DNA from: Chloroflexota bacterium
GTDB taxonomy: Bacteria > Chloroflexota > Anaerolineae > Anaerolineales > Anaerolineaceae
NCBI GenBank assembly: GCA_009773005.1
Contig: WOUT01000022.1
Location: forward strand, 1-41,310
Direction: 5' to 3'
Length of the DNA stretch: 41,310 nt
A program made the position numbers and the translations under genes. Under the pieces are notes generated by a model that had not been told where the DNA came from, searched no databases, and was given only the letters and a program-made list of their open reading frames with translations. Shown here in pieces: positions 1 through 41,310 of the stretch. The first letter of the stretch is position 1. Every line of letters starts with the position of its first letter.

Positions 1-1241
1 ATTTCCGGCAGCGGAAAAACCAGCTTCCCGCCTCTTTCAAGAAACTTCTTTTCTCTTTCGATGATGCCTTTCCGAAAATGCCAGGGTAAAACGAAGAAAT
101 AATCCGGTTTCATCTCACGCGCTTCTTTTTCAGAGATGATCGGGATCAATGTGCCGGGTGTGAAGCAGCCGAATTTGTCAGGGTTGACCTCAGCGATGAA
201 TGGCAGCTCCTGCTTACTTAATCCACAATATTGGAGGATTACATTCCCTTTTGTGGAAGCCCCATACCCCAGAATTTTCTGCCCTCTTCGGCTGATTTCG
301 GCAAAATATTCGACCAATTCCTGCTTGTGGCTGCCCACCCTTTTTGTAAATTCACGATAAGGGCTATCCGTTTGAAGACCCATTTCAAGTTCGTTTGAAA
401 AGATCTCTTTCATCTCATGTTCAGCTTCGGCATAGTTCGAGGTTTTTTTGGCCAGCGCGATGCAAAAACTGCCGCCATTCGTGTCATTCAAATTGATCGA
501 AATGATCTTCAAGTCAACCCGATCCGCCATCCATTTGATCTGTTTTAGCCCGTAATATTCAAGATGTTCGTGGCAGATCGTATCATAAGCCGTGACATTG
601 AGCATGGTCGGCATATAGCTTTGCTCCAAAACCCAGATCCCGTCATCAGCCAGGACATCGCAAATCTCTCGCATGAACTGTAAGGGTGACTCAAGATCGT
701 AGAACATAGAAATTGAGGTGACTACCTTCATCTTTCTTGAGCCAAAATTCTTCTTGATCTCTGCCGCAGAAAAGAAAGTGGGGATCAAATAGATCCTCGC
801 CTGATAATATTCTTTGAATTTCACGCCGGTCGGGTCGATCCCCACCAGATTCAATCCCTTTGATTCTGTATAGAACGAGAGAAGCGAGCCGTCATTGCTG
901 CCGATATCCAAGATAAATTCATCTTTCTTCAAATCGGCTAAGGACTCGATGTTTCTTACTATGCCCTGTAAATGAGTCATCATCGACTGATTCAAACCGG
1001 AGCGATAACCATAATTTTGCCCGTACATTTCATCCAGGTCATAAGAATGATGCAGTTGGAGTAGACCGCAAGCCGACTGATTGGTCTCATCGTTGCAGCG
1101 CACCAACTCCAAAGGTCCTGAAGTGATCTTTTGATCTTTTGTGCGCGGGAAAATCCCTGTTAAGGTTTGTGAGCCGAGGTTGATGATCGGTGTGAGATCA
1201 ACTCCCCCGCAAATTCGGCAATGTTCGATTTCTTGGATCAT
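1..1241 (-). CDS. Class I SAM-dependent methyltransferase, sugar C-methyltransferase type (3' end beyond window)
   Basis: This reading frame starts at an ATG (complement of 1239-1241) and stays open to base 1, so the C-terminus is cut off; about 413 codons are visible and the family is usually close to 410, so little is missing. The N-terminus has a zinc-binding Cys cluster (CRICGG near residue 8, more Cys near residues 50-60), as in nucleotide-sugar C-methyltransferases of the TylCIII/NovU type. A glycine-rich SAM loop (ILDIGSNDGS) lies in the middle third. The C-terminal Methyltransf_14-like part has the stretch LPWHFRKGI. The likely role is methylation of an NDP-sugar for a surface polysaccharide, which fits the glycosyltransferases to the right. 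The substrate is unknown. Confidence 0.85.
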   Translation of the reverse strand, partial: MIQEIEHCRICGGVDLTPIINLGSQTLTGIFPRTKDQKITSGPLELVRCNDETNQSACGLLQLHHSYDLDEMYGQNYGYRSGLNQSMMTHLQGIVRNIESLADLKKDEFILDIGSNDGSLLSFYTESKGLNLVGIDPTGVKFKEYYQARIYLIPTFFSAAEIKKNFGSRKMKVVTSISMFYDLESPLQFMREICDVLADDGIWVLEQSYMPTMLNVTAYDTICHEHLEYYGLKQIKWMADRVDLKIISINLNDTNGGSFCIALAKKTSNYAEAEHEMKEIFSNELEMGLQTDSPYREFTKRVGSHKQELVEYFAEISRRGQKILGYGASTKGNVILQYCGLSKQELPFIAEVNPDKFGCFTPGTLIPIISEKEAREMKPDYFFVLPWHFRKGIIEREKKFLERGGKLVFPLPE

Positions 1242-1316
1242 TCAACCCTCAATTTGTATCTTTAGAAAAATGCTTTTAACAATTTAATCGGTTTATTTTA
1301 CCAATCATTTTATCAA

Positions 1317-1664
1317 CTAACGAAATTTTTTCGCTATAGTCGGCATACCAAATACCGGGTTGGCAACCGCGTTGGCCCTCACCATCTCGGTGAGCTTACG
1401 GTCGGTGCGCCGCATTTTAGCGGAGGTCGAGGTGAACCAGAACCAGGAAAAAATGATGAACAGGTAGAAAACCAGGTCCGCGCCGCGGCCAATGCCGACC
1501 ATTGTGGCGATCCTGGAAGCTGACTCAGGGAATATGACAAAATAAACTCCTCCGAGAGTGATGAGCAGAAAGAGCATCCGTTCAAAAAGAATAGCCCGGC
1601 TGCGGTTGATCAGAACTAACAACAGCAGGATCGAGATCGTAATCAGGATTTGGAAAAAACTCAT
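1317..1664 (-). CDS. DUF2304 family small membrane protein
   Basis: A 115-residue protein with about three hydrophobic segments (residues 4-20, 29-47, 62-80) and a basic C-terminal tail. The sequence GIGRGADLVFYL in the middle is the hallmark of DUF2304. These proteins are nearly always encoded next to a DPM1-like GT2 glycosyltransferase and are thought to help it at the membrane; no reaction is established. Here the gene begins one base after the stop codon of the upstream glycosyltransferase, so the two are almost certainly translationally coupled and functional partners. Confidence 0.85.
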   Translation of the reverse strand: MSFFQILITISILLLLVLINRSRAILFERMLFLLITLGGVYFVIFPESASRIATMVGIGRGADLVFYLFIIFSWFWFTSTSAKMRRTDRKLTEMVRANAVANPVFGMPTIAKKFR

Positions 1665-2384
1665 TTAATCCCTCCCAAATAACAGGTCCCACAGAATATT
1701 CAGGGAATTGAAAATCGACTGTCCTTTTTTCTTTGAATACTCCGTGTAACGGATGGTCACCGGCACTTCACAATATCCAAGTTTGTTTTGGGCGATCTGC
1801 GTGAGAATCTCGGAGGCATGAGCCATTCGGTTCTGGTTGATATGGATCTTCCGCAAGGTTTCAATTGTGAACGCTCGAAAACCATTGTGCGTGTCGGTCA
1901 CCTTTAGTCCGGTCGAGATTCGGGTGAAAAGGACACCGGCTTTGAGTGTGAACAATTTGATCCAGGGTATTCCATCCACGTTGCCGGGTTTCAAGAAGCG
2001 GGAACCCAGCGCTGCATCATATTGACCAGAGGTCAGCGGAGCCAGTATTTTTGGAATATCCTCCACATCGTGCTGACCGTCTGAATCAAAGGTGACTACA
2101 TATTTTGCGTTGGTATGTTGGACAATGTAGTCAAAACCGGTCTGAAGAGCGGCACCTTGTCCGAGATTGATCATATGCTTTAGCAATGTAACTGGATATT
2201 TCAAAGTGACTTCTGATGTTTTATCTTTAGAGCAATCATCGATCACAAGAATGGAATAATCTTTATCAATAAATTGATCAAGCACAATCCCGATAGACTC
2301 TTCTTCATTGTAAGCCGGGATCACGATCCAAACTTGAGAGAGATTGAGAGTTCTTTTGTTTGCACGCGTCACTTTTTCATTCAT
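1665..2384 (-). CDS. GT2 glycosyltransferase, dolichol/polyprenyl-phosphate sugar synthase-like
   Basis: A 239-residue cytoplasmic-face GT-A enzyme. It has the N-terminal nucleotide-binding segment (VWIVIPAYNEEESIG), the acidic pair VIDDCS, and the DSDGQHD motif that binds the metal and the nucleotide-sugar phosphate. No C-terminal membrane domain is present; that role is plausibly taken by the DUF2304 partner immediately downstream. By family, the reaction is transfer of a sugar from an NDP-sugar to polyprenyl phosphate, making a donor for membrane GT-C enzymes such as the one encoded at 3270-5111. The sugar cannot be read from sequence. Confidence 0.88.
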   Translation of the reverse strand: MNEKVTRANKRTLNLSQVWIVIPAYNEEESIGIVLDQFIDKDYSILVIDDCSKDKTSEVTLKYPVTLLKHMINLGQGAALQTGFDYIVQHTNAKYVVTFDSDGQHDVEDIPKILAPLTSGQYDAALGSRFLKPGNVDGIPWIKLFTLKAGVLFTRISTGLKVTDTHNGFRAFTIETLRKIHINQNRMAHASEILTQIAQNKLGYCEVPVTIRYTEYSKKKGQSIFNSLNILWDLLFGRD

Positions 2385-2454
2385 TTTCTTGCTCCAACAT
2401 CCTGCTCATAACCTTTATAATGTGTCTATCAAAACATGTGAATAAAGAGGCTGG

Positions 2455-3228
2455 ATGTTTCCAAAAATATCAATCATTACCCCTACACTAAACCAGGCAA
2501 GATTCATCGAAGAAACCATCAAAAGTGTGCTCTCACAAAATTACTCTGACCTGGAGTATATCGTCATTGACGGGGGATCAACGGATGGCACACAGGATAT
2601 CCTCGAGAAATATAATGGCTTGCTCTCCTGGGTCAGCGAACACGATAATGGGCAGGTAGACGCCATTAATAAGGGGTTACGAATGGCGACAGGAGATGTG
2701 GTTGCCTATTTGAATTCTGATGATATTTATACACCAAATACACTTTTAACAATAGGAACATTTTTTCAAACCAGACCGGAAGCCCAAATTCTGACGGGCA
2801 AATGCATTAATGTGGACTTCAATGGAAATGAAACAAGATCAGTCATTACGAAATACAAGAATTTTTGGCTGCGGGTAGGTAATGACAATATTTTGAAAAT
2901 AATGAATTACGTGTCTCAACCTGCAACATTCTGGCGGAGGAGTCTTCTGGATTCGATCGGTTTATTCGACCCTGAGTATCGGTTTGCCATGGATTACGAT
3001 TACTGGTTACACATCGCCCAATTTCACAAAATCCATTTTTTAGATCGATATTTAGCCAAGTTTCGTATTTACCCGACGTCGATCACAAGTTCCGATTCCA
3101 AAAAACAGTTCGAAGAAGAATACAAAATTGCAGCTAAATATTCAAATTCGTACTATAAAGCATTACATATGATCCATGCCAAACTTTCATATTTTGTGTA
3201 TGCAAATATTATCAATAAAAAAAGCTAA
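2455..3228 (+). CDS. GT2 family glycosyltransferase (WcaA type)
   Basis: A 257-residue GT-A glycosyltransferase. It opens with ISIITPTLNQARFIEETIKS, followed by IDGGSTDGT and the metal-binding LNSDDIY. Further on, DYDYWLHIA is typical of the acceptor-side region of this group. It has no membrane segments. The start is supported by AGAGG four bases upstream of the ATG. It diverges from the DUF2304/GT2 pair and is convergent with the large membrane protein to its right. The likely role is adding a sugar to a growing surface glycan; donor and acceptor are unknown. Confidence 0.85.
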   Translation: MFPKISIITPTLNQARFIEETIKSVLSQNYSDLEYIVIDGGSTDGTQDILEKYNGLLSWVSEHDNGQVDAINKGLRMATGDVVAYLNSDDIYTPNTLLTIGTFFQTRPEAQILTGKCINVDFNGNETRSVITKYKNFWLRVGNDNILKIMNYVSQPATFWRRSLLDSIGLFDPEYRFAMDYDYWLHIAQFHKIHFLDRYLAKFRIYPTSITSSDSKKQFEEEYKIAAKYSNSYYKALHMIHAKLSYFVYANIINKKS

Positions 3229-3269
3229 GACCGATCATTCAGTTTAGAAACCGTTACACAATTAATTAT

Positions 3270-5111
3270 TTATTTGATTTGAACCAGCATATATGGCACC
3301 CACTTCTTGGTCTCAAAGAGCAGGGTGTACTCCCCGCTACCAAGCTTGGACTGAATCTCGCGTTTGATAGAATCCTCTGCATAATTCGGAACCAACATCC
3401 AGCAGCTCGATGGGTCTTTAATCAATATTTGGTAGACCCCATAATCGGAAAAATATGAGTTGACCTGGTTATCTTCCAACCCTGGCAGATACATGACCGG
3501 ATAATTGGTGATGATTTTTGAGCAGCCTCCCTGGTCGAAGGGCAGAGAATAGATCTGTTCATTGATCTCCGGCGAGAATATTTGCTTTTGTTTCTCGCGC
3601 TGCGCGGAAATAATCTCCTGGTCTGAAAACAGGAAACTGGCTCCGATCACAAAGAGAAATATAAACCCGATGAGTGAAACTGCCCATACCTTACCTGTCT
3701 TGATCCTGGAGAAGAGTATGAGCACAAGGTCCATCAGCTTGTCAAGACCAAGACCAACCACAACTGCAACGATCGGGAATGTGATCGCCAAGTTCCTGGG
3801 GTCATAACTCGCAATGATCGACCACAAAATGGAGAATGGCAGAATGAATAACGCCACAACCAACCGGAATCTTTTTTTCAGCAAGAACAAGAACGGGATC
3901 GTGATCAGATAAACTGCCAGGTATTTCCCCAAACCGGTAAACGCAAGAAACATTCTCTTGCTGGTTGAAACATCTTGATAAGTATGCGCAGCCACATCTG
4001 TCAGAGCAGCGAGATTTGAGTTGGTAAAATCCTTCATGATTAAGATCAATTTTGGCATGTACCAGACTATTGCGATCAAGGCGGCAATACTAAAACAGAA
4101 TAATGCGTTTTTTACTTTTTCTTTGTTGAGTTTAGAGGTTGTGAGTAATGCTATTACCGGATAAATTCCAAGACAATAAATACCTACTTGTTTGGTTAAA
4201 GCAGCTCCAGCTGTAAATATCCCTCCCAAAATAAACTCGTTTTTATTCAGCAAGAGATCCGGATTTCTAAAAATCGGAATAAATGCCATGAATACCATGA
4301 AGGTTACTGGAATATCTGCGTATCCATCCGTCAGGATGTCGCCGGTAAATTTCTTCAGCATCAGGTAACTGATGATGATCGCAATAAAATAACCGATTCT
4401 TTTTTGAACTACCGCCAATTCAAACAGGGTTAAGATGATCATGATCGAGAAGAGCGGCATAATCGCCTTGGCAAACATCACCACTTCAGCATTTGCAGTT
4501 AACAAATAGGTTATCGAAAGATTCGCCGGCAATAATTGCGGGTACATTCCAGTCTGATTCGGGATTTGATTGGTCGCCCAAATTTGCGCCCAGGTGTTCC
4601 AGGCGACCACTGCATCCCAAGTATTGAATACCGTTCCGAAACTATTGGTTAATCTGCGGACAAACCAAATCACCAGGCTAACCGCCACCCCAAGAATTAC
4701 TGCTTGCAGAGTTTGGCGAAGCAGCAACATCGCGGGTGAAAATTGTTGCGCAGAAAACAATTGTTTTATATCCGCAATAATGTCGTCTTTGCTGTTAGTG
4801 ATCTTCTCAGCCCATTGATCTAGATTGACCTTAAAATCAGAACGGTAAAGCCAAATTAATGCGAAGAATTCCAGAATTACCAGAACAAGGAAAACTGGTC
4901 TGGTATAGATCTTTAATAGCGCCAAACCATAGACAGCAAGGAAATTCAGGATCAGGCTTGTTGCGAAAATTGAACTCAGTCGAAAGAAAAAGCCGCCTTG
5001 AATGCGGTACAAACGGTTAAAGATCAAGCCAGGTAAGAAAACGATTTGAATGATTGCCAGGATTCCTAATAAAAACACAGTTCCCTCAAGTTGTTCGGTT
5101 ATTGACCCCAA
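3270..5111 (-). CDS. Polytopic membrane glycosyltransferase, GT-C (ArnT/PMT-like)
   Basis: About 600 residues with roughly 11-13 predicted membrane segments and a soluble C-terminal extracytoplasmic tail of about 110 residues. After the first helices there is a large external loop with an acidic WDAVVAWNTWAQIW segment followed by the next helices, the usual place of the catalytic acidic residue in GT-C enzymes using polyprenyl-phosphate sugars. It fits functionally with the polyprenyl-phosphate sugar synthase at 1665-2384. The start is uncertain. The longest frame begins with TTG at 5111 without a visible ribosome site. A GTG 11 codons later (5076-5078) has GAGG five bases upstream and begins just before the first helix. 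An unsupported -10-like TATAAT (5151-5156, minus strand) lies upstream. Confidence 0.75.
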   Translation of the reverse strand: MGSITEQLEGTVFLLGILAIIQIVFLPGLIFNRLYRIQGGFFFRLSSIFATSLILNFLAVYGLALLKIYTRPVFLVLVILEFFALIWLYRSDFKVNLDQWAEKITNSKDDIIADIKQLFSAQQFSPAMLLLRQTLQAVILGVAVSLVIWFVRRLTNSFGTVFNTWDAVVAWNTWAQIWATNQIPNQTGMYPQLLPANLSITYLLTANAEVVMFAKAIMPLFSIMIILTLFELAVVQKRIGYFIAIIISYLMLKKFTGDILTDGYADIPVTFMVFMAFIPIFRNPDLLLNKNEFILGGIFTAGAALTKQVGIYCLGIYPVIALLTTSKLNKEKVKNALFCFSIAALIAIVWYMPKLILIMKDFTNSNLAALTDVAAHTYQDVSTSKRMFLAFTGLGKYLAVYLITIPFLFLLKKRFRLVVALFILPFSILWSIIASYDPRNLAITFPIVAVVVGLGLDKLMDLVLILFSRIKTGKVWAVSLIGFIFLFVIGASFLFSDQEIISAQREKQKQIFSPEINEQIYSLPFDQGGCSKIITNYPVMYLPGLEDNQVNSYFSDYGVYQILIKDPSSCWMLVPNYAEDSIKREIQSKLGSGEYTLLFETKKWVPYMLVQIK

Positions 5112-5211
5112 CGTGGAATGTAATGATCAAACAAAAATAAGTACTGCTAAATTATAACTAATAATTGGTTGTATTGCCTCGCGCATTCGAAATTTTTGAT
5201 TCATGAATTTT

Positions 5212-7170
5212 TCAATCCACAAAAACGGTCATCCGTGATTCTCCGCGGTTGCCCCACAGCATATAGGGAATAAAAGTGAGTGGCTCTCCACGCCGGGTTT
5301 TGCCCTTGATCATCCATGTTCCTTCCAACACTTTCTCTTCAAACACCACTTCCAGGCTTTGAGGGTCGACATTTACGTTAAAAATATCGATTGAATTATC
5401 AATGCTTTCCAGACAATAGACGATCGGTCCGCGGGTGATGGCTGCTTTTCCGCCGCATTTTGGTACGCGCCGGTCCTGTCTGATCAACCGGATCGGCATC
5501 GCAAATTTGAGCGTAATCGTGTCGCCATGATTAAAGATATTGTGGAATTTCATCCATCTTGCGGCGTTGAAATTCAACCCGTTGGCAGTTGGCAGATTTG
5601 GCATCGGTAAGGATATTTCTGGATGAATCAAGTCATTATTCAGCATCACTTCACAAGAGTCTGCCCATGCCGGAAGGCGCATCACCAGACTTGTGGTGAG
5701 CGGTTCACTCATCTCAAATTTAATCATAACCCGATTCCACCACGGCAGATCCGACTCCATCTTCAAGATGGCTTGTTGACCAGGAATCACCCTGGTTTCG
5801 CTCGTGATATATTGGTTGACCCGGATTTCTTCTTCCTCATAGCTGTACACGTACTTGTCAAGGGACGCCCACACTCTTGAAAGGTTCGACGGGCAGCAAG
5901 GGATGTCGTACCACGGGGCGCGGGTGACTCCTCCGCGGCAGGTAAGCGGGTTGTTGTAAAAATAGGAGTGACCCTCTTTGCCAATGCCAACCGAAGCCGC
6001 GTTATAAAGCTGCCACTCGAACAGATCCTCAAAGCGGGGTTCTCCCGTTAATTGAGCCATCTCATGATCCCAAAGCATAGAGCCCAGGGCGGCACAGGTC
6101 TCGGCGTATGCCGACTCGGGGTCAAGTTCATAATCCCGTCCAAACCCCTCAGAAAGCGGCAGAGAGCCTATACCGCCTGTGACGTACATACGTTTGGAGA
6201 CCATATGCTCCCACACCTTGCTTATCGGCTTGATCGTGCTCTCGTGCCCGGTTTCACGAGAAAGCATTGCTCGCGCGGTTTGCAGATAGGCAAACCTTAC
6301 CGAATGCCCTACTGCCTGGGTTTGTAGTTCCAAAGGTCGATGCTGCTGGTTGTATTTGCCATTCAGGAGATTGATCACAAAACGCGGCCAGGTGAGTAAG
6401 GGAACCTCGTGTTTGTTGCGCGCCGGAAGGGCAAAGGGCATCGAATCCGGATGACTTTTTTTGTGCTCTTCCCGTGCTTGAGACACTTTTTTCATTCGTT
6501 TCGCAGCTCTCAAAGCCTGATTGGTGAATTTGAACGGATAACCCTTAATTCGGCCACGCCGTTCTAAAAATGCTTTGGCTAAAGCCAGATACTCCGTTTT
6601 ATGAGTCACCCGCCATAACCGGATAAGTGCAATCTCGATTTCTTCATGTCCATCGGTAAAATCTGGTGTGGAAACCGTAAAGTTACGCACCAACAGATCG
6701 GCTGCTTTTTGTGCAATCTCAAGCAATCTGGTGTGGACCGTTGATTCGAAGTGCGAGACGCCAGCTTCGATCAAATGCCCCAGGCAGTAGAATTCATGCT
6801 CGATCTGCAGATTGACCCAGCGCTGCCCCGGAAAATGTAATTGATTATAGGTAAATAAATATCCATCGGTGTCCTGGGCATTTTCAAGAATTTCAATAAA
6901 CTCGTTCACAAGCGCAGCCAGTCGGGGATCGTTATCTCCTGCCAAAATTCGTGAAGCCGCATCCAGCCATTTGTAGGCATCAGAATCCGCGAAGAAAAAC
7001 CCTTCTCTGAACCCCTCTTTAAGACCAGCGGCTATGCGAAAGTTATCGATGCAGCGAGTATCTTCCAACTGCTTCCATTGGTAAAAAATGGCTGATTCAG
7101 CGTTCATGCGGAGCTTTTCCGCCCAGAAACCACCCGTGATCTTGACCTGATGAATGGTTGGCTCTTGCAT
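5212..7170 (-). CDS. GH127 family glycoside hydrolase (beta-L-arabinofuranosidase-like)
   Basis: A 652-residue protein of the former DUF1680 family. From family knowledge, the active site is a Zn2+-bound Cys cluster with a Cys nucleophile. The matching residues are visible: Glu357 and Cys359 in AYAETCAALG, and Cys425-Cys426 in DIPCCPSN. The N-terminus (KITGGFW) and the all-alpha (alpha/alpha)6 region are intact, and a beta-rich C-terminal part follows. No signal peptide is seen, so it probably acts in the cytoplasm on imported oligosaccharides. The ATG at 7170 was chosen because it begins just before the conserved N-terminus and has AAAGGG about seven bases upstream; longer in-frame starts up to 7248 would run into the divergent promoter region. 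Specificity within GH127 is not certain. Confidence 0.85.
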   Translation of the reverse strand: MQEPTIHQVKITGGFWAEKLRMNAESAIFYQWKQLEDTRCIDNFRIAAGLKEGFREGFFFADSDAYKWLDAASRILAGDNDPRLAALVNEFIEILENAQDTDGYLFTYNQLHFPGQRWVNLQIEHEFYCLGHLIEAGVSHFESTVHTRLLEIAQKAADLLVRNFTVSTPDFTDGHEEIEIALIRLWRVTHKTEYLALAKAFLERRGRIKGYPFKFTNQALRAAKRMKKVSQAREEHKKSHPDSMPFALPARNKHEVPLLTWPRFVINLLNGKYNQQHRPLELQTQAVGHSVRFAYLQTARAMLSRETGHESTIKPISKVWEHMVSKRMYVTGGIGSLPLSEGFGRDYELDPESAYAETCAALGSMLWDHEMAQLTGEPRFEDLFEWQLYNAASVGIGKEGHSYFYNNPLTCRGGVTRAPWYDIPCCPSNLSRVWASLDKYVYSYEEEEIRVNQYITSETRVIPGQQAILKMESDLPWWNRVMIKFEMSEPLTTSLVMRLPAWADSCEVMLNNDLIHPEISLPMPNLPTANGLNFNAARWMKFHNIFNHGDTITLKFAMPIRLIRQDRRVPKCGGKAAITRGPIVYCLESIDNSIDIFNVNVDPQSLEVVFEEKVLEGTWMIKGKTRRGEPLTFIPYMLWGNRGESRMTVFVD

Positions 7171-7239
7171 TTTGAAACCCTTTCTCATACAATTTTTCTT
7201 CATTGATTCTATTCTTTTTTTTAGATTGTGTGAATTAGG

Positions 7240-7245
7240 TATAAT
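7240..7245 (+). promoter_or_regulatory. Candidate -10 box upstream of lpd
   Basis: A perfect TATAAT lies 36 bases before the lpd start codon, in the divergent gap to the GH127 gene. Only a T-rich stretch stands at the -35 position (7217-7222), so the assignment rests on the -10 alone. Confidence 0.35.
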
Positions 7246-7280
7246 CAAAACCAGGTAATTGATGAAAGTGAGAGGTTTTC

Positions 7281-8678
7281 ATGGATAAATTTGATGTGGT
7301 TGTGATCGGTGCGGGTCCAGGTGGATATGTGGCTGCGATCCGCTCTTCTCAACTTGGGTTGAAAACCGCCATCGTGGATAAACAATGGCTCGGGGGCGTC
7401 TGCCTGAATGTGGGCTGCATCCCTTCCAAAGCCTTGTTAAAAAATGCTGAAGTGGCACATACCCTGCGCGAAAGGGGGAAAGAATTCGGCTTTTCATTTG
7501 AAAACTTGCGGTTAGACTATGGCGCAGCAGTAAAGCGCAGCCGCCAGGTCTCAGATCGGTTAACCCGTGGTGTGGGGTTTTTAATGAAAAAGAACAATAT
7601 CGCGGTCATCATGGGTGTTGCAAAAATCGCCGCCACTGACAAGGTGGTCGTGCAAGATGCTGATGGTGGAATGCAGGAACTTTCCACCACCAATATCATC
7701 ATTGCCACAGGATCCCATCCTTCCACCATCCCCGGGGTGATCGTGGACGGGCAGAAGGTGGTCACTTACCACGAAGCCATCCTGCAGGAGAAATTACCTG
7801 CCTCAGTGGTAATAATTGGTGCGGGCGCCATCGGCTTGGAATTCGCTACAGTTTGGAACTCGTACGGCAGCCATGTGACACTGGTAGAAATGCTGCCCAA
7901 CATTGCCCCGCTGGAAGACGCCGAAGTGAGCACGGAATTAGCCAAAGCATTCAGTAAACGCGGGATCCAGATCCATGTGGAAACACGCGTAAAATCCGTA
8001 GAAACCACTGCAACGGGTGTAAAGGTCGCGGTCGAGGGCAAGGATGGCGAGCACGTGCTGGAAGCAGAACAAGCCCTTGTGGCAACCGGTTTTAAGCCTA
8101 ATTCGCTCGGTCTGGGGTTGGAAGAGGCTGGCGTTGAATTGACTGAACGAAAGTTCATCCAGGTGGATGGCCGGCTGGCAACCAATGTGCCAGGGATATG
8201 GGCGATCGGTGATGTAACCGGCAAATTCCTGCTTGCACACGTGGCTTCCAAACAGGGTATTCTGTGCGCAGAAGCTATTGCGGGAAAAGATATCCAACCT
8301 ATCGATTATGTAATGGTGCCGCGTGCCACATTCTGCCAGCCACAAGTAGCCTCATTCGGGCTCACCGAAGCGCAAGCCCGTGAGCAAGGCAAAGCAGTCA
8401 AGATTGGCAAGTTCCCTTTCCAGCCAAATGGCAAAGCGCTTGGTTTGGGTGAATACGCCGGGTTCGCCAAGATCATCGTCGATGAAAAATACGGAGAGAT
8501 CCTCGGGGCGCACCTCATCGGACCCGAAGTCTCGGAACTGCTTCCCGAACTGACGCTGGCGCAGCTAAACGAACTAACCATAGCAGAGATTGCGCGCAAC
8601 ATTCACGCTCACCCCACCCTCAGTGAAGTGGTCATGGAAGCGGCTGAGGGGGCCGAAGGTCACGCCATCCACATTTAG
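7281..8678 (+). CDS. lpdA: Dihydrolipoyl dehydrogenase (E3)
   Basis: A 465-residue class I pyridine nucleotide-disulfide oxidoreductase. It reoxidises dihydrolipoyl groups of 2-oxoacid dehydrogenase complexes or the glycine cleavage system with NAD+. The FAD-binding motif GAGPGG (10-15), the redox-active disulfide Cys41/Cys46 in GGVCLNVGCIPSK, the NAD-binding motif GAGAIG in the middle, and the C-terminal His444/Glu449 pair in HAHPTLSEVV are all present, so it should be active. The start has GAGAGG nine bases upstream. No E1, E2 or lipoyl-domain gene is adjacent, so it stands alone here and probably serves complexes encoded elsewhere. Confidence 0.95.
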   Translation: MDKFDVVVIGAGPGGYVAAIRSSQLGLKTAIVDKQWLGGVCLNVGCIPSKALLKNAEVAHTLRERGKEFGFSFENLRLDYGAAVKRSRQVSDRLTRGVGFLMKKNNIAVIMGVAKIAATDKVVVQDADGGMQELSTTNIIIATGSHPSTIPGVIVDGQKVVTYHEAILQEKLPASVVIIGAGAIGLEFATVWNSYGSHVTLVEMLPNIAPLEDAEVSTELAKAFSKRGIQIHVETRVKSVETTATGVKVAVEGKDGEHVLEAEQALVATGFKPNSLGLGLEEAGVELTERKFIQVDGRLATNVPGIWAIGDVTGKFLLAHVASKQGILCAEAIAGKDIQPIDYVMVPRATFCQPQVASFGLTEAQAREQGKAVKIGKFPFQPNGKALGLGEYAGFAKIIVDEKYGEILGAHLIGPEVSELLPELTLAQLNELTIAEIARNIHAHPTLSEVVMEAAEGAEGHAIHI

Positions 8679-8728
8679 TTTTAGATATGGTTTTTAAACG
8701 GGAGGGGTTTTAACTTTCTCGTTATTAC

Positions 8729-8757
8729 TTGTATTTCGTCCTTATAGTATGCATAAT
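8729..8757 (+). promoter_or_regulatory. Sigma70-type promoter for the 89-residue membrane protein gene
   Basis: TTGTAT at 8729-8734 and CATAAT at 8752-8757 are separated by 17 bases. Transcription would start about 25-30 bases before the ribosome site AGGAGG of the gene at 8791. Confidence 0.5.
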
Positions 8758-8790
8758 ACTCTAAAGCCTAGTTGAAACCCAGGAGGAAAA

Positions 8791-9060
8791 ATGTACACCG
8801 ATCAGGATATTGCCAATTTGGTCGCCCGCGTTCAGCAGCTCGAAATTCAACTCGCCACCAAACAAACCACCGGATTGCCAAACACCGGGCTGGTTTCCAA
8901 GAACTTTCTCACCCGGGCTTTCGCGGTGTGGGGTCATTATTTTGTCTCAAGTTTATTGATCGGCATTGCTCTCTCGTGCGTCTCTTTGATCATCGGTCTA
9001 ATCCTTGGAAGAGGCGCTCTTGAGTGGATCATGCAACTATTGCGACCTTACATTAATTAG
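8791..9060 (+). CDS. Small membrane protein of unknown function
   Basis: An 89-residue protein not recognised as a known family. Residues 1-25 are hydrophilic and could form a short helix (QDIANLVARVQQLEIQL), residues 26-45 are a linker, and residues 46-82 contain one or two membrane segments. A strong ribosome site (AGGAGG, five bases before ATG) and its own promoter-like sequence argue that it is expressed. It is encoded just upstream of secA on the same strand, but secA has its own extended -10 element, so a shared role cannot be claimed. Confidence 0.65.
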   Translation: MYTDQDIANLVARVQQLEIQLATKQTTGLPNTGLVSKNFLTRAFAVWGHYFVSSLLIGIALSCVSLIIGLILGRGALEWIMQLLRPYIN

Positions 9061-9081
9061 CGTTTTTAGAGAAAAACCCTA

Positions 9082-9090
9082 TGCTATAAT
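9082..9090 (+). promoter_or_regulatory. Extended -10 promoter element of secA
   Basis: TGCTATAAT is a consensus extended -10 box, which can function with a poor -35. It lies 26 bases before the preferred secA ATG. The identical TGCTATAAT occurs upstream of rpsB (37169-37177). Confidence 0.55.
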
Positions 9091-9115
9091 CACCTCTTGA
9101 AAAGAAGAGGTGACT

Positions 9116-12100
9116 ATGGTTTTACAAAAAATCGCACGCGTTTTTGGGGGAGACCCGCACAAGCGCGAAATTGAAAAACTTTCTGAAATCGTCGAAGAGA
9201 TCAATTCATTCGAAGAACCCTATGAATCCTTAAGCGAAGAAGCATTACGCGCGAAAACCGCTGAGTTCAAACAGCGTCTCATTGAAGGAGAAACCCTGAA
9301 CGATCTCCTTCCTGAATCTTTTGCTGTTGTGCGCGAAGCCAGCAAACGCACCATCGGACTACGCCATTATGACATTCAGATGATCGGAGGAATGACCCTG
9401 CACGCTGGCAGGATCGCTGAAATGCGCACTGGTGAAGGGAAGACCCTGGTCGCCACGCTTCCAGTTTATCTCAACGCTCTCACCGGGCATGGCGTTCACC
9501 TGGTTACTGTTAACGATTATCTTGCCCGGCGCGATGCACGCTGGATGACCCCCATCTATCACCTGCTGGGATTGACGGTTGGCGTTCTACAAATGGCCAA
9601 TCGCACAGAGAACGGAAAAAAAGCTTTCCTGGTTGACCTGGAGAAAACCAACGCGCGTGAAGATTTACACCAGTTGTCTCTGGTTGACCGCGTCGAGGCT
9701 TACAAAGCCGATATCGTCTACGGGACCAACAGCGAATTTGGTTTCGATTATCTCCGTGATAACCTCACGATGTCTCTAGCAGAACGAGTGCAGCGCGGAC
9801 ATTTTTATGCAATCGTTGATGAGGTGGACAACATCCTTATTGATGAAGCGCGTACCCCACTCATTATTTCAGGGCCTGCTTCTGACGACACTGAAGGGTA
9901 TGTCAGGATGTCACAGGTTGTGCGGGCATTGAACCCTGAAGATTATGAGGTCAACGAAAAAGATCGCCAGGTATCACTCACCGAGATAGGTGAAGCGCAC
10001 GTGGAGGAAATACTCGGCGAGACTCTGCGTGACCCGGACCGCCCTGAAGACATCACTCCTGAGCAAGCGCGCCTGCTTGGTTTTCTGGAACAGGCCCTGC
10101 GGGCTCAACATCTCTTCCGCAAGAACAAAGATTATATTGTTCAGGGCGGCAAAGTGGTCATTGTAGATGAGTTCACGGGCAGGTTAATGCCTGGGCGGCG
10201 CTGGTCAGAAGGGCTTCACCAGGCGGTTGAAGCCAAAGAAGGTGTGCGCATCGAACCTGAGAACGTGACCTATGCCACCATCACCATTCAGAATTACTTT
10301 CGTATGTATGAGAAACTGTCAGGGATGACCGGCACAGCGTTAACAGAAGCGGAAGAGTTTTCAAAGATCTATAAGCTGGATGTTCTTCCAATCCCGATGA
10401 ACCTCGAATACGTGGCATCCAAGGAAAATTCACCTTTAACCATTGTAGAGACCAAAGATGTACAAAAATATGCCGTACAGTATTACGCCAAACGTGATGA
10501 CTCCGAGAAAGCGCCAGTTTTTTGGCGCAGGCAGGATTTTCCGGATATGGTATACCGCAGTGAAGAAGGCAAACTGCGAGCGATCACTTCAGAAATTCTG
10601 CGTTTTTATACCCTCGGACGACCTCAATTGGTAGGCACTACATCTGTAGAGCACTCAGACCGGCTCTCGTTAAGACTCGGCGCTGAATCCTTGCGGCGGC
10701 TCGCGCAAACATTGATCATCCGTGACGCCTGGATCGAAAAGAACAATAAATCACCCGAGTTGGAGATCGCAGAGCTGCAATTCTTGAATCGTCCGTTAAA
10801 CGAGTTAAACATCGCGGAGATGCGCCCGGTTGCCCGGCAGGCTGGATTAATCTCGACGAACCCTGAAGACCCTGAAAACTTGAAAAATCTTCTCAAAATC
10901 CTTGACTTGAAAGAGGAATCCAAAGAGCGTATCCTGGCTGTTTTACTGGGAGGTATACCACATAAGGTGCTCAACGCACGCAAACACGATGAAGAATCCC
11001 AGATCATCGCCCACGCTGGCGCTTATGGTTCCGTGACCATTGCCACAAATATGGCTGGTCGTGGCGTGGATATTAAACTCGGAGGAGAATTAAGCGAGGA
11101 AGTACTCGCAGACGTCATCCGCGTGTTGGAACGGAATGGAACGCCAGATCCCTATGAGTTGGCCAATGAAGACAGACTAAAAGTATTAAGAGAACTTACT
11201 GCTGATCAGACCGGAATTTATGAAGAATCGGTCAAAACCTTCATCAATTATTTCGACGACATGAAAAAAGTGCGCGCGCTGGGCGGCTTGCATGTAATCG
11301 GCTCAGAGCGCCACGAAGCGCGCCGCATTGACAACCAGCTTCGCGGACGCGCCGCCCGTCAGGGAGACCCGGGCTCCTCCCGGTTCTATCTTTCTCTTGA
11401 AGATGAACTAATGCGCCTTTTCGGTGGTGTACAGATGGAAGCCTTGATGGGGAGGCTCAGGGTTGATCCAAGCCTGCCGATTGAAAGCGGATTGCTTGGA
11501 CGAATGGTTGAACAGGCTCAGGAACGGGTTGAGGGCAACAACTTCGACGTCCGCAAACACTTGCTTGAATATGACGATGTTCTTAATACGCAACGCAAGC
11601 GCATTTATGGAGAACGCAACCGCACCTTTGAAAAAACTGACCTGCATGATGACGTAATTGAGCTGCTGCGTACTGAGCTTCAGGAGCGTATTCCAAAGGC
11701 GCTCAAAGACGAGGAAGGTCCGTGGAAACTGCTGGCATTTCTGGATGAAGTGCAGCCCTCGATGTCTTTTGAACAGGAGGAGGTTAAGGCTCCATCCTTC
11801 ACCTTGCACTTGATCATAGAAGAAATTTTGAGTCGCGTTGGAGAACTACCCGACGAGCATAAGCTTAAAGAACAATTGTTAACGATAGCCGGCGAAGCGT
11901 TAGAGACGGAAAAGGTACACATCCTTAAAACTTCCCGAACCTTGTTGGACAAGACCGACGAGACAATTGACCAGATTCTCTCGGAAAGGCTGGAAACTCT
12001 AGATAATTATTTTGATGGCCTCGAAACAGGCTCTGAAGAAGAGGGTGCGCCAATCCGTCGCCCGCAGGAACTGTTGGAAGATATAGCCAGCCTTGTGCAC

Positions 12101-13162
12101 ACTCCGTTGCGTTTATCCTCAGAGGATATGCGTAAGCTTTCAACTGGTGATGAAATTATTAAGGAAACAATCTCAAATCAAATCGTCAGTACATTAAAAT
12201 TATTGGCTCTCACTCGCACGCTTGGCGCGCTTGAACGCCGATTGGAAGAAAGCCTTGACATGAAGCCCAACCAATTGCTCGACCTTGAATGGTTTGAGAT
12301 ATCGGATGGGATCATACGCTCAATAACAGACTTGCTTGACCGCCGAAGAGAAACGTTGTTATCTTCGCAGGGTCAGATCAGCCAGAATATCGATTCGGTT
12401 TTTTCCAAGGCAGCCCCACAGGGCAATGAGGAATACCGGCTGGCAGACCTGTTGGTCGTGATGTCGACTGGAACGAAGATGGTCATTGATCCCCGCACTC
12501 ATCAGCGGGCGATGCGTAAAGTCAATTTACTGAACTACACTTTTCTGGCTGCCCAATTCATTCAAGATACGCCAATTCCACAGATCACTAACATGATCGT
12601 GGAGCATCTGGAAGATACTCAAGAGCGTCTGGAAATTGCCTGGGGAAAAATGGAGTATGAACGCTTCCGTCTCGCGGGAGTTACATTGCAGCAACTTGAA
12701 TCCAAAATAAAAACTTCCCTAACCGAAGAGTTTGGAGAAGAACAATTCTCGAGGATAGAAACAAAACAACCTGATGAACTGGACCCGGATCAACGTAAAA
12801 TACTTACCATCACGCTGGGCACTCGCATCCAGAATGAGATCTACCGGCATATTCTGGTGAGCGTGATCTCCGAGTTGTGGGTGGATTATCTCACTAGAGT
12901 GGACGCCCTGCGTGTCTCTATTGGGCTGGAAGCCTTTGCGCAGCGCGACCCATTAGTGCAGTACAAGAGTCAGGCAGCAGAAATGTTCCGTACACTTCTC
13001 AGTGATATCCGTGTTGGTGTGATTGGCCGCATGTTCCGATTTCAGCCGCGCAGAGCAGGCTCTGGAGTAGCCGACACTCCTGTTACACAAACCAGCGGTA
13101 AAAGTGTAGTATCCTCAACTACAGAGAACGTGAGTCATAAAAAGAAGCGGAAACGGCATTAA
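9116..13162 (+). CDS. secA: Preprotein translocase ATPase SecA, unusually long
   Basis: SecA drives preproteins through SecYEG using ATP. Visible landmarks are Walker A MRTGEGKT (residues 103-110), the DEVD box (235-238), the cross-linking-domain region, NBD2 with TNMAGRGVDIKLGG and QLRGRAARQGDPG, the YDDVL motif (from 819), and the scaffold/wing end with LWVDYL (from 1254). Typical SecA has roughly 800-900 residues; this one has 1348. Most of the excess is an extra stretch of about 300 residues between YDDVL and LWVDYL, with a smaller insertion in NBD2. The C-terminus ends in a lysine-rich tail without the SEC-C zinc motif. The ATG at 9116 has AAGAGG five bases upstream; an in-frame GTG two codons earlier overlaps that ribosome site and is less likely. 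No inactivating change is seen. Confidence 0.96.
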   Translation: MVLQKIARVFGGDPHKREIEKLSEIVEEINSFEEPYESLSEEALRAKTAEFKQRLIEGETLNDLLPESFAVVREASKRTIGLRHYDIQMIGGMTLHAGRIAEMRTGEGKTLVATLPVYLNALTGHGVHLVTVNDYLARRDARWMTPIYHLLGLTVGVLQMANRTENGKKAFLVDLEKTNAREDLHQLSLVDRVEAYKADIVYGTNSEFGFDYLRDNLTMSLAERVQRGHFYAIVDEVDNILIDEARTPLIISGPASDDTEGYVRMSQVVRALNPEDYEVNEKDRQVSLTEIGEAHVEEILGETLRDPDRPEDITPEQARLLGFLEQALRAQHLFRKNKDYIVQGGKVVIVDEFTGRLMPGRRWSEGLHQAVEAKEGVRIEPENVTYATITIQNYFRMYEKLSGMTGTALTEAEEFSKIYKLDVLPIPMNLEYVASKENSPLTIVETKDVQKYAVQYYAKRDDSEKAPVFWRRQDFPDMVYRSEEGKLRAITSEILRFYTLGRPQLVGTTSVEHSDRLSLRLGAESLRRLAQTLIIRDAWIEKNNKSPELEIAELQFLNRPLNELNIAEMRPVARQAGLISTNPEDPENLKNLLKILDLKEESKERILAVLLGGIPHKVLNARKHDEESQIIAHAGAYGSVTIATNMAGRGVDIKLGGELSEEVLADVIRVLERNGTPDPYELANEDRLKVLRELTADQTGIYEESVKTFINYFDDMKKVRALGGLHVIGSERHEARRIDNQLRGRAARQGDPGSSRFYLSLEDELMRLFGGVQMEALMGRLRVDPSLPIESGLLGRMVEQAQERVEGNNFDVRKHLLEYDDVLNTQRKRIYGERNRTFEKTDLHDDVIELLRTELQERIPKALKDEEGPWKLLAFLDEVQPSMSFEQEEVKAPSFTLHLIIEEILSRVGELPDEHKLKEQLLTIAGEALETEKVHILKTSRTLLDKTDETIDQILSERLETLDNYFDGLETGSEEEGAPIRRPQELLEDIASLVHTPLRLSSEDMRKLSTGDEIIKETISNQIVSTLKLLALTRTLGALERRLEESLDMKPNQLLDLEWFEISDGIIRSITDLLDRRRETLLSSQGQISQNIDSVFSKAAPQGNEEYRLADLLVVMSTGTKMVIDPRTHQRAMRKVNLLNYTFLAAQFIQDTPIPQITNMIVEHLEDTQERLEIAWGKMEYERFRLAGVTLQQLESKIKTSLTEEFGEEQFSRIETKQPDELDPDQRKILTITLGTRIQNEIYRHILVSVISELWVDYLTRVDALRVSIGLEAFAQRDPLVQYKSQAAEMFRTLLSDIRVGVIGRMFRFQPRRAGSGVADTPVTQTSGKSVVSSTTENVSHKKKRKRH

Positions 13163-13237
13163 GTAATGCAAATAAAAAGGTTTTGTTCTTATTTAAGATT
13201 TGTGGCTAACTAATTAGTTTTATTCGCATTAATGATG

Positions 13238-13339
13238 TATAATAAAAAATCTATACAAGCCCATGGCAATTGTATTTGTATTGCTTATAGAGTTTAACGT
13301 TTTATGGGCTAATCTCATCCATCGGAGTACACAGATCGT
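13238..13339 (+). promoter_or_regulatory. Promoter -10 and hairpin leader of the S1-domain gene
   Basis: A TATAAT box at 13238-13243 is followed by a leader of about 90 bases. AGCCCAT (13258-13264) can pair with ATGGGCT (13304-13310), closing most of the leader in one stem-loop before the start codon at 13340. No -35 box is convincing. A structured leader suits an RNA-binding product, but regulation is inference. Confidence 0.4.
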
Positions 13340-14704
13340 ATGGACCCTAATGATGCCCAACTCGAGACAGGCGAAAATCCCGAGAATAACCAAGCGGAAA
13401 ACAACATGGCTTCCCTATTGGAAGCTGAAGGATTAGCGATTGATTTTCCAACTCAAGGCGAAATCCGTCAAGGCGTGATCGCCAGCATGACTCCCGGACA
13501 GATTTTGGTAAGTGTCGGCACCAAGTCGGAAGGTGTGATCAGCGGTAAAGAATATGAACTTATTCCCACCGATGAACTGGCTAACCTGAAATTAGGCCAG
13601 GAAATTCCGGTTTTTGTGGTCAATCCAGAAGATTCGAACGGGAACCTTGTTCTCTCTTATATGCGCGCACGCGAAGAAGAGGGATGGAAGATTGTTGAAA
13701 TCATGGTTGCCAAAAAAGAGTCCTTTCACAGCTCAGTGATCGGCTATAACAAGGGCGGTCTCATTGTGCCCGTTGGCGGACTGCGCGGGTTTGTGCCAGC
13801 GTCACAGATCAGTTTCACCCGCCGCGCCGGCATGACCGGAGATACTCCTGAACAGCGTTGGAGCCGGATGATCGGGCAGGAAATAGACGTGTGCGTCATT
13901 GAGGTTGACCGCGAAAGACGCCGCTTGATCCTTTCTGAGCGCCAGGCCAGCAGCGAAACCCGCGATTCGCTAAAAGAACGCGTTATTGATGAATTGAAAG
14001 AAGGCCAGGTTTGCTCTGGTCGTGTTACCAGCCTCGCTGAATTTGGCGTCTTCGTTAATGTCAACGGTGCAGATGGTCTGGTTCACCTTTCCGAGATTTC
14101 TTGGGATCGCATTCAACATCCTAGTGAATTGCTCAAAGTCGGTCAGGAAGTTAAAGTCAAAGTTATCAGTATTGACCGCGAGAAGAAACGTATTGGTCTT
14201 TCAATCCGCCAGCTCTTATCTGATCCGTGGGATCAGAAGGCTTCTGAATTCCAGGTCGGGCAGCTTATTGAAGGTTCAATCACCCGACTAACCAAGTTTG
14301 GGGCTTTTGCCCGCCTTACAGACGACATTGAGGGGTTGATCCACATCTCCGAGATCAGTGAAAAACGGATTGAACACCCCAAGGAAGTCTTGAAAGAGGG
14401 CGATACCTGTACATTGCGAATTATCAAGATCGACAATGACAATCACCGCATTGGTTTAAGCCTGAGGCGAGTCGATTCAATGGCCTATGCTGACATGGAT
14501 TGGGAAAGTCTGGAAGGAATTCTTTCGCCAGATGAAGGTGAAGTTACTCCTCCCACCGACCTAGAAATCAAGGCTGAGCCAGCTCCCAAGAAATCAAAAG
14601 TGAAACCAGCAATTGATTCCACCGAGCTAGAAGTCAAGGATGAGCCCGCTCCCAAGAAATCAAAGGTGAAACCAGTAATTGACCCCGGCGAATCCGAAGC
14701 GTAA
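13340..14704 (+). CDS. S1 RNA-binding domain protein, ribosomal protein S1-like
   Basis: A 454-residue protein with four consecutive S1 (OB-fold) repeats, at about residues 38-108, 125-195, 212-281 and 298-369. The third and fourth are best conserved (GRVTSLAEFGVFV, GLVHLSEISW and GSITRLTKFGAFA, GLIHISEIS). Four domains match the shorter S1 of Gram-positive and Chloroflexota types, which help place mRNA on the 30S subunit. The N-terminus is acidic and the C-terminal 60 residues hold two nearly identical Lys/Pro-rich repeats (PAPKKSKVKP) that look like a nucleic-acid-contacting tail. The start is uncertain: the ATG at 13340 has only a distant GGAG, and an ATG at 13406 is possible. Confidence 0.85.
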   Translation: MDPNDAQLETGENPENNQAENNMASLLEAEGLAIDFPTQGEIRQGVIASMTPGQILVSVGTKSEGVISGKEYELIPTDELANLKLGQEIPVFVVNPEDSNGNLVLSYMRAREEEGWKIVEIMVAKKESFHSSVIGYNKGGLIVPVGGLRGFVPASQISFTRRAGMTGDTPEQRWSRMIGQEIDVCVIEVDRERRRLILSERQASSETRDSLKERVIDELKEGQVCSGRVTSLAEFGVFVNVNGADGLVHLSEISWDRIQHPSELLKVGQEVKVKVISIDREKKRIGLSIRQLLSDPWDQKASEFQVGQLIEGSITRLTKFGAFARLTDDIEGLIHISEISEKRIEHPKEVLKEGDTCTLRIIKIDNDNHRIGLSLRRVDSMAYADMDWESLEGILSPDEGEVTPPTDLEIKAEPAPKKSKVKPAIDSTELEVKDEPAPKKSKVKPVIDPGESEA

Positions 14705-14716
14705 TCAAACGAATTC

Positions 14717-14754
14717 AAAAAGAGTGCGCTGAAATCAGTGCACTCTTTTTGTTA
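14717..14754 (+). terminator. Rho-independent terminator after the S1-domain gene
   Basis: A 15-base-pair stem (left arm 14717-14731, right arm 14736-14750, one G-T wobble, loop AAAT) ends in TTTTTG. It separates the S1-domain gene from the dipeptidase gene. Confidence 0.85.
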
Positions 14755-14768
14755 TTTGGATTGGCGGA

Positions 14769-15860
14769 ATGACCTACATTATTGACGCACATCAAGACAT
14801 TGCATATAACGCGATCACTTTTAACCGGGATATCTGCATCTCCGCGCTTGATGTTCGGAAAAATGAAAAAGGAACCCAAATCCCCTTATGGAATTGCGGA
14901 GAAGCAGTGGTTGGCTGGCCCGAGTTTCAGGCTGGAGAAATTGCTGTCATTTTTACCACTTTATGGTGTCCCCCGTGGCAGTATCGCGGCGGCGAGTGGG
15001 ATACCCAATCTTACCAAACCACACAGCAAGCCCGGATCCTTTATCGCAAACAAATCGATTATTATCGGCGTCTAACCGAAGAAAACCCTGAAAAGTTTAC
15101 CCTCATCGTGAACCAGCGCGACCTAACAACTGTTCTTTCTCATTACGAGGTATCGGATGAGCAAAAAAACCGCCCGGCTGGGCTAGTATTGCTCATGGAA
15201 GGCGCGGAAGGTATTGGCGCTCCTGAAGAATTGGAAGAGTATTATGAACTCGGGTTGCGACAGGTAGGCCCGGTTTGGGCAGGCAATCGTTTTTGCGGAG
15301 GGAGCAAAGAAGACCGCCCCTTCGATCAAGAAGGACGAAAACTGCTTGAGATTATGGCATCATTAGGTATGGCTCTGGATATCAGCCATATGCGGGAAAA
15401 TGCGGCTTTGACCGCTCTGGATGTTTACTCGGGTCCGGTCATGGCAAGCCATTCCAACTCTCGCAGACTGCTCAATGATACAGGTGATGAACGCCATTTG
15501 ACAGATCATGTCATCCGGCGGCTTCAAGAAAGATGTGGAACTATTGGAGTGGTCCCTTATAATAAATTCCTGTCAGCCGAATGGACGCCTGCTTCTGCGC
15601 CAGATGCTGTTACAATTAATCAACTCATTTCACAAATTGATTATTACTGCCAGTTCGCCGGGAACTCAACGCAAGTGGGACTGGGCACCGACCTGGATGG
15701 CGGTTTTGGATACCCCCATATCCCGCAGGAATTGGATACAATTAAGGATCTACAAAAACTGAAACCTGCCTTGCTGGAAAAAGGGTATACCCAGGAAGAT
15801 GTTGCTAATATTTTTGGTATAAATTGGAAAAAACACTTGGAGACGGTTTTGCCGAAATGA
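14769..15860 (+). CDS. Membrane dipeptidase-like metallopeptidase (M19 family)
   Basis: A 363-residue TIM-barrel metalloenzyme of the renal dipeptidase family, cleaving dipeptides, sometimes D-amino-acid-containing. Zinc-binding motifs are in order: H8-x-D10 in DAHQDIAYN, Glu in LLMEGAEGIG, His in DISHMRENA and ASHSNSR, and Asp in GLGTDLDGGFG near the end. No signal peptide is seen, so it is likely cytoplasmic. The ATG at 14769 has GGA eight bases upstream. Its stop overlaps the start of the next gene (ATGA), so both are co-translated. Specificity cannot be read. Confidence 0.88.
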   Translation: MTYIIDAHQDIAYNAITFNRDICISALDVRKNEKGTQIPLWNCGEAVVGWPEFQAGEIAVIFTTLWCPPWQYRGGEWDTQSYQTTQQARILYRKQIDYYRRLTEENPEKFTLIVNQRDLTTVLSHYEVSDEQKNRPAGLVLLMEGAEGIGAPEELEEYYELGLRQVGPVWAGNRFCGGSKEDRPFDQEGRKLLEIMASLGMALDISHMRENAALTALDVYSGPVMASHSNSRRLLNDTGDERHLTDHVIRRLQERCGTIGVVPYNKFLSAEWTPASAPDAVTINQLISQIDYYCQFAGNSTQVGLGTDLDGGFGYPHIPQELDTIKDLQKLKPALLEKGYTQEDVANIFGINWKKHLETVLPK

Positions 15861-16351
15861 CAAAAAGAAACGAGCAAATTACTCACATAGAAAAACAAAT
15901 GGAAATTCCAATTCCCCTGCCTCCACTTCCGCGGGTGAGAATTCGCTTTTCCTTAATCGTAACCTTTGGTGGATTCGTCCTTTTTTTGATCGGCGCGCAA
16001 CCCGGTTTATTTGGTCTGGATCGCAGTCCGGTGATAGGGTTTATTCAAATCGCGGTCATGCTGGTGGGTCTGGCAATCATTTGTATTGGTGGTTATGTTG
16101 CCATTCATTCATTATGGCGAAGAGAACCTCCAAGTATCCCAGCCGATATTGGGTTGAGATTGGTCAGTACTGGTTATGTGGTCGCTGTCTTTTCAGGGAT
16201 GGCTGATGTTTTTGGAATAGGATCACATCCTTTGCCAGGCGTGCCTATCTTCGGTGTTTGGCAGGCGCGCGGCATGGAAATCGGTCTGGCTTTGATCGCC
16301 ATTGGTTTTGTAATGATGTTTCCTTTTCGAAATCCAAATAAATTTCGGTGA
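15857..16351 (+). CDS. Membrane protein of unknown function, coupled to the dipeptidase
   Basis: A 164-residue protein with an approximately 30-residue hydrophilic N-terminus rich in Pro, then about four hydrophobic segments (near 37-58, 68-92, 108-128 and 138-158). Not recognised as a named family. The ATG at 15857 overlaps the TGA of the dipeptidase gene by the classic ATGA arrangement and is preferred over an in-frame ATG 33 bases earlier inside that gene. Coupling suggests production in fixed ratio with the dipeptidase, but no function can be assigned. Confidence 0.7.
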   Translation: MTKRNEQITHIEKQMEIPIPLPPLPRVRIRFSLIVTFGGFVLFLIGAQPGLFGLDRSPVIGFIQIAVMLVGLAIICIGGYVAIHSLWRREPPSIPADIGLRLVSTGYVVAVFSGMADVFGIGSHPLPGVPIFGVWQARGMEIGLALIAIGFVMMFPFRNPNKFR

Positions 16352-16405
16352 CCTTACGATTCTTATCCGCGGAGGTAGCTCACGCGGTATTACAGAATCG
16401 CAAAA

Positions 16406-16439
16406 GCATCGGTCACCTCTACATGCTTCGAACCGATGC
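16406..16439. repeat. Inverted repeat in a convergent intergenic gap
   Basis: GCATCGGT at 16406-16413 and ACCGATGC at 16432-16439 form an 8-base-pair stem with an 18-base loop. It lies between two convergent genes but lacks a T-tract on either strand, so it is not a clear terminator. CGCGGTATT occurs twice in the same gap. Confidence 0.4.
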
Positions 16440-16493
16440 AGCAAGCTGCGCGGTATTCAAAAAAAGAATAAACGTTAAGTTGTAAATTCAAGC

Positions 16494-17834
16494 TTATTCG
16501 TTTGTTATCCCTATTACTTGTAACATTTCTTCGTTTGTAGAAAATTTATATTCTTCTACGCCCTTAATTTCTGCCTGCCTTTTTTCCTCAGTTTCGAGGA
16601 CTTTTAAATTTTCTTTTGTGACAATATCGCAGGCAGATAAGCTCAAACGTCTCTGAATATCATTCAAGGATACGCCTGTAATTGCATCCAACGAAACCAG
16701 GTGTTCTGCAATGGCACTTGCCGCGCTAACACCATCTTTTCGTGCGATCCCAACCAACCCTGTGCTCGCATTGCGTGACCAACCTGCAACGAAAATTCCT
16801 TTCACAGGCTCACCGGTAAGAGAATCTCCAACTTCAAAAGACTCACCTTCAACCGGGTATTTCGGTTTTTCAGTTTTTCGGATCTCGTTTTGTTTCATTG
16901 GCAGCCCCAGATCAGTGGTCACTCGATCGCCGATCGCGAAAATCACATTATCGACTTTCATCTGAATACTGTTTTCCAATCCTCGTGCAACCACAACCCC
17001 CTCTTTGATCTCAAGCGTGTTTTCTTCAAGTTTCAAACTGCTCACTGAATCTGTTGAATCTCCGATCACCTCTTTCGGTGAATAAAGGAAACGTAAGAAG
17101 AGTCTTGTGTCTTTTTCCTTCGGGCAAGCCTTACCTAAAGCCTCGAGAATATGGTTCTTGGCGTCTTCGGGGTTTTGACCGATAGCGATCATTCTTGCTG
17201 AAATACGTTCGATTTCCGAATTAAAATCTGCCTGGTCAAGATATGAGATAATCGGCAGTAGTTCTTTTTTGTCAAATTTCACCTCGGCAGGTCCCCTGCG
17301 GACTATGACTGTGATCTCAGCCACGTTGCGATGTTTGATCAAATAGTGGGCTATATCAGTCATTACGTTCCCGGCGCCGACTATTGCGACCTTTTTGCCA
17401 ATTGGATAGGCTTGAAGGCTGTAAGGTGGGAGACGATTGTAGTGAAAAACCAGGTCCTTGGCGTGGTATACCCCTTTCAGGTTTTCACCCGGCATATTCA
17501 GAGTCTTTGTTCCTTGCGCACCGCAAGCTACCAAGACAGCCGAAAACCCCCAGCCCAACAGGTCTGAAATCCCAACACATCCATACTGACCGATTGTGAT
17601 ATTCCCGAAATAGTTGACATTATCCAAAGCCAAAATTTGTCTAAATTGTGACCGTAGTCCCTCTTTCATCTTATGTTTATCCAGGAATATCCCGTATTCC
17701 GCCAAACCGCCAGGTTTTATATCACGGTTGAAAATGGCAATATTGTATCCGCGTACTGCCAAAGCTTGTGCTGCAAAAAGCCCCGCTGGTCCAGCTCCAA
17801 TGATCGCTACTTGCATATTTGCTGTTTGTGTCAT
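16494..17834 (-). CDS. FAD/NAD(P)-dependent oxidoreductase, FprA/adrenodoxin reductase-like
   Basis: A 446-residue flavoprotein with an N-terminal FAD-binding GAGPAG motif (residues 13-18), a second dinucleotide-binding motif AIVGAGNVMTDIAHYL mid-protein, and a C-terminal GWSRNASTGLVG segment. These resemble ferredoxin-NADP+ reductases of the FprA/adrenodoxin reductase group and the small subunit of glutamate synthase. It lacks the N-terminal Fe-S Cys cluster of GltD. The probable reaction is electron transfer between NADPH and a ferredoxin or similar partner; the partner is not encoded nearby. The first ATG (17834) has only a distant AGGA, and a second ATG at 17816 directly precedes the FAD fold, so the exact start is open. 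Confidence 0.75.
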   Translation of the reverse strand: MTQTANMQVAIIGAGPAGLFAAQALAVRGYNIAIFNRDIKPGGLAEYGIFLDKHKMKEGLRSQFRQILALDNVNYFGNITIGQYGCVGISDLLGWGFSAVLVACGAQGTKTLNMPGENLKGVYHAKDLVFHYNRLPPYSLQAYPIGKKVAIVGAGNVMTDIAHYLIKHRNVAEITVIVRRGPAEVKFDKKELLPIISYLDQADFNSEIERISARMIAIGQNPEDAKNHILEALGKACPKEKDTRLFLRFLYSPKEVIGDSTDSVSSLKLEENTLEIKEGVVVARGLENSIQMKVDNVIFAIGDRVTTDLGLPMKQNEIRKTEKPKYPVEGESFEVGDSLTGEPVKGIFVAGWSRNASTGLVGIARKDGVSAASAIAEHLVSLDAITGVSLNDIQRRLSLSACDIVTKENLKVLETEEKRQAEIKGVEEYKFSTNEEMLQVIGITNE

Positions 17835-17982
17835 TTTGGATTCTCAATCCTGCCAACGAGTCGGGCAACAATTAGGGTAAAACAATTTCGACAAAGATAG
17901 TAGTATTATAAACGCTTTCCCTATCCCTTGTCCGCTGCTTATGCTATATTTATTAAAGATTAAAACGAAAACCAGAGGTTTA

Positions 17983-19269
17983 ATGACCAATCAAATCACA
18001 AGTACAACACTCGACAATGGATTAAAGGTATTTCTGAAGGAGATCCATACCTCACCGATCATCAGCCATTGGGTTTGGTACCGGGTTGGTTCGCGTTACG
18101 AAGTAAATGGAAAAACAGGTATTTCACATTGGGTTGAGCATATGCAATTCAAAGGCACGCCCACTTACCCTGCGGGAATCCTTGATCGAGCCATCTCTCG
18201 TGACGGCGGTATGTGGAACGCCTTCACTCATCTTGATTGGACCACCTTCTTCGAAACTATGCCGGCAGAAAAGATCAACCTCTCTCTTGATCTAGAAGTG
18301 GATCGAATGGTCAACAGTGTTTATGATGACTCTGAGGTGGCTTCTGAACGTACAGTAATCATTTCAGAGCGAGAAGGCAGCGAGAATGATCCTCTCTTTA
18401 AGTTGGAAGAAGCGATGCAATTGGCTGCTTTTGAGAATCACCCCTATCGAAACGAAGTGATCGGCAGTTTAGAAGATTTGCAGTCAATCCAAAGAGATGA
18501 CCTGTATCACCATTATCAAACTTACTATAACCCCGCTAACGCTGTAGTAGCAGTAGCGGGAGATTTCAATACCACTGATATGCTTGATTCCATCCAATCA
18601 CGCTATGCCAAGATTCCTGGTAAAAAAGTTGATTCGCTTGCGGATTTAAGGGAACCTGCATTGCAAGCAGAAAAACGGATCGAGGTCACCGGCCCAGGAG
18701 AAACCACCTATGTCGAAATAGTCTATCGCGCTCCTTCCGCTTCAGAAGAAGATTTCTTTGTTGTTTCAGTCCTGGATAGTTTGTTCACGGGACCAACCAG
18801 TCTGAACATGTTTGGCGGTGGCGGCGTATCCAACAAAACCAGCCGGCTCTACCGTGCTCTTGTGGAAAAAGAACTCGCAGTGAGTATTAACGGTTCACTG
18901 CAAGCTACCGCTGATCCATATCTTTATGGCATCACGATCACCGTTCGACCTGACAGCAGTCCCGAAAAAGTGTTGAAATCGCTGGATGATGAAATTTCAC
19001 GGTTGATGGGCACAATGGTCTCACAAGCTGAGATAGATCGCGCAGTCAAACAGGCGCGTGCTCTTTTTGTTTATGGCAGTGAAAACATCACAAATCAAGC
19101 CTTCTGGCTGGGATACTCAGAAATGTTCAATGAATACTCCTGGTTTCTCAACTACATCAAACGATTGGAAAAAGTTACCCCCGAGGTGTTAATGGATAAA
19201 GCAAGGGAATATTTATCCTCTCACCGAAGAGTGGTGGGTATTTATCGACCTGAGGAGAACCACTCATGA
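17983..19269 (+). CDS. M16 family zinc peptidase, catalytic member
   Basis: A 428-residue inverzincin. The active-site motif HxxEH is intact as H49-W-V-E52-H53, followed about 75 residues later by the conserved downstream Glu region (ERTVIISEREG). The C-terminal half carries the second M16 fold. The ATG at 17983 has AGAGG five bases upstream and begins at the conserved N-terminus; a start 14 codons earlier would overlap the promoter-like TGCTATATT (17942-17950). It overlaps the next gene by four bases (ATGA), and that gene encodes its probable non-catalytic partner. No signal peptide is visible, so it is probably a cytoplasmic peptide-degrading heterodimer, as in other bacterial M16B pairs. 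Confidence 0.9.
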   Translation: MTNQITSTTLDNGLKVFLKEIHTSPIISHWVWYRVGSRYEVNGKTGISHWVEHMQFKGTPTYPAGILDRAISRDGGMWNAFTHLDWTTFFETMPAEKINLSLDLEVDRMVNSVYDDSEVASERTVIISEREGSENDPLFKLEEAMQLAAFENHPYRNEVIGSLEDLQSIQRDDLYHHYQTYYNPANAVVAVAGDFNTTDMLDSIQSRYAKIPGKKVDSLADLREPALQAEKRIEVTGPGETTYVEIVYRAPSASEEDFFVVSVLDSLFTGPTSLNMFGGGGVSNKTSRLYRALVEKELAVSINGSLQATADPYLYGITITVRPDSSPEKVLKSLDDEISRLMGTMVSQAEIDRAVKQARALFVYGSENITNQAFWLGYSEMFNEYSWFLNYIKRLEKVTPEVLMDKAREYLSSHRRVVGIYRPEENHS

Positions 19270-20576
19270 GCGTTGTGATTAACAACCAACTTCAATCCTC
19301 ATTTCCAGGTCCTCATGATATTCACCGCAAAGTATTGGCAAATGGAATTACGCTGCTTACTCGCAGCAACTTCAACAGTGCTTCGGTTGTCATTTCGGGT
19401 ACTCTTGGCGCCGGCAGCCTGTTTGACCCGGCTGATAAATTGGGTTTGGCGCATTTCACCGCCCTGGCGCTTATGCGTGGGACTAAAAACGCGGATTTTC
19501 AAACCATTTTTGAGCGTCTGGAATCTGTGGGGGCAAGCCTCGGGTTTGGCGCCAGTGTTCACAACACAAGCTTGGGCGGCCGGGCGCTCGCTGAAGATTT
19601 GCCCTTGTTGGTCGACACGCTGGCTGATTGCATTCTTAACCCCACTTTCCCGGAGCAATATTTTGACCGGCTAAAAAGTCAACTCCTGACCGGTTTAGCG
19701 ATCCGCGCCCAGGATACTGCGGACATGGCTTCCCTGACATTTGACTCCCTGCTGTTTCCTGGTCACCCTTATGGACTACCAGAAGATGGATACATTGAAA
19801 CCGTTTCTGCCATTACCCGGCAGGATTTGGTTGATTTTCATGCAAATAATTACGGTCCAACGAATATGGTGATCGTGGTGGTGGGGGCGGTCAAACCCGA
19901 TTATGTCTTTGATCTATTTGATCGCGTATTAGGAAAGTGGGAAAACCCCAACCTCACCGCTAAACCTGAGTTCCCGGTTATTCATGTACCTAAAAAAACC
20001 ATTCGCGAACACATCACATTGCAAGGCAAGAGTCAGGTTGACATCGTAATGGGAACACTTGGTCCCAAACGCCACGCGCCGGAATATCTAGCTGCCTCGC
20101 TTGGCAATAACATCCTCGGCCAGTTCGGAATGATGGGACGGATCGGAGATGCCGTCCGGGAAAAAGCCGGGTTGGCTTATTACGCATCAACCAGCGTAAA
20201 CTCCTGGATCGAAAGCGGTTCCTGGGAAGTCTCTGCAGGGGTAAACCCTGAAAATATCGACAAAGCGATAAGACTGATCATAGAGGAACTGGACCGGTTT
20301 CGTTCTGAACCTGTACTGCCTTCAGAATTGGCAGATAGCCAAGAAAATTACATCGGAAGATTGCCCCTCTCGCTGGAATCCAATTCCGGAGTAGCAAACT
20401 CCATCCTTAACCTGGAGCGGTTCGCGCTTGGTTTGGATTATTTTCAACGTTACCCATCCTTGGTGCGAGAAGTGACACCCGAACAAATCTTGCAGGCTGC
20501 CCAAAAATACATCAATCCTGAATATTTGGTTATTATTTCAGCCGGTTCGAAACCAGGCAGAATAAAAACGAAATGA
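19266..20576 (+). CDS. M16 family protein, non-catalytic partner subunit
   Basis: A 436-residue M16-fold protein. At the position of HxxEH it reads H63-F-T-A66-L67, so the catalytic Glu and second zinc His are lost. The C-terminal half contains the conserved substrate-clamping region (VREKAGLAYYASTS, where the Arg/Tyr pair is typical). In bacterial M16B heterodimers, one subunit holds zinc and the other gives the R/Y pair. That matches this gene and its upstream neighbour, with which it overlaps by four bases. It overlaps acpS downstream by four bases too, so the three are one transcription and translation unit. Confidence 0.88.
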   Translation: MSVVINNQLQSSFPGPHDIHRKVLANGITLLTRSNFNSASVVISGTLGAGSLFDPADKLGLAHFTALALMRGTKNADFQTIFERLESVGASLGFGASVHNTSLGGRALAEDLPLLVDTLADCILNPTFPEQYFDRLKSQLLTGLAIRAQDTADMASLTFDSLLFPGHPYGLPEDGYIETVSAITRQDLVDFHANNYGPTNMVIVVVGAVKPDYVFDLFDRVLGKWENPNLTAKPEFPVIHVPKKTIREHITLQGKSQVDIVMGTLGPKRHAPEYLAASLGNNILGQFGMMGRIGDAVREKAGLAYYASTSVNSWIESGSWEVSAGVNPENIDKAIRLIIEELDRFRSEPVLPSELADSQENYIGRLPLSLESNSGVANSILNLERFALGLDYFQRYPSLVREVTPEQILQAAQKYINPEYLVIISAGSKPGRIKTK

Positions 20577-20956
20577 GATCTATCGCAACCGGAATTGACC
20601 TTGTGGAAATTGAGCGCTTTCAGACCCTAAATCCAAAGATCAGAGAGCGTTTTTATAAGCGGGTTTTTACACCTTCAGAATTAACAGCAGCCTCAGGGTT
20701 ATTACAAAACCTAGCAGGAAAGTTTGCTGCGAAAGAAGCCACTGCCAAAGCATTGGGCTGCGGTATCGGGGAGATCAAATGGCAGGATATTGAGATTCTG
20801 AATGATGAGAATGGAAAACCCACCCTCGTTTTGCATGACAAGGCACTCGATAACGCCCAAAATGCCTTCTGGTCTGATTGTTCCATCTCTATTTCTCATA
20901 CAACAGCTTATGCAGTCGCCATAGTCACAGCCATCATTGAAACTCCAGATCGCTAG
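20573..20956 (+). CDS. acpS: Holo-[acyl-carrier-protein] synthase
   Basis: A 127-residue 4'-phosphopantetheinyl transferase that converts apo-ACP to holo-ACP using CoA. The two signature motifs are present: GIDLVEIERF with Asp9, and GKFAAKEATAKAL with Glu55, both Mg2+ ligands. The length is normal for the AcpS trimer family. The start overlaps the stop of the M16 partner gene (ATGA), so it depends on translation of the peptidase pair. Confidence 0.93.
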   Translation: MRSIATGIDLVEIERFQTLNPKIRERFYKRVFTPSELTAASGLLQNLAGKFAAKEATAKALGCGIGEIKWQDIEILNDENGKPTLVLHDKALDNAQNAFWSDCSISISHTTAYAVAIVTAIIETPDR

Positions 20957-20968
20957 AAAGATGTCTGG

Positions 20969-21622
20969 ATGAAGTTACTTGCGGTAAGCGATACAGAGAT
21001 CGGTTTCATCTACAGCCCAATGATCACTGACCGTTTTTCAGATGTCGACCTCGTCATTTCATGCGGTGATCTCCCTTATTTTTATTTGGAATATATTGTG
21101 AGTATGCTCAATGTTCCATTATATTTTGTAAGAGGGAATCACGCCAGCAAAGTCGAATTTGTCAGCGCGGGATCTCCACGCACTTCACCATGGGGCACCA
21201 TTGACCTGCACCAACGGGTCTGTGAAGACGATACAGGTTTACTGCTGGCTGGCCTTGAAGGTTGCGTGCAGTATAACCAAGGACCTTATCAATACACGCA
21301 AGATCAATACTGGTTCAAAGTGTTTCGCTTGGTTCCGCGTCTTTTTCTTAACAAAATACGACTTGGGCGGTACCTGGATATTTTCGTAACCCACGCCCCG
21401 CCGTGGAAGATTCACGACATGGATGACCGTCCGCATCGCGGGATAAAAGCATTTAATTGGTTGATTAATGTTTTTCAACCAACTTACCATTTACATGGGC
21501 ATATCCACATTTACCGCCAGGATATGGTCATGCAAACATTGGTTGGTAAAACAAAAGTGACCAACACTTACGGATATCGAGAGATCATAATCGAGACCCC
21601 AAAAAATCGGTCTTGGAAATGA
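20969..21622 (+). CDS. Calcineurin-like metallophosphoesterase
   Basis: A 217-residue protein with the metallophosphoesterase signature blocks in order: a first Asp in AVSDTEIG, ISCGDLPYFY, FVRGNHAS, VTHAPPWKIHD and HLHGHIHIY. The first block reads D-x-E rather than the common D-x-H, which is seen in some subfamilies and may alter one metal site. It follows acpS by 12 bases. The substrate (phosphodiester, nucleotide or protein phosphate) cannot be told from sequence. Confidence 0.82.
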   Translation: MKLLAVSDTEIGFIYSPMITDRFSDVDLVISCGDLPYFYLEYIVSMLNVPLYFVRGNHASKVEFVSAGSPRTSPWGTIDLHQRVCEDDTGLLLAGLEGCVQYNQGPYQYTQDQYWFKVFRLVPRLFLNKIRLGRYLDIFVTHAPPWKIHDMDDRPHRGIKAFNWLINVFQPTYHLHGHIHIYRQDMVMQTLVGKTKVTNTYGYREIIIETPKNRSWK

Positions 21623-21649
21623 TCACTTTAATTAGAGAAAGAGTACCAT

Positions 21650-22600
21650 ATGGCGCCTTCAGATATGCAAAACAATTCGAACAGCAACCTGTCGCAACTC
21701 TCCAGGCAAGATTTTTCACGTGCATACATGAAGAGTTTTTGGAGATCCATCTTTAGCTGGATTCGCAATTCAAGCAATGAACTCCTCCCATTTGATGAAG
21801 TTCTGAAAAGTATGCCGCTGAGAGGGCAGCATTATCTCGGTTTTCGGCAGATCGAGACAGCCAAGATTATCGGATCGGTAAGCCGCTACCAGGATTTTGA
21901 CCGCGCGTTTTTGCCCCGGCAGACTCACACCCGCGCTCGCTGGGAGAGTATTGACAGGGCGTACTTTAAGGATGTCATCCTGCCGCCGATCGAAGTCTAT
22001 AAAATCGGCGAAATCTATTTTGTTAAAGACGGCAACCACCGAGTGTCTGTTGCCCAGGAACGCGGGCAAATCTACATGGATGCTTATATTATTGAAATTG
22101 ATATCCCGGGTACGTTGGATGAAAACACCAACGTGAATAATCTCGTCCTTACACATGAATATGTCAGTTTCTTGGGGCAAACCAAACTTGATCTGCTCGT
22201 CCCTGAAGAGAATTTCCGTTTTTCAATCCCCGGGCAGTATGATCGATTATTGCAGCACATTAGTGTGCATCGCTGGTTCATGGGTGAAAAGCTTAATCGA
22301 CCGGTTAATGACGAAGAAGCCGTCTTGGGTTGGTATCGTAATGTTTTTTTGCCCTTGAAAAAGATCATCCAGAAACATCAAATAATGCGAGAATTCCCGC
22401 AGCGCACAGAAACCGATTTGTATCTTTGGATTATCGAACACCGCTGGTATCTTGCCGAAGAACTGCATCGTAAGGTAAGTCTTGAATCCGCAGCAATGCA
22501 TTATGCAAAACAGTTTTCCACCCGGCCATTCCGTCATATCCGACAAATATATCACTGGATAAAGAAAAGAATCTTTAAAATAAACAAAAAAGCAGCCTGA
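21650..22600 (+). CDS. ParB-like nuclease-fold protein with DUF4032-like C-terminus
   Basis: A 316-residue protein. Residues about 45-150 resemble the ParB/Srx N-terminal fold, with the stretch FVKDGNHRVSVAQERG corresponding to the G-N-H-R ligand-binding loop. Residues about 200-295 contain repeated HRW segments (VHRWFMGEKL and EHRWYLAEEL) typical of DUF4032-like proteins. The biochemical role is not established for this group; the ParB-like fold suggests nucleotide binding or hydrolysis, which is inference. It lies 27 bases after the phosphoesterase gene and closes the M16-acpS run. Its last codons form one arm of a terminator that serves the opposite strand. Confidence 0.7.
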   Translation: MAPSDMQNNSNSNLSQLSRQDFSRAYMKSFWRSIFSWIRNSSNELLPFDEVLKSMPLRGQHYLGFRQIETAKIIGSVSRYQDFDRAFLPRQTHTRARWESIDRAYFKDVILPPIEVYKIGEIYFVKDGNHRVSVAQERGQIYMDAYIIEIDIPGTLDENTNVNNLVLTHEYVSFLGQTKLDLLVPEENFRFSIPGQYDRLLQHISVHRWFMGEKLNRPVNDEEAVLGWYRNVFLPLKKIIQKHQIMREFPQRTETDLYLWIIEHRWYLAEELHRKVSLESAAMHYAKQFSTRPFRHIRQIYHWIKKRIFKINKKAA

Positions 22601-22620
22601 AAATTCGAATCAGGCTGCTT
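22583..22620 (-). terminator. Rho-independent terminator for the small minus-strand gene
   Basis: An 11-base-pair perfect stem (AAGCAGCCTGA at 22590-22600, TCAGGCTGCTT at 22610-22620) is followed, in minus-strand direction, by a T-tract. On the plus strand it has no good T-tract and its left arm includes the stop codon of the ParB-like gene. Confidence 0.8.
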
Positions 22621-22640
22621 GCATAAAGACTAAATAAACA

Positions 22641-22892
22641 CTATGCGGTCATTGAAGACTGTTTTACGCCCAGCCAAAAATGGTTCGGGAGGATCATTTG
22701 ATTAATCTGTACGTCGACTCCGGAAGACTTGGAAGGAGTCTCAACCGCCATGCTGGGGTGAACAAAGCACAAGTTCGGTATCTGCCCATATTTTTTCTGG
22801 TAATACTCTGCTGCTCTCAAGATCTTCGTGTTGAAATCCATTTTCGGATCGTTATCAAACCAAAGCATTCCAGTGTTCATTTCTGTCTCCAT
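22641..22892 (-). CDS. Small conserved-looking protein, unknown function
   Basis: An 83-residue soluble protein, not assigned to a named family. It contains TGMLWFDNDPK, RAAEYYQKKYGQIPN and LCFVHPSM, which look like a compact alpha/beta domain. I chose the start at 22892 (GGAG 11 bases upstream) or the ATG four codons later at 22880 (GGAG six bases upstream). Longer in-frame starts up to 23018 lie upstream of the promoter and cannot be used from it. It has a consensus promoter with a palindrome between the boxes and its own terminator, so it is a tightly controlled single-gene unit. Confidence 0.75.
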   Translation of the reverse strand: METEMNTGMLWFDNDPKMDFNTKILRAAEYYQKKYGQIPNLCFVHPSMAVETPSKSSGVDVQINQMILPNHFWLGVKQSSMTA

Positions 22893-22956
22893 GTTCAAGT
22901 CTTCTCCATCTATTGCAAGTAATGCGCCACTTTTTTGGTTCCTATGTTCTATCATT

Positions 22957-22985
22957 ATTATAGAACTTAAGTTCTTACTTGTCAA
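22957..22985 (-). promoter_or_regulatory. Consensus sigma70 promoter with palindromic operator in the spacer
   Basis: On the minus strand, TTGACA (22980-22985), a 17-base spacer and TATAAT (22957-22962) form a perfect consensus promoter. The spacer contains AGAACTTAAGTTCT (22962-22975), a perfect 14-base palindrome. It matches the GAAC-N4-GTTC pattern of Gram-positive LexA (DinR) boxes. A second, imperfect inverted repeat GTTCTAT/ATAGAAC (22946-22966) overlaps the -10. A repressor bound here would block RNA polymerase; the repressor identity is inference. Confidence 0.75.
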
Positions 22986-23127
22986 TAGTGAGATTTTTTG
23001 CTGTATTAAATATTGCAATTACCAAGCCAACTTACGCTGCGCATTTGATGGATTTTTTTTTGTTTTTAAGGTATCCTTAAAAGCAACAGGAAATCAATAA
23101 TTCGACACTCTTTTTTTGGAGGTAATG

Positions 23128-23685
23128 ATGATCAAAGAAACCGTGAAAGATGCCGAACATCACATGAAAGGTGCAATTTTAGCGTTAGAGGAAGATCTCA
23201 CGGGTATCCGAACCGGCCGCGCAACACCCGCTCTCGTTGAAAAACTACCAATCGATTATTTTGGAATGCCAACACCCCTTATGCAATTAGCCTCCATTTC
23301 CATACCAGAAGCCAGATCAATATTAATTAAACCTTTTGACCCAACCACTCTAAAAGCCATCGAAAAATCGATTCTCGCTTCCGAATTAGGCCTAACTCCC
23401 AATAATGACGGGAAATCGATTCGATTAAACCTCCCACCGCTCACAGAAGAACGCCGGCGAGAATTAGTAAAAGTGGTGCGCAATCGCCTTGAAGAATCAA
23501 GAATTGCGATCCGCAATATCCGCCGAGATATCATCAAAGACCTTAAAGAATTTGAAAAAGAAAAGTTAATTTCCGAAGATGATTTAAAGGTTGGTGAAGA
23601 AGAAATTCAGAAACTGACCGATCACATGATCGCAGAGATTGACGCCATAGGCACAAAGAAAGAAAAAGAGATCATGGAGGTCTAA
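23128..23685 (+). CDS. frr: Ribosome recycling factor
   Basis: A 185-residue protein, the usual RRF length. With EF-G it splits post-termination ribosomes. The N-terminal helix, [15 protein letters not shown], the [14 protein letters not shown] block and the C-terminal [11 protein letters not shown] helix are all typical. There are two ATGs after GGAGG (23118-23122): 23125 is only two bases away and 23128 is five bases away, so 23128 is preferred, and this gives the standard length. It is followed by uppS after 15 bases. Confidence 0.95.
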
Positions 23686-23690
23686 CCTCC
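23676..23690 (+). promoter_or_regulatory. Hairpin carrying a Shine-Dalgarno sequence at the frr-uppS junction
   Basis: GGAGGT (23676-23681) pairs perfectly with ACCTCC (23685-23690) over a three-base loop, across the frr stop codon (23683-23685). The GGAGG lies 20 bases before the uppS ATG and no closer ribosome site is seen. Translation of frr would melt the hairpin, suggesting coupling; this is inference. Confidence 0.45.
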
Positions 23691-23700
23691 ACAACATACA

Positions 23701-24408
23701 ATGAGTGAGTTAGTGAACAAAATACCTGAACATGTTGCCATCATCATGGATGGCAATGGTCGTTGGGCTGAATCTCGCGGTTTGCCCCGATTAGAAGGGC
23801 ATCGGGCTGGAACTGAAAACCTGCGCCAGATCATTCGAGCCAGCGTTGAATTTGGCGTCAAATACCTTACAATTTATGCTTTTTCCACAGAAAATTGGGG
23901 ACGACCGAAAGATGAAGTAAACGGCTTGATCACGATCCTTGAAACAGTGATTGATCGAGAATTGAATGAACTCAACGCAGAGGGTGTTCGAATTTGCCAC
24001 CTGGGGCGACTTGAGGCAATGCCCGCCAAAGTGCGTAAAAAAGTTGAATACTCCATGCACATCACCCAAAATAACGACCAATTGATCCTAAACGTAGCCT
24101 GGAACTATGGCGGCCGTGACGAGATCGTGCACGCCATCCAAAAGATCATTCAGGCAAGTGTCCCTGCAGAACAGGTCACAGAAGCATTAGTCAGCAAGAA
24201 TCTGTTTACACAAGGGTCACCCGACCCTGACCTCATTATCCGTACTTCTGGTGAAATGCGCGTCAGCAATTTTTTGATTTGGCAGTCAGCCTATTCTGAA
24301 TGGTATGTCACTCCCACATTGTGGCCTGATTTTAACAAAGAAGAATATAAGAAGGCAATTGATGCGTATGGGCACCGAAAACGACGTTTTGGAAAACTTG
24401 ATCAATAA
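23701..24408 (+). CDS. uppS: Isoprenyl (undecaprenyl) diphosphate synthase
   Basis: A 235-residue cis-prenyltransferase making the C55 lipid carrier for peptidoglycan and other glycans from farnesyl-PP and isopentenyl-PP. The catalytic Asp17 in IIMDGNGRWA, the TIYAFSTENWGRP block, NVAWNYGGRDE and the C-terminal RTSGEMRVSNFLIWQ and SEWYVTPTLWPDF blocks are all present. Its last 47 bases overlap the cdsA frame. This is the widespread frr-uppS-cdsA order. Confidence 0.94.
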   Translation: MSELVNKIPEHVAIIMDGNGRWAESRGLPRLEGHRAGTENLRQIIRASVEFGVKYLTIYAFSTENWGRPKDEVNGLITILETVIDRELNELNAEGVRICHLGRLEAMPAKVRKKVEYSMHITQNNDQLILNVAWNYGGRDEIVHAIQKIIQASVPAEQVTEALVSKNLFTQGSPDPDLIIRTSGEMRVSNFLIWQSAYSEWYVTPTLWPDFNKEEYKKAIDAYGHRKRRFGKLDQ

Positions 24409-25234
24409 AAATACAACCAAAGACGTTTCACTTTTAAAGCGCCTAATCGTCATTGATATCATGGTGCCAACAGTGGTCATCTTCGCGTTCGCGGGAGGGT
24501 GGCCATTTACAATCTTTGTGACATTCGTGTTGTGTGTGGCAGGCTGGGAGTTCTGGCGGATTTTTACAAAAGGTGGATATACTCCTTCACTGATTGTGAT
24601 GTTAACTTTCATTGCATCCGCAGTCGTCATGCGGTACCTTTGGGGACTAGTCTATATGGACGTTTGGCTAGCTGTATTGATTTTGACGTCCATGTTCATA
24701 CACATTGTTCTGCAGCAAAAAGGGGATCACAAAACTGGATCAAGTTTCGCCTTGACCGTCAGCGGCGCGGTATATCTGGGTTGGCTTGGCGGTTATGCAA
24801 TCTCGGTGCGTACTCTTGAACACGGTTTGTTGTGGGTACTGCTCGTCTTTCCAGTCATTTCGCTGGCTGATTCAGGCGCTTATATTTTTGGTAGGTTGTT
24901 TGGAAAGCACAAAATGCTGACCGTGGTCAGCCCCAAGAAAAGCTGGGAAGGCTATATCGGCGGAATCATCGTTGGCGGCCTTGGTGGTTGGGGACTCGCC
25001 GCGCTCTGGCATATTGTATCTCAATCCATCTTGCCCATTCATGGTTTGATCCTGGGTATTGTGATCTCTGTCCTTGCTCCAATCGGAGATTTTGGCGAAA
25101 GTATGATCAAACGGCAATTCTCAATCAAAGACTCCAGCAACATCCTGCCTGGCCATGGAGGTTTCCTTGATCGTATCGATTCTTCATTATGGGCAGCAGT
25201 GATCGGCTATTATTTGGTTTTGTTCATCAGATAG
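24362..25234 (+). CDS. cdsA: Phosphatidate cytidylyltransferase (CDP-diacylglycerol synthase)
   Basis: A 290-residue membrane enzyme with about eight helices that makes CDP-diacylglycerol from CTP and phosphatidic acid. The family signature is clear near the C-terminus: ESMIKRQFSIKDSSN followed by LPGHGGFLDRIDS. The start at 24362 lies inside the end of uppS, with AGAAGG six bases upstream; a second ATG two codons later is also possible. Upstream in-frame starts within uppS would add residues without similarity to the family. Confidence 0.9.
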   Translation: MRMGTENDVLENLINKNTTKDVSLLKRLIVIDIMVPTVVIFAFAGGWPFTIFVTFVLCVAGWEFWRIFTKGGYTPSLIVMLTFIASAVVMRYLWGLVYMDVWLAVLILTSMFIHIVLQQKGDHKTGSSFALTVSGAVYLGWLGGYAISVRTLEHGLLWVLLVFPVISLADSGAYIFGRLFGKHKMLTVVSPKKSWEGYIGGIIVGGLGGWGLAALWHIVSQSILPIHGLILGIVISVLAPIGDFGESMIKRQFSIKDSSNILPGHGGFLDRIDSSLWAAVIGYYLVLFIR

Positions 25235-25268
25235 GTGATTTTCAGCCTATTCATGCAAAAGGATATGA

Positions 25269-26255
25269 ATGATCGATACCACACCGACACGTAACCTGGC
25301 ACTTGATCTAGTGAGAGTCACCGAAGCAGCTGCCCTGGCTGCCGGACGGCACATGGGGCGCGGAGACAAGATCCGCGCTGACCGCGCTGCGGTTGATGCC
25401 ATGCGTTTGATGCTCAACACCGTCCAAATGGACGGCGTTATCGTCATTGGCGAGGGTGAAAAAGATGAAGCCCCCATGTTATTTAATGGCGAAAAGTTGG
25501 GCACAGGGGTTGCCCCGCAAGTTGATATTGCAGTAGATCCGATAGAAGGAACCCGACCACTTGCTCTTGGACTGTCAAACTCAATTGCCACAGTTGCCTT
25601 GGCTCCACGCGGAACAATGTTCAACCCCGGTCCTTTCTTTTATATGAGCAAGATCGCAGTCGGCCCGATTGCAAAGGATTTGATCGATATTGACGCCCCG
25701 ATTGCCGACAACCTTATCAAGGTCGCCAAAGCCAAAGGTGAACACGTGGAAGACCTTACAGTTGTGGTATTAGACCGGCCGCGGCACGATAAATTGATCG
25801 CGGAGATTCGCAAAGCCGGTGCGCGCATCCGTCTCATTCCGGATGGTGACGTGGCGGGCGCCTTGATGACCGCAATGCCAGAAACAAATATCGATATGCT
25901 ACTGGGGATTGGCGGCACCCCTGAAGGCGTGCTGGCTGCTGCAGGGTTGCGCTGCATGGGTGGAACGATCATGGGTAAACTGTATCCTCGTAATCAATTG
26001 GAGATTGAACAGGCAAAAAAGTTAGGGTTGGATATTAACAAACCTCTTTTGATGGATGACCTGATCTCGTCTGAAGATGTTTTCTTCGCCGCAACAGGGA
26101 TCACGTCAGGGGATTTACTTGAAGGTGTTTCATATTTTAGAGACGGGGCAAAAACGGACAGCCTCGTGATGCGCGGGTTAACCGGCACTGTGCGGCGCAT
26201 AATTGCAACTCACCGGTTGAGCAAACTTTCCGAAATCAGTTCCATTCAATATTGA
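25269..26255 (+). CDS. glpX: Class II fructose-1,6-bisphosphatase (GlpX type)
   Basis: A 328-residue enzyme of gluconeogenesis that removes the 1-phosphate of fructose-1,6-bisphosphate. The GlpX motifs are present: VIVIGEGEKDEAPML and VDPIEGTRPLALG for metal binding, PRHDKLIAEIR, and IGGTPEGVLAAAG. The start has AAGGA six bases upstream. It follows cdsA by 34 bases and may be co-transcribed with it. It ends at a bidirectional terminator, facing the SIMPL gene. Confidence 0.93.
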   Translation: MIDTTPTRNLALDLVRVTEAAALAAGRHMGRGDKIRADRAAVDAMRLMLNTVQMDGVIVIGEGEKDEAPMLFNGEKLGTGVAPQVDIAVDPIEGTRPLALGLSNSIATVALAPRGTMFNPGPFFYMSKIAVGPIAKDLIDIDAPIADNLIKVAKAKGEHVEDLTVVVLDRPRHDKLIAEIRKAGARIRLIPDGDVAGALMTAMPETNIDMLLGIGGTPEGVLAAAGLRCMGGTIMGKLYPRNQLEIEQAKKLGLDINKPLLMDDLISSEDVFFAATGITSGDLLEGVSYFRDGAKTDSLVMRGLTGTVRRIIATHRLSKLSEISSIQY

Positions 26256-26256
26256 G

Positions 26257-26290
26257 ATAAAGAGGCATCACATCTGCGACGCCTCTTTAT
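26257..26290. terminator. Bidirectional terminator between glpX and the SIMPL gene
   Basis: A perfect 10-base-pair stem ATAAAGAGGC (26257-26266) / GCCTCTTTAT (26281-26290) lies between convergent genes. The A/T ends of the stem give a short T-run in each direction. Confidence 0.7.
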
Positions 26291-26307
26291 TATGTTCACT
26301 TGAAGAG

Positions 26308-27027
26308 TTACTTGATCTCGTAGACCAAGTTCGCGTTCACAGTGATTACCAATTGTCCGGCCGAGATGGGAACATTTACTGGTGCCGCCATTGCGCCACC
26401 TTTGCCTTCATAAAACGGAATAGGTCCGCCACCCGAATAGACATTCACTGATTGGAGGACGCCCAGTTTCACACCAGAAGCAGCAGCAATGGATTCTGCC
26501 TCGGCAACTGCATTCTTGATTGCCATATCGCGTGCCTGAGCATACGCAGCATCTTTATCCTGCACATCAAATGTGATTCCATTGATGCTGTTAGCGCCCG
26601 ATCGGACAACTGCATCAAGCATCTGCCCCAGTTTTGCCAAATCGCGGACGGTAATGTAGACCGTATTTTCAACCACGTAATATTTTCGCGAGATTTGACC
26701 ATCAGGCCCATAATCCTGCATCGGGTAGACATTAAAGCTTGTCGTCTGAATGTCTTTGGCTTCCACACCCAAATCCTTTACTGCCTGCGCAACAGCCTGC
26801 GCCTGAATGTTATTATCAGATAAAGCAGTGGAGACTTCATTCGCGTCAACCCGAACACCAACATACACATAAGCCACATCCGGGACAAGGTAGACCTCAC
26901 CATCCCCTGAGGAGCTCAACGTGCGGATCTGCGGCGTTGTTCCGGTGACAACCGGGGTGTTGCTGCATGCAGCAACAGAGACAATTACCAATACACTTGC
27001 CATAATCAAAAAGAAATTTCGTTTCAT
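26308..27027 (-). CDS. SIMPL (DUF541) domain lipoprotein
   Basis: A 239-residue exported protein. The N-terminus is a lipoprotein signal peptide (KRNFFLIMASVLVIVSV then the lipobox AAC). The rest is a SIMPL domain of BP26/DUF541 type with the starting strand GDGEVYLVPDVAYV and the repeated pattern of beta strands and helices. Molecular function is not settled; related proteins form channel-like oligomers or protect against oxidative stress. The start at 27027 has AGGAG five to six bases upstream; the longer frame to 27108 would destroy the signal peptide. It is on the same strand as, and downstream of, the envelope operon, but separated from it by a terminator. Confidence 0.85.
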   Translation of the reverse strand: MKRNFFLIMASVLVIVSVAACSNTPVVTGTTPQIRTLSSSGDGEVYLVPDVAYVYVGVRVDANEVSTALSDNNIQAQAVAQAVKDLGVEAKDIQTTSFNVYPMQDYGPDGQISRKYYVVENTVYITVRDLAKLGQMLDAVVRSGANSINGITFDVQDKDAAYAQARDMAIKNAVAEAESIAAASGVKLGVLQSVNVYSGGGPIPFYEGKGGAMAAPVNVPISAGQLVITVNANLVYEIK

Positions 27028-27129
27028 TTTTACTCCTCTTTTCAATATTCTATTGGTAAGACGTGTTTGATCCAAAAAAGTTCCTGATAATACCCTGTAA
27101 TAAATCAAACATCAGAGGCGAGTCAATAT

Positions 27130-27162
27130 TAACTAAAAAAGCGGGAGCCGCGGCTCCCGCTT
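27130..27162 (-). terminator. Strong rho-independent terminator of the envelope operon
   Basis: A perfect 24-base palindrome (27139-27162) gives an approximately 11-base-pair GC-rich stem, followed on the minus strand by TTTTTT. It lies directly after the last gene of the five-gene operon. Confidence 0.88.
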
Positions 27163-27169
27163 GAAGTTC

Positions 27170-28231
27170 TTATTCTACTTCTTGTATAACGACGCTGCCT
27201 ATTGCCAGATCCACCTCAATATTGATTTTAGAAGGGTTAGCTCCAACTCCGGTGGAACGAATAATATCACCGTTTTTCATGAACCCTTCCGGGAAAGTTG
27301 TGCCTACAATTGCCGTATCAGTTTTGATCCTGACTTCACTACCCTTCGGGATGCGAATCACAAGTTCACCGATCGCTCCGCTGATCCTGGCGTCAACATC
27401 TATGCCGGCTGGCAGGGTGACAGTAGTCGATCCAACACCTACTTTGGCCTCCAGATTCGCAATATGAGTACCTGTCAGGTTAATCACCATTTCACCAATC
27501 CCAAGCGCTGACCGCAAATCAATCGGGATTTTAGAATTAATTTTAAAATCCCATGGCATGGAGACTGTATTTACCGGAACGATCACAACGCCATTCCCTC
27601 CAATCACAAGGGTACTTTTTCCATCCATTGGAGCAGTGTAAACTGGAGCCAATGTCATTTCCTTAGGCAATCCGGCTTTACCGCTCACCAGTATGTTCTC
27701 ACCTGCGCCGCCAGCCAGTTGTATTTCACCGACAGCCACCGAAAATCTCACATCAGACTGCGTGGCATTGTCGAGTGTTTGGCTGAATGGGACTGATTTC
27801 ATTCCTGATCCAACAAACGGAGACAGAGTTGCCAACCAAACTATTGCGGCTACAAGAAACAGTCCTAAAAATACGCGGATCAAGTTGTTCCATACAGATC
27901 CCCGGTGACCAAAAATGATATCCAAACCGATCGCGACCAACAGAACCGGCCAGAGTCGCAGCAATAGAGCGAACCCGCCTGATTCGATATAGTGCAAGTT
28001 GCCCAGCAAAAGAATCGTGCCTAACCCGATCAATACAAGGGGGCCAACCCAACCATCGCGTTTGTAAAGCCCGTCAAGACCACCGATAATTAAAATCACC
28101 GGCCAGTATTGGAGAAGATTCTCCCAGGTGGTTCCCTGCACCGTTCCAATATTGATCAGGAAGATGAAAACACCTGCGGCGATCAATAAAAGGGGGAAAA
28201 ACAAGCTTCTTGGTTTTCGAAACTCACTCAT
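27170..28231 (-). CDS. LiaF/toast-rack membrane protein
   Basis: A 353-residue protein. The N-terminal half has about five membrane segments in LiaI/LiaF-like (DUF5668) pairs (LFFPLLLIAAGVFIF, WPVILIIGG and WPVLLVAIGLDIIFG). Residues about 150-353 form an external beta-rich domain of the kind called toast-rack (DUF2154/DUF4097), with repeated V-x-V strands. LiaF-type proteins sense or damp envelope stress in Firmicutes. It is the last gene of the operon and starts four bases after the PspC gene stop. Confidence 0.75.
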   Translation of the reverse strand: MSEFRKPRSLFFPLLLIAAGVFIFLINIGTVQGTTWENLLQYWPVILIIGGLDGLYKRDGWVGPLVLIGLGTILLLGNLHYIESGGFALLLRLWPVLLVAIGLDIIFGHRGSVWNNLIRVFLGLFLVAAIVWLATLSPFVGSGMKSVPFSQTLDNATQSDVRFSVAVGEIQLAGGAGENILVSGKAGLPKEMTLAPVYTAPMDGKSTLVIGGNGVVIVPVNTVSMPWDFKINSKIPIDLRSALGIGEMVINLTGTHIANLEAKVGVGSTTVTLPAGIDVDARISGAIGELVIRIPKGSEVRIKTDTAIVGTTFPEGFMKNGDIIRSTGVGANPSKINIEVDLAIGSVVIQEVE

Positions 28232-28235
28232 TTGT

Positions 28236-28694
28236 CTATTCCTTTCGGGTTGCTCGGATCAATAAAGCCACGCCTGCAATTAAAATCAATCCTGCCCACA
28301 AAACACCGGTATCCAGCCATGCCAGCCAGGGGATGTGAAGTTGGCGAAGGAGGAAGAATCCGCCTGCCAAAACCAATGCTATTCCGATGAAACGGGCTGT
28401 ATTTTGATTCGGTTGTTTGACGGCGGAGATAAAATCATCGCGCACTAATCCAGCGCGTTCTTTAATATCTTCACCATTAAATACTTCGGGCTGGCTGTCT
28501 GTGGACACATGACCTTCGGGGGGAACTACCACCCAAAGAATGAAATACATCAGCGGACCGAACCCGCCCAACAAAGTGAGCGCCACAAAGAAGAGGCGGA
28601 CGATGGTAAGATCAACGTTCAGGTATTTCGATAACCCTCCACAAACACCGCCGAGCATGCGGTCTGTCTGGCTGCGATACAGTTTGCTTGTCAT
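28236..28694 (-). CDS. PspC domain protein
   Basis: A 152-residue membrane protein. The N-terminal PspC domain is clear: KLYRSQTDRMLGGVCGGLSKYL, then the helix LFFVALTLLGGFGPLMYFILWVV and VPPEGH. Residues 100-150 hold two further hydrophobic segments of DUF5668 style (RFIGIALVLAGGFFLLRQL). PspC proteins are inner-membrane sensors of envelope stress. The ATG at 28694 has AAGGTGAGG about six bases upstream; a GTG four codons earlier overlaps that site. Confidence 0.85.
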   Translation of the reverse strand: MTSKLYRSQTDRMLGGVCGGLSKYLNVDLTIVRLFFVALTLLGGFGPLMYFILWVVVPPEGHVSTDSQPEVFNGEDIKERAGLVRDDFISAVKQPNQNTARFIGIALVLAGGFFLLRQLHIPWLAWLDTGVLWAGLILIAGVALLIRATRKE

Positions 28695-28707
28695 AGTAAA
28701 CCTCACC

Positions 28708-29352
28708 TTAATCTTTCTTCAAAAATGAACGCACGACCAGGTAAATTCCCACACTCAGGAATGCAACTGCCCATATCCATCCAAAGACCGAGTTGACCAA
28801 CGCGCCTGATCCGATCATGATCAGCGTTCCCAGCACAAAGCAGATCGCCGCTGGGATCCAGGGCCATTTTTCTTTTTGCCCGACAGGGAGCAAACCCACC
28901 GCCGCAAAAGTGGCGCCAATCCCCAGGAAGAATAAACCACCTTGCAGAAGTCCGTCGCCATTTTGAATTCCGGCAATCAACGCCAGGGTTGCAAGAGCGC
29001 CGGCGGGGATCACCGCCCACCAATTGGAAGATTTAACCAACAGGATGGCAATAAAACTCAAGGCAATCGAGCCGAGGAACAAACTCGCGCCGAATTGATT
29101 TGAAAATTCAGGGAAAAGGTCGCCGGATGCGATCAAGGCGCCCAAACCCAGTAACGTGAACCCGGGGATGAATGCCCACCAGTTCTCATGGTTTCTAAAA
29201 ACCACATAAAGGAAAACGACGCCGCCTGCGGCAAAGAACAGTGAGACGAATAAACCACCCACCGGCAGGTGAAAGAGCTGCTGAATAAGAAAGACGATCC
29301 CGGCCAAGACCAGCAGCACACCAAATAACACCTGTTTTGAATTGTTTTTCAT
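28708..29352 (-). CDS. Polytopic membrane protein, LiaI-like (DUF5668-type)
   Basis: A 214-residue protein with about seven hydrophobic segments and almost no soluble domain. The first, QVLFGVLLVLAGIVFLIQQL, matches the opening of its operon neighbours, so these genes probably arose by duplication. The ATG at 29352 has GAGGAAATT directly upstream and begins at the first helix. A longer frame to 29544 overlaps the upstream gene and lacks sense. Function is unknown; context suggests envelope-stress response. Confidence 0.72.
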   Translation of the reverse strand: MKNNSKQVLFGVLLVLAGIVFLIQQLFHLPVGGLFVSLFFAAGGVVFLYVVFRNHENWWAFIPGFTLLGLGALIASGDLFPEFSNQFGASLFLGSIALSFIAILLVKSSNWWAVIPAGALATLALIAGIQNGDGLLQGGLFFLGIGATFAAVGLLPVGQKEKWPWIPAAICFVLGTLIMIGSGALVNSVFGWIWAVAFLSVGIYLVVRSFLKKD

Positions 29353-29365
29353 AATTTCCTCTTTT

Positions 29366-30163
29366 TTACTTGATATCGACGGAACCGACTCCGCCTTCGT
29401 ATGAGATGTCGACTTTGTTTGATGCGGTTGCATAATCAGCAGATTGATAGGTATGTCCATTTTGGATGAAACGAGAAGTATCCACATTGATACCGGATAA
29501 CCCGCTGGATTCTCTGATCGAGGCGGCGACACCTTGCGGAACATTAATCTTAACCGCTGCAGCGCCTGATTTGATCGTCACGCGCGTATACCCGGCATTC
29601 TGCGGGAGTTGAATCTCGGTCGAGCTGGCGCCGGTTTCCACGACCAGTTCGGTCACACGGAGATCAGCCAGGTTCAGTTTGGCTTCGCAAGCCCCGGTAT
29701 GGAAATACAGTTTTAACGGAATCTCTTTAGTCAAGCCCACGTTCCAATTGATGCCTTGGTGGCCATATACCCAGTTTCCCGGGAATAGCATATCAGATGG
29801 GGTATTCAGTTTGACATTTACCGTGCCGCCTGTACGGTTAACCTCATCGGAGATACCGCCAACAAAGCTGCCGCCCACCAGTTCCTGGGGGCGTAAAGTG
29901 GAAGCGACTGACAACATCCCGGCTCCATAATTAAAGGTGATCTCTGCTTCAGTTCCATTTTCCAAAGGGATCGACCGCTCAACAGTTTCCACTTTTCCCT
30001 TCAACAGGTAAGGACCAGCAATGAACCACACTCCGAGCAGAACCAGAATCGCAGGCCAGAAGAAAGACCAAATGGCGGTAGTGACGACCCCTAAATTGAT
30101 GGCCAGGAGCATTGCTCCCAGCAGGATGATAAGTGTGCCAAAGAAAAGCGCTGATTTTCGCAT
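29366..30163 (-). CDS. Membrane-anchored toast-rack protein (LiaF/DUF4097-like)
   Basis: A 265-residue protein with two N-terminal membrane segments (about 5-22 and 28-48), a short basic stretch, and about 210 external residues of beta-helix character rich in Gly, Thr and Val (YGAGMLSV, TGACEAKLNLADL, TGASSTEIQLPQNAG, YEGGVGSVDIK). The internal repetition TGAxxxxI/L is typical of toast-rack adhesin-like domains. GGAGA precedes the ATG. It resembles the product at 27170-28231 in design, with fewer helices. Confidence 0.75.
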   Translation of the reverse strand: MRKSALFFGTLIILLGAMLLAINLGVVTTAIWSFFWPAILVLLGVWFIAGPYLLKGKVETVERSIPLENGTEAEITFNYGAGMLSVASTLRPQELVGGSFVGGISDEVNRTGGTVNVKLNTPSDMLFPGNWVYGHQGINWNVGLTKEIPLKLYFHTGACEAKLNLADLRVTELVVETGASSTEIQLPQNAGYTRVTIKSGAAAVKINVPQGVAASIRESSGLSGINVDTSRFIQNGHTYQSADYATASNKVDISYEGGVGSVDIK

Positions 30164-30189
30164 TCGTAATCTCCCATGTTATATGTGGA

Positions 30190-30705
30190 TTAGTCGTGAG
30201 GGCGCAGTAAAGTGCGCAAGCCAATCAACACACCGGCGGCAACCAGCAAGAGCGGCCAGTAAGCCCCAAAAGCCCTGAAGGCGCCGAAAAAAGCTCCAAA
30301 GATGACAAACAAAACAAGGCTGGTGCCGATGGTGTCAAATGCCGAGCGAATGGAGTAGCGATCGCGCGCGCCCAGCAAATACGCAAAAATCATCCCGATG
30401 CCAGAAAACCCGGGGATCAAAGCCCACATATAAGCCCAACTGCCCCAATTGCCTGTCATATTCTGGTAATAGAGAATGCCGCCGATGCCACCCACAATCA
30501 CTGCCGGGACGGCCATATCCGGTGCGCCAACGATCAAACCGAGCACCAGCAGACCGGCTGCGACTGCCAGGATAATAACCGGCCAGGAATAATCGATATT
30601 CAACCATTGGTTAAATTGAGGGACAACATTTGCCAAAATAAAGTAAATTCCGACCAGAACAAGGATGATGCCGACTGCCAAACTGGAACGCTGAGAACGA
30701 TTCAT
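30190..30705 (-). CDS. Small polytopic membrane protein, first gene of the envelope operon
   Basis: A 171-residue protein with five or six hydrophobic segments. It begins with SLAVGIILVLVGIYFILANV, the same LiaI/DUF5668-like start as the other operon members, and ends in a short charged tail. GGAGG lies seven bases before the ATG, making it the best ribosome site of the operon. It is the first gene; all five lie on one strand with gaps of 4-27 bases. No recognisable two-component regulator is next to it. I see no convincing promoter in the gap upstream. Confidence 0.72.
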   Translation of the reverse strand: MNRSQRSSLAVGIILVLVGIYFILANVVPQFNQWLNIDYSWPVIILAVAAGLLVLGLIVGAPDMAVPAVIVGGIGGILYYQNMTGNWGSWAYMWALIPGFSGIGMIFAYLLGARDRYSIRSAFDTIGTSLVLFVIFGAFFGAFRAFGAYWPLLLVAAGVLIGLRTLLRPHD

Positions 30706-30813
30706 ATCTGCCTCCGAAATTAATAACCATATGCTTTTGATTACCTAATATACGAGGCAATGAGGTTAAAGTTGCAGGCAGGACTGCCCTCAGCCTCTTG
30801 TCGGTCCAAGTAA

Positions 30814-30837
30814 GTAGGGTACGTCAACGACGCACCA
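30814..30837. repeat. REP-like palindrome, left of the broken transposase
   Basis: A 24-base element beginning GTAGGGT and ending GACGCACCA. It is an imperfect hairpin (GGTACGTC/GACGCACC). It is an inverted copy, with three mismatches, of the element at 31423-31446. Confidence 0.65.
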
Positions 30838-30863
30838 AAAACGGATTGATATGCAATTATCCT

Positions 30864-31410
30864 ATGCCGGAATACCTCCATTCAAGAGTTGAAGGGGGAA
30901 CGTATTTTTCACCGTTGTCACTTATCAACTTCTCCCCATCCTGACCAACGAACCAGCCCGAAGGTTATTGCAGCAAGCCTGGGTGGATACAAAGCAAAGA
31001 TTTCCCGTTGAAACTATTGCCGTGTGTTTGCTGCCAGATCATCTGCATTGTATCTGGCGATTACCGGAAGGAAGTTCACCATTATTCAGTTCGATGGAAG
31101 GAGTTCAAGCGCCTGTTCACAAAAAGCTACCTGAAAGAAATTGGAGGGGGAGAAGAACGCAATGAATCCCGACAAAGACGACATGAGGCGGCTATCTGGC
31201 AGCGGCGTTTTTGGGAAGACAATTTATAATGAAGAGGATCTGGAAGAGCATTTGGATTACATTCATTGCAACCCGGTCAAGCACGGGTATGTGAACCGTG
31301 CGGCAGATTGGGCCTGATCGAGTTTTCACAGATATGTAAAAGCAGGCATTTACGAAGAAGATTGGTTCGGAGGGGACGAGGGGCGAAATCAGAGAATGTG
31401 CTATGAATAA
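30864..31410 (+). pseudogene. Broken REP-associated tyrosine (Y1/HUH) transposase, RAYT type
   Basis: The reading continues across at least three frames. It begins with MPEYLHSRVEGGTYF. It then shifts at a T-run near 30904 (one base lost) to the piece with the HUH motif LLPDHLHCIW. A second shift near 31070 leads to VRWKEFKRLFTKSYLKEI and IWQRRFWED. A third shift near 31215 leads to the piece with the catalytic-Tyr region DYIHCNPVKHGYV. An in-frame TGA then interrupts the last conserved stretch (SSFHRYVKAGIYEEDW) before the final TAA. So all parts of the family are recognisable but no intact protein can be made. Related enzymes move or maintain REP sequences in single-strand form. REP-like repeats flank it on both sides. 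Confidence 0.88.
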
Positions 31411-31422
31411 TGGAGGGGGGAA

Positions 31423-31446
31423 TGGTGCGTCTTGGACGCACCCTAC
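31423..31446. repeat. REP-like palindrome, right of the broken transposase
   Basis: A perfect hairpin GGTGCGTC-TTG-GACGCACC (31424-31442) extended by CTAC. The reverse complement matches the 30814-30837 element at 21 of 24 positions. The last bases also give the stop codon of the neighbouring minus-strand gene. Confidence 0.7.
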
Positions 31447-32181
31447 GGACTTACGCCTTTAATGTTGCGCGCGATGTATTGCAGCAAAGCGCGAATGAAA
31501 ACGATCGTTCCAGTTATCTCAAGGGTTTCTTCAATCGTGGCAATGATGATGTATGTTGAATTCAATGCTCTATCTGCTTCAACTAAACTCAGCCACATAG
31601 CCACCAAGCAGCTCAAAACCGATTGAGCCTCCTATGTAAAGCACAGCTGCAAACAAGAATGCGTTTCGAGTTTTTCTCTCGAGTTGGACTAAAAAACCAT
31701 AAAAGAACGGTGCAAGTATAACAATCAATAAAATAGCGGGGATTACCCAAGAAAAGTAAAAAATACCAAAGCTGCTAGTTCCAATCAATTCACGGATTGG
31801 CTTTGCAAGTTTTTCGTGAATTGAAAATTGCTCGTCAATTGCCATAAATGAGAACCCAATGCATAGCACTGCCCAAAAAGAAAATAAACGTGAATTAATT
31901 TGTTTTTCAAATACAGCAATGAAAAAGAGAAGCAAGGCACTCATGAGAAGCAGGATAAATGAAAAGGCTGTGGGAATATTTTTCTCGGCATCGAGATTAA
32001 AAACCTTAATACTCAAAAAATATGCCGGGTCGTTAAGGTTTAAATCAAAGTGGTAAACAAGCTTTTGGACGAACAACTCCCGTTGGAAATATGGTAATAA
32101 CTGGCTTGTCAGGCTAAAAACTACAAGTATTAACGCAATCACCCCCAATCCGAGTGTGAAAATGTTGACGGCTCTTTTCAT
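31444..32181 (-). pseudogene. Frameshifted polytopic membrane protein gene
   Basis: The intact part encodes 200 residues (32181 down to 31579) with about six hydrophobic segments, ending FELLGGYVAEFS and a stop. In the next frame, directly after this stop, the sequence continues sensibly as VEADRALNSTYIIIATIEET and then LEITGTIVFIRALLQYIARN to a stop at 31444-31446. This looks like the true C-terminal end with an amphipathic EETLE segment and a last helix. One extra base near 31582-31590 explains the break. It may be a real mutation or a sequencing error. The family is not recognised. The final stop codon is inside a REP-like palindrome. Confidence 0.7.
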
Positions 32182-32187
32182 AGGTTT

Positions 32188-32216
32188 ATTATACTTAACC
32201 TTCAAACCCTTTTAAA
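32188..32216 (-). promoter_or_regulatory. Promoter giving a leaderless transcript for the membrane protein gene
   Basis: On the minus strand, TTTAAA (32211-32216), a 17-base spacer and TATAAT (32188-32193) are followed by the ATG only six bases after the -10. The expected transcription start falls on the A of the ATG (32181), and no ribosome site is present. Confidence 0.5.
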
Positions 32217-32690
32217 CCAGAACCGAGTATCTACATGTGCACGATGCCCAAACACGGGAAAGTTGATTTCTCTGCAAGAGCGTGGAGCAACCAAACTGCA
32301 TAATACATGCTTGAGTTTGATGTGGGCGCTATTATTGACTCTCTTGTACCAGATACAAAATCGCGACTTAAGGATATCCTCAAAATGACTGCTTGCCGCT
32401 CATGATAAGCCTCTTCGCGGGCAGACGGATTTGATTATCGCGATAAAATACCTCAGAAAAATCATTCAATCTCTCAAAATAGGGGCAGCCTAGTTTTAGA
32501 TAATTTTTTCAACTATCTTTTATATGGGAATCACACTCGATCTAGTATGAGCGGCTTCCCTTACGATGGAAGAGTTAGAAAAATCGCTTTAACTTGATAC
32601 CGTATTCCTTAATTCTCCTATGGTTAACCAGTTCACTTTTATGCAGATAACGGTTCACTTTTCAATTTAAAATAACATGAAAATTATTGC
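32217..32690. other. Gene-free gap upstream of the cys promoter with a direct repeat
   Basis: I see no supportable gene in this AT-rich stretch of about 470 bases. It contains the direct repeat GTTCACTTTT at 32631-32640 and 32653-32662, spaced by 22 bases (about two helical turns), ending about 30 bases before the -35 box at 32693. This may be an activator site; the rest shows nothing clear. Confidence 0.4.
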
Positions 32691-32692
32691 TA

Positions 32693-32720
32693 TTGACACA
32701 ATACAATTATCGAATATAAT
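32693..32720 (+). promoter_or_regulatory. Sigma70 promoter of the cysK-cysE operon
   Basis: TTGACA (32693-32698) and TATAAT (32715-32720), both full consensus, are separated by 16 bases. Transcription is expected from about 32727, giving a leader of about 205 bases before cysK. Confidence 0.8.
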
Positions 32721-32755
32721 CAGACAAAATAAGTCGTGTATGGTTTGGAGTAAAA

Positions 32756-32797
32756 ATGAAGCAAAATTGCTTGTGTCAAAGGCGGGGAACGATCTAG
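32756..32797 (+). CDS. Cysteine-containing leader peptide of the cys operon (13 residues)
   Basis: The frame reads MKQNCLCQRRGTI followed by TAG. It has a good ribosome site, GGAG at 32747-32750, five bases before the ATG, and lies about 29 bases after the predicted transcription start. Two of 13 codons are Cys (TGC 32768-32770, TGT 32774-32776), a rare amino acid, directly before a segment that can pair with downstream RNA. This is the layout of leader peptides in amino-acid attenuators, here for cysteine biosynthesis genes. That the peptide is made and senses Cys-tRNA is inference; the ORF, its ribosome site and its position are seen directly. Confidence 0.7.
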   Translation: MKQNCLCQRRGTI

Positions 32798-32889
32798 CCA
32801 CCGCCAGAGCATAACCCCTCACGGTCAACTTTTCAGGCGGCGGTAGACGTGTCTCCGCACAGGTATTGTGCAGCGCTACAACCGCTTTT
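32781..32889 (+). promoter_or_regulatory. Candidate attenuator with four mutually exclusive pairing segments
   Basis: Segment 1 is GGCGG (32781-32785, within the leader ORF). Segment 2 is ACCGCC (32800-32805, right after its stop codon). Segment 3 is GGCGGCGGT (32836-32844). Segment 4 is ACCGC (32881-32885) followed by TTTT. Pairs 1:2, 2:3 and 3:4 are all possible and compete. A ribosome stalled at the Cys codons would cover segment 1 and leave 2 free to pair with 3 (read-through). A ribosome reaching the stop codon would cover 2 and allow 3:4 (termination). Weak points are the short T-run and the 36-base loop of 3:4, which contains a small hairpin (GCACA 32857-32861 / TGTGC 32867-32871). Confidence 0.55.
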
Positions 32890-32932
32890 GATTTAAGTTG
32901 GCCGTATTAATTTAAAAAGATTGGATCGATAA

Positions 32933-33865
32933 ATGAAAATCGCAAATGACGTCACTGAACTGATCGGCAACACGCCGCTAGTTAAACTCAACCGCCTGAC
33001 CGAAGGAAGCGTCGCCACTGTTGTGGCAAAACTGGAGTATTTCAACCCCTCGCACAGCGTGAAAGACCGCATCGGGGTTTCGATGGTAAATGCCGGAGAA
33101 AAAGCCGGACTGATCCACAAGGACACGATTTTGATCGAACCAACCAGCGGAAACACGGGCATCGCGCTGGCTTTTGTGGCGGCGGCGCGCGGCTACAAAC
33201 TGGTGTTGGTGATGCCGGACACGATGAGCCGCGAACGGCAGATGCTGCTCAAAGCCTATGGGGCTGAATTGATCCTCACTCCTGGCAGCGAGGGCATGGC
33301 GGGAGCAATTCAAAAAGCCGAGGAGATCGCTGCCTCAGACAATCGTTTTTTTATACCCCAGCAATTCAAAAATCCTGCCAATTCAGAAATCCACCGCCAG
33401 ACAACGGCAGAAGAGATCTGGCGCGATACGGATGGGAAAGTTGATATTGTTGTGGCAGGCGTCGGCACCGGCGGCACGATCACCGGGGTCGGCGAGGTTC
33501 TAAAATCCAGAAAACCCTCGGTGAAAATGATCGCAGTGGAACCGGACGCCTCGCCGGTGCTCTCAGGCGGCGCCAAAGGACCCCACGTTATTCAAGGTAT
33601 TGGCCCCGGTTTTGTTCCTGAAATTTTGAATACGTCCATTTACGATGAGATCATCCGGGTAACCAATGACAATGCGCTGCAAACTGCGCGTGAAATGGCG
33701 ACCCGCGAAGGGCTGCTGGTTGGCATTTCCTCAGGCGCGGCGACCTGGGCGGCGCTGCAAGTGGCTGCCAGGCCTGAGAATAAAGGCAAGCTCATTGTGG
33801 TGATCATCCCCTCTTTTGGGGAGCGTTACCTAAGCACGCCGCTTTTTGCCAACCTGGCTGAATAG
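32933..33865 (+). CDS. cysK: O-acetylserine sulfhydrylase (cysteine synthase)
   Basis: A 310-residue PLP enzyme making cysteine from O-acetylserine and sulfide. The PLP lysine is K44 in HSVKDRIG, the substrate loop is TSGNTG (71-76), the phosphate-binding loop is [10 protein letters not shown], and the C-terminal SSGAA is present. The length is typical for CysK. Its start has GGA nine bases upstream. It is followed 22 bases later by cysE, which makes its substrate, so the operon encodes the two-step serine-to-cysteine route, and the products may form the cysteine synthase complex. The long leader upstream suggests feedback by cysteine. Confidence 0.95.
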
Positions 33866-33887
33866 TCAATATCCATAGGAGGGAACA

Positions 33888-34625
33888 ATGCCTTTTTCAC
33901 TGATCCAATCCATCCGCGACGACATTCAATCCGTTTTTGACCGCGACCCGGCGGCCCGCTCAACCCTGGAATTGCTGCTGGCGTATCCGGGACTGCATGC
34001 CGTCTGGGCGCACCGTACCGAACATTGGTTGTGGGAGCACGGGCTGAACCTGTTTGCGCGCTGGTTGTCGCACGTTACCCGTTTTTTCACCGGTATTGAA
34101 ATTCACCCCGGCGCAAAGATCGGCAGTGGATTCTTCATCGACCACGGCATGGGGGTCGTGATCGGCGAAACTGCCGAGATCGGCAACCGGGTCACGCTGT
34201 ATCATGGGGTCACCCTGGGAGGGACGAGTTTTCAAAAAGGGAAACGCCATCCGACCATCGAAGATGAAGTGGTGATCGGCGCTGGCGCAAAGATCCTGGG
34301 CGCCATCACGATTGGCTCTCACAGCCGGATCGGGGCAAACGCGGTGGTGGTGAAAACCGTTCCCCCGAATTCGGTGGTGGTAGGGATACCCGGGCAAGTG
34401 GTCAGCCGCAGCCTGCCCGCCGGGGCTGGTCCGGATCTGGAGCACGGCCGCTTGCCGGACACACTGGGTGACTCGGTAGCTTCCCTGATGAACCGCCTTG
34501 ATTTGGTAGAATCACTCCTGCATATGCAATTGAAAGATGCAACAACCGGAGAAAAACAACCTCCGCCGGTGAGAGTTCACACCCCAACCGACGGGGTGTG
34601 GCACGGCGAAGATTTTATGATCTAA
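33888..34625 (+). CDS. cysE: Serine O-acetyltransferase
   Basis: A 245-residue acetyltransferase making O-acetylserine from serine and acetyl-CoA. An N-terminal helical part is followed by a left-handed beta-helix with hexapeptide repeats ([69 protein letters not shown]). The conserved catalytic His is in [10 protein letters not shown]. The C-terminal extension of about 60 residues is longer than in many short SATs and ends DFMI; an Ile end is typical for tails that insert into the CysK active site, which is known for CysE-CysK complexes. The ribosome site AGGAGG lies seven bases upstream of the ATG. Confidence 0.93.
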
Positions 34626-34629
34626 AAAT

Positions 34630-34668
34630 AGGACGCACACACCACCGTGTCGTGCGCCTCTATTTTTT
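34630..34668 (+). terminator. Terminator of the cysK-cysE operon
   Basis: An imperfect stem (AGGACGCAC from 34630, GTGCGCCT up to 34659, extended by ACAC/GTGT with small bulges) is followed by TCTATTTTTT. Its T-run overlaps the stop codon of the convergent CAP/LysM gene. Confidence 0.65.
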
Positions 34669-35628
34669 ACGCATGGGTTTGAGGAAGGTAAAAAACAGGA
34701 CGATGAAGAACCCCACGGCGCTAATCACGACCAGACCCAATCCGAGCCACTGCCGGTCGATCTTGGGCAGCGCATCAGCCAGGCTGGGTCTCGGCGTTGG
34801 AGTGATTGTGCGGGTAGGTCTTGGGGTGTTTGGCACAAGGGTCTGCGTGGGCGTTCGAGTCGGCTGCACGACCGTTGGCGTGCGGGACGGCGTAATGGTC
34901 ACAGTTGGCGCCAGACGGATGGTAAGTTTCTGCCCCTCATATATTTTATCTGAAGTGAGTTTGTTAAGGGTTGTGATCTGGTTGATGGTGACACCATAAA
35001 ATTCAGCGATGGTTGAAAGCGCCTGCCCGTATTGAACGATATGGTATATGGAGCCGTCTTCATTGGGCGTTGAGGTCAGCACTGGGCTGATCCACTGGCT
35101 GGATTGTGTTGGGGATGTCGTTTTATTGGAGGACGAACCGGAAGAAGAACCACCTGGCGCAGAAGCAGCATGAAGCACGTAATAAGTCGTCCCGTTGGGA
35201 GCTGTGTAAGCAAAAGCGCCTATTCGGGTGTATTGCGCTTCTGTTGCAGGGTACTGGTGTAGCGGATCTCCCCATACATTATATTGTTGAAACCAGGCCA
35301 GATCAGCAGAAACGGCGCAAGCGATATTTTCTGTCGCAAAAAAAGTCCCCAAAGCGCCATATCCAGAGGCGGCAATCCGTTCCATTTTTCCACCTGGATG
35401 ACCGCACCCCCCCTGGGCATACATCTGGTACGCTGCCGAAGCTGCGGAATTATTCAATAACTGATCTTCGACCATGGCAGAAAAACCATTTGCCATTCGC
35501 ATGCTGTTCATCCAACTGATCAATTGGGATGCGGATACCGTTGAGGCTTGCACCTCTGTAACTATTGTAAACACAGGCAAAGCTACTACAAAATAAAATA
35601 CAACTAAGGAAATAATTTTTCGGCGCAT
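34660..35628 (-). CDS. Cell-surface CAP (SCP-like) and LysM protein with C-terminal anchor
   Basis: A 322-residue exported protein. It has a signal peptide (1-28, ending VQAS), a CAP-like domain (about 33-156) with helix LISWMNSMRMANG and GGCGHPGG, a Ser-rich linker, one LysM domain (about 194-239; YHIVQYGQALSTIAEFYGVT) that should bind peptidoglycan, a Thr/Pro-rich stalk with TPTRT-like repeats (about 243-275), and a C-terminal membrane helix (about 291-312) with a basic end. It is probably displayed on the wall and held in the membrane. The ATG at 35628 lies just before the signal peptide; the longer frame adds 17 residues that would be upstream of the -10 box. Confidence 0.82.
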   Translation of the reverse strand: MRRKIISLVVFYFVVALPVFTIVTEVQASTVSASQLISWMNSMRMANGFSAMVEDQLLNNSAASAAYQMYAQGGCGHPGGKMERIAASGYGALGTFFATENIACAVSADLAWFQQYNVWGDPLHQYPATEAQYTRIGAFAYTAPNGTTYYVLHAASAPGGSSSGSSSNKTTSPTQSSQWISPVLTSTPNEDGSIYHIVQYGQALSTIAEFYGVTINQITTLNKLTSDKIYEGQKLTIRLAPTVTITPSRTPTVVQPTRTPTQTLVPNTPRPTRTITPTPRPSLADALPKIDRQWLGLGLVVISAVGFFIVLFFTFLKPMRKK

Positions 35629-35655
35629 CGTTGGGTTATTATACCCGATGCGCCG
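35621..35655 (-). promoter_or_regulatory. Long inverted repeat spanning the -10 box and start codon of the CAP/LysM gene
   Basis: CGGCGCATCG (35621-35630) and CGATGCGCCG (35646-35655) are perfect 10-base complements, with a further GGGT/ACCC inside. The minus-strand TATAAT (35638-35643) sits in the loop, and the start codon (35626-35628) is in the stem. The expected transcription start is only a few bases before the ATG. It could be a protein-binding operator or a cruciform. Confidence 0.55.
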
Positions 35656-35681
35656 CATGATATTGCGAGGATGGAGCAATA

Positions 35682-36104
35682 TTATTTTAGACTTCCTTCC
35701 ATAAAATTCGTACTCATCGATTCAGCAACTACCAAAAAATCAGTCGATGAAATTATCCCGATGATCATTCCTGTATCATCAGCAACAGGCAAATGATGAA
35801 TGCGCAGTTGTTTCATTTTTGCCGCACATTCCTTCATACTCGTCGATGCCTCAACCGTGATCACCGGGGATGCCATGATTTCACGAATCCTGGTCTTGGC
35901 AGGATCAAACCCCTGGGCAACGATCTTGTCACAAATATCCATCGAGGTAACAATTCCATATTCCGGGTTCGAGGGAGTTTTATTGACAATCACGCTATTC
36001 ATATAACGGTGCCGCATGAGCGATAATCCTTCATCGACGGTTGCATCCGGGTCAATGAAAACCACGAGATCCTTCATCCAATCCTTGACGGTCGTGAGTT
36101 GCAT
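35682..36104 (-). CDS. Two-CBS-domain protein
   Basis: A 140-residue protein made almost only of a CBS pair (Bateman module): residues about 7-62 (VKDWMKDLVVFIDPDATVDE, RHRYMNSVIVN) and about 74-130 (IREIMASPVITVEAST, QLRIHHLPVADDTG). CBS pairs bind adenosine nucleotides and regulate partners. No catalytic domain is attached, and its partner is not visible. AGGAG lies six bases upstream of the ATG. Confidence 0.88.
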   Translation of the reverse strand: MQLTTVKDWMKDLVVFIDPDATVDEGLSLMRHRYMNSVIVNKTPSNPEYGIVTSMDICDKIVAQGFDPAKTRIREIMASPVITVEASTSMKECAAKMKQLRIHHLPVADDTGMIIGIISSTDFLVVAESMSTNFMEGSLK

Positions 36105-36150
36105 TCTTTTCTCCTTGAGCGCTTGTTTAGCGCGGATGATATTTTCGAAG

Positions 36151-36166
36151 GTCGTTATCTAACGAC
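36151..36166. repeat. Perfect inverted repeat upstream of the CBS gene
   Basis: GTCGTTA-TC-TAACGAC in the 126-base gap between surE and the CBS gene, about 50 bases upstream of the CBS start codon. No T-tract follows. It may be an operator; no other evidence. Confidence 0.4.
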
Positions 36167-36230
36167 ATTAACAATTTAGTATATTCAGAGCCAAAAGTCA
36201 ACCGTGATTTGCCAAACAAATTTTTGATGT

Positions 36231-37004
36231 TTATCCTCTCGACCAGTTCCAGCGCCCTATTTCTTCAAGCAAATGATAAGCGGTCAAATCAAGCTGAATG
36301 GGAGTAATGGAGACGTATCCGGCGGCCAGGTCGCCAAAATCAGTGCCACTTTCCGGCACCCCGGTGGGGGCTTCGCCGCCGATCCAGTAATACGGCTTGC
36401 CGCGCGGATCTTCACGCCGTATCAACTCATCCCGGTAGATGCGCATTCCCTGTCGGGTAACCCGGTATCCTTTGATTTCGTCTTCCGTTAGATAAGGCAC
36501 ATTCACGTTGAGCAAAGTGTTTGGCTGAAGTTCATGTTCCTGCAAGGTTTCAGCTATCTTCCGTGCGGCAATTGCAGCGGTACTATAATTAAGTATGCCG
36601 CTATGATATTCAGGAGCATCAAGTGAGACAGCAATTGCCTGAACACCTGCTATTGCAGCTTCCATGGCAGCTGTTACCGTGCCTGAATAGGTCACGTCGT
36701 GCCCGATATTGGCATTCGGGTTGATCCCGGAGACGACCAGATCGATCGGTTTTTCCACCACACCCATCAAGGCAAGCGCCACGCAATCAGAAGGCGCGCC
36801 GTCACTTGCCAGCGCCGGTGTTCCGTCTGACAGCGTTACTGGTTTGGCGCGCAGCGGCCGGTTGAGCGTCTTCACGTGCCCGGATGCCGACCAATTGCGG
36901 TCTGGAGCGAGAACAGTAACTTCACCAAGTTTTCGCATTTCCTGAACAAGCGCAAGCAGCCCGGCAGCAAAAACACCATCATCATTCGTAACGAGTATAT
37001 GCAT
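36231..37004 (-). CDS. surE: 5'/3'-nucleotidase SurE
   Basis: A 257-residue nucleoside monophosphate phosphatase. The N-terminal metal-binding TNDDG has Asp8-Asp9; further motifs are LAPDRNWSASGHV, SGINPNANIGHDVTYSGTV and GVQAIAVSL, all standard for SurE. GGA lies eight bases upstream of the ATG. It diverges from rpsB. The family dephosphorylates nucleotides under stress or stationary phase; it is often near other repair or stress genes, but no such link is visible here. Confidence 0.94.
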   Translation of the reverse strand: MHILVTNDDGVFAAGLLALVQEMRKLGEVTVLAPDRNWSASGHVKTLNRPLRAKPVTLSDGTPALASDGAPSDCVALALMGVVEKPIDLVVSGINPNANIGHDVTYSGTVTAAMEAAIAGVQAIAVSLDAPEYHSGILNYSTAAIAARKIAETLQEHELQPNTLLNVNVPYLTEDEIKGYRVTRQGMRIYRDELIRREDPRGKPYYWIGGEAPTGVPESGTDFGDLAAGYVSITPIQLDLTAYHLLEEIGRWNWSRG

Positions 37005-37168
37005 CTATAGTCCAACTTTCATTATTTAGATAAGAGATAGTCAATAATCAGATTCCCGGGTTGTTTTAAGTGTCAAGATGCGCCATTATCTGTAATTCTA
37101 ACATTACTCATTATTCTTTGCCTTTGAGTGAAGACACGCGAGGAAAAAACTTATTTTTACGGGTTCTG

Positions 37169-37177
37169 TGCTATAAT
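37169..37177 (+). promoter_or_regulatory. Extended -10 promoter element of rpsB
   Basis: TGCTATAAT is a full extended -10. The -35 is poor. Transcription from about 37184 would give a leader of roughly 115 bases. Confidence 0.6.
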
Positions 37178-37183
37178 TCATCG

Positions 37184-37300
37184 GCTGTGGCGTAAAGCCC
37201 GGCACTATCCCACACGCTCCCCGATCTTGTCTGCGTGCTGCCACAAGCAGTGAGGACGAGGCTAAAGGAAGCGGAAGAATAACGCAAAGGAGTACTACTT
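37184..37300 (+). promoter_or_regulatory. Structured 5' leader of rpsB
   Basis: TGTGGC (37186-37191) pairs with GCCACA (37240-37245), and can be extended by GC/GC across a bulged A. This forms a closing stem around about 48 bases, followed by a purine-rich tail and the ribosome site GGAG before the ATG at 37301. Autoregulatory leaders for ribosomal protein S2 are known in other bacteria. That this one binds S2 is inference. Confidence 0.4.
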
Positions 37301-38371
37301 ATGAGTTCAGTTGTTTCTATGAAAGCTCTGCTGGAAAGCGGCGTCCATTTCGGTCACCGCACCAACAAATGGAATCCCTTGATGCGCCCTTATATTTTCA
37401 CCGAGCGCAACGGAATCCATATCATCGATCTTCAGCAAACTGTCAAATTATTGAACACGGCATTCAACCTGGTGCGCGATACCGTCGCCAAGGGTGGATC
37501 AATCATGTTCGTTGGCACTAAACGACAGGCGCAGGAAACGATCGCTGAAGAAGCCGTTCGCTGCGGAATGCCATACGTTACAGAACGCTGGCTGGGCGGC
37601 ATGATCACCAACTGGTCAACCATGTTGATCCGCATCCAGGAACTCGAACGGCTGGAAAAATTATCCGAGACAGGTGATATCAACCGTCTCACTAAAAAAG
37701 AAGGTCTTTTAATTACCCGCAGCATCAAGAAACTGGTGACCCGCCTTTCCGGCGTTCGCAATATGAAACGGGTTCCTGATCTCGTGTTCATTGTTGATGT
37801 TGTGCGCGAGCACACCGCTGTGCACGAAGCCAACCTCAAGGGCATCCCTGTGGTGGCTCTGGTTGACACCAATTGTGACCCTCGCACCGTAGATTATGTG
37901 ATCCCCTCCAATGACGATGCCATTCGCGCCATTAAACTATTAGTGGGCAAGATTGCTGACGCTGTCATCGAAGGCAAGACCATGTTCAAAGATGAGGACC
38001 AAGACGGCGCTCCTACTGGAACCGGTGCCGTGGTCCGCTCCGTTTCCGCTACCCCGCGTCCGCGCATGGATGAAGAAAGTGAAATGGACGACAGCGATTT
38101 GTTAGGCGCTGCCACTCTCGCCAAACTTGGCGGAAAAGTGGAAGATGTTGAAGCCGTTACAGAGGTTGTTCAAGTGAAAGATGTTGAACCCGTTGCAAAG
38201 GTTGTTGAAGTGGAAGCTATTGAAGCTGTTGCAGAGATTGTTGAAGTGGAAGAAGTTGAAGCCGTTGCAGAGGTTGTTGAAGTGGAAGATATTGAAACTA
38301 TTGCAGAAGTAGTTGAAGCAGTTGAAGTAAAACCTGCCAAAAAAGTCAAGAAGATCGAAGATATTGAATAA
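37301..38371 (+). CDS. rpsB: 30S ribosomal protein S2 with acidic repeat tail
   Basis: The first about 235 residues are standard S2: [49 protein letters not shown] and [20 protein letters not shown]. The family is normally about 230-270 residues; this one has 356. From about residue 245 a non-conserved tail follows: a Ser/Asp-rich linker, then five 12-residue repeats at 283-340 (type [12 protein letters not shown]), and a basic end ([13 protein letters not shown]). The tail is acidic and hydrophobic in alternation, so it may form a beta or coiled surface element. tsf follows after 67 bases. Confidence 0.95.
38147..38320 (+). repeat. 36-base tandem repeat inside rpsB
   Basis: About 4.8 copies of a 36-base unit beginning GTTGAA or ATTGAA (starts at 38147, 38183, 38219, 38255 and 38291) encode the 12-residue tail repeats. 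Copies differ at several bases but keep the frame, so the copy number could change without breaking the gene. Confidence 0.85.
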
Positions 38372-38438
38372 GTCCCGCGTCCTGAGGCTCTTACGAGCGA
38401 CATCGGTGAACATTGAATAGAAAAGGAACAAGAGTAAT

Positions 38439-39056
38439 ATGGCTATTACAACTGAAATGATTAAAACATTGCGCGAGACCACCGGCGCTGGCATCCTCGA
38501 CTGCCGAAAAGCGCTTGAACAATCCAACGGCGACATGAACTCCGCCATGGACTTTCTGCGTGAAAAAGGGTTGGCGACCGCCACCAAACGCTCCGGACGG
38601 CAGGCTTCAGAAGGTGTGGTCGAACTTTACTCTCACGGCAACGGTCGGGTAGGCGTCATGATTGAATTGAACTGCGAAACCGATTTCGTCGGCCGCTCTG
38701 AAGCTTTCCGCACGCTGGCGCACGAACTCGCGCTGCAAATCGCCGCCACCGCACCCCAGTACATCCTCGAAGCTGACATCCCCGCCGAGGTGATCGAACG
38801 GGAAACCAAGATCGCAACCGTAAAAGCCAAAGAAGACGGCAAACCTGATGCTGTACTTCCCCGCATCATCGAAGGTTCGATCAAAAAATTCAAGGATGAA
38901 TTCGTGTTGATGAACCAGTCTTACATCCGCGAGGATAGTATCACGGTGCAAGAACTGGTGAACCAGAAGATCGCAGCACTGGGAGAAAACCTCATCGTCC
39001 GCCGGTTTGCCCGCTGGGCGCTTGGCGAAACCACCGCGGAAGTTGTTGAAGAATAA
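38439..39056 (+). CDS. tsf: Elongation factor Ts, short form
   Basis: A 205-residue nucleotide exchange factor for EF-Tu. The N-terminal UBA-like helix region (MIKTLRETTGAGILDCRKAL) and the TDFV motif (ELNCETDFVGRSEAF), which contacts EF-Tu, are present. E. coli EF-Ts has about 280 residues; this short form, with one core subdomain, resembles the Thermus type (about 200). A terminator hairpin follows the stop, so pyrH is probably transcribed at a reduced level. Confidence 0.94.
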   Translation: MAITTEMIKTLRETTGAGILDCRKALEQSNGDMNSAMDFLREKGLATATKRSGRQASEGVVELYSHGNGRVGVMIELNCETDFVGRSEAFRTLAHELALQIAATAPQYILEADIPAEVIERETKIATVKAKEDGKPDAVLPRIIEGSIKKFKDEFVLMNQSYIREDSITVQELVNQKIAALGENLIVRRFARWALGETTAEVVEE

Positions 39057-39821
<765 letters not shown>

Positions 39822-39849
39822 GATAACGGTATCCGAGAACCGAGAGTTG

Positions 39850-39891
39850 TAATTAGTAATTAGTCATGAGTAATTAGTCATTAGTGAACAG
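39850..39891. repeat. Heptanucleotide tandem repeat
   Basis: Six units of seven bases: TAATTAG, TAATTAG, TCATGAG, TAATTAG, TCATTAG, TGAACAG. It lies in the gene-free gap after pyrH (39822-40204), which otherwise holds the palindrome at 40076 and no gene. The design resembles the short tandem repeats known from cyanobacteria. Confidence 0.7.
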
Positions 39892-40075
39892 GGAAAATCT
39901 CAGGCAAACCGCTCGGGGGCAGGCAGGATATTCTGGGTGCGGAGTGCAGTTTGTATTTGCCACAACAAAGGCGACCGGCACCTCTCGCTACGCTCGGGTG
40001 TGCAACAACCGCGACCGTTCGCCCTTTCCAGAACCTCGATATGGGGTTGTGGAGAGAAATCGCAATTGACTTATC

Positions 40076-40102
40076 GAGGGCACGGCGCGCCGTGCCCCTA
40101 CC
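40076..40102. repeat. REP-like element with perfect 20-base palindrome (copy 1)
   Basis: The core GGGCACGGCGCGCCGTGCCC (40078-40097) is a perfect palindrome, preceded by GA and followed by CTACC. The same frame of bases recurs at 40711-40737, with 21 of 27 identical positions. Confidence 0.7.
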
Positions 40103-40204
40103 AGGCCGACGATACGGGATTGTGGTTTAAATTATTTTTGAATTTTTTGTGCGAAACATTTCAAATCAATTCGCATAATGTATGGTAATCTTACAAAGAA
40201 CCAA

Positions 40205-40396
40205 ATGGAATCTTCAATAGTCTCTTCCAAGTACAAAGTGGTCAATCCTCGAAAGATCAGGGAATTGCTTCAACTTGCCCCTGGGCAGAGAGTGATTTTT
40301 ATTCCCATTCGGAATAGCATTCGAATGGTAAAAGTGTCTTCCCCCAAAGAATCGTTTGGGTTCTTGAAAGGTATTGATACCTGGGTTAATCGCTGA
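40205..40396 (+). CDS. MazE/AbrB-like antitoxin (SpoVT-AbrB domain)
   Basis: A 63-residue protein with the swapped-hairpin AbrB fold: SSIVSSKYKVVNPRKIRELL, LAPGQRVIFIP and a C-terminal tail (FGFLKGIDTWVNR) resembling the toxin-binding end of VapB/MazE-type antitoxins. Such antitoxins bind their promoter and a PIN-type toxin. The end is a little shorter than usual. The toxin gene that should follow is only a fragment, so this is an orphan. No ribosome site is clear; an upstream in-frame ATG at 40178 is possible. Confidence 0.7.
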   Translation: MESSIVSSKYKVVNPRKIRELLQLAPGQRVIFIPIRNSIRMVKVSSPKESFGFLKGIDTWVNR

Positions 40397-40420
40397 AAAA
40401 ACCAAAAAACCCCGGGGATT

Positions 40421-40573
40421 GCTGTTGAGGCTGTGCTGCTATCAAGCGAATATGTGGTTCCTATGGCAGACAGTATTATTTTGGCAACTGTACGAAGCAA
40501 AAATGCCACCTTATGGACGTTTGATGAGCATTTCATGGAGTTGGAAAATGTGGTTTGGATTAAGAAAGAATAG
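40421..40573 (+). pseudogene. Remnant of a PIN-domain (VapC-like) toxin
   Basis: An open stretch of about 50 codons encodes AVEAVLLSSEYVVPMADSII, then LATVRSKNATLWTFDEHFME and ELENVVWIKKE. The pattern ADSxILATxRxxxATLWTxDxxF is the C-terminal half of PIN ribonucleases with their last metal-binding Asp residues. The N-terminal half, with the first catalytic Asp, and the start codon are missing. It directly follows the antitoxin gene, so a toxin-antitoxin pair has lost its toxin by internal deletion. Confidence 0.65.
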
Positions 40574-40710
40574 AAATCCTGATTGGGTTTTATATAAATG
40601 CAATTGTATTAACAATTGCGCCAGCGAGGCGATCAGGTACAGCTTCGGCGCAGGAAAATGAGTGTGACCTGTGCAACTTCGGGAAATCTAAAACACGCGA
40701 TGTCGATCTT

Positions 40711-40737
40711 GAGGGCGCAGCACGCTCCGCCCCTACC
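40711..40737. repeat. REP-like element, degenerate palindrome (copy 2)
   Basis: It begins GAGGGCGCAGC and ends GCCCCTACC, like copy 1 at 40076, with 21 of 27 bases the same. The palindrome is imperfect (GGGCG and AGC pair with GCT and CGCCC). Confidence 0.6.
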
Positions 40738-40847
40738 CCGGGAAAAAATGCTCGAGAAAGGTAATTAAGTACAGCTTTAGTGGGGGGAAATAATTGCAAC
40801 TCACACATGTCTGATACATGTGATATTGATAACTCAACAAACTTTAG

Positions 40848-40882
40848 AGAGAACGGTTAACAGAGAACAGTTAACGGTTGAC
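40848..40882. repeat. Second heptanucleotide tandem repeat
   Basis: Five seven-base units: AGAGAAC, GGTTAAC, AGAGAAC, AGTTAAC, GGTTGAC. Its end overlaps the -35 box of the promoter candidate at 40878. Confidence 0.65.
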
Positions 40883-40905
40883 TTTTATTTATTTCATGCT
40901 AATCT
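40878..40905 (+). promoter_or_regulatory. Candidate promoter of the SH3 lipoprotein gene
   Basis: TTGACT (40878-40883), a 16-base spacer and TAATCT (40900-40905), with an extended TGC before the -10. A leader of about 185 bases would follow. Confidence 0.45.
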
Positions 40906-41096
40906 ATATATGAAGTCTTATTATTAATAACTGAAAGACTTGTGAACGTTTAATCGGGACAATAATACTGGGGATGCTAATGTTTAAATATTGCGTCTTC
41001 AAAAAAAGTGTAAATCAAACCCCCTGGCAACCAAAGTAGACGACGCCTCTCGAAAGTGATTGCTGTGTTGATTTAGTCATTTTTAAGGAGGTTAAT

Positions 41097-41310
41097 ATGA
41101 TAACCCGGTGGCAGTTTTTAATCGCTCTCGTCACGGTCATTATTTCCCTGTCTGCCTGCGGGGAAGTATCAACCCAGACGCCAGCCAGCGTTGATGTGCC
41201 CGCCGAGACCGTTATCCAGAAGCCTGTGCTGGGGGTGGTTAAGGGTATCGGTTGTTATTCCGGCCCCGGGGCAGACTACGCGCCAGTGCGCCTGCTGGCC
41301 CCGAACCAGT
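41097..41310 (+). CDS. Lipoprotein with N-terminal SH3-like domain (3' end beyond window)
   Basis: The frame starts at ATG 41097 with AAGGAGG five bases upstream, and is open to the window end (71 codons). The N-terminus is a lipoprotein signal (WQFLIALVTVIISLSAC, lipobox SAC). After a Thr/Pro-rich linker comes the beginning of a bacterial SH3 domain: CYSGPGADYAPVRLLAPNQ, the pattern of surface-exposed SH3b repeats. It is probably an exported envelope protein; the rest is not visible. Confidence 0.75.
   Translation, partial: MITRWQFLIALVTVIISLSACGEVSTQTPASVDVPAETVIQKPVLGVVKGIGCYSGPGADYAPVRLLAPNQ

Follow-up and report, generated by a model that had tools for sequence, protein, structure and literature searches.

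A putative cysteine-codon attenuator family upstream of sulfur genes in Chloroflexota

Introduction

In a genome of the family Anaerolineaceae (Chloroflexota; assembly GCA_009773005.1), the genes for cysteine synthase A (cysK) and serine acetyltransferase (cysE) follow a leader in which a short open reading frame (ORF) carries two closely spaced cysteine codons. Could this leader sense the supply of cysteine through the ribosome and, if so, which of its RNA segments would make the switch? Attenuators of the trp/his type combine an ORF holding codons for the amino acid of the pathway, an antiterminator exclusive of an intrinsic terminator, and a biosynthetic operon downstream. Most of what is known of ribosome-mediated attenuation comes from Proteobacteria; few attenuators for cysteine have, to our knowledge, been described, and Chloroflexota is a phylum whose regulation is little studied. 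An earlier note on this locus had read the leader as a cysteine-codon attenuator, a reading that the comparative analysis reported here supports with one structural correction.

Results

Organisation of the leader

In the window, the whole 41,310-nt stretch of contig WOUT01000022.1 that was analysed, the consensus promoter, the GGAG motif and the 13-codon ORF with TGC-TTG-TGT named in the earlier note were all found on the sequence (Table 1), and the coordinates likewise place segment 1 inside the ORF, segment 2 directly 3' of its stop codon and the last arm, CCGC, before a short T-run. Promoter-like boxes were seen by eye at the equivalent position in relatives, and a loosely defined Shine-Dalgarno-like motif was present in 64 of the 131 distinct family members described below. 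The Cys-Leu-Cys-Gln-Arg-Arg-Gly codon pattern occurred once in the window and in 0/100 shuffles. Folding of the hairpin stretch at 32818-32925 gave -38.5 kcal/mol (z = -4.08), with none of 200 shuffled versions equally stable; the whole leader showed modest extra stability over shuffles (z = -1.64; 14/200 equally stable). A search against Rfam families returned no match at gathering thresholds in the whole window and none at E <= 1 in 32680-32960, so that a riboswitch, T-box, S-box or other Rfam leader family was rejected.

Table 1. Positions of leader features and downstream genes in the window
Feature	Position	Strand	Basis
Sigma-70-type promoter, TTGACA-16-TATAAT	32693-32720	+	boxes 32693-32698 and 32715-32720, read directly
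Shine-Dalgarno-like GGAG of leader ORF	32747-32750	+	read directly; five bases 5' of ATG 32756
Leader peptide ORF, 13 codons, MKQNCLCQRRGTI	32756-32797	+	translation
Putative regulatory Cys codons, TGC-TTG-TGT	32768-32776	+	TGC 32768-32770, TGT 32774-32776
Segment 1, GGCGGGG, in ORF; proposed 5' strand of antiterminator	32781-32787	+	1:4 pairing data
Segment 2, CCACCGCC, directly 3' of stop; putative antiterminator partner of segment 3	32798-32808	+	2:3 cognate preference
Segment A, ACGGTCAACTT, predicted 5' outer arm of terminator	32821-32831	+	A:A' covariation
Segment 3, CAGGCGGCGG, common to proposed antiterminator (with 2) and terminator (with 5)	32833-32843	+	
Segment 4, CTCCGC, proposed 3' strand of antiterminator; pairs with segment 1, one G-U here	32853-32858	+	
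Segment 5, CCGC, then first terminator U-run, TTTT	32882-32889	+	3:5 helix, T-richness
Segment A', AAGTTGGCCGT, predicted 3' outer arm of terminator	32895-32905	+	folding, covariation, cognate test
cysK, cysteine synthase A	32933-33865	+	TIGR01139, 473.2 bits against a cut-off of 350.95
cysE, serine acetyltransferase	33888-34625	+	Hexapep and SATase_N matches

Just 5' of the promoter, about 50 bases within 32620-32680 recur with 79-83% identity at three places on two other contigs. By eye, the ORFs beside these copies resemble those of insertion sequences (integrase-like at locus L002, IstB-like at L003), so the segment may be an old insertion-sequence end. At another locus (L014, ~1375-1395) the -10 box abuts the ATG codons of the leader, and the peptide may therefore be translated there from a leaderless message.

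Members of the family and their taxonomic reach

Plain DNA similarity matched the leader in 14 of 147 family genomes (its own and 13 others), in all cases before cysK with cysE next. These 14 close members encode the peptide C-L/M-C-x-x-R-G, and their conservation extends past the ORF. A covariance model (R1) built from them matched 91 of the 147 family genomes at E <= 0.01, with 108 matches in total, and at the same threshold 56 of 396 genomes of the class, many of them weakly; 32 places of the class search fell between E 1e-4 and 1e-2, and seven of these were looked at. Across the phylum, 31 of 400 genomes were matched at E <= 0.001, all from the order of the window's genome, a count to be read with the stricter filters applied in searches above 40 genomes. 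Class members outside this order that appear genuine by content are L072 (metY), L073 and L109 (both sulfurtransferase).

A pattern scan of 84,980 species, requiring TGC.TGTGT and GGCGGGG, returned 113 stretches, 99 of them titled as Chloroflexota or its members. A gene of our query set lay within 2.5 kb in 91/99 of these; among the eight misses, seven had 340 nt or less of sequence downstream and one (L182) was a true miss. The 14 stretches with other titles (13 from other phyla and one 'bacterium') had no query-set gene nearby (0/14) and were set aside as chance matches. This difference indicates that, at the sensitivity of the scan, the element is a feature of Chloroflexota and mainly of the window's own order. 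L076, L092, L108, L111, L182 and a low-scoring second match in L123, all lacking a query-set gene downstream, were also dismissed as chance, as were L260 and L262, which do contain Cys-x-Cys yet precede none of the query genes.

Loci from the model and pattern searches, together with three extra matches, were pooled and reduced from 176 to 149 distinct elements, those sharing identical first 110 nt being counted once. From a first batch of 74 matches, 16 secondary ones (E 0.024 or worse) and five duplicate places had been dropped, and from a second batch of 46, six secondary ones (E 0.089 or worse). A query-set gene started less than 450 nt downstream of 131/149 elements (85 from model-found and 46 from pattern-found loci), whose alignment has an effective sequence number of 101. 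The 18 elements without such a gene comprised nine not titled Chloroflexota, three at a sequence end and six judged to be chance.

Genes downstream of the leader

Within the family genomes, 104 of the 108 model matches stood before a sulfur gene or one kind of ABC transporter: 82 preceded one of 110 cysK places by no more than 400 nt, and the other 26 divided into 12 before cystathionine beta-synthase, four before cysE, one before cysM with a JAB gene, five before a peptide-type ABC transporter, and four (L092, L111, L260, L262) before none of these. The window's own genome holds a second copy of the leader (G000:C4, L077) before a cystathionine beta-synthase gene whose protein passes the TIGR01137 cut-off.

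The genes downstream of the 131 distinct elements were cysK (59), cysM (41), cystathionine beta-synthase (12), rhodanese-type sulfurtransferase (9), DUF4395 (5), cysE (2), ABC binding protein (2) and metY (1). As the query set consisted of 12 proteins from the window and some of the pooled loci, self-matches account for the only metY case and for one ABC case out of two; 'cysM' denotes the best-scoring NCBIfam model, below its cut-off (318.5 against 394.2), and DUF4395 and the ABC transporter are classed as sulfur genes by company only. A Prok-JAB protein follows cysM in many of the cases read.

DUF4395 genes precede cysK under the leader at L070, L075, L166 and L188, with a thioredoxin between the two at L070 and, by its sequence, at L075; this company hints that DUF4395 takes part in sulfur transfer. 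An ABC transporter with a family-5 solute-binding protein is found under the leader at L096, L116, L257, L259 and L261, and in four of these five the leader peptide reads CLCxxRGIPFLxSFG; from the leader one would expect the substrate to be a peptide that contains cysteine or a glutathione-like compound.

Conservation of the leader ORF and its cysteine codons

Cys-x-Cys was kept in 130/131 elements, a count that is partly by construction, as the model and pattern routes both favour these bases. Loss of the ORF or of its cysteine codons in relatives, which the earlier note had named as grounds for abandoning its reading, was therefore not what we found. The first cysteine codon was TGC in 125, TGT in five and AGC in one; the second was TGT in 131/131, an invariance that for the 46 pattern-found elements is largely by construction, and weak pairings of TGTG with the CGCA of segment 4 or with GTGCG, seen in the stem scan, may bear on this invariance. 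Between the two cysteines stood L (64), M (42), I (10), S (9), V (4) or T (2). An ATG in the same frame, with no stop codon intervening, preceded the cysteine codons in 129/131 (against 3 and 12 for the other frames), and the stop codon followed seven to nine codons past the first cysteine in 109/131 and eight to nine in 105/131. The leaders thus share with the attenuator class a short ORF holding codons for the amino acid of the pathway.

A check independent of the model gave the same picture. At 28 cysK places without a model match, of which 25 were used (G033:C11, G039:C15 and G044:C129 were left out), a short Cys-x-Cys ORF lay upstream in 15/25, against 0.97 +/- 0.90 in dinucleotide shuffles and one on the opposite strand, and was absent from 10/25. 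Ten of the 15 had the family layout, with the first base of the antiterminator 13 or 14 nt past the first base of the first cysteine codon; three had other designs, and two (L232, L254) were left unassigned.

Different cysteine leaders stood before cysK at some of these places. At L244 (1-631) and L250 (1-402) the peptide contains ...CMCMAM... and is accompanied by GGGAGCA/TGCTCCC and, apart from that pair, by a terminator-like hairpin; this is a second design for the same gene in the same family. At L236 (1-591), the short ORF upstream of cysK contains ...CCMCMC..., and a terminator-like hairpin with a T-run comes after it; this may be a third design, of poly-Cys type.

A covarying terminator

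When mutual information was computed over the 131 sequences with no structure assumed, the top nine column pairs fell on the A:A' diagonal (with no more than 55% pairing in one of the nine) and the tenth-ranked pair belonged to 3:5, lower ranks being mixed with columns that do not base-pair. The same two helices ranked first in a scan of all stems, with 302 compensated cells for A:A' and 79 for 3:5. We further compared the stability of each element's own duplex with that of pieces exchanged between sequences of less than 70% identity, a cognate test in which relatedness is controlled only through the identity limit and negative pairings; here A:A' gave t = -22.7 and 3:5 t = -7.1. In 72 diverse rows, 3:5 was paired in 87.4% of cells, 41 of which had changed on both sides (0/500 shuffles as high); slid by three columns it was paired in 75.2%, with a covariation score of 0.382 against 0.386 in register. 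The flank of segment 4 gave a weaker cognate signal with segment 5 (t = -3.9), consistent with pairing within the terminator.

T-runs (at least 5 T in 8 nt) were found in 106/131 elements against a background of 10%, and U-runs follow segment 5 and, in many members, also A'. The covariation of A:A' and 3:5 indicates that an intrinsic terminator is formed by A:A' enclosing 3:5 and, on sequence grounds only, it lies before the first gene, as in the attenuator class. The 3:4 stem that the earlier note had called weak proves to be the inner part of this larger hairpin, closed by ACGGTCAACTT/AAGTTGGCCGT, a predicted strong terminator. In L026, L027 and L028, from the same genus, A:A' was missing by eye, which would leave termination there to 3:5 and its U-run.

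An antiterminator that begins inside the coding region

The pairing of segment 1 with segment 4 was nearly universal: its core, GCGGGG/CCCCGC, was paired in 99.5% of cells in the 72 rows and in 97-100% per pair over the 131. With flanks, 1:4 showed a clear cognate preference (t = -9.6; flanks alone -6.0), and the core by itself showed none (-1.3) because it hardly varies, so that support comes from the flanks and from outlying members. In the ten model-free leaders with the family layout, which include the seemingly close relatives L251-L253, differences in segment 1 or in its flank are matched by changes in segment 4, which re-make 1:4 by compensation, as in L246 (TGCGGAATAG/CTATTCCGCA, 10 bp), L240 (14 bp) and L249 (13 bp); mean cognate energy was -18.6 against -13.7 kcal/mol, and 0/5000 permutations were as good. 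Segments 2 and 3 also preferred their cognates (t = -6.8), with a U-A/A-U exchange at one pair among the 14 close members, and were paired in only 55% of cells in the 72 rows. Segment 1 can pair with segment 5 as well (91-100% per pair), with 0 compensated cells, and cognate preference was absent for 1:3, 1:5, 2:4, 2:5, A:4 and 2:A'.

The antiterminator is most likely formed, to judge from these pairings, by 1:4 together with 2:3. It would be exclusive of the terminator and overlap it, as in the attenuator class, since the terminator hairpin contains segments 3 and 4, a relation read from the sequence alone. The earlier note had been right in expecting competing segments and stems that covary in relatives, as both terminator and antiterminator helices do; its listing was incomplete, CTCCGC (segment 4) being able to pair with segment 1 and having gone unlisted. 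In the trp/his geometry it had proposed, segment 1 can pair with segment 2; the supported partner of segment 1 is segment 4 (GCGGGG/CCCCGC) and not segment 2.

Mean energies were -45.0 kcal/mol for the terminator and -35.1 for the antiterminator region, the latter rising to -21.3 when segment 1 was masked (a mean cost of 13.8). As the terminator is the more stable at equilibrium, the antiterminator must form first, which the order of synthesis allows.

Proposed mechanism

The element is, on the strength of these comparisons, in good probability a cysteine-codon-sensing, ribosome-mediated transcription attenuator. Transcription would start just 5' of the short ORF, and RNA polymerase would then make segments capable of two mutually exclusive folds: an antiterminator, in which segment 1 in the ORF pairs with 4 and segment 2 past the stop codon with 3, and a terminator, in which A pairs with A' and encloses 3:5. 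With Cys-tRNA plentiful, a ribosome at the stop codon would mask segments 1 and 2, no antiterminator would form, and transcription would end before the gene. With Cys-tRNA short, a ribosome held at the cysteine codons would leave segment 1 free, the antiterminator would form and the sulfur gene would be transcribed. The recurrence of a Cys-x-Cys leader and a switching hairpin before sulfur genes suggests that these bacteria probably sense cysteine shortage through ribosome stalling on cysteine codons.

The first antiterminator base lies 13-14 nt past the first base of the first cysteine codon; in the window, segment 1 is 13 nt past that codon, and both cysteine codons fall outside the proposed helices. 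With that codon in the A site, the front edge of the ribosome would presumably reach about the base before segment 1, and with the second (TGT) in the A site the ribosome would, on the same assumed footprint, cover segment 1. The fixed spacing suggests that the first cysteine codon is decisive. Translation of the ORF, Cys-tRNA as the signal, the decisive stall codon and the direction of the response are all inferred.

Discussion

The closest competitor to this attenuator model is a classic trp-type arrangement, in which segment 1 would act as a protector by pairing with 2, a ribosome at the second cysteine codon would cover 1 and free 2 for 3, and 1:4 would be incidental. Most members could form helix 1:2 (GGCGG/CCGCC), each pair being present in 79-99% of the 131, with one compensated cell, and 90% of cells being paired if the register is moved by three columns; with the terminator, this helix makes up the minimum-energy fold of the window leader. 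On the assumed footprint, a ribosome holding TGT in the A site would cover segment 1, and 2:3 shows cognate preference. Even so, we regard it as unlikely: the cognate preference so marked for 1:4 with flanks, and missing from its core alone, is absent from 1:2 (t = -0.3, with flank +0.9), which has no compensated cell in the 72 rows, whereas outlying members restore 1:4 through compensatory changes, with up to 14 bp. Arrest by the nascent peptide, with Cys-x-Cys stalling the ribosome upon a small molecule, metal or redox state, would fit the fixed spacing of the cysteines and the Arg-Gly that usually comes next, but this Arg-Gly is forced by the RNA segment GGCGGGG, the residues around the cysteines vary, including the middle one, the first codon may be TGC or TGT, and the genes controlled are those of cysteine and sulfur; we consider this very unlikely.

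A similarly small probability, if anything a lower one, goes to translational or Rho-dependent control, which the earlier note had kept in view and in which the ribosome site of cysK would be buried in structure or the leader would be a Rho site, as has been suspected of mycobacterial cys leaders. The window copy does have a poor, degenerate U-run (GTATTAATTT) behind A', and Rho-type control has been proposed for terminator-less actinobacterial cys leaders in the available part of PMC1262725; the intrinsic terminator features make it less likely, as a covarying hairpin is followed by U-runs in most members (106/131) and the window hairpin ends at 32905, ahead of the cysK start at 32933. Hardly credible is a riboswitch that binds cysteine, O-acetylserine or a different sulfur metabolite and overlaps an ORF by chance: several bases are nearly invariant and the regulon is one pathway, but these bases fall in the cysteine codons and segments 1, 3 and 4, and no Rfam family matched the leader even at E <= 1.

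Returning to the attenuator model, one covarying family of RNAs, with well over a hundred members, would tie a single codon signal to a sulfur regulon that takes in CysK-CysE, a CysM-JAB sulfur-carrier route, sulfurtransferase-SufE, cystathionine beta-synthase and a peptide-type importer, and would offer functional hints for companions such as the ABC transporter and the DUF4395 proteins. We give an even chance to a wider proposal, a cysteine 'attenuon': one RNA device, mainly in one Chloroflexota order, through which ribosome position would set a broad set of sulfur genes, with the coding region supplying an antiterminator strand, the 13-14 nt serving as a ribosome-footprint ruler, and a ribosome at the first cysteine meaning on and past it off. 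If so, an untranslated ORF would give read-through, the reverse of trp; the 1:2-plus-terminator fold of the window leader bears on trp-like termination of untranslated RNA. The spacing would also provide a natural ruler for how ribosome position gates RNA folding.

Mycobacterial polycysteine leaderless ORFs were reportedly described by Canestrari et al. 2020. In Actinobacteria, cysteine leader peptides before cys operons or cbs have been published, with no conserved terminator hairpin according to the available part of the source (PMC1262725). The family shares with these, as described there, the placing of cysteine codons within a short ORF ahead of such genes; theirs are cysteine runs near the stop codon, whereas here Cys-x-Cys lies 5' of a covarying antiterminator and terminator, with the stop eight to nine codons past the first cysteine in the 105/131 noted above. 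Closer in kind is uORFC-8-2 before cysS in Rhodobacterales, which the accessible text of PMC8632094 presents as a computational candidate for cysteine-codon attenuation with an intrinsic terminator, as ours is, with tandem cysteine codons, usually at positions 14 and 15 and within the first stem. It differs, as far as that text goes, in its single target, cysteinyl-tRNA synthetase, and its phylum; our elements have one codon between the cysteines and first downstream genes from families other than cysS in 131/131, a separation made by description and not by sequence. The earlier note's statement that such an attenuator was not described holds for Chloroflexota in the literature searched, a weak absence since only open-licence papers were covered, the available parts of PMC4833913, PMC9094748, PMC2965389, PMC13236596 and PMC10219788 containing no description of the element; beyond the phylum it does not hold, given the published Rhodobacterales candidate (PMC8632094) and actinobacterial leaders (PMC1262725).

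Compared with the trp/his type, the family is alike in its short ORF with pathway codons, its mutually exclusive structures and the biosynthetic operon downstream. It differs in having two cysteine codons around one variable codon and not a run, a proposed antiterminator strand that starts within the ORF, a 1:2 protector without covariation support, and a terminator with an outer covarying stem, A:A'. The element would thus work like a trp-type attenuator, yet in a variant form that is new.
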